This document shows, one piece after another, positions 1-22,267 of a stretch of 22,267 nucleotides of DNA (the stretch's first letter is position 1; each line of letters opens with the position of its first letter). Source of the DNA: a virus; IMG/VR virus record IMGVR_UViG_3300010392_000520, positions 1-22,267 of that record; one strand, written 5' to 3'. The position numbers and the translations under genes are program-made. The notes under the pieces were generated by a model. It ran no database searches. It saw only the letters and a program-made list of their open reading frames with translations, and was not told where the DNA came from.

Positions 1-8
1 AAGACACT

Positions 9-428
9 ATGGACGACAGCCTATCAGTTGATGAATTTACATCATCAGAAGGTAGCTTTATTCCAATACCAGCAGTAGGCGATGAAGTAACTTTTAAATT
101 AACGAAAGCTACTAAAGAGGACGCTACTGTAGTTATGAACCCTAAAACTAATAAGAACATGGACATCAAACTGTCCAAAGTTGATTATTATTACAAGTTT
201 CATGATGACACTGGTAAAACATACGACTGCACGTCTTGGTGTGTATTGGGACAAACAAAAGCAATAGTAAAATTAGTGAAGAAGTTTGGGTTCGAGCTAA
301 ACATTAAACACGTAGCAGACGGTAGAACTTCAAAAGAACAACCATTCATAGTATCAGCAAAAATTGATGGTACATGGAAAACAGTTGATAAAACAGGTAA
401 TTGGGCAGAAGCCCAATCTACTTTGTAA
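9..428 (+). CDS. Small beta-rich protein, possibly OB-fold ssDNA-binding-like
   Basis: A 139-residue soluble protein that I do not recognise by motif. It alternates short hydrophobic strands with polar turns (about residues 20-35, 54-80, 85-100, 110-125), which suits a small beta-barrel of the OB type, and it has a Cys-Thr-Ser-Trp-Cys patch near residue 75. It sits directly before an SF2 helicase, followed by a phosphoesterase and a nuclease, so a single-strand DNA-binding or replication-accessory role is plausible but is inferred from context and general fold pattern only. The reading frame stays open to the left edge of the window and no Shine-Dalgarno is visible in the eight bases before the ATG, so the true start may lie upstream and this copy may be 5' partial. 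Confidence 0.6.
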   Translation: MDDSLSVDEFTSSEGSFIPIPAVGDEVTFKLTKATKEDATVVMNPKTNKNMDIKLSKVDYYYKFHDDTGKTYDCTSWCVLGQTKAIVKLVKKFGFELNIKHVADGRTSKEQPFIVSAKIDGTWKTVDKTGNWAEAQSTL

Positions 429-444
429 TTTTTATTTTTTGAAA

Positions 445-1698
445 ATGCACACGTTAAAACAAAAAGGACGTTGGATTCACATCGAACCAAAGCCACCACA
501 AAGGGTACTTAACTTACTTAACGCTGAACTGTCGTATAAAAAAACGGGTGCAGAGTTTATGGGTAACCCAGAGTGGGCGTGGGTGAAACTATACCAACCA
601 GGACGACAGAGGTTTCCAATTGGATTACTGAACAGAGTCATAAGGCTGTTCAAAAATAATAATGTGCAATACGCATACAACCAACCACCTGCACTAATGG
701 ATAGCATAAAACTAGAAGGTAAGGGGTTAAGGTACTATCAACAAAGAGCAATAGCAAAACTCGTGCTACACAGGGGTGGAATACTACAGCTACCGACAGG
801 AGCAGGAAAGACACGAACATGCTTAGAACTATTGAAACAACTTGACCTGAAAACATTAATAATCGTGCCGAGCCTATACCTTAGAAAACAATGGGAGGAT
901 CAGATAGATAACCCAATGTTTGTTGTGAGGACGTATCAAGGATTAAAATCCAGAAACTACATACAGCAGTTTGACGTCGTCACGTTCGATGAGTGCCATA
1001 TAACAGCAGCAGCAACATTACAGAAAATTGGTATGAACTTGAAGGAGGACGCCATCACGATAGGGTTATCAGCAACAGCGAAACGACGTGAGAATGATAA
1101 CCTGAAAGTGGAGGGTGTGCTTGGTGAGATAGTGCATTCAATAACACTACGTGAGCTAATAGAGGACGGCTACTTGTCTGATGCGACTGTTGTGTTTCAT
1201 AAGATGTCACATCATGTTGATAAGTACGCAGACTACCAAACGATGTACAGTGATTACATTATTAACAATCATGAGCGAAATAAAAAGATATACGAGATAG
1301 CAACCGAGGCAAAGAAAAACGTTCTGATATTAGTTGACCGTATCGAGCATGGTGAGGTTTTGTTAGAGGAATTTAAATATTATGGCAAGGACGCTGTATT
1401 TTTACATGGCACATCTAAAAACATATTTGATATTAAACATGACATCATAATAGCGACGTCTATCTTTGATCAGGGCGTCGATGTGCCGTCATGGAGGCAT
1501 TTAATACTAGCATCAGGTGGAAAGAGTGCAATCAAAGTTATACAGCGTATGGGTAGAGTGCTTAGGGTGTGCGATGGCAAAGACGGTGCTATGATACATG
1601 ATTTTGTTGATCAGGCAAAATGGTTGTTTGCTCATAGCACACAGCGTATGGAAATAATGAAAGAGAGTTTCGAGGTAATGATAGATGGTACAAAATAA
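445..1698 (+). CDS. SF2 DNA/RNA helicase, UvsW/XPB-like
   Basis: A 417-residue ATP-dependent superfamily 2 helicase with all main motifs in order: Q-like LRYYQQRAI (95-103), Walker A LPTGAGKT (116-123), Walker B/motif II FDECH (181-185), motif III LSATA (208-212), motif V around ATSIFDQGVDVPSW (337-350) and motif VI QRMGRVLR (367-374). A roughly 90-residue N-terminal region precedes the motor. Size, the DECH box and the lone motor resemble phage UvsW and XPB-type annealing/branch-migrating helicases, so a role in fork remodelling or recombination-dependent replication is likely. The frame can be extended upstream to 364 inside the preceding gene; I chose ATG 445, 16 bases after that gene's stop, because the residues before it look non-conserved. 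No clear Shine-Dalgarno precedes it. Phosphoesterase and VRR-NUC nuclease genes lie downstream on the same strand. Confidence 0.93.
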   Translation: MHTLKQKGRWIHIEPKPPQRVLNLLNAELSYKKTGAEFMGNPEWAWVKLYQPGRQRFPIGLLNRVIRLFKNNNVQYAYNQPPALMDSIKLEGKGLRYYQQRAIAKLVLHRGGILQLPTGAGKTRTCLELLKQLDLKTLIIVPSLYLRKQWEDQIDNPMFVVRTYQGLKSRNYIQQFDVVTFDECHITAAATLQKIGMNLKEDAITIGLSATAKRRENDNLKVEGVLGEIVHSITLRELIEDGYLSDATVVFHKMSHHVDKYADYQTMYSDYIINNHERNKKIYEIATEAKKNVLILVDRIEHGEVLLEEFKYYGKDAVFLHGTSKNIFDIKHDIIIATSIFDQGVDVPSWRHLILASGGKSAIKVIQRMGRVLRVCDGKDGAMIHDFVDQAKWLFAHSTQRMEIMKESFEVMIDGTK

Positions 1699-1703
1699 AA
1701 TGA

Positions 1704-1740
1704 TATATATAAAAAAAATTAAGAACAAAAGAACAGAGGT
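1704..1740 (+). promoter_or_regulatory. Candidate TATA-type promoter and SD leader
   Basis: Between the helicase stop and the next ATG lies an AT-only stretch, TATATATAAA at 1704-1713, followed by an A-rich leader and GAGGT at 1736-1740, seven bases before ATG 1747. The TATA-like box lies about 40 bases before the start codon, which would leave room for a short leader carrying the SD if transcription begins about 25 bases past the box, as in archaea. AT-rich sequence gives such boxes by chance, so this is suggestive only. Confidence 0.35.
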
Positions 1741-1746
1741 ATTTGA

Positions 1747-2031
1747 ATGAACGACAATATAATTACTTTTTTAATTATAGTTATCTTGCTAATAATACCA
1801 ATATCTGCGTTGGTTATATCTAGTGTGTATACCACAGCGGCAGACGACGAAGCTATGACTTATTGTAACGAGTTTGGACATGAAACGTTTGTGACTTACA
1901 GACGTTACCCGTTCTCGTCGACACCTAAAGCTATAGTGTGCGGCACACTAAATGAAAGACAGATAGAAGAAATGACCATAACTGGATATTCTGTTGATGG
2001 TGATACATTAAATCTGAATAACTTAAATTAG
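1747..2031 (+). CDS. Small single-pass membrane protein
   Basis: A 94-residue protein with a strongly hydrophobic N-terminal segment (residues about 6-26: ITFLIIVILLIIPISALVIS), then a roughly 65-residue polar domain. The segment could be an uncleaved anchor or a signal peptide; the small polar residues after it (Val-Tyr-Thr-Thr-Ala-Ala) would allow cleavage. Two cysteines in the polar part could pair outside the cell. The ATG is preceded by GAGGT at seven bases, a good Shine-Dalgarno, and an AT-rich box lies upstream. I do not recognise the family. Similar one-anchor proteins in viral early regions often act on the host envelope or on superinfecting viruses, but nothing in the sequence proves that here. 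Confidence 0.7.
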   Translation: MNDNIITFLIIVILLIIPISALVISSVYTTAADDEAMTYCNEFGHETFVTYRRYPFSSTPKAIVCGTLNERQIEEMTITGYSVDGDTLNLNNLN

Positions 2032-2041
2032 GTGAAGTAAA

Positions 2042-2194
2042 ATTAAACATTGTAAGAGGTGTGGTTGCATTTTCAAAAACCAAACAAAGTTCACAAAAAT
2101 ATGTGACCCGTGCAAAGCAAAATCACATATGAAGCGTGCAGCGGAACAACGTGCTAGGTTGGATCGTGAAAAAAATAACACTGGTTTTAAATAA
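2042..2194 (+). CDS. Zinc-ribbon microprotein with probable ATT start
   Basis: A 50-codon frame encoding CKRCGC near the start, then CDPC about 15 residues later and a basic helical tail (HMKRAAEQRARLDRE). Two CxxC knuckles indicate a zinc ribbon that may bind nucleic acid or protein. In frame there is a TGA at 2033-2035 and no ATG, GTG or TTG before the first cysteine. The Shine-Dalgarno GGTGA at 2031-2035 lies six bases before ATT 2042, which is therefore the best start candidate. The coding signal (both CxxC pairs, basic tail, stop right before the next leader) is convincing although the start is unusual. The last codons overlap a diverged copy of the 31-bp late-region repeat. Confidence 0.7.
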   Translation: MKHCKRCGCIFKNQTKFTKICDPCKAKSHMKRAAEQRARLDREKNNTGFK

Positions 2195-2206
2195 ACTTTT
2201 TGTTTA
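2178..2206 (+). repeat. Diverged third copy of the late-region 31-bp element
   Basis: ACACTGGTTTTAAA at 2178-2191 matches 14 consecutive bases of the element at 15836-15866 and 20446-20476 (which read on the - strand), and is likewise followed by a T-rich run (2196-2206). It overlaps the stop of the zinc-ribbon gene and lies about 20 bases before the next gene, the same relative placement as the two exact copies. Confidence 0.5.
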
Positions 2207-2223
2207 ATATAATTATAGGGTGA

Positions 2224-2472
2224 ATGATGGCAAAACTAGAAATAACTAATGAAATATACCACAGCAATAAATTCTATTACACCGACAGTAACAAAATGTG
2301 GTATAAAATAGCGATAGGAGTAACAGTGCCGTGTTCACCTCTTGTTTCTTACACGAAATACAACGACACAAGCTTGTATACGCTTATTGAGGACGAAGAA
2401 CTAATCGTTAAGCTTGATTCAGAATTGGAACAAATTTTAGAAGATGGCAAAAAGAAAACAACAGACTCTTGA
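2224..2472 (+). CDS. Hypothetical small acidic protein
   Basis: An 82-residue protein, unrecognised. The first half is Tyr/Lys/Asn-rich and likely beta-stranded; the second half (about 52-78) is acidic and probably helical (EDEELIVKLDSELEQILED). It begins with ATGATG directly after GGGTGA; the second ATG at 2227 gives a slightly better Shine-Dalgarno distance. Its end overlaps the start of the phosphoesterase gene by 29 bases in another frame, so the two are probably translationally coupled. The product may assist the phosphoesterase, but this is inference from adjacency only. Confidence 0.65.
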   Translation: MMAKLEITNEIYHSNKFYYTDSNKMWYKIAIGVTVPCSPLVSYTKYNDTSLYTLIEDEELIVKLDSELEQILEDGKKKTTDS

Positions 2473-3289
2473 AGAAAAGTTATTGAAGCACTTAAAGAAG
2501 CAAAACCTAACAGAGGAAGAGCTTACTCGTATTGTTAAGGGCATGAAATCCCCCAGGATCAATAGGATTAAACAATACAAGCACAACGAAACTGATACAT
2601 TTAATATTGGCTTAGTATGTGATACACATTTTGGATCTAAATCGGTCAATAAAGGAGCATTGAACGATTTTTATAAGAAAGCATACAAAGATCACGGCGT
2701 CAGAGAGTTCTATCATGGTGGAGACATTGTTGATGGAATACCAGTACATAGAGGAATGATGTTTGAGCAATATGCACTGGGCGTTGATGCACAGGTTGAT
2801 GATGTCACAAAAGATTACCCATATCATAAAGAGGCAGTAACTTATTTTATCACAGGTAATCATGGCTTGTGGGCAAAGAAAAACGTAGGTGTTGATGTTG
2901 GTAATTTGATTGAGAGCAAAAGAGATGATTTAATTTATCTTGGTCAAGAAGAAGCTGACATTCAGATTGCAAAGGGTGCAACGCTAAGATTAATCCACCC
3001 AGGTGGTGGTAGTAGTTACGCATTATCGTATAAACCACAAAAGATCATTGAAGCTATGACAGGTGGTACAAAACCGCAAATATTATTAATCGGGCATTAT
3101 CACAAGATGTTACAAATGTTCTATAGAAACGTGCATGCGTTCCTTGGTGGTACATTTCAGAACCAAACACCATTCATGAGAAATTTAGGTCTTGCGGCAC
3201 ACGTAGGTGGTTGGGTAATCAAAGGCAAGTCACATCCAAAAGGTGGAATATTGGAGATGCAGGCTACATTCATTCCATATTATAAATGA
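2444..3289 (+). CDS. Calcineurin-like metallophosphoesterase
   Basis: A 281-residue protein with the full set of calcineurin-superfamily metal ligands: DTHFG (D60, H62), GGDIVDG (D94), TGNHG (N139, H140), IHPGGG (H185) and GHYHK (H218, H220). These bind two divalent metals and catalyse phosphoester hydrolysis. The family includes Mre11/SbcD nucleases, DNA polymerase D small-subunit-like proteins and phage phosphodiesterases, and the substrate cannot be read from sequence. An N-terminal 50-residue extension rich in Lys and Glu contains a helix-turn-like segment (NLTEEELTRIVKGM) that could contact DNA. It lies between a helicase and a VRR-NUC nuclease, which favours DNA metabolism. The start overlaps the preceding gene and the stop overlaps the next start (ATGATGA). 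Confidence 0.92.
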   Translation: MAKRKQQTLEEKLLKHLKKQNLTEEELTRIVKGMKSPRINRIKQYKHNETDTFNIGLVCDTHFGSKSVNKGALNDFYKKAYKDHGVREFYHGGDIVDGIPVHRGMMFEQYALGVDAQVDDVTKDYPYHKEAVTYFITGNHGLWAKKNVGVDVGNLIESKRDDLIYLGQEEADIQIAKGATLRLIHPGGGSSYALSYKPQKIIEAMTGGTKPQILLIGHYHKMLQMFYRNVHAFLGGTFQNQTPFMRNLGLAAHVGGWVIKGKSHPKGGILEMQATFIPYYK

Positions 3290-3579
3290 TGACTGCTGAT
3301 CTAATTAAAACACTACAAACACTGGAAGAGAAGCTCAAAAACGCTACATGGTATCACGAAGACGAGATGTTTATACGTGTTTGTAGTTATTGTGATTCAT
3401 TGATCAATGTCTATGACAATGAACCCATACGGCTGAGCGACAACCAGTATAACGTGTTGAACAAGTATTACGGTCAGTATTTGAGTCATGGTATTGACAT
3501 TAGATGTTTAGCCGTTGAGTTAAAAAAACTAAAATCTTACAAGGTATATGAAGATGGTAAAGAGCGAGGAAAATTTTAG
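3286..3579 (+). CDS. Hypothetical protein in the nuclease gene cluster
   Basis: A 97-residue soluble protein, unrecognised. It has a helical N-terminus (DLIKTLQTLEEKLKN), one Cys-Ser-Tyr-Cys pair near residue 33 with no clear second knuckle, and a helix-rich C-terminal half ending in a basic tail. The ATGATG start overlaps the phosphoesterase stop by four bases, and its end overlaps the start of the VRR-NUC gene, so it belongs to the same translationally coupled group. A partner or accessory role for the two enzymes is possible; no motif shows it. Confidence 0.7.
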   Translation: MMTADLIKTLQTLEEKLKNATWYHEDEMFIRVCSYCDSLINVYDNEPIRLSDNQYNVLNKYYGQYLSHGIDIRCLAVELKKLKSYKVYEDGKERGKF

Positions 3580-3898
3580 GTTATGGGCTAGGATTCAATA
3601 TCCTGGTGCGTTAATAAAAAAGATACCAGACATGAAATCAAACGGGAGGGGTGGTGCAGTAGGCCTCCCTGATTACATGGTGGTATGGGAAGGAATAACT
3701 TACTGGTTTGAGGTAAAGGCTGCGTTCGGTGATACACTGAATCTAAGTCGGCATTTTACCACTTACCAGCTTATAGTATTCAAAAAGATGCTAGACAATG
3801 GAATTGATGTACGTGTTGCTGCCTTTACTAAGACTTTTGGGATGTGTTTTACGACTTTCTCTGAATTGGCTGAGAAAGGGAAGGTAAAGTTCGTTTAA
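3554..3898 (+). CDS. VRR-NUC domain nuclease (PD-(D/E)XK fold)
   Basis: A 114-residue single-domain nuclease. The pattern GLPDYMVV (catalytic Asp about residue 40), then YWFEVKA (Glu-Val-Lys about 53-55), and a Gln in the following helix (TTYQLIVFKKM) is the VRR-NUC form of the PD-(D/E)XK site seen in stand-alone phage enzymes and in FAN1. These cut branched or flapped DNA in a metal-dependent way, so a role in resolving replication or recombination intermediates before packaging is likely. The frame also has an ATG at 3548, but AAGGT at 3541-3545 sits eight bases before ATG 3554 and only two before 3548, so I prefer 3554. It ends the first + strand cluster; an apparent promoter follows. Confidence 0.88.
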   Translation: MVKSEENFRLWARIQYPGALIKKIPDMKSNGRGGAVGLPDYMVVWEGITYWFEVKAAFGDTLNLSRHFTTYQLIVFKKMLDNGIDVRVAAFTKTFGMCFTTFSELAEKGKVKFV

Positions 3899-3920
3899 TT
3901 GTTAACAAACAAACGTAATG

Positions 3921-3930
3921 TTTATATATT
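3921..3930 (+). promoter_or_regulatory. TATA-like box of the small-gene cluster
   Basis: TTTATATATT lies in the 72-base gap after the nuclease gene, in a purine/A-rich context, about 45 bases before ATG 3971, with GAGGTT in between as Shine-Dalgarno. The layout fits an archaeal-type promoter; no well-spaced bacterial -35/-10 pair was found. Confidence 0.45.
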
Positions 3931-3938
3931 AAACGTGT

Positions 3939-3958
3939 TTTATTATTATCATAATAAA
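3939..3958 (+). promoter_or_regulatory. Inverted repeat, candidate operator
   Basis: TTTATTAT, a four-base spacer TATC, then ATAATAAA form a perfect 8-bp inverted repeat immediately after the TATA-like box, about where transcription would start if the box is used. It could be an operator for a repressor dimer or a weak hairpin in the leader. All arms are A/T, so it may also be chance. Confidence 0.35.
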
Positions 3959-3970
3959 CGAGGTTAGACA

Positions 3971-4099
3971 ATGATGATAAACACGATATATAACGAGATG
4001 CCAACAAAGGACGTTCAACAAAAAGCCAAAGAACTTGGCTATATTGCTATTTTTAAACAAGGTCAGTTTACTGGATTTAAACATATTAAAGGTGCTTAA
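3971..4099 (+). CDS. 42-residue hypothetical microprotein
   Basis: A short basic protein, MMINTIYNEMPTKD then a Lys/Gln-rich helix and a short strand-turn-strand end (YIAIFKQGQFTGFKHIKGA). It is the first gene after the TATA-like box at 3921 and has GAGGTT seven to eleven bases before the ATGATG. Its stop is directly followed by the TTG start of the next gene. No family is recognised. The good ribosome site, position and lack of any competing frame support it as real. Confidence 0.6.
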   Translation: MMINTIYNEMPTKDVQQKAKELGYIAIFKQGQFTGFKHIKGA

Positions 4100-4312
4100 T
4101 TGACAGTATACGACGATTGCTATAAACATTTTCAAGAAGACATCATAGAGATGTTTGACAATGACGACGAGGTTGATTTTATAGTGAGCGAGCTGTACAA
4201 CTCAGAATATAATTTTAACAATGCCGATAAAACATCAGGGCAACGATGTTTTGATGAGGGTGTGATTGAACACACGGTTAGGAGGATTATTAAAAATGAC
4301 TATACAAATTAA
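4100..4312 (+). CDS. Small acidic hypothetical protein, TTG start
   Basis: A 70-residue acidic protein (many Asp/Glu in residues 5-35, DCYKHFQEDIIEMFDNDDEV) with a more basic end. The start is TTG at 4100, immediately after the stop of the preceding gene and five bases after GGTG; no ATG lies nearby in frame before the conserved-looking part. It overlaps the next gene by 17 bases. I do not recognise it. Small acidic early viral proteins often bind host proteins or mimic DNA, but here this is speculation. Confidence 0.6.
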   Translation: MTVYDDCYKHFQEDIIEMFDNDDEVDFIVSELYNSEYNFNNADKTSGQRCFDEGVIEHTVRRIIKNDYTN

Positions 4313-4475
4313 AACAATATCAGATAGGTCAATAATGCACTTTGATGCGATAGTTAATGAGTTCATGAGAACGCACAGAGTTAAGTTTACGCAAACACAC
4401 ACATCAACAGTATCAAATATTGGTGGTGATTCTATATTATACACTGCCGTTATTTATTATGAGGATATACAATGA
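4296..4475 (+). CDS. Cse60-like small protein
   Basis: A 59-residue protein whose pattern (short strand IQIKTISD, helix with VNEFM, strand VKFTQTHTST, polar turn, strand LYTAVIYYED) matches what I know of the Cse60 family, small proteins named from Bacillus sporulation and common in Firmicutes and their phages; function unknown. This is a match by recall of the pattern, not by alignment. The open frame extends to TTG 4266, but GGAGG at 4281-4285 stands ten bases before ATG 4296, which I take as the start. The stop overlaps the next start (ATGA). Confidence 0.6.
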   Translation: MTIQIKTISDRSIMHFDAIVNEFMRTHRVKFTQTHTSTVSNIGGDSILYTAVIYYEDIQ

Positions 4476-4660
4476 GCGTAGCAACAACAATATCAATTTT
4501 AATCTATCTGCTACCAACACTAGTGGCAGTACAACGAAAGCATAATGATAGTTTAGCAATCGCAGTGATGAGTATATTGACTGGGTGGCTGTTTGGTATC
4601 ACATGGTTTATTGGATTAATATGGTCAATGACTGGGAACGTGAAGCAAGAAGCTAAATGA
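4472..4660 (+). CDS. Superinfection immunity protein, T4 Imm-like
   Basis: A 62-residue membrane protein with two hydrophobic segments: residues about 6-20 (TISILIYLLPTLVAV) and 29-53 (IAVMSILTGWLFGITWFIGLIWSM), joined by a short basic loop QRKHND. The order 'YLLPTLVA-x-x-RKH-N-x-LAI-x-GW-x-x-x-x-W-x-x-x-L-W' is typical of the superinfection immunity family, whose founder, T4 Imm, sits in the inner membrane and blocks DNA entry of later-arriving related phages. Length fits the family. It overlaps its neighbours by four bases on both sides (ATGA) and so is co-translated with the Cse60-like gene and the next hypothetical gene. Confidence 0.75.
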   Translation: MSVATTISILIYLLPTLVAVQRKHNDSLAIAVMSILTGWLFGITWFIGLIWSMTGNVKQEAK

Positions 4661-4992
4661 GTTTTGGAGACACGCTACTATACATGAGGTTAATGAAGAA
4701 GATGAGAACAATCGAAGCAATACTATCAAAACACAACAAAGAGATACCGAGAGATAAACTATACTTTATTTCTAATGTTGACGAAAAGAACAGGTTTTAT
4801 GGACTCGACGTATCATTCAATGAATATAGCGGTCAAGCTTTAAGTCATGGGTGTTCATATTCCTACGCTAACCAGCTCATTGATGATGAGCCATTGGATG
4901 AGTTCTATAAGAGGACGTTCGATGAGTTGATTGCTAAGGAAGACGAGCGTAAATTTAAAGCAGTGCTTGACAAAGTACTGCCATTGTGGTAG
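4657..4992 (+). CDS. Hypothetical protein after the immunity gene
   Basis: A 111-residue soluble protein, not recognised. It is predicted mixed alpha/beta: a basic helix at the start (MRLMKKMRTIEAILSKH), a central stranded part with Gly/Tyr/Ser (GLDVSFNEYSG, HGCSYSYANQL), and an acidic then amphipathic C-terminal helix. The ATG overlaps the immunity gene stop by four bases, suggesting coupling and perhaps a joint role in host-membrane or entry control, though only position supports that. Its stop is followed by the first of three identical GGTGATGAATGATG leaders. Confidence 0.65.
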   Translation: MSFGDTLLYMRLMKKMRTIEAILSKHNKEIPRDKLYFISNVDEKNRFYGLDVSFNEYSGQALSHGCSYSYANQLIDDEPLDEFYKRTFDELIAKEDERKFKAVLDKVLPLW

Positions 4993-4999
4993 GTGATGA

Positions 5000-5302
5000 A
5001 TGATGAGTAAATATTCAAATGAACAAAAAAACAGATTGTTATTAAAACATGATTGGACTCCAGAACAAGGAGTATGTCTTGATTATAGTACTGAACATGA
5101 AAATATATTTGTGAGTAAAACTGAGCTAGAATCTGCGTTAGAAAAAGGTTATGTGTGGTATTATTTCCACAAAGATTGTGAATGGGTTAGAACTTTAGAT
5201 GAAGCATGGGATGATTTATTAGATGAATTATATGAAAAAAATAATTTTGATAGTGAAGATGAATTTGAAATATATTTGAAAACTATGGTAGGTGATGAAT
5301 GA
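5000..5302 (+). CDS. Acidic hypothetical protein
   Basis: A 100-residue, strongly acidic protein (runs such as LDEAWDDLLDELYEKN and DSEDEFEIYL in the last third) with an aromatic central stretch GYVWYYFHKDCEWV. The acid and aromatic content could suit a DNA mimic or protein inhibitor, but no family is recognised. It starts in the repeated leader GGTGATGAATGATG (4992-5005); the second ATG, 5003, has the better SD distance. It uses more A/T-ending codons than the genes before 4990, which together with the leader suggests that the 5000-5964 block has its own history. Confidence 0.65.
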   Translation: MMSKYSNEQKNRLLLKHDWTPEQGVCLDYSTEHENIFVSKTELESALEKGYVWYYFHKDCEWVRTLDEAWDDLLDELYEKNNFDSEDEFEIYLKTMVGDE

Positions 5303-5403
5303 TGGGAATGATACTATTAATAGCAATAACATCAGGAATTGGAACACTTTTATGTTTTTTTATATTATTACATGAACTAATAAAAGATGTTGAAAATTGG
5401 TGA
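5299..5403 (+). CDS. 34-residue membrane microprotein
   Basis: MMGMILLIAITSGIGTLL followed by CFFILLHELIKDVENW: a single membrane-spanning segment of about 22 residues with a short charged tail. It starts in the second copy of the GGTGATGAATGATG leader, overlapping the previous stop by four bases, and its stop runs into the third copy. The repeated leader on both sides is the main reason to accept such a short gene. Function unknown; single-span microproteins in this position can tune membrane enzymes or host envelope functions. Confidence 0.55.
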   Translation: MMGMILLIAITSGIGTLLCFFILLHELIKDVENW

Positions 5404-5406
5404 TGA

Positions 5407-5580
5407 ATGATGAATGATAAATATGTTGTTTGTGGTGATGAAAGATATTATCCATGGGTATATGAATTTGATAGTTTAGAAGAAGCGGAAAAGGAATATA
5501 TAAGGAGCAATAGTAATGGTGATTATCTAAAAAGTAATATATATTTATGTAAAATAATAAAAAAAAAAGTCAGTAGGTGA
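5407..5580 (+). CDS. 57-residue hypothetical protein
   Basis: A small protein (MMNDKYVVCGDERYYPWVYE, then FDSLEEAEKEYIRSNSNG and a basic tail ending KIIKKKVSR). The layout strand - helix with 'SLEEAEKEY' - strand resembles the small DUF1653-like or 'Phage_Gp-like' single-domain folds only loosely, so I give no family. It starts in the third copy of the GGTGATGAATGATG leader and ends at TGA 5578-5580 within GTAGGTGA, which doubles as the Shine-Dalgarno of the next gene. Confidence 0.55.
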   Translation: MMNDKYVVCGDERYYPWVYEFDSLEEAEKEYIRSNSNGDYLKSNIYLCKIIKKKVSR

Positions 5581-5586
5581 TTGAAG

Positions 5587-5964
5587 ATGAATGAAATTGA
5601 AGATATTATAGAAGATAAAAATAACAATTGTGTATTGTTATCAATTAAAGACAAGGGGAAGTTTTTATTATTTGATAGAGATAATAAAAAAGTTACTAAT
5701 TTAGATTGGATAATTAATTTTTTAACTAGTCTAAAAGAAAAAGAATTTGGTGATGCAGAACAACTTGCTAAATTCATGCACGAAAAATATGAAGATTATG
5801 CAAAACAAGTTGGATGGAATACACAAGATTCATGTAAGGTTGATTTTTTTGATCTACCACAGAAGAATAGGATGACTATGATATTAGTGGCAGGAGCAAT
5901 ATTACAGAAACTAGATGACGGTTTTGATTTACCTGGCTCAGAAGAATTTGGTGGTAGACGATGA
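5587..5964 (+). CDS. Conserved-type phage hypothetical protein
   Basis: A 125-residue soluble protein. The first half is unrecognised; the second half (HEKYEDYAKQVGWNTQDSCK then FFDLPQKNRMTMILVAGAI) resembles a short segment often seen in phage hypothetical proteins of the form 'HE.YE.LA..FGY.T...V.W..LP..N..LM', judged from memory of such proteins. Function is unknown. The frame opens at TTG 5581, but GGTGA at 5576-5580 is six bases before ATG 5587, which I take as the start. The stop overlaps the next gene (ATGA). Confidence 0.7.
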   Translation: MNEIEDIIEDKNNNCVLLSIKDKGKFLLFDRDNKKVTNLDWIINFLTSLKEKEFGDAEQLAKFMHEKYEDYAKQVGWNTQDSCKVDFFDLPQKNRMTMILVAGAILQKLDDGFDLPGSEEFGGRR

Positions 5965-6116
5965 AACTTAAAGATTTAAGATGTTGTAAAGACGGTTTTT
6001 ATCATCAAAGTAAAATACAAGACTTAGTTTGGAACATTCAATGTTATCCTAAATATTGTCCGTTTTGTGGTGTTAAACTGAGGTATGAAGAACTAAGGTG
6101 CGACGATGAAGAGTGA
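5961..6116 (+). CDS. Zinc-ribbon microprotein
   Basis: A 51-residue protein with a Cys-Cys pair at 8-9, Cys28, and a CPFCG knuckle at 33-37; the spacing suits a small zinc ribbon like those of Lar/restriction-alleviation-type phage proteins, though the resemblance is confined to the CPFCG region. It overlaps the preceding stop by four bases and the following gene by eleven. The final codons contain AAGGTGCGA, the Shine-Dalgarno of the next gene. Role unknown; nucleic acid or protein binding is likely for the fold. Confidence 0.65.
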   Translation: MKLKDLRCCKDGFYHQSKIQDLVWNIQCYPKYCPFCGVKLRYEELRCDDEE

Positions 6117-6276
6117 AGAAGAGATTCTAAACAAACGCAATGAGTTATATAAATTATGGGATTCTGATGAGACTGGAAAAATATATGATCTTGAAGAAAT
6201 ACAAGCGTGGTTAGATGCACTACTATGGGTAATAAGTAAAGAAAAAAGGTGCGATGATGAAAAAAATGGAAATTAA
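6106..6276 (+). CDS. 56-residue helical hypothetical protein
   Basis: A small, mostly helical acidic protein (MKSEEEILNKRNELYKLWDS, then DLEEIQAWLDALLWVISKEK). The leucine/tryptophan spacing suggests an amphipathic helical hairpin, possibly a dimer. It is led by AAGGTGCGACGATG, the same leader used by the next gene, and overlaps the neighbours on both sides (11 and 23 bases). No family is recognised. Confidence 0.55.
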   Translation: MKSEEEILNKRNELYKLWDSDETGKIYDLEEIQAWLDALLWVISKEKRCDDEKNGN

Positions 6277-6634
6277 AATAGATGGAAAAACATACGTTCC
6301 TAAAGGGGACGAGAAAAAAGGATATACATATCCTAAAACAAAGAAGGGGTTGACATGGTGTATTGTCAGAACATACTCAGCTGGAGTATTTGCAGGATGG
6401 TATGACACAAAAACAAAAGGTAAAGAGGGTACTGTAGAGGATGCTATAAGAATTTGGTATTGGGATGGTGCAAATAGTTTAAGTGATGTGGCTAGCCAAG
6501 CATGTAAAACACCAGAGAATTGTAAGTTTTGTCAACCTGTTAATAAAATAATACTAAAAGAAATAATAGAAGTTATACCTACAACTACCGAAGCTAAAGA
6601 GTTCATAATTAATTTACCAAAATGGCAAAAATAG
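6254..6634 (+). CDS. DUF6948-like phage protein
   Basis: A 126-residue protein with the marks I associate with DUF6948, a family found in phages: 'YVIVRTYSAGVHAG'-like segment (here WCIVRTYSAGVFAGWYD), 'ARRIWYWxGAxSLS' (here AIRIWYWDGANSLSDVA), a 'NCKF..PV..I.L.E.IEVIP.T..A' stretch and a terminal 'PxW'. Function is unknown. Start is ATGATG in the AAGGTGCGATGATG leader, overlapping the preceding gene. The Gly-rich repeat gene begins inside its last codons; in several phages a Gly-rich repeat protein stands next to this family (from memory), so the pair may work together. Confidence 0.75.
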   Translation: MMKKMEIKIDGKTYVPKGDEKKGYTYPKTKKGLTWCIVRTYSAGVFAGWYDTKTKGKEGTVEDAIRIWYWDGANSLSDVASQACKTPENCKFCQPVNKIILKEIIEVIPTTTEAKEFIINLPKWQK

Positions 6635-6834
6635 ATTTTACTGGATTTGGATATGGTGATGGATTTGGATATGGATATGGAGATGGTGATGGATATGGAT
6701 ATAGAGATGGAGCTGGGTCTGGAGATGGATATGGAGCTGGAGATGGAGCTGGATCTGGATCTGGATATGGACCTGGATATGGATATGGATATGGATCTGG
6801 GGATGGATCTGGAGATGGATCTGGAGATGGGTAA
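6622..6834 (+). CDS. Gly/Tyr/Asp/Ser dipeptide-repeat protein
   Basis: A 70-residue protein: a short unique start (MAKIDFTGFG) followed by alternating GY, GD, GS and GA dipeptides to the end. It is encoded by degenerate GGATAT/GGAGAT/GGATCT hexamers, so other frames are also open; this frame is chosen because its ATG overlaps the DUF6948-like stop by 13 bases, its start residues are non-repetitive, and it stops at TAA directly before the next AAGGTGCGA leader. Such acidic, aromatic Gly-rich chains are disordered and can phase-separate, bind metal or act as extensible linkers; which of these applies is unknown. Hexamer slippage makes its length likely to vary between relatives. Confidence 0.6.
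   Translation: MAKIDFTGFGYGDGFGYGYGDGDGYGYRDGAGSGDGYGAGDGAGSGSGYGPGYGYGYGSGDGSGDGSGDG
6643..6832 (+). repeat. Degenerate hexanucleotide repeat tract
   Basis: About 30 units of GGNNNT type (GGATAT, GGTGAT, GGAGAT, GGATCT, GGAGCT) with strict six-base phase, all in the Gly-rich coding frame. Purine-rich on the + strand. Confidence 0.85.
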
Positions 6835-6846
6835 GGTGCGAACAAA

Positions 6847-6954
6847 ATGATGTTAAGATGTAGTAAATGCAAGCATAGTTGGATGAGTCGTACTGACAGA
6901 AAACCAAAAGCTTGCCCAAAATGTAAAAGATACGACGGTGTCGTAGAACAATAA
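6847..6954 (+). CDS. 35-residue zinc-ribbon microprotein
   Basis: MMLRCSKCKHSWMSRTD then RKPKACPKCKRYDGVVEQ: two CxxC knuckles 16 residues apart with Trp and basic residues between, a classic minimal zinc ribbon of the kind found in many phage and archaeal microproteins. Preceded by AAGGTGCGA five bases before ATGATG. It is the last + strand gene; a strong hairpin follows three bases after the stop. Probably binds nucleic acid or a partner protein; no specific function can be read. Confidence 0.7.
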   Translation: MMLRCSKCKHSWMSRTDRKPKACPKCKRYDGVVEQ

Positions 6955-6956
6955 GG

Positions 6957-6998
6957 ATGGTGTGAGACAGAGAACGAGACGAAGATGTCTCACACCAT
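6957..6998. terminator. Convergent stem-loop terminator
   Basis: ATGGTGTGAGACA (6957-6969) and its exact complement TGTCTCACACCAT (6986-6998) form a 13-bp perfect stem with a 16-base loop. It lies in the 50-base gap between the last + gene (stop 6954) and the end of the - strand late genes (stop 7005), so it can act on both transcripts. A T-rich run (AGTTTTATTTCTT, 7001-7013) follows on the + side; no U tract follows on the - side. Confidence 0.85.
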
Positions 6999-7004
6999 TA
7001 AGTT

Positions 7005-7172
7005 TTATTTCTTAGGCATTATCCAGCTGTTTAATCCTAACATCGCTGCAATTGACAAGCCTAGCTGACTAATCAACACATACTGATCTGGGTATGCACC
7101 CATGCTAGATATTACTATAAATGTTAATAGTGCACTCCATATTCTTCTTGATTTATACCATTTTTCTTCCAT
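7005..7172 (-). CDS. Two-span small membrane protein, candidate holin
   Basis: A 55-residue protein: charged N-terminus MEEKWYKSRR, first hydrophobic segment about 11-27, short loop with Pro-Asp-Gln, second segment about 32-50, and a basic end PKK. Two spans, charge layout and the W-Y/K-S-R start resemble small class II holin-like proteins. It is the last late gene, just after a transglutaminase-fold gene whose stop overlaps its leader (GGAGAATTTTAAAATG), so the two are coupled. In lysis cassettes such pairs open the membrane for an enzyme that cuts the wall; that role is inferred from position and topology, not proven. Confidence 0.6.
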   Translation of the reverse strand: MEEKWYKSRRIWSALLTFIVISSMGAYPDQYVLISQLGLSIAAMLGLNSWIMPKK

Positions 7173-7173
7173 T

Positions 7174-8013
7174 TTAAAATTCTCCTTTGTAGTCTGGTTT
7201 TAACCAAACATAATCCTGATTGAATGAGTACCAAATACCGAAATAGTTTTTAGCGTCATCCCATGACTTCTTAAAGTCTATACTTTCCTTTGGCCAGTAA
7301 CACCAATCCATAACATACCATTCGTTGTCTGATTCTCTAAGGTACGACAAATAACAATGTCCTGATCGTCCACCTTTGTATGTTACATCACCTGCATTAA
7401 TTCTTAAACGTTCTTTAGGCACTCCTGACTTTACAGCTATAGCGTACATAAGAATTGCACCCTCTTCACAATCACCCTTCTTCCTAATCATTGTTTCATT
7501 AGCCGTCTGCCAGTTCTCTTTTTCGTCTGCGACATACGTCATGAATTTAATGACATGCTTTAGCGTTTTGTTCATTATACCGTCGTAATTGTTGCCAACC
7601 AACTTAGGTACTTTATCGTTATTAGTTCTTGCGAACTCCCTCACGCTATACCCATAATGTAAATGTATATGTGTTTTGGGGTATTTGTTATACCAGTAGT
7701 CGTACAGTGCTCTGTTGCTTTCTTCGTTTAGATTTTTAATCTGTGCAGTTAAGTTAACTATAGTTAACTCTGCCTTTTCTATTGCCAGTTTCAATTGTTT
7801 GTTGTCTACTTCAAGGTACTCAGCTGATTTCTTTCTTGCATCAATCTCAACTAGATATGATTTGATTATATCGTTAAGCTCTTGCGTTTGTTTATCATTT
7901 TGCTCTTTAAGTAGTTCATACGTCTTCAATGTCTGGTCAATTTCAAACAACAGATTGTCAACTAAATCCTGTTGCCTAATTTTTCTTATTAGATTTTTTA
8001 GCCAGTTTTCCAT
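7174..8013 (-). CDS. Coiled-coil plus transglutaminase-like cysteine protease, candidate lysin
   Basis: A 279-residue protein. Residues about 15-105 form a long helical coiled coil (many Leu/Ile heptads, Lys/Glu-rich). The C-terminal part carries the papain-like transglutaminase triad: KKGDCEEGA (Cys182), SGHCYL (His219) and YVMDW (Asp236), with GVPKERLRINAGDV between as in the common 'GIPARLRV' pattern. The family cleaves or forms amide bonds, and includes proteases and the pseudomurein endoisopeptidases of methanogen viruses. Placement at the end of the late operon next to a two-span membrane protein suggests a wall- or envelope-degrading enzyme; a tail-associated or virion-protein-processing protease is the alternative. 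No signal peptide or cell-wall-binding repeats are visible. Confidence 0.75.
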   Translation of the reverse strand: MENWLKNLIRKIRQQDLVDNLLFEIDQTLKTYELLKEQNDKQTQELNDIIKSYLVEIDARKKSAEYLEVDNKQLKLAIEKAELTIVNLTAQIKNLNEESNRALYDYWYNKYPKTHIHLHYGYSVREFARTNNDKVPKLVGNNYDGIMNKTLKHVIKFMTYVADEKENWQTANETMIRKKGDCEEGAILMYAIAVKSGVPKERLRINAGDVTYKGGRSGHCYLSYLRESDNEWYVMDWCYWPKESIDFKKSWDDAKNYFGIWYSFNQDYVWLKPDYKGEF

Positions 8014-8143
8014 CTTTTATGTCTTCTGTTGTTTGTAGTGCTGGTATCAATTTAAAAACCTCTTGATAAGGCTTAGTCGCTAGATACTTTATTGTTTCGT
8101 TGATATAATGTTTGTTTATTTTTACTTGTGTCTCGTTTGTCAT
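7976..8143 (-). CDS. 55-residue hypothetical protein
   Basis: A small basic protein (MTNETQVKINKHYINETIKY, then LATKPYQEVFKLIPALQTTE and a lysine-rich tail DGKLAKKSNKKN). Starts at ATG 8143 with AGGT eight to eleven bases upstream, and overlaps the transglutaminase-like gene by 38 bases in another frame. The helix-Pro-helix layout with 'LIPALQ' resembles small phage proteins placed after tail fibres, but I cannot name a family. It may pair with the downstream enzyme, since their translation is coupled. Confidence 0.55.
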   Translation of the reverse strand: MTNETQVKINKHYINETIKYLATKPYQEVFKLIPALQTTEDIKDGKLAKKSNKKN

Positions 8144-8154
8144 TTTTTAATTAC

Positions 8155-9030
8155 CTATGTGTAAAAATTAATATATCCAGTTGTACCATCAGGCATCTGA
8201 ACCTTCAGTGATCCTGCTACTGTTGTGTGAGATGTTCCACCATCAGTACACGCATCGAAATCTATTACTTCAATATCGGGGGACGATAAACTAATCAATG
8301 CACCAGTTGCGTCAGCATGTTGTACCATCTCTAATATTGTAGTGTTATCAGCGTGTGTATCTGACTTAGTGAACTCATTCTCTAAGTATAATAACGCTCC
8401 TGTTGTAACTCCCGTACTTGATCCAATGTTAGTTCTAACAATTTGTGCAGTATTCCAATCTTGGCTTGAGCCGTGGTTAAGCCTGTCTTGGTCTATATTG
8501 AAACAGTTATCGCTACCACCATTATTAGTTAGTAATAACCCTATGCCTGATGTGAACTCTAATTCCAACTTAGCTCCTGGACTAGTTGTACCTATCCCTA
8601 CGTTACCAGTAGCACCATCAATTACTAGATTCTCACCATTAGTTGTCCTTAATGATATGTCACCGCCTGTGAACTCATTTCGTACATTAAGTTTACCACC
8701 CGTGTGATATATTCTTGAATTACCAGTATCGTCATACAACCACAAGTTAGCAGCAGCCGATCCACCTGCATTTGTGTTCTCGATCTTCAAACCAAAACCT
8801 GCATTAACATCACCTACAATATGAAGCTTTTCATCTGGACTAGTAGTTCCAATTCCTACGTTATCTCCAGTGTTCTTTAATGTTGTATCTGTACCAGTTC
8901 TATCCCACAAGTCCTCGCCAGTAATTAATGATGCAGCTGCATCGAATGTATCGTTTAAATCTTCTGCTAACTGTATTTCGTTTCTGTTCCAATCGGAACT
9001 ACCTCCTAATAAAATATTTCTAATTGCCAT
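8155..9030 (-). CDS. Tail fibre / receptor-binding-like protein with NVGIGTTSP repeats
   Basis: A 291-residue structural protein. N-terminal module (1-33) has LGGSSDW and DLNDTFDA, shared with the gene upstream. Two copies of NVGIGTTSP (57-65 and 143-151), each followed by a beta segment of 'EKLHIVG' / 'AKLELEF' type, are the hallmark of long trimeric beta-structured fibres ending in chaperone-type domains. The C-terminus is beta-rich (GSLKVQMPDGTTGYINFYT). No chaperone/peptidase S74 domain is seen at the end. It probably forms part of the distal tail and contacts the host surface. ATG 9030 is preceded by AGGAGG. The previous gene ends immediately before. Confidence 0.75.
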   Translation of the reverse strand: MAIRNILLGGSSDWNRNEIQLAEDLNDTFDAAASLITGEDLWDRTGTDTTLKNTGDNVGIGTTSPDEKLHIVGDVNAGFGLKIENTNAGGSAAANLWLYDDTGNSRIYHTGGKLNVRNEFTGGDISLRTTNGENLVIDGATGNVGIGTTSPGAKLELEFTSGIGLLLTNNGGSDNCFNIDQDRLNHGSSQDWNTAQIVRTNIGSSTGVTTGALLYLENEFTKSDTHADNTTILEMVQHADATGALISLSSPDIEVIDFDACTDGGTSHTTVAGSLKVQMPDGTTGYINFYT

Positions 9031-10053
9031 CTAACTCATCCTCCTTGCTATCATTGATTTCTGGATCACAACTTCACCAGAATTAATTGTATAGGTAGCT
9101 TCAACGCCTAGTTTACTGCCAGTGTTACTAAAAGTATGTATTGTCTTATCAGTAACAGTTTCAAAGTTTGTACCATCAGCAGTAAGCTTTAATGCTACAC
9201 TACTAGTGTATGATGTTGCTGGTTTGTAATAAGCAAACACGTCTGTATAAATCCAAGCGGCTGTACTAACTACGTTCTGTATTTGGAATCTATGATTAGT
9301 AGCACCTAAAGAACTCACATCAGCAATCTTAGTTTGTGTTAAGTTGTAAATTATGTTATCTCCACCTGTAGTGTTAACGATCTTCAAACAAACTGTAGTC
9401 ATTACTTTATCACCGTCAAGAAAATCGAATATACAAAATCCCTGCATCTCGTAAGTGTCACCAAACTTTGGCACATACAAATCAACATCACTGAAATCAA
9501 TTAATGTAACTGTCGTTGAGCCATCATACAAGTTCACTCTTAATGCATCACTGCTATCTGTTTTTGTAACATAAATCGAACATATCGCCCTAGTTACATC
9601 GCCTTCGTTGAACGTATCACCATCAGTAGTACCAGCTGCACCTACTCGTGATGCACCAAACAATGTACCGTCCTTAGTGAATACTTCATAATCATGAAAT
9701 AATACTCCGCTATTAACTGTATCGCTAGTATTGAAAATTACACTACGATAAGTATCTGTTGCGTCGGCGTAAGCCAGTAATCTATTATTACTAGCGTTCG
9801 GTTGCCTATCAGTCATTGTGCTAATAGTGTTAGTACCATCGTTAATGAACTGATCAACAATCTGTAGAGTATCATTGTTGAATCCTACAAACGCATCTTG
9901 ATTCATAAACAAATTATGCGTACCAAAGTCGCCGCTGTTTTGTGCTAGTTCTATAGTTGCGTCAAACGTGTCGTTTAAATCTGTTGTGTCTAATCGCTCG
10001 TCAGTAAAATCAGAGCCTCCTAATTTTGTGTTTCTTGCTGTAATTATAATCAC
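9031..10053 (-). CDS. Tail fibre-like structural protein sharing N-terminal module
   Basis: A 340-residue beta-rich protein (start ARNTKLGGSDF, DLNDTFDA at 25-32, then long Thr/Ser/Asp-rich strands with jelly-roll-like spacing around residues 100-270). The first 35 residues match those of the next gene, suggesting both attach to the same tail site. GTG 10053 is used here as the conventional start, but it lies within the Shine-Dalgarno GGGTGAT, which would instead place initiation near ATT 10044, where the homologous part begins. The stop of the upstream gene (TGA) is in the same SD. Function: virion surface or receptor binding, inferred from composition and position. Confidence 0.7.
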   Translation of the reverse strand: MIIITARNTKLGGSDFTDERLDTTDLNDTFDATIELAQNSGDFGTHNLFMNQDAFVGFNNDTLQIVDQFINDGTNTISTMTDRQPNASNNRLLAYADATDTYRSVIFNTSDTVNSGVLFHDYEVFTKDGTLFGASRVGAAGTTDGDTFNEGDVTRAICSIYVTKTDSSDALRVNLYDGSTTVTLIDFSDVDLYVPKFGDTYEMQGFCIFDFLDGDKVMTTVCLKIVNTTGGDNIIYNLTQTKIADVSSLGATNHRFQIQNVVSTAAWIYTDVFAYYKPATSYTSSVALKLTADGTNFETVTDKTIHTFSNTGSKLGVEATYTINSGEVVIQKSMIARRMS

Positions 10054-10433
10054 CCTAGTACACAGGCAAAAGTACCTGTTGCTATTTGGAATTGCACATC
10101 AATCCAAACTTCTTTGTCGCTTGTCTTTGCATATTCAGTAGTTAACAGTCTACATAACATTGTACCACCTGAAGAGGCATCAAAAATACCTACTTCTTTT
10201 ATAGTGCTACCATTTAGCTCTGTTGTGCTTAATCTCATGCTCATCACGTACACTCCATTAGTTGGACCACTAGTCTCAACAAACACTTCACGTTTAAGCT
10301 CGTTACCAAGCGTAGTATCACCACCAACAGGCGTCGTATTATCGTCGCCTACTGCGATGTGTGTGAATGTGCTTTGGATGTATGCAATAGCGTCGTCTCT
10401 AATATCATCTTGTGCTGTGTCTGTAACTACCAT
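10050..10433 (-). CDS. Small tail/baseplate structural protein
   Basis: A 127-residue protein of the type often annotated as phage structural or tail-associated: 'THIAVGDDNT.P..GDT.LG.EL.R' followed by 'TNGVYVMSMRLSTTELNGST' and 'EVGIFDASSGGTMLCRLLT', then a strand-rich end 'VWIDVQFQIATG'. These segments recur in phage proteins located between baseplate and fibres, where they probably connect the two. The start ATG overlaps the preceding stop (TAATG) with GGAGTGAT as Shine-Dalgarno; the stop is in the leader of the next fibre gene. Confidence 0.7.
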   Translation of the reverse strand: MVVTDTAQDDIRDDAIAYIQSTFTHIAVGDDNTTPVGGDTTLGNELKREVFVETSGPTNGVYVMSMRLSTTELNGSTIKEVGIFDASSGGTMLCRLLTTEYAKTSDKEVWIDVQFQIATGTFACVLG

Positions 10434-11833
10434 TAAATATCACTCCATCCTGCTCCTGAACTACTCAGCTTTACGGCGTATGAAGTAGGAGCACTTGTTA
10501 GCAACCCGTTTTCTGGATCACTTAAATAAAAATTGTTTGCTTTGTCTTGTTCTTGAAGCCTACTAACTCTTGACGATGTACACATCCTCAAATCCTGAGT
10601 CACTAAGTCATAATCCTGTATGATTGTTCCGTTGTTATCCTTCTCTTCCAGTTGTGCTATCCTATACCGTGCTTCTTCTAGCCAGTCTAGTATGTCCACT
10701 GATTGATATCCAACGTGCACCGTAGTATTACCAGGGTACATTTTAATTACTTTCCTTATGATGAACTCACCAGACACCGACCTGATTGAATCAGTCACAG
10801 TTAGTCTTTCGTTCACGTTATAATCTTGAAAATCTAATGGGTCTTTTATGATCCACTTAGAACTTAATTGATTAAATGCACTGATCTTTAGAAAGTTTCT
10901 AGCGTACTCTCTTGCGTCAGCGTATTTGTTAATATACTTTTTTTCTATCTTTGTTTCTTTCAGACCGTGCGTTGCAATACTAGTAGGTTCTTTGTGCCTA
11001 ACTTTTACTGGCACTTCATATGAATATTGTATTACTACATTACCAGTACCAACGCCTGGTATTGAACCTGAATTAAATGTGATCAGTCTATTGTCACGAT
11101 CAACTTTGTAGTCTCCTGTGGTGAAGTCCTCAACCTCACCAACTTGCTCTGTGCCACCAACTAGTACTTTTACGTCTATTGGTTTTTCATTAAGCGTAAA
11201 CTCATCCTCTGCACCAGTACCATCAAACGCTTCTTCGGTGTCAAACCGTTGGTTGTCACCAATTAATACGATTGAGTTTATTATATCCTCACCGTTATCT
11301 AGCCACTCGTTTTTTAATACTGCGTTCTGACTATCAATTGATTTACTTGATAGGTTAGTTTCTTTAATTTCTACAATAAAGTTTTGATTAATATCAGTAC
11401 GGTAGTTACCAAAAAAATAATCTAACAAATCTTTAATGATGTCTATAGCTCGTTTATCTTTTGCTACGTACTTTGGTATGATTAGCCCAGTGGAAACTGT
11501 ACTACTATAAGTCATAGTGGAATAGTCGTTTATTATCTCCTCTATGATTGCTTCAGGTGACATGCTATTCCATACGTCGTTCACGACTACTTCCCTAAGT
11601 TCTGCACTAGTATCTAGTACTTTAACTATTTTAACAGCATCTATCTTGATGGTGTCAACTCTACCAACGAATGCCGTTGTCCCTGCTATGTCTTTGAACG
11701 TGATCAGATCACCAATATCAACTGCTGTGTTGAACGGTACATTAAATGTAACAAAATCAATCTGTTGTGAATCAGACCACACGATATGACTCTGTAATAC
11801 TCTTACACCATCTTGAAACGTTCTAGCTGCCAT
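10433..11833 (-). CDS. Baseplate hub / tail tip protein
   Basis: A 466-residue protein. The N-terminal 200 residues (strands plus a helical part with SPEAIIEEIINDYS and DKRAIDIIKDLLDYF, 'NYRTDINQNFIVEI') follow the pattern of tail-hub proteins of the gp27/gpD-like fold. Residues about 203-273 are an inserted beta module (DEFTLNEKPIDVKVLVGG, then DYKVDRDNRLITF and VVIQYSYEV) that recurs in the tail-terminator-like protein at 15130. Then hub-like strands resume to about 390, followed by a short helix (LDWLEEARYRIAQLEEKD) and a C-terminal tail of fibre type. Position after tape measure and a small tail protein agrees with a hub or tip. No lysozyme or peptidase motif is seen. Confidence 0.7.
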   Translation of the reverse strand: MAARTFQDGVRVLQSHIVWSDSQQIDFVTFNVPFNTAVDIGDLITFKDIAGTTAFVGRVDTIKIDAVKIVKVLDTSAELREVVVNDVWNSMSPEAIIEEIINDYSTMTYSSTVSTGLIIPKYVAKDKRAIDIIKDLLDYFFGNYRTDINQNFIVEIKETNLSSKSIDSQNAVLKNEWLDNGEDIINSIVLIGDNQRFDTEEAFDGTGAEDEFTLNEKPIDVKVLVGGTEQVGEVEDFTTGDYKVDRDNRLITFNSGSIPGVGTGNVVIQYSYEVPVKVRHKEPTSIATHGLKETKIEKKYINKYADAREYARNFLKISAFNQLSSKWIIKDPLDFQDYNVNERLTVTDSIRSVSGEFIIRKVIKMYPGNTTVHVGYQSVDILDWLEEARYRIAQLEEKDNNGTIIQDYDLVTQDLRMCTSSRVSRLQEQDKANNFYLSDPENGLLTSAPTSYAVKLSSSGAGWSDI

Positions 11834-11834
11834 T

Positions 11835-12317
11835 TTAATCTGTAAAGAAATTTTGCCCTATACTAAGTGTTAGTGATCCTCGCACTTCAGCCTCACCGTC
11901 AAGTGGTGCTACTCTCATGAAATCAAGTGTACCTGTATATGTTTTTGGTGTTGTCTCGTCAGCTCCTCTATAAACTTGTACTGTGTATTTAGTTTTGTAA
12001 ATATCACTACCACTGTTTTGGCAAACGTTATCCATCAAATAATCCCACTGCTCAATTGCAGTAGTTGTATCATCAACTGGTAAGCCATCTGATACTGTGT
12101 AGCCTTTATCAGTCCCATCATTTCTCAGAAAGAAATTAAAACTAACTGTACGTTTGAAACCTCCCATGTTAGCAGTGAATGCTGACTCTGCTGTGTTGTT
12201 TGGTTGGCTCAAGTTTATTGAGTTTACCTGTATGTTATCTACAAAGTTTTTTGCAATATAAAATGTGATACCAACTGTGCCGTTGTGTATCTTGAAATAA
12301 TTAACCATACTTCCCAT
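11835..12317 (-). CDS. Tail protein after tape measure, distal-tail-like
   Basis: A 160-residue beta-rich protein (FKIHNGTVGITF at the start; SFNFFLRNDG, KYTVQVYRG, GTLDFMRVAPLDGEAEVRG toward the end). Location right after the tape measure and before the hub-like gene is that of distal tail (Dit) or tail-tip adaptor proteins; sequence alone does not prove it. AGGTGAT stands five bases before ATG 12317, supporting this start over the internal ATG at 12308. It begins eight bases after the tape measure stop. Confidence 0.6.
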   Translation of the reverse strand: MGSMVNYFKIHNGTVGITFYIAKNFVDNIQVNSINLSQPNNTAESAFTANMGGFKRTVSFNFFLRNDGTDKGYTVSDGLPVDDTTTAIEQWDYLMDNVCQNSGSDIYKTKYTVQVYRGADETTPKTYTGTLDFMRVAPLDGEAEVRGSLTLSIGQNFFTD

Positions 12318-12325
12318 CTAATCAC

Positions 12326-13630
12326 CTATTTTAATTTCAATAGCTTTGCTATCGAATCCATCTCTGGATCAGGTGCGTCACCTGATGTTATTGGTCCGTT
12401 AATATTAACTGTCACGTTGTTAGTCACCATACTTTCTCTTAGTGAATCAAAGTCTACTGCTCCTCTACCATAAGTAACAGCTTTACCACCAAGGTCAGGT
12501 CGATAGCCTCCGTATGTTGCTTTTGACACAATATCCTCCAAGAAAAGCAATAAGCCGTTAAGCATATTCTTAACGCCATTCCAGAAATCTACCCAGAACA
12601 GTCCGAACTTAATCAATGCGATTGTTATGTCTGCATTAAGTTCGTTCACGTTAACACCAAACAATTCTAATGCTTGTTTTGTCATTCGAACAATACCAAT
12701 ACCGATATCATTCAACGCATCTGTTATTGTTGGTATGTCTGCTTTCAATACTCCTTCTGCTAGTTTTACAAAGCCATTAGTTACGTTTTGCAATCCTGTC
12801 TTTACTTCGCCTAAATCAATGTCTAGTAACTCCTCAGCAAACTCTAGGTTATTAATTGCGAAATCATTAAATGCGTCTACTGCCAGTTGCATAGTTCCTG
12901 CCATCACATCAATGGAAGCATTCCATGCCTGAGTATACCCCGCTAGAACTTTACCTGCGTCACCTTCAGCAAACCCGTCTATTACTTTTGTTAATCCTGT
13001 TCCAATGTTTTTGAATGCCACTTTCATGTCACTCATCCACTCGCCAACTCTAAGTGCTAGCCACTTTCCGAAGTCCCACGCAATATCAGTTAGTAGTGGT
13101 AATACTAATGCACCTATTGCTGCTCCTGGTAATCCACCAACAACACCACCTACTGCTGCACCTAGTCCTGCTGAACCTGCACTAACTGCACCACGTTTCT
13201 CGCTTTCCGTTCCCTGTGTTATTAGCTTCCAAGCTGATGCAAAGGCATCGCCTATAGCTTTTACAGGGTCTTTAAAAAACTTGATCATAAATGCTCCTAA
13301 TATCATCAGGAGCGTAAAAAGAGGTTTCATCAAATTTACGATGATCGGTACGAATGGTCCAACGATCTGATCGATCATAGTACCAACTATTTTTAAAATG
13401 TTTTGTATGGCTTGACTTGATCCGACTAGGCTGTTCATTAATCCTGCTACTACACCACCTAACACGGCTAACCCTGCAAGGTTCTTACTATCTGTGTCGC
13501 CTTTTTTCTTTACACTACCTGATCCTCCTGTGCTCTTACCTTTGAAAGCATCACTTACTGCTGATTCAATCTGTTTCTTTAGGTCGTTCACGTTTGGAAA
13601 TCGTAGCTCTACGTCGAATGTTAATGCCAT
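12326..13630 (-). CDS. Tail tape measure protein
   Basis: A 434-residue protein with the typical features: helical, low Cys, Ser/Gly/Ala-rich stretches, and membrane-compatible hydrophobic segments at about 51-70, 90-118 and a Gly/Ala run at 148-180 (GLGAAVGGVVGGLPGAAIGA). The middle is a series of amphipathic helices and the end (VTVNINGPITSGDAP, then a short helix) resembles C-termini of many tape measures. It directly follows the frameshifted chaperone gene, the canonical gene order. By the usual ratio of about 1.5 angstrom per residue it would set a tail of roughly 65 nm, short for a siphovirus (inference). The gene begins one base after the G-T stop, with only a weak GAAGA upstream, so translation may be coupled. 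Confidence 0.88.
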   Translation of the reverse strand: MALTFDVELRFPNVNDLKKQIESAVSDAFKGKSTGGSGSVKKKGDTDSKNLAGLAVLGGVVAGLMNSLVGSSQAIQNILKIVGTMIDQIVGPFVPIIVNLMKPLFTLLMILGAFMIKFFKDPVKAIGDAFASAWKLITQGTESEKRGAVSAGSAGLGAAVGGVVGGLPGAAIGALVLPLLTDIAWDFGKWLALRVGEWMSDMKVAFKNIGTGLTKVIDGFAEGDAGKVLAGYTQAWNASIDVMAGTMQLAVDAFNDFAINNLEFAEELLDIDLGEVKTGLQNVTNGFVKLAEGVLKADIPTITDALNDIGIGIVRMTKQALELFGVNVNELNADITIALIKFGLFWVDFWNGVKNMLNGLLLFLEDIVSKATYGGYRPDLGGKAVTYGRGAVDFDSLRESMVTNNVTVNINGPITSGDAPDPEMDSIAKLLKLK

Positions 13631-13631
13631 T

Positions 13632-14137
13632 TTATCTTCTGTTCTTTTGTTTTGCTTTACTTTTCTTCATTTCTAGGCTTTCTTTTTCTTTGATTGCCCT
13701 GTGAAGTGTTAATAGTCTATTAGCCCTTACTGCATCAATATTGTCAATGTCATTTATTGACAATCCAATATCAAGCAGTATGAACTCATTAACCACACCA
13801 GCTATTTCTATGCTGGGTGTTCTCTGATCAAATACTATTGTTCGTCTGATGTGGTCTTGGAGTTTTTTTCGTCTGCCTCAATGTTAAATGCTTTAGCACA
13901 ATGAGTACTGAACAACCTGTCACCTTCTTGTTTACTGATCAAATCAGTATTCAAACCTGGTATAGCTCGTTCAATTGCCATCACTTGCAAACCAAAGATG
14001 TCAATCTTACCGTCTTGCATTCCTGACATTTTTGTTTCTGCACACTTTGTCATTATTTCTTGTGTTGCCCTATAACTTAGTGGCTTCACAGCAAACTCTT
14101 TTGTTGTTTCGTCTAAAAATTTAATTGTCTCGTTCAT
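13632..14137 (-). CDS. Tail assembly chaperone G-T, made by -1 frameshift
   Basis: Two overlapping frames upstream of the tape measure form one predicted 168-residue product. The first 92 residues are those of the chaperone G. At A AAA AAC (13868 down to 13862), in the correct phase after Asp-Glu-Lys-Asn, a -1 slip continues into 76 residues (LQDHIRRTIVFDQRTPSIEI at the junction; helices with EFILLDIGLSINDID; basic tail KKSKAKQKNRR) ending at TAA 13632-13634. This frame has no ATG in its first 65 codons and only late GTG/TTG, so it is unlikely to start by itself. The same G/G-T logic is conserved in many long-tailed phages, where the T domain binds the tape measure and the G domain binds tail tube subunits. 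Confidence 0.8.
13835..14137 (-). CDS. Tail assembly chaperone G
   Basis: A 100-residue protein (NETIKFLDETTKEFAVKPLS, then helices with REATQEI-like and MAIERAIPGLNTDLIS) located between the tail tube and tape measure genes, the position of gpG-type chaperones. Compared with the family, short length and a strand-helix N-terminus agree. The frame can start at GTG 14146 inside GGGTGA, but ATG 14137 six bases after this SD is better. It ends at TAG 13835-13837 when no slippage occurs. The frameshifted form shares its first 92 residues. Confidence 0.75.
   Translation of the reverse strand: MNETIKFLDETTKEFAVKPLSYRATQEIMTKCAETKMSGMQDGKIDIFGLQVMAIERAIPGLNTDLISKQEGDRLFSTHCAKAFNIEADEKNSKTTSDEQ
13862..13868 (-). 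other. -1 ribosomal frameshift slippery site
   Basis: A AAA AAC in phase with the 0 frame (GAA AAA AAC), the strongest class of -1 heptamer in bacteria and phages. The 0-frame stop lies 27 bases downstream, the -1 frame is open for 76 codons, and the site is at the end of gene G as in other tail chaperones. I did not find an obvious downstream stem or upstream SD-like stimulator by eye. Confidence 0.8.
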
Positions 14138-14148
14138 ATTGTTCACCC

Positions 14149-15126
14149 TTAGAAGTAAGAGGCTATATCATCAACTGTGTAGCATTCGTAAATGTTTCTA
14201 GCTGTTCCCGTGAAGGATGCTTCTACTACGCTGTTAATGTCAGTGCTCTCGTTATAAGATTGTAATTGTACTCCTCTCAGATCAAAGTATACCTCTGTCC
14301 TTCCTGATCCCAATGTTACGCCGTTAGTAATTTGTACTACTAATGCACTATCATCAGGTGTTCCAGTTGACTGTGATGTACCACCTAAGAATCTTTGGTA
14401 TGATACAAAGTCTTTAAACCTCATTGTAAAATCAAATGACACATCTAGGTTTTGATCTTTCAAGCATTCGTTAGTTCGTCTACCAATTGCTTTACCAATT
14501 GCAGTATCAATACTTCTACTCATTGTAATGCTCAGTGATTGTACTGTGTCTTGCTCAACTTCTGCACCCTGTGCACCAAATGAAATTGTTGCAAAGAAAT
14601 GTGGCATAACTCCTAATGAACTTAATACTGGTGTAGTTGCTGTTGCATCTGACGCGTCTTCCGTACTACCAAATATTTCAGCGTCCACTGTTAAGTTTCC
14701 TGGATTAGCTAAGTTAAATGTTAAGCTGTTAACTTTACATCCTGCAATTAAATGTACGTAATCAGTTGATCCGTTAAGAGCTGACTCCATTGTAAATGAA
14801 TAACTATCCTCTGGTAAATCAGCTGTAGAAAGTAATGTGTGTTTGTAGTCTCCTGTAGTTTCTGCGTCGGATGACTGACCAATGAATGCTTCTAGTAATC
14901 TACCATGCTGAAATAAATAACTTGGACTTGCTGTTGCATCAAAGTTGCCAGCAGATGATGTCTGTGCTAACTGGTTACCAATACCATAATGATTCTCTGT
15001 ATTATTGCTAAACTCTACTGGCATAGATTGTACTAAACCAATATCTTTATCTGTCGTTACTGGTGTCCCAAAAGTGGACTCCTTTCCTATTAAAATTGTT
15101 CTATTCTTGTCTGAAAAACATGCCAT
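14149..15126 (-). CDS. Major tail tube protein
   Basis: A 325-residue beta-rich protein in the position before the tail chaperone. It starts like tube proteins of the 'Phage_tube_2' kind (LIGKESTFGTPVTTDKDIGL, SMPVEFSNNTE), has paired strand sections (VNSLTFNLANPGNLTVDAEI and LSITMSRSID ... LDVSFDFTMRFKD) that look like two tube-domain halves, and closes with VEASFTGTARN, similar to many tube proteins. It forms the tail tube by stacking of hexameric rings (family knowledge). GAGGG stands eight bases before ATG 15126. Probably among the most highly made virion proteins. Confidence 0.85.
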   Translation of the reverse strand: MACFSDKNRTILIGKESTFGTPVTTDKDIGLVQSMPVEFSNNTENHYGIGNQLAQTSSAGNFDATASPSYLFQHGRLLEAFIGQSSDAETTGDYKHTLLSTADLPEDSYSFTMESALNGSTDYVHLIAGCKVNSLTFNLANPGNLTVDAEIFGSTEDASDATATTPVLSSLGVMPHFFATISFGAQGAEVEQDTVQSLSITMSRSIDTAIGKAIGRRTNECLKDQNLDVSFDFTMRFKDFVSYQRFLGGTSQSTGTPDDSALVVQITNGVTLGSGRTEVYFDLRGVQLQSYNESTDINSVVEASFTGTARNIYECYTVDDIASYF

Positions 15127-15129
15127 ATT

Positions 15130-15783
15130 TTATCCCTCGCATATGTACTCGATTCTATAATCCTGACTACGTTGCATTATTTTATTTTGTCCGAACGGTG
15201 ATGGTATGATCGGACTCATAACGTCTATCTGTAAATAAGGACTATAGTAAAAGTTCTTTTTATTAGCCTGCATAACAGACCTAATTGATGCAATCATCGC
15301 ATCAACATTATCTTGATCACTATCATAACATACTATACTAAGCACGTAGCTTGATTGTATTGGTCCTCCTCCGACTGCAAAGTCTTTAGAACTCCCTGTG
15401 ATAAGTTCCATCGCTATTCTAGGAAACTGATTTAGCTTTAGGTATGGGTCTGGGAAGTCAGGAAAAATTCTATCCGTGTTACCATAGTCATACTGTATAT
15501 CTACATTATCAGTACCTGAAGCTGGTGCAACTGTGAATGTTACTTTAGCATTATCTAAATCTATAGTGTAGTCTGTACCAAATGATTGGGCGACTCCACC
15601 AACCGTAACTGCTCTTATGTTCTTTGCGTTGCTGTTTGTTAGTGTGAATACTGTCTCTATATTATCACCATCAAATTCATCTGTTGTAGTTGTTACACTA
15701 CGATCAGTAGTAGAAATTATATCTGCGTTACGCAAAAAGTTTAATAGTTCTTCTTTTATGTTTACAATGCTTACCATACTCAT
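15130..15783 (-). CDS. Tail terminator/completion-like protein with inserted beta module
   Basis: A 217-residue protein directly before the tube gene. The start (VNIKEELLNFLRNADIIS) and the part after residue 105 (FPDFPDPYLKLNQFPRIAME, SYVLSIVCYDSDQDNVDAMI, YLQIDVMSPI, QDYRIEYICEG) look like tail terminator or tail completion proteins. Between them, residues 37-100 are a beta module (ETVFTLTNSNAKNIRAVTVG, DYTIDLDNAKVTF, DNVDIQYDYG) also found in the hub-like protein at 10433-11833, so it is an insertion. ATG 15783 has GAGGTGG upstream. A 78-base gap with a TATA-like box and a copy of the 31-bp repeat precedes it, so tail genes may have their own promoter. Confidence 0.7.
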   Translation of the reverse strand: MSMVSIVNIKEELLNFLRNADIISTTDRSVTTTTDEFDGDNIETVFTLTNSNAKNIRAVTVGGVAQSFGTDYTIDLDNAKVTFTVAPASGTDNVDIQYDYGNTDRIFPDFPDPYLKLNQFPRIAMELITGSSKDFAVGGGPIQSSYVLSIVCYDSDQDNVDAMIASIRSVMQANKKNFYYSPYLQIDVMSPIIPSPFGQNKIMQRSQDYRIEYICEG

Positions 15784-15818
15784 TCAGCCACCTCAACTCT
15801 CTTGAATTTTAAACGATG

Positions 15819-15827
15819 CTATATAGT
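15819..15827 (-). promoter_or_regulatory. TATA-like box before tail gene block
   Basis: CTATATAGT lies in the 78-base gap between the gp10-like gene and the tail terminator-like gene, about 40 bases before ATG 15783, with GAGGTGG as Shine-Dalgarno in between. The geometry matches the candidates at 1704 and 3921. The gap also holds a 31-bp repeat, so a transcript boundary is likely here. Confidence 0.4.
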
Positions 15828-15835
15828 ATTTTTAA

Positions 15836-15866
15836 TGTAAAAAATCTTTTTAAAACCAGTGTCACT
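15836..15866 (-). repeat. 31-bp exact repeat, copy 1
   Basis: Read on the - strand: AGTGACACTGG, TTTTAAAAAG, ATTTTTTACA. It is identical to 20446-20476. Here the TGA inside it is the stop of the gp10-like gene, and the T tract follows 15 bases after that stop. It contains a short dyad (AGTG-A-CACT). Terminator, RNA-processing site or promoter (TTTTAAAAA as TATA) are all possible. Confidence 0.85.
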
Positions 15867-16320
15867 TAAACGCTGATTGGAAGTTTCTCTCTATTATTTT
15901 CTCGGCATCACGGTTCATTGTGTCCCTTACAAACGGAAACGACTTAGTACCAAACTTCCTTATGTGATTAGCCAGTGTTTTGGCTAACCTTGCGATAACT
16001 TCTTCACGCCTAACTGATTTGCTAGAGTAAAAGCTTTTGTCTGATGGCTTCCATTCACTCAGCCACTTTCTAGAAATCCATCCCTCTAAATCATCTGGGT
16101 TAACGTCATGTGGTGGTGTGCCGAACTCTAAGTTCTGACCGTACTCTGGCATAGAAATAATAATAGTATCGTTGCTTACTTTACCCCTGATACCTGATTG
16201 TAATGTTCCCGTGTCCTTACCATGCTCTTTGGTAAGTTTATCCTTGAATGCTTCTTGTAGGTCAAACGCAATTCCTTGCATCGCCTCTTCCCATTGGGAT
16301 TCGTCTACCGTTGCTTTCAT
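15862..16320 (-). CDS. HK97 gp10-like minor head-tail protein
   Basis: A 152-residue protein with the pattern of the HK97-gp10/tail-completion family: an N-terminal helix (EEAMQGIAFDLQEAFKDKL), 'DTGTLQSGIRGKV', 'IISMPEYGQNLEFGTPPHDV' and a C-terminal helix ending 'FPFVRDTMNRDAEKIIERNF'. Proteins of this kind sit at the head-tail joint. The start overlaps the previous stop (ATGA, 16317-16320). The stop TGA is part of a 31-bp repeat that recurs upstream of the protease gene. Confidence 0.8.
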   Translation of the reverse strand: MKATVDESQWEEAMQGIAFDLQEAFKDKLTKEHGKDTGTLQSGIRGKVSNDTIIISMPEYGQNLEFGTPPHDVNPDDLEGWISRKWLSEWKPSDKSFYSSKSVRREEVIARLAKTLANHIRKFGTKSFPFVRDTMNRDAEKIIERNFQSAFK

Positions 16321-16703
16321 TCTTCTAAGAAGAGATTACACGCAGTGTACGTATATGTTGTGTTAGCTCCTGTGGAGTCAAACACGCCTGGTACATCAAA
16401 ACGCTCTCTTACCCTATAGACTACGCCCTTAAATGTGATCTTATCGTTCATCGCTACACTATCAGCATACTTCGCTAATATTACTGCTGCACCACGTTCA
16501 ATAAAACCAGCCTTAACATAATCCCAGTTCTGTCCTGTTCGCATGAAATAACATTTGATGTTTGCCGCTGTACCATCGGATAGAGTTTCTTTACCAGATT
16601 TATTGCTAGTCGTTTTAGTTACTGGGGTGTGTGAAACTACTGATCCTGCATAATCATCCAAGATACGATCAAAGTCGTCGGCTGTGAGAACATTCTGAAC
16701 CAC
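16317..16703 (-). CDS. Head-closure-like protein
   Basis: A 128-residue beta-rich protein between the connector and gp10-like genes, the position of head-closure (SPP1 gp16/HK97 gp7-like) proteins. Features include KCYFMRTGQNWDYVKAGFIE, AAVILAKYADSVAMNDKITF (an OB-like strand set) and VVYRVRERFDVPG, typical for this group: a small barrel with 'D.I...G..Y.V'. The open frame reaches GTG 16712, which lies in the SD GGGTGAT; the next GTG, 16703, is six bases after that SD and so is the likelier start. Coupled to both neighbours by overlaps. Confidence 0.7.
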   Translation of the reverse strand: MVQNVLTADDFDRILDDYAGSVVSHTPVTKTTSNKSGKETLSDGTAANIKCYFMRTGQNWDYVKAGFIERGAAVILAKYADSVAMNDKITFKGVVYRVRERFDVPGVFDSTGANTTYTYTACNLFLEE

Positions 16704-16708
16704 GTCAA

Positions 16709-17587
16709 TCACCCAAATAGTGTGAAAGGTCTATATGACGATCCAGTTCTAAAGTCTGCACTTACTTGGCCTGTTGATTGTGTGCCGTATATTATTCCTC
16801 TTGCTTCTCCTTGTAGATAATCAAGTGATGATTTAATGTTTTGGTACGGCTCTCCTTTTGATGCGTTAAAACCTGCTGGTAATGATACGCTCGTAAAGTC
16901 GTCGTATGTTCCTGCAATCTGTGCAACTAGTGTTCTAATACCAGCTATGCAAACACATAATCGTTGTATGGTTCTAGGTAATGGGTAAACACCGTACACA
17001 TATTTCATATCAACTAGTTGGGGATTAGTATTAGAAAAATACTGTACCTCGGCTGATGTTGATAGCACAAGTTTACCTGAGTTCACATACTGATATACGT
17101 TCGATGTTGTCACCGATGTCGAATCAATAGTTAATGCGTTAAGCGTAATTAGTGGTTGGTATTTCACGAACATTGTATCGTTACCATTACCATCAACCGT
17201 CTCACTAATGTAACCAAGTTTTGTGATTCTGTATTGTGATGTCGCATCAGTCGCAGCCGTAAAGGCTGGTGATACTGTAATTTTATCGGTTGTGTTTGAT
17301 ATTATCTCTCGGTACTCACCTTCGTTTGTACCGTCGTGAATCCATAACACATACCCGATATATTCGTTGGATGTCATAGTCAGATTGCTATCAGACAAAG
17401 TTGTTGTTGAATAATCGCCGTCGGCTGTTCCTGATTCTTCTATATTACCAAACATAGTTTTATAGATATCTTCAATTTCTTCCTGAGCGTCTAATATAAA
17501 TCCAAGTATAGCTGCGTCCGATATAGGAGCACCAGTACTAGGAAAATTGATTGCCGTTTTAACTTCGTCTACTGTGCAAAATGCCAT
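16709..17587 (-). CDS. Head-tail connector (gp6-like) with inserted module
   Basis: A 292-residue protein. The N-terminal helical part (FCTVDEVKTAINFP, DAAILGFILDAQEEIEDIYK) and the C-terminal helical part (PRTIQRLCVCIAGIRTLVAQ, AFNA-type segment, SSLDYLQGEARGII) match head-tail adaptors, where helices ring the portal. Residues about 53-122 form an inserted beta module (DNLTMTSNEY-like, WIHDGTNEGEYREIISNTTD then KITVSPAFTAATDAT) with the 'GTNAG..R.I..NT...TVSPAF' pattern seen as a repeat in many phage structural proteins. GAGGATT precedes ATG 17587. Total length exceeds the usual 100-200 residues because of the insert. Confidence 0.75.
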   Translation of the reverse strand: MAFCTVDEVKTAINFPSTGAPISDAAILGFILDAQEEIEDIYKTMFGNIEESGTADGDYSTTTLSDSNLTMTSNEYIGYVLWIHDGTNEGEYREIISNTTDKITVSPAFTAATDATSQYRITKLGYISETVDGNGNDTMFVKYQPLITLNALTIDSTSVTTSNVYQYVNSGKLVLSTSAEVQYFSNTNPQLVDMKYVYGVYPLPRTIQRLCVCIAGIRTLVAQIAGTYDDFTSVSLPAGFNASKGEPYQNIKSSLDYLQGEARGIIYGTQSTGQVSADFRTGSSYRPFTLFG

Positions 17588-17597
17588 TTAATAATCC

Positions 17598-17810
17598 TCA
17601 AAATAATCTTTTCTTTTTTGCTGTTTTTGATACAGGAGCTTTTTTATCTTCTGCTGGTTTCTTTTCAGCTTTAAGTTTTACTTGCTCCTCTTTTTTGTGC
17701 TTGTTAGGTCTAAATAGATAGCCCTTACCTTCTTCGTCAAATCTTACTTCTACTTCTTCTTTGTCTTGTACTACAGATTTCTTGCTCAAGTTTAGTGCCG
17801 TTAAAACCAT
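17598..17810 (-). CDS. Small lysine-rich protein in head module
   Basis: A 70-residue protein with a short ordered first half (LNLSKKSVVQDKEEVEVRFD, EEGKGYLFRPNKHKKEEQ) and a very basic disordered end (EKKPAEDKKAPVSKTAKKKR). Located between the decoration-like genes and the connector, where small head proteins are common. The Lys/Ala/Pro tail could bind packaged DNA or the capsid inner face, which is an inference. AGGTGAT stands three bases before ATG 17810. Family not recognised. Confidence 0.65.
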   Translation of the reverse strand: MVLTALNLSKKSVVQDKEEVEVRFDEEGKGYLFRPNKHKKEEQVKLKAEKKPAEDKKAPVSKTAKKKRLF

Positions 17811-17818
17811 TTAATCAC

Positions 17819-18085
17819 CTATCTGTATAGTATGAATCCTGATGCTGGTGTTGCTGTCGCACTAGTTAGTGTGATAGTTGCACCTGATATTGTATATGGT
17901 TCTGCCGCACCTGATGCGTCAATAGTAAGGCTAGCCCATATAACTTCTTTAACATTTTTAACTGTCCAAGTATCGTTCTGTGCTGCTTTAGCTCCACTAT
18001 CAATGAAACCAAGTTTTAAACCTGTTCTACTAGATAATCCATTTTCTGCAATTTGTTCTGCGTTTACGTTTACGTTTGTTGCCAT
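17819..18085 (-). CDS. Small capsid decoration-like protein
   Basis: An 88-residue protein, beta-rich in the second half (EVIWASLTIDASGAAEPYTI, ATITLTSATATPASGFILYR) with a short polar N-terminal arm. Size, Ser/Thr/Ala content, and nearness to the capsid gene suit a head decoration or cement protein. It follows the other small decoration-like gene after a T-rich tract and is led by GAGAGG. Similar small proteins cover trimer contacts in many HK97-fold heads (family knowledge); no specific family is assigned. Confidence 0.6.
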   Translation of the reverse strand: MATNVNVNAEQIAENGLSSRTGLKLGFIDSGAKAAQNDTWTVKNVKEVIWASLTIDASGAAEPYTISGATITLTSATATPASGFILYR

Positions 18086-18099
18086 TTGTTTTTCCTCTC

Positions 18100-18135
18100 A
18101 ATAAAAAATAATAAAAAAATAATAATAAAAAAAAA
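18100..18135 (-). terminator. T-rich tract after decoration gene
   Basis: Directly after the TAA of the 18136-18408 gene the transcript strand is 36 bases of T with a few A (runs of nine, seven and six T). No stem precedes it. U-rich tracts without a stem are the usual archaeal terminator; in a phage it could also mark a processing or attenuation site, so that capsid and decoration genes are made in excess of those downstream. Confidence 0.5.
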
Positions 18136-18408
18136 TTATAACTTACCCAATACATAGATAGTTCTTGCTTCGTTATCAGTTGATCCTGGAATTGTTAAAA
18201 CTCCAGCTTCAGTAATAGTAGCTACTGGCAAATTACCGTCTGTAGCTGCTGTACATCTTGCTGATACGATCTTTGCACCGTCTATGATTGAACTTACATC
18301 AATTGTGTCTGCGTCATCTGCTGTTGCAGGTGTTACGATTGTGTATACATTAAATCCAACTTGTGGGTCAATTGTGTATGTACACGCACTTAATAAAATT
18401 GCTGCCAT
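18136..18408 (-). CDS. Small capsid decoration-like protein
   Basis: A 90-residue protein directly downstream of the major capsid gene. The pattern 'YTIVTPATADDADTIDVSSI' followed by 'IVSARCTAATDGNLPVATIT' and 'GVLTIPGSTDNEARTIYVLG' is one I know from small phage structural proteins next to capsid genes: a mini beta-sandwich. Probably binds the outer capsid surface (inference). GAGGTAATT precedes ATG 18408; its stop is followed by a long T tract. It has about the same size as the next decoration-like protein but clear common ancestry is not evident by eye. Confidence 0.65.
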   Translation of the reverse strand: MAAILLSACTYTIDPQVGFNVYTIVTPATADDADTIDVSSIIDGAKIVSARCTAATDGNLPVATITEAGVLTIPGSTDNEARTIYVLGKL

Positions 18409-18424
18409 TTTCTAATTACCTCAA

Positions 18425-19528
18425 TTATGCACTAATCTCTGTGATACTAGCACAGAAAGAAGTGTTCTTTATGATTAATGTTTCGTAAACTTTAAGCATA
18501 AACTTTTCTGAATCGTTTGTTTTGGCAAGCTCTTCGTAAGTTAAGTCTTGTAAAACTCTCATTTCAACTACTGACATGTCTAAGAAGTACATAGCCTTTG
18601 AACCTGATACGTTACTCATGAACATTGAAGGTATTACTGGAACTTGTCCAACCATTGTATTTACTACAATTGTTGAGAATCCCCAGAATACTTCTTGAAC
18701 TGGTTGTAAATATCCGATCTTTGCAGTTAGTAAACCAAGTAAGTCTGTATAAACTCCTGATGAACATACCGCTAGGTTAGGTCTTCCACCGTCATCGAAT
18801 GCGTTTTTAATCGCAGTATCGATATCTGCTAGTGCAAGAGCTGCTGTGTTCTTATCAACTGTGTTAGTTGCACCCATTAGCTTTATGATTCCTGAGAACT
18901 CTTCAGCTGTAGTTGATGCGTCACCGTTGATGATTAAGTTTTCTTCTAACTCTCTGATTTCTCTTGTTTTAACAAGTACTTCCATCTGTTTTGCGTTAGT
19001 AGATGCTTGATCCATAAATGAACCGTTGTTTCCAGCACCTGATCCGTTAGCATCTAGTCCACCTAAGATGTAACTCGGTATAGCTGCAATAGCTGGTCCT
19101 GTTACTCTTCCAACAGCGTATAAGAATTTGATAGGAGTTGATTGTCTATCGTAAGTTGTAGTTGTCTCAGATAATGCACCGTCTTCAGCTGCAACAAATC
19201 CGCCACCTTTTGCTGTGATTTGGTTGTAGTCTGCGTACATTCCTTTATTAGTTACTCTTGGTACTAGTTCTACTAATGGAGTAAACTTTCTAGTTGTGTC
19301 AACAACTCTTGGGTCTACAAAAATAGGTACAAGAGCATAACCTGCTGTTCCAGCTCCACCTGTTTGTGTGTTAAGAGCTTTTAACATGATTCCTTGATGG
19401 GCAGTGTTCAGTTCTTTAACTGTTGTTGCTCCACCATATTGTCCTTTCATTTGAACTCCCATTGGATTACTGTAAACAGTATGGTTTGGTGTGTTCAAAA
19501 AAGATATTGCGTAATTTCCTTCACTCAT
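18425..19528 (-). CDS. Major capsid protein, HK97 fold
   Basis: A 367-residue protein after the protease gene. Segments fit HK97-fold capsid proteins: a flexible N-terminus with Gly/Thr/Gln (TQTGGAGTAGYALVPIFVDP, start of the ordered part), E-loop/P-domain strands (FTPLVELVPRVT, 'ITAKGGGFVAAEDGALSETT'), a spine-helix region rich in Glu (ETxxLVKTREIRELEENLIIN-like, residues about 185-205) ending in 'GDAS', and A-domain strands (AVCSSGVYTDLLGLLTAKIG, VVNTMVGQVPVIPSMFM). Assembles the icosahedral shell on the scaffold, then is trimmed by the protease. GAGGAAATAAAATG is its leader, nearly the same as the internal start in the protease gene. Confidence 0.9.
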   Translation of the reverse strand: MSEGNYAISFLNTPNHTVYSNPMGVQMKGQYGGATTVKELNTAHQGIMLKALNTQTGGAGTAGYALVPIFVDPRVVDTTRKFTPLVELVPRVTNKGMYADYNQITAKGGGFVAAEDGALSETTTTYDRQSTPIKFLYAVGRVTGPAIAAIPSYILGGLDANGSGAGNNGSFMDQASTNAKQMEVLVKTREIRELEENLIINGDASTTAEEFSGIIKLMGATNTVDKNTAALALADIDTAIKNAFDDGGRPNLAVCSSGVYTDLLGLLTAKIGYLQPVQEVFWGFSTIVVNTMVGQVPVIPSMFMSNVSGSKAMYFLDMSVVEMRVLQDLTYEELAKTNDSEKFMLKVYETLIIKNTSFCASITEISA

Positions 19529-19541
19529 TTTATTTCCTCAG

Positions 19542-19844
19542 TTATCTTACTAATCCAAGCATGTCAATGCTTTTTTCTTCTACTGGTTCACTTTTAGTTT
19601 CAGCAGAAACTGGACTTTTGAAAACGTTATGTTCCTTTAATGATTTTAATTCAGCTCCCAATTTCTCGTTAGCTTCTTTTTGCTTTTCTACTAAAGCTTT
19701 CAGTTCAGCCAGTGCTTCATTAACGTCTGACTTCTCTTCTACCTTAGCTTCTTCTTTAGCTTCCTCTACTACAGGAGCTTCCTCTACTTTAGGAGCTTCC
19801 TCAACTACAGGAGCTACTGCTTCTTGTTTAACTTCTTCACTCAT
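19542..19844 (-). CDS. Nested scaffold protein from internal start
   Basis: Within the protease gene, ATG 19844 (residue 194) is preceded by TTGAGGAAGATAAA and begins MSEE; the capsid gene begins with CTGAGGAAATAAA and MSEG. The product would be 100 residues: an acidic Glu/Val/Ala/Pro linker and a coiled coil, exactly the scaffold part without protease. Lambda C/Nu3 uses this nested arrangement (family knowledge). Expression from the internal start is inferred from the ribosome site only. Confidence 0.6.
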   Translation of the reverse strand: MSEEVKQEAVAPVVEEAPKVEEAPVVEEAKEEAKVEEKSDVNEALAELKALVEKQKEANEKLGAELKSLKEHNVFKSPVSAETKSEPVEEKSIDMLGLVR

Positions 19845-20423
19845 TTTATCTTCCTCAATATGTTCTATTGCTTTTAGTACAACCGACTTCATACCAAAGT
19901 CAGTAATCTTTGCACCTTTGTTTACTGGTGCTCCAGTAAGTGCAACGTTCAATAATTCTAAATCGTCAAGAATCCTTACTTCAGCTCCATCAATAAATTT
20001 CTTTAGAGCTTTAAGTGGCTTGAATGCGATTGAAAATGCGTTTACAAATCCACCTTTTATACTACCCCATAGGTTTTTGAATTTAGGACTGTGCGTGTTA
20101 AGTACTGCCTTTACCCATAGACCCCGATCATCGATTTTAGCCTCAACAATCTTACCTACTGGTAGAATCGTGTGATCATCTCTCCATGCCTCGTGCTCAT
20201 AGTCTAATGTAATAGTTGATTCGTTGATCTGTCTAAGCATTGATTTAAATGCCTTCTCAGTTACAACGTCATTATAAGTATCAATATCAGGCACAGAAAT
20301 ATACCCAGTAACGAAGTGCTGCTTCTCCCCTTTAACCTCAACTACGTTATAGTTGATCATCTCAGTTTGGAAACAAAACGATATAGGATTTGTATTTAAA
20401 TTTCTGCTTAAACTCTCTGTCAT
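19542..20423 (-). CDS. Prohead protease fused to scaffold
   Basis: A 293-residue protein. Residues 22-175 match HK97-type prohead proteases (peptidase U35/S78): FVTGYISVPDIDTYNDVVTE, 'TLDYEHEAW' (His77), 'VNAFSIAFKP' (Ser131) and 'ELLNVALTGAPVNKGAKI'. Cleavage acts on the scaffold and N-terminus of the capsid protein during maturation. After residue 190 the chain becomes an acidic Val/Glu/Pro/Ala linker and a coiled coil (VNEALAELKALVEKQKEANE), typical of a scaffold. AGAGGG stands six bases before ATG 20423, making this start preferred over ATG 20360. A copy of the 31-bp repeat lies 23 bases upstream. An internal start for a separate scaffold is listed next. Confidence 0.9.
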   Translation of the reverse strand: MTESLSRNLNTNPISFCFQTEMINYNVVEVKGEKQHFVTGYISVPDIDTYNDVVTEKAFKSMLRQINESTITLDYEHEAWRDDHTILPVGKIVEAKIDDRGLWVKAVLNTHSPKFKNLWGSIKGGFVNAFSIAFKPLKALKKFIDGAEVRILDDLELLNVALTGAPVNKGAKITDFGMKSVVLKAIEHIEEDKMSEEVKQEAVAPVVEEAPKVEEAPVVEEAKEEAKVEEKSDVNEALAELKALVEKQKEANEKLGAELKSLKEHNVFKSPVSAETKSEPVEEKSIDMLGLVR

Positions 20424-20445
20424 CTTATCCCTCTTAATTAATTAT

Positions 20446-20476
20446 TGTAAAAAATCTTTTTAAAACCAGTGTCACT
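20446..20476 (-). repeat. 31-bp exact repeat, copy 2
   Basis: Identical to 15836-15866. Here it begins within the TAG of the XhlA-like gene (TAG TGA CAC) and ends 23 bases before the protease ATG at 20423. Between repeat and ATG are an A/T-only stretch and AAGAGGG. Placement after a stop and before a new gene is the same as in copy 1. Confidence 0.85.
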
Positions 20477-20678
20477 ATGCGTAGAACACGTAACTGGCTA
20501 ACGCTCCTATGAGCATCAATAGTAGTCCAAATAAAGTATTCACATACTCTTTTGTTGCCATCTTTTCTCTGATGTTGTCTACCTTGGTGTGCAGTGCTCC
20601 AATCAGCTCCTTAGTGGAGTAGGTGACACCATTTTGTGATTGTTTAAATTTATTTATTTCTTTTTTAATCGTAATCAC
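20475..20678 (-). CDS. XhlA-like small membrane protein
   Basis: A 67-residue protein: helical, polar N-terminal 45 residues (ELIGALHTKVDNIREKMATK, coiled-coil-like) and one C-terminal membrane segment (FGLLLMLIGALASYVFYA). This layout fits haemolysin XhlA-type phage proteins, which aid lysis with holins, though here it lies in the head module, so a role in the virion or lysis is undecided. The frame's first usable codon is GTG 20678, inside the very strong SD GAGGTGAT; the SD better positions ATT 20669 (GATTACG then ATT AAA AAA). No ATG lies before residue 40. Its stop overlaps the 31-bp repeat. Confidence 0.65.
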   Translation of the reverse strand: MITIKKEINKFKQSQNGVTYSTKELIGALHTKVDNIREKMATKEYVNTLFGLLLMLIGALASYVFYA

Positions 20679-20683
20679 CTCAC

Positions 20684-21676
20684 TTAGTTGTCAACTAATA
20701 ATATATCGAACGTCGCGTTCAGTACACCATTAGCAGCACTGCTCACTGCACGAACTCTAATATCAGTTTTACCTGCTATCGGTAAAGGATATTTGTAAGT
20801 ATGTTCAAATGAGCTAGATCCATCACTAGATAACCCAAACGTGTTCTTTAACTGGAATACACCACCGAATGATCTCATATAGAAATGACCATCAATTGAA
20901 TAAGCTCTAGTTAATCCAACCATACTAGCACCGCCACAACATAAATAACCAGTCTTCCCGTTTGGTATTGTATATAGTGCCATCAATGTTTGGTTGTTAC
21001 CTATTCCAATCTGTGCGTAGCTCACTGCTTTACCAGCATCACTAGCGTGGATTACTCCTGCGTTATCAGTAGTACCAATATTCTTAATTCTGAACACTCG
21101 CCATAATGCTGTTGTCAAAATTGACACAGTAGTCCCAGTAGCTGTTACATTTTGCACTACCAAGTCTCCATTAATATCAAGACCCTGTACCTCATATTGT
21201 TGTGTATCACCAGCAGCTGTAGAATAAATATGTGTAATCGGTGCGGTGCTATCAGCAGGATAAGTGTATGTTCCACCACCATCCCAAATATCTTCAAATG
21301 CACCAGTACCGATTGATTCGTTTTGACCAAACTTTGATACGAATGAGTGTCCTGAGATTAAGCCTTTAGATACGTTTACTTCGAATGGTGTAGCAACCAA
21401 AAGCGATGTGTCTGTGATTGTTGATACTGTTACCTGATGATTGTCAGCTAGTTGTTTTGCTGAGGTTGAAGCCCCAGCTGGTAATGGCAACGATGCAGCT
21501 GACACTGGTTGAGTTTCATCTAAGTCAGCCTTACCTTGTAACTCTGTTAATATTGCATCCTGTTTAGTCTCAGTAGCTAAGTCTAAGTATGCACCTGCAC
21601 TATCTTGTGCTGATACCTTCACGTTATCGTTAGCATCTACTGGGTTTGATATTGTTAAGTTTCTTAGTTGTGTCAT
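20684..21676 (-). CDS. Fibre- or head-decoration-like structural protein
   Basis: A 330-residue beta-rich protein. The N-terminal 90 residues (NLTISNPVDANDNVKVSAQD, 'ATETKQDAILTELQGKAD', 'QPVSAASLPLPAGASTSAKQ') are a low-complexity Ala/Ser/Leu linker common in marine phage structural proteins; the rest forms strand-rich domains (THIYSTAAGDTQQYEVQGLD, SFEHTYKYPLPIAGKTDIRV). It stands upstream of the protease rather than with the tail fibres, so it may be a head fibre or portal-proximal decoration, or the region may carry displaced receptor-binding genes. No enzymatic motif is seen. GGGAGATT precedes ATG 21676; starts three bases after the preceding stop. Confidence 0.65.
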   Translation of the reverse strand: MTQLRNLTISNPVDANDNVKVSAQDSAGAYLDLATETKQDAILTELQGKADLDETQPVSAASLPLPAGASTSAKQLADNHQVTVSTITDTSLLVATPFEVNVSKGLISGHSFVSKFGQNESIGTGAFEDIWDGGGTYTYPADSTAPITHIYSTAAGDTQQYEVQGLDINGDLVVQNVTATGTTVSILTTALWRVFRIKNIGTTDNAGVIHASDAGKAVSYAQIGIGNNQTLMALYTIPNGKTGYLCCGGASMVGLTRAYSIDGHFYMRSFGGVFQLKNTFGLSSDGSSSFEHTYKYPLPIAGKTDIRVRAVSSAANGVLNATFDILLVDN

Positions 21677-21678
21677 CG

Positions 21679-22267
21679 TTATTCAATCTCCCATTGAGTT
21701 CCATCGTACTTTATCCCGATGCTTTCATCCTCTATAAGTGTGAAGTTCGCACCATCGCCATCAATGTTCTTACCGTTAGGGTCAACATCACAAGCGTTAG
21801 TGTCGTTAGTACATTTAATATAAAATTTAGTTCCTGTCACTGGATCAGCTGGAAGCGTAGCAGTAACAGTATTGCTGGTAGCGTCTAAGTATATTGATTC
21901 GTCTGATACCAACACGTCGTAATCCTCAGTGACTGTCGTTACCACACCAATGTTTTTATGTTTATTAACCCAAACACTGTTATCATTATCCCATTGTATT
22001 ATTTGGTTATCAGCTATATCTGTAATAGTTACGTCATCAATGAATTGTAATTTCTGTACCTGGTCATACTCACGTATGTCATCAAGTAAAGCGTCATACT
22101 TTACTTTGAATTTAGGAGTTGCTGTTGCGGTGGGTGTGAATGGGTATGATAATCCTGTGCCTGCATTGTACGATTCAGTGATCTCCTCCTGTGTAAGAGC
22201 ACGATCGTATATGAACATCTCATCGGCCTTACAGTGATGGAAGTTAGTTGTATATTTTGCCACAAGA
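21679..22267 (-). CDS. LamG-type fibre protein, 5' end outside window
   Basis: The visible 195 residues are the C-terminal part of a larger protein: the frame stays open to the window edge, and a LamG/concanavalin end motif (DEMFIYDRALTQEEITESYN, near the visible start) is cut off from its beta-sandwich. After it comes a coiled or linker stretch (FKVKYDALLDDIREYDQVQK), a strand set ('IIQWDNDNSVWVN') and a C-terminal domain with the 'VTATLPADPVTGTKFYIKCT' and 'DPNGKNIDGDGANFTLIEDE' pattern widely found at the end of phage tail fibres. It likely binds glycans on the host surface. A GTG at 22263 is in frame but is probably not the true start. Confidence 0.75.
   Translation of the reverse strand, partial: LVAKYTTNFHHCKADEMFIYDRALTQEEITESYNAGTGLSYPFTPTATATPKFKVKYDALLDDIREYDQVQKLQFIDDVTITDIADNQIIQWDNDNSVWVNKHKNIGVVTTVTEDYDVLVSDESIYLDATSNTVTATLPADPVTGTKFYIKCTNDTNACDVDPNGKNIDGDGANFTLIEDESIGIKYDGTQWEIE

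Follow-up and report, generated by a model that had tools for sequence, protein, structure and literature searches.

The window analyzed here is the whole of the virus record IMGVR_UViG_3300010392_000520, 22,267 bases long and known only from environmental DNA. The tail genes considered below lie on its minus strand. A tail tube protein is encoded at 14149-15126 (-) (PF18906, Phage_tube_2, E=4e-20). Downstream of it are a small gene, G (13835-14137 (-)), a second open frame, T (13632-13862 (-)), that overlaps the end of G in the -1 register, and a gene for a tape measure protein of 434 amino acids (12326-13630 (-)), assigned by its position with weak support from tape measure PHROGs (E=0.0018). 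The tube match upstream and the tape measure match downstream support the order tube - G/GT - tape measure, as an earlier note on this DNA had proposed. The window also encodes a major capsid protein of the SU10 type (PF17236, E=9e-23) and a protease of the S78 type, and its tail region is identical to that of the 34,095-base IMG/VR contig IMGVR_UViG_3300006467_000270.

G starts at ATG 14137, which is preceded by AAGGGTGA at 14143-14150, and ends at TAG 13837-13835, giving a 0-frame product of 100 amino acids; an alternative GTG at 14146 would give a G of 103 amino acids. The 0 frame at the end of G reads GAC GAA AAA AAC TCC AAG ACC ACA TCA GAC GAA CAA TAG. Within it, in the overlap of G and T, lies the slippery heptamer A AAA AAC (13862-13868 (-)), in the phase X XXY YYZ when read from 13868 to 13862. 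Both the 0-frame reading of GAA AAA AAC followed by TAG 13835 and the phase given for the heptamer in the earlier note hold on direct reading. The -1 frame is open from 13877, and the T part runs for 76 codons to the stop TAA 13634-13632. It does lack an ATG near its start, since its sole Met is the 65th residue; a GTG located 72 nt beyond the first base of the heptamer is the one further candidate for a start codon in its early part. Past the heptamer, T is translated as LQDHIRRTIVF...KQKNRR. The two frames and the heptamer together predict a GT fusion of 168 residues from ATG 14137 (13632-14137 (-)), with its junction between EKN and LQDH. One detail of the earlier description needs correction: T was said to end two bases before the tape measure ATG, and a single base separates the stop (13632) from that ATG (13630).

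In the rest of the window, one other ORF has in-phase heptamers that lead into a long -1 extension (61 amino acids, 6408-6223 (-)). This ORF is antisense to a plus-strand ORF at 6254-6634 and is not credible as a gene. The ORF at 6622-6834 consists almost entirely of repeats rich in Gly, Tyr and Asp (GYGDGDGYGYRDGAGSGDGYG...) and is open in several frames. Where the tail gene strand ends, 7174-8013 (-) encodes a protein of 279 amino acids with a long, charged N-terminal part; its C-terminal half shows a weak likeness to transglutaminase-like and BTLCP cysteine peptidases (E=0.0085 and 0.019).

Homology of G and T

G of the window can be recognized from its relatives. A G profile built without the window ranked the window G first of 293 ORFs (E=6.5e-4; the next ORF had E=2.0), and among the G proteins of relatives four match Phage_TAC_5 and one matches Phage_TAC_7 in Pfam. 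An AlphaFold2 model of the window G (mean pLDDT 85.8) has as its best solved match YqbN (3klu; Z 6.6 over 77 residues, 2.7 A) and as its second HK97 gp14 (2ob9; Z 5.1 over 75 residues, 4.0 A), followed by a third-ranked match with Z 3.9. YqbN and HK97 gp14 are both of phage tail assembly chaperone types; their identity to G is 8% and the Z scores are modest. When the model was compared with a viral structure library, the top-ranked protein was from an uncultured archaeal virus, and the matches included several annotated chaperones, among them Mu FS-gp41. The predicted fold suggests that G shares the tail assembly chaperone (TAC) fold, and the modest scores are backed by the Pfam TAC matches of the relatives. 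The window G resembles YqbN/XkdN (Phage_TAC_5, 3klu) and HK97 gp14 (2ob9) in predicted fold while its sequence falls below the Pfam models.

T also shows homology and, in relatives, coding constraint. A T profile built without the window ranked the window T first of 293 six-frame ORFs (E=3.3e-5; next 1.2). Eight of 30 T proteins match the tail assembly chaperone family phrog_9001, the best with E=3.4e-8. In pairs of relatives, changes in the T-only parts fall mainly at the third codon position; for example, L080 and L095 differ in this part by 9, 6 and 23 mismatches at codon positions 1, 2 and 3. Because the window T lacks close relatives, the case for coding constraint on it depends on the profile match. 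Searched alone against Pfam and PHROGs, the window G, T and fusion gave no convincing match, which we count against the interpretation given below, and a Foldseek search with the T model found no match.

The slippery site in relatives

Relatives were chosen by their major capsid protein rather than by G or T, and the sample is therefore not biased toward slippery sites. There were 305 confirmed capsid relatives in IMG/VR, 80 loci were kept, and a tail tube profile found the tube gene in 51 sequences. A second frame that overlaps the end of G in the -1 register is present in 33 sequences, including two contigs from genome collections; removal of three near-copies left 30 non-duplicate genomes, the window included. 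In all 30, the overlap contains an X XXY YYZ heptamer that is exact and in phase, where 1.6 would be expected by chance from each genome's own heptamer rate in its other long ORFs. In-phase heptamers occur at 0.4% of codons in the other long ORFs of the virus group; at this rate the 13-codon overlap of the window, taken by itself, would hold one by chance in about 4% of cases. The heptamer is A AAA AAA, A AAA AAG or A AAA AAC in 27 genomes, T TTT TTG in two (L028 and L087) and G GGA AAG in one (L060). The conservation of both frames and of the heptamer, proposed in the earlier note as a check, was thus found, and among relatives with a -1 T frame there is none with the same gene order that lacks a slippery site. 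The note had also named a T part with its own ATG as a finding that would speak against frameshifting. T has no evident start of its own: in 24 of the 30 genomes the stretch between 60 nt upstream and 45 nt downstream of the heptamer contains no ATG, and the other six have one near the start of T.

Two further relatives, L072 (8549-9068) and L084 (7143-7668), have T in the +1 register relative to G and a nearby ATG. This ATG is poorly conserved, and conservation of their T frame begins downstream of it, at TTT C AAG AAR ATA GT. This pattern, known from two sequences, looks like a change to +1 shifting at TTT C and not like separate initiation of T. In seven relatives (L047, L048, L052, L069, L070, L077 and L092, the last truncated and less sure) the T frame is absent and the chaperone is a different one, a single protein of about 110-150 amino acids encoded just downstream of the tail tube, and in several of them it is followed by a short tape measure of 265-292 amino acids. 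We count these seven relatives of the same capsid type against our interpretation. T-bearing and T-less forms are interleaved on the capsid tree, which suggests exchange of tail modules. Neither the T-less forms nor the +1 forms weaken the rule for the -1 forms.

Probable frameshifting and its alternatives

The gene order, the phase of the heptamer, the missing start of T and its profile match, the chaperone-like fold predicted for G and the 30 of 30 heptamers all agree, and we conclude with a probability of about 0.93 that G is a tail assembly chaperone and that GT is made by -1 slippage at A AAA AAC. The arrangement described in the earlier note is confirmed, and comparison of the sequences supports its reading as a programmed frameshift. 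The sequences show the anatomy of the two frames, the conserved in-phase heptamer, the homology and predicted fold of G, and the homology of T with coding constraint on it in relatives; that ribosomes slip, how often, by a tandem-tRNA movement, and what G and T do is inferred. Most ribosomes would terminate at TAG 13835 and release G. A smaller share, whose Lys- and Asn-tRNAs are on the heptamer A AAA AAC, would move back one base and read through T, yielding the GT fusion. As in phage lambda, G would bind the tape measure and the T part would recruit the tail tube protein, and for this reason the ratio of G to GT, set by slippage, would matter for tail assembly.

Sequences flanking the heptamer could contribute to slippage. 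The Shine-Dalgarno (SD)-like TGAGGC at 13875-13880 (-), six bases before the heptamer, is a possible stimulator in the window, and SD-like pairing of -4 kcal/mol or stronger is found at 53% of the sites (n=30) as opposed to 21% of control positions. A search for a downstream stimulatory hairpin at the 30 sites found no consistent structure (mean z -0.9, with seven of 30 below -1.5). The downstream structure at the window site is unconvincing (z -1.1), and this too counts against frameshifting.

The same two frames could be joined during transcription. If RNA polymerase added an A within the A7 run of the window, ordinary translation would then enter T; longer runs, of A8 to A11, are present in several relatives and fit this reading too. 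However, the same position is served by runs as short as A6 (in four genomes) and T6 (in two), and by the mixed heptamer G GGA AAG. The sites are not the long homopolymers of free codon phase that would mark a gene of this kind. The informative runs number 18, six of length 6 and twelve of length 7, and every one lies in the phase for tandem-tRNA slippage, for which the probability under free phase would be roughly (1/3)^6 x (2/3)^12, or about 1e-5, with shared ancestry ignored. The short and mixed sites and the uniform phase of the runs favor the ribosome over the polymerase, and we regard transcriptional slippage as improbable.

Separate initiation of T, at the GTG inside it or at another internal start and coupled to translation of G, is more improbable still. 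The GTG of the window and the six genomes with an ATG near the start of T fit such a gene, but most genomes have no ATG there, and separate initiation would need no in-phase heptamer, yet one is found in every genome. Least probable of all is a sequencing or assembly error that splits one continuous gene into two frames: the frame change does coincide with a run of seven A, but IMGVR_UViG_3300006467_000270, though perhaps not a fully independent contig, is identical here, and 29 other genomes have the same arrangement with different heptamers.

Programmed -1 frameshifting is the reading that we compare with known systems. The slippery site of phage lambda is G GGA AAG, unlike the A AAA AAC of the window. 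The two are alike in layout: each has a two-part gene in overlapping frames between tube and tape measure, an X XXY YYZ heptamer in phase near the end of G, and a coding T without its own start, and in the virus group of the window the site and both frames are conserved among relatives. For lambda, the partner of the G part is the tape measure and that of the T part is the tail tube protein, with a molar ratio of 30:1 (PMC5009743). By analogy, GT of the window virus would be made at a low, fixed ratio to G, the two parts would have the same binding partners, and neither protein would remain in the virion. The G/GT -1 frameshift is widely conserved in long-tailed dsDNA phages (PMC5009743), and the predicted shift of the window virus is one more case of this known kind.

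A -1 shift for G-T has also been predicted in the haloarchaeal siphoviruses HVTV-1 and HCTV-1, -2 and -5 (PMC5009743, PMC8211752). The heptamer reported for HCTV-2, A_AAA_AAC (PMC5009743), is the same as that of the window, although these viruses belong to a different group and the host of the window virus is unproven. Haloarchaeal HSTV-2 is reported to use a +1 shift (PMC5009743, PMC8211752), which is comparable with L072 and L084. The present comparison restores a 76-codon coding segment that ORF callers overlook. The virus group concerned is a large set of tailed viruses from the environment that has no annotation, and it provides 30 natural variants of one slippery site.

Hosts and other genes of the virus group

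Among annotated phages, the capsid protein finds no match, and the matches of the tail tube are distant and confined to two phages of the Bacillus type. In a scan of genome contigs, the only confirmed capsid match was in a metagenome-assembled genome (MAG) of Candidatus Woesearchaeota. Related viruses occur in the MAGs of one DPANN order, to which a Woesearchaeota MAG belongs, in three of 353 genomes (L098 and L099 on a G082 contig, L103 and L104 on a G550 contig, and L031), by binning and not as proviruses. Two of the binned contigs, of 34.7 and 36.2 kb, have direct terminal repeats of 139 and 146 bases, and both carry an in-phase slippery site at the G/T overlap. When 20 kb of window DNA was compared with the 353 genomes of the DPANN order, there was no clear spacer-like or provirus match; what it found was homology to the capsid and the protease, in the three MAGs that carry viruses, and otherwise short, mostly low-complexity matches. 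The MAG of the G082 virus contains no further copy of the viral tRNA-Thr. A weak match of one G082 protein to a TFIIB repeat was below the cut-off (E=0.0044) and unsupported by PDB sequences, and the TFIIB family was absent from 30 other virus records.

The three DPANN-order MAGs hint at an archaeal host for the window virus, a link that the further tests did not confirm. Hosts in Woesearchaeales are plausible, because two head-tailed proviruses have been reported there (PMC11705971). We speculate, as a tentative and rather doubtful scenario, that the group infects DPANN archaea (Woesearchaeales). In that case DPANN ribosomes would slip -1 at the 30 conserved sites (A_AAA_AAN, T_TTT_TTG and G_GGA_AAG), the lineage of L072 and L084 would have switched to +1 at TTT C, and other members would be without T, probably via tail-module exchange. 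For archaea, -1 frameshifting has a single report from a cellular gene, the alpha-L-fucosidase of Saccharolobus, together with predictions in haloviruses (PMC8211752). If the host is archaeal, this very short list would widen.

Other genes were noted among the relatives. One binned virus has genes for tRNA-Cys, tRNA-Thr and tRNA-Val and, in its terminase region, an ORF with an intein splicing domain. The contig 3300006467_000270 (L008), which overlaps the window, encodes two N6/N4 DNA methyltransferases, one of them fused to a ParB N-terminal domain, with features noted at 5350-6555 (-) and 12083-13363 (+). It also encodes a short family-B DNA polymerase and a BT4734-like primase/AAA protein.
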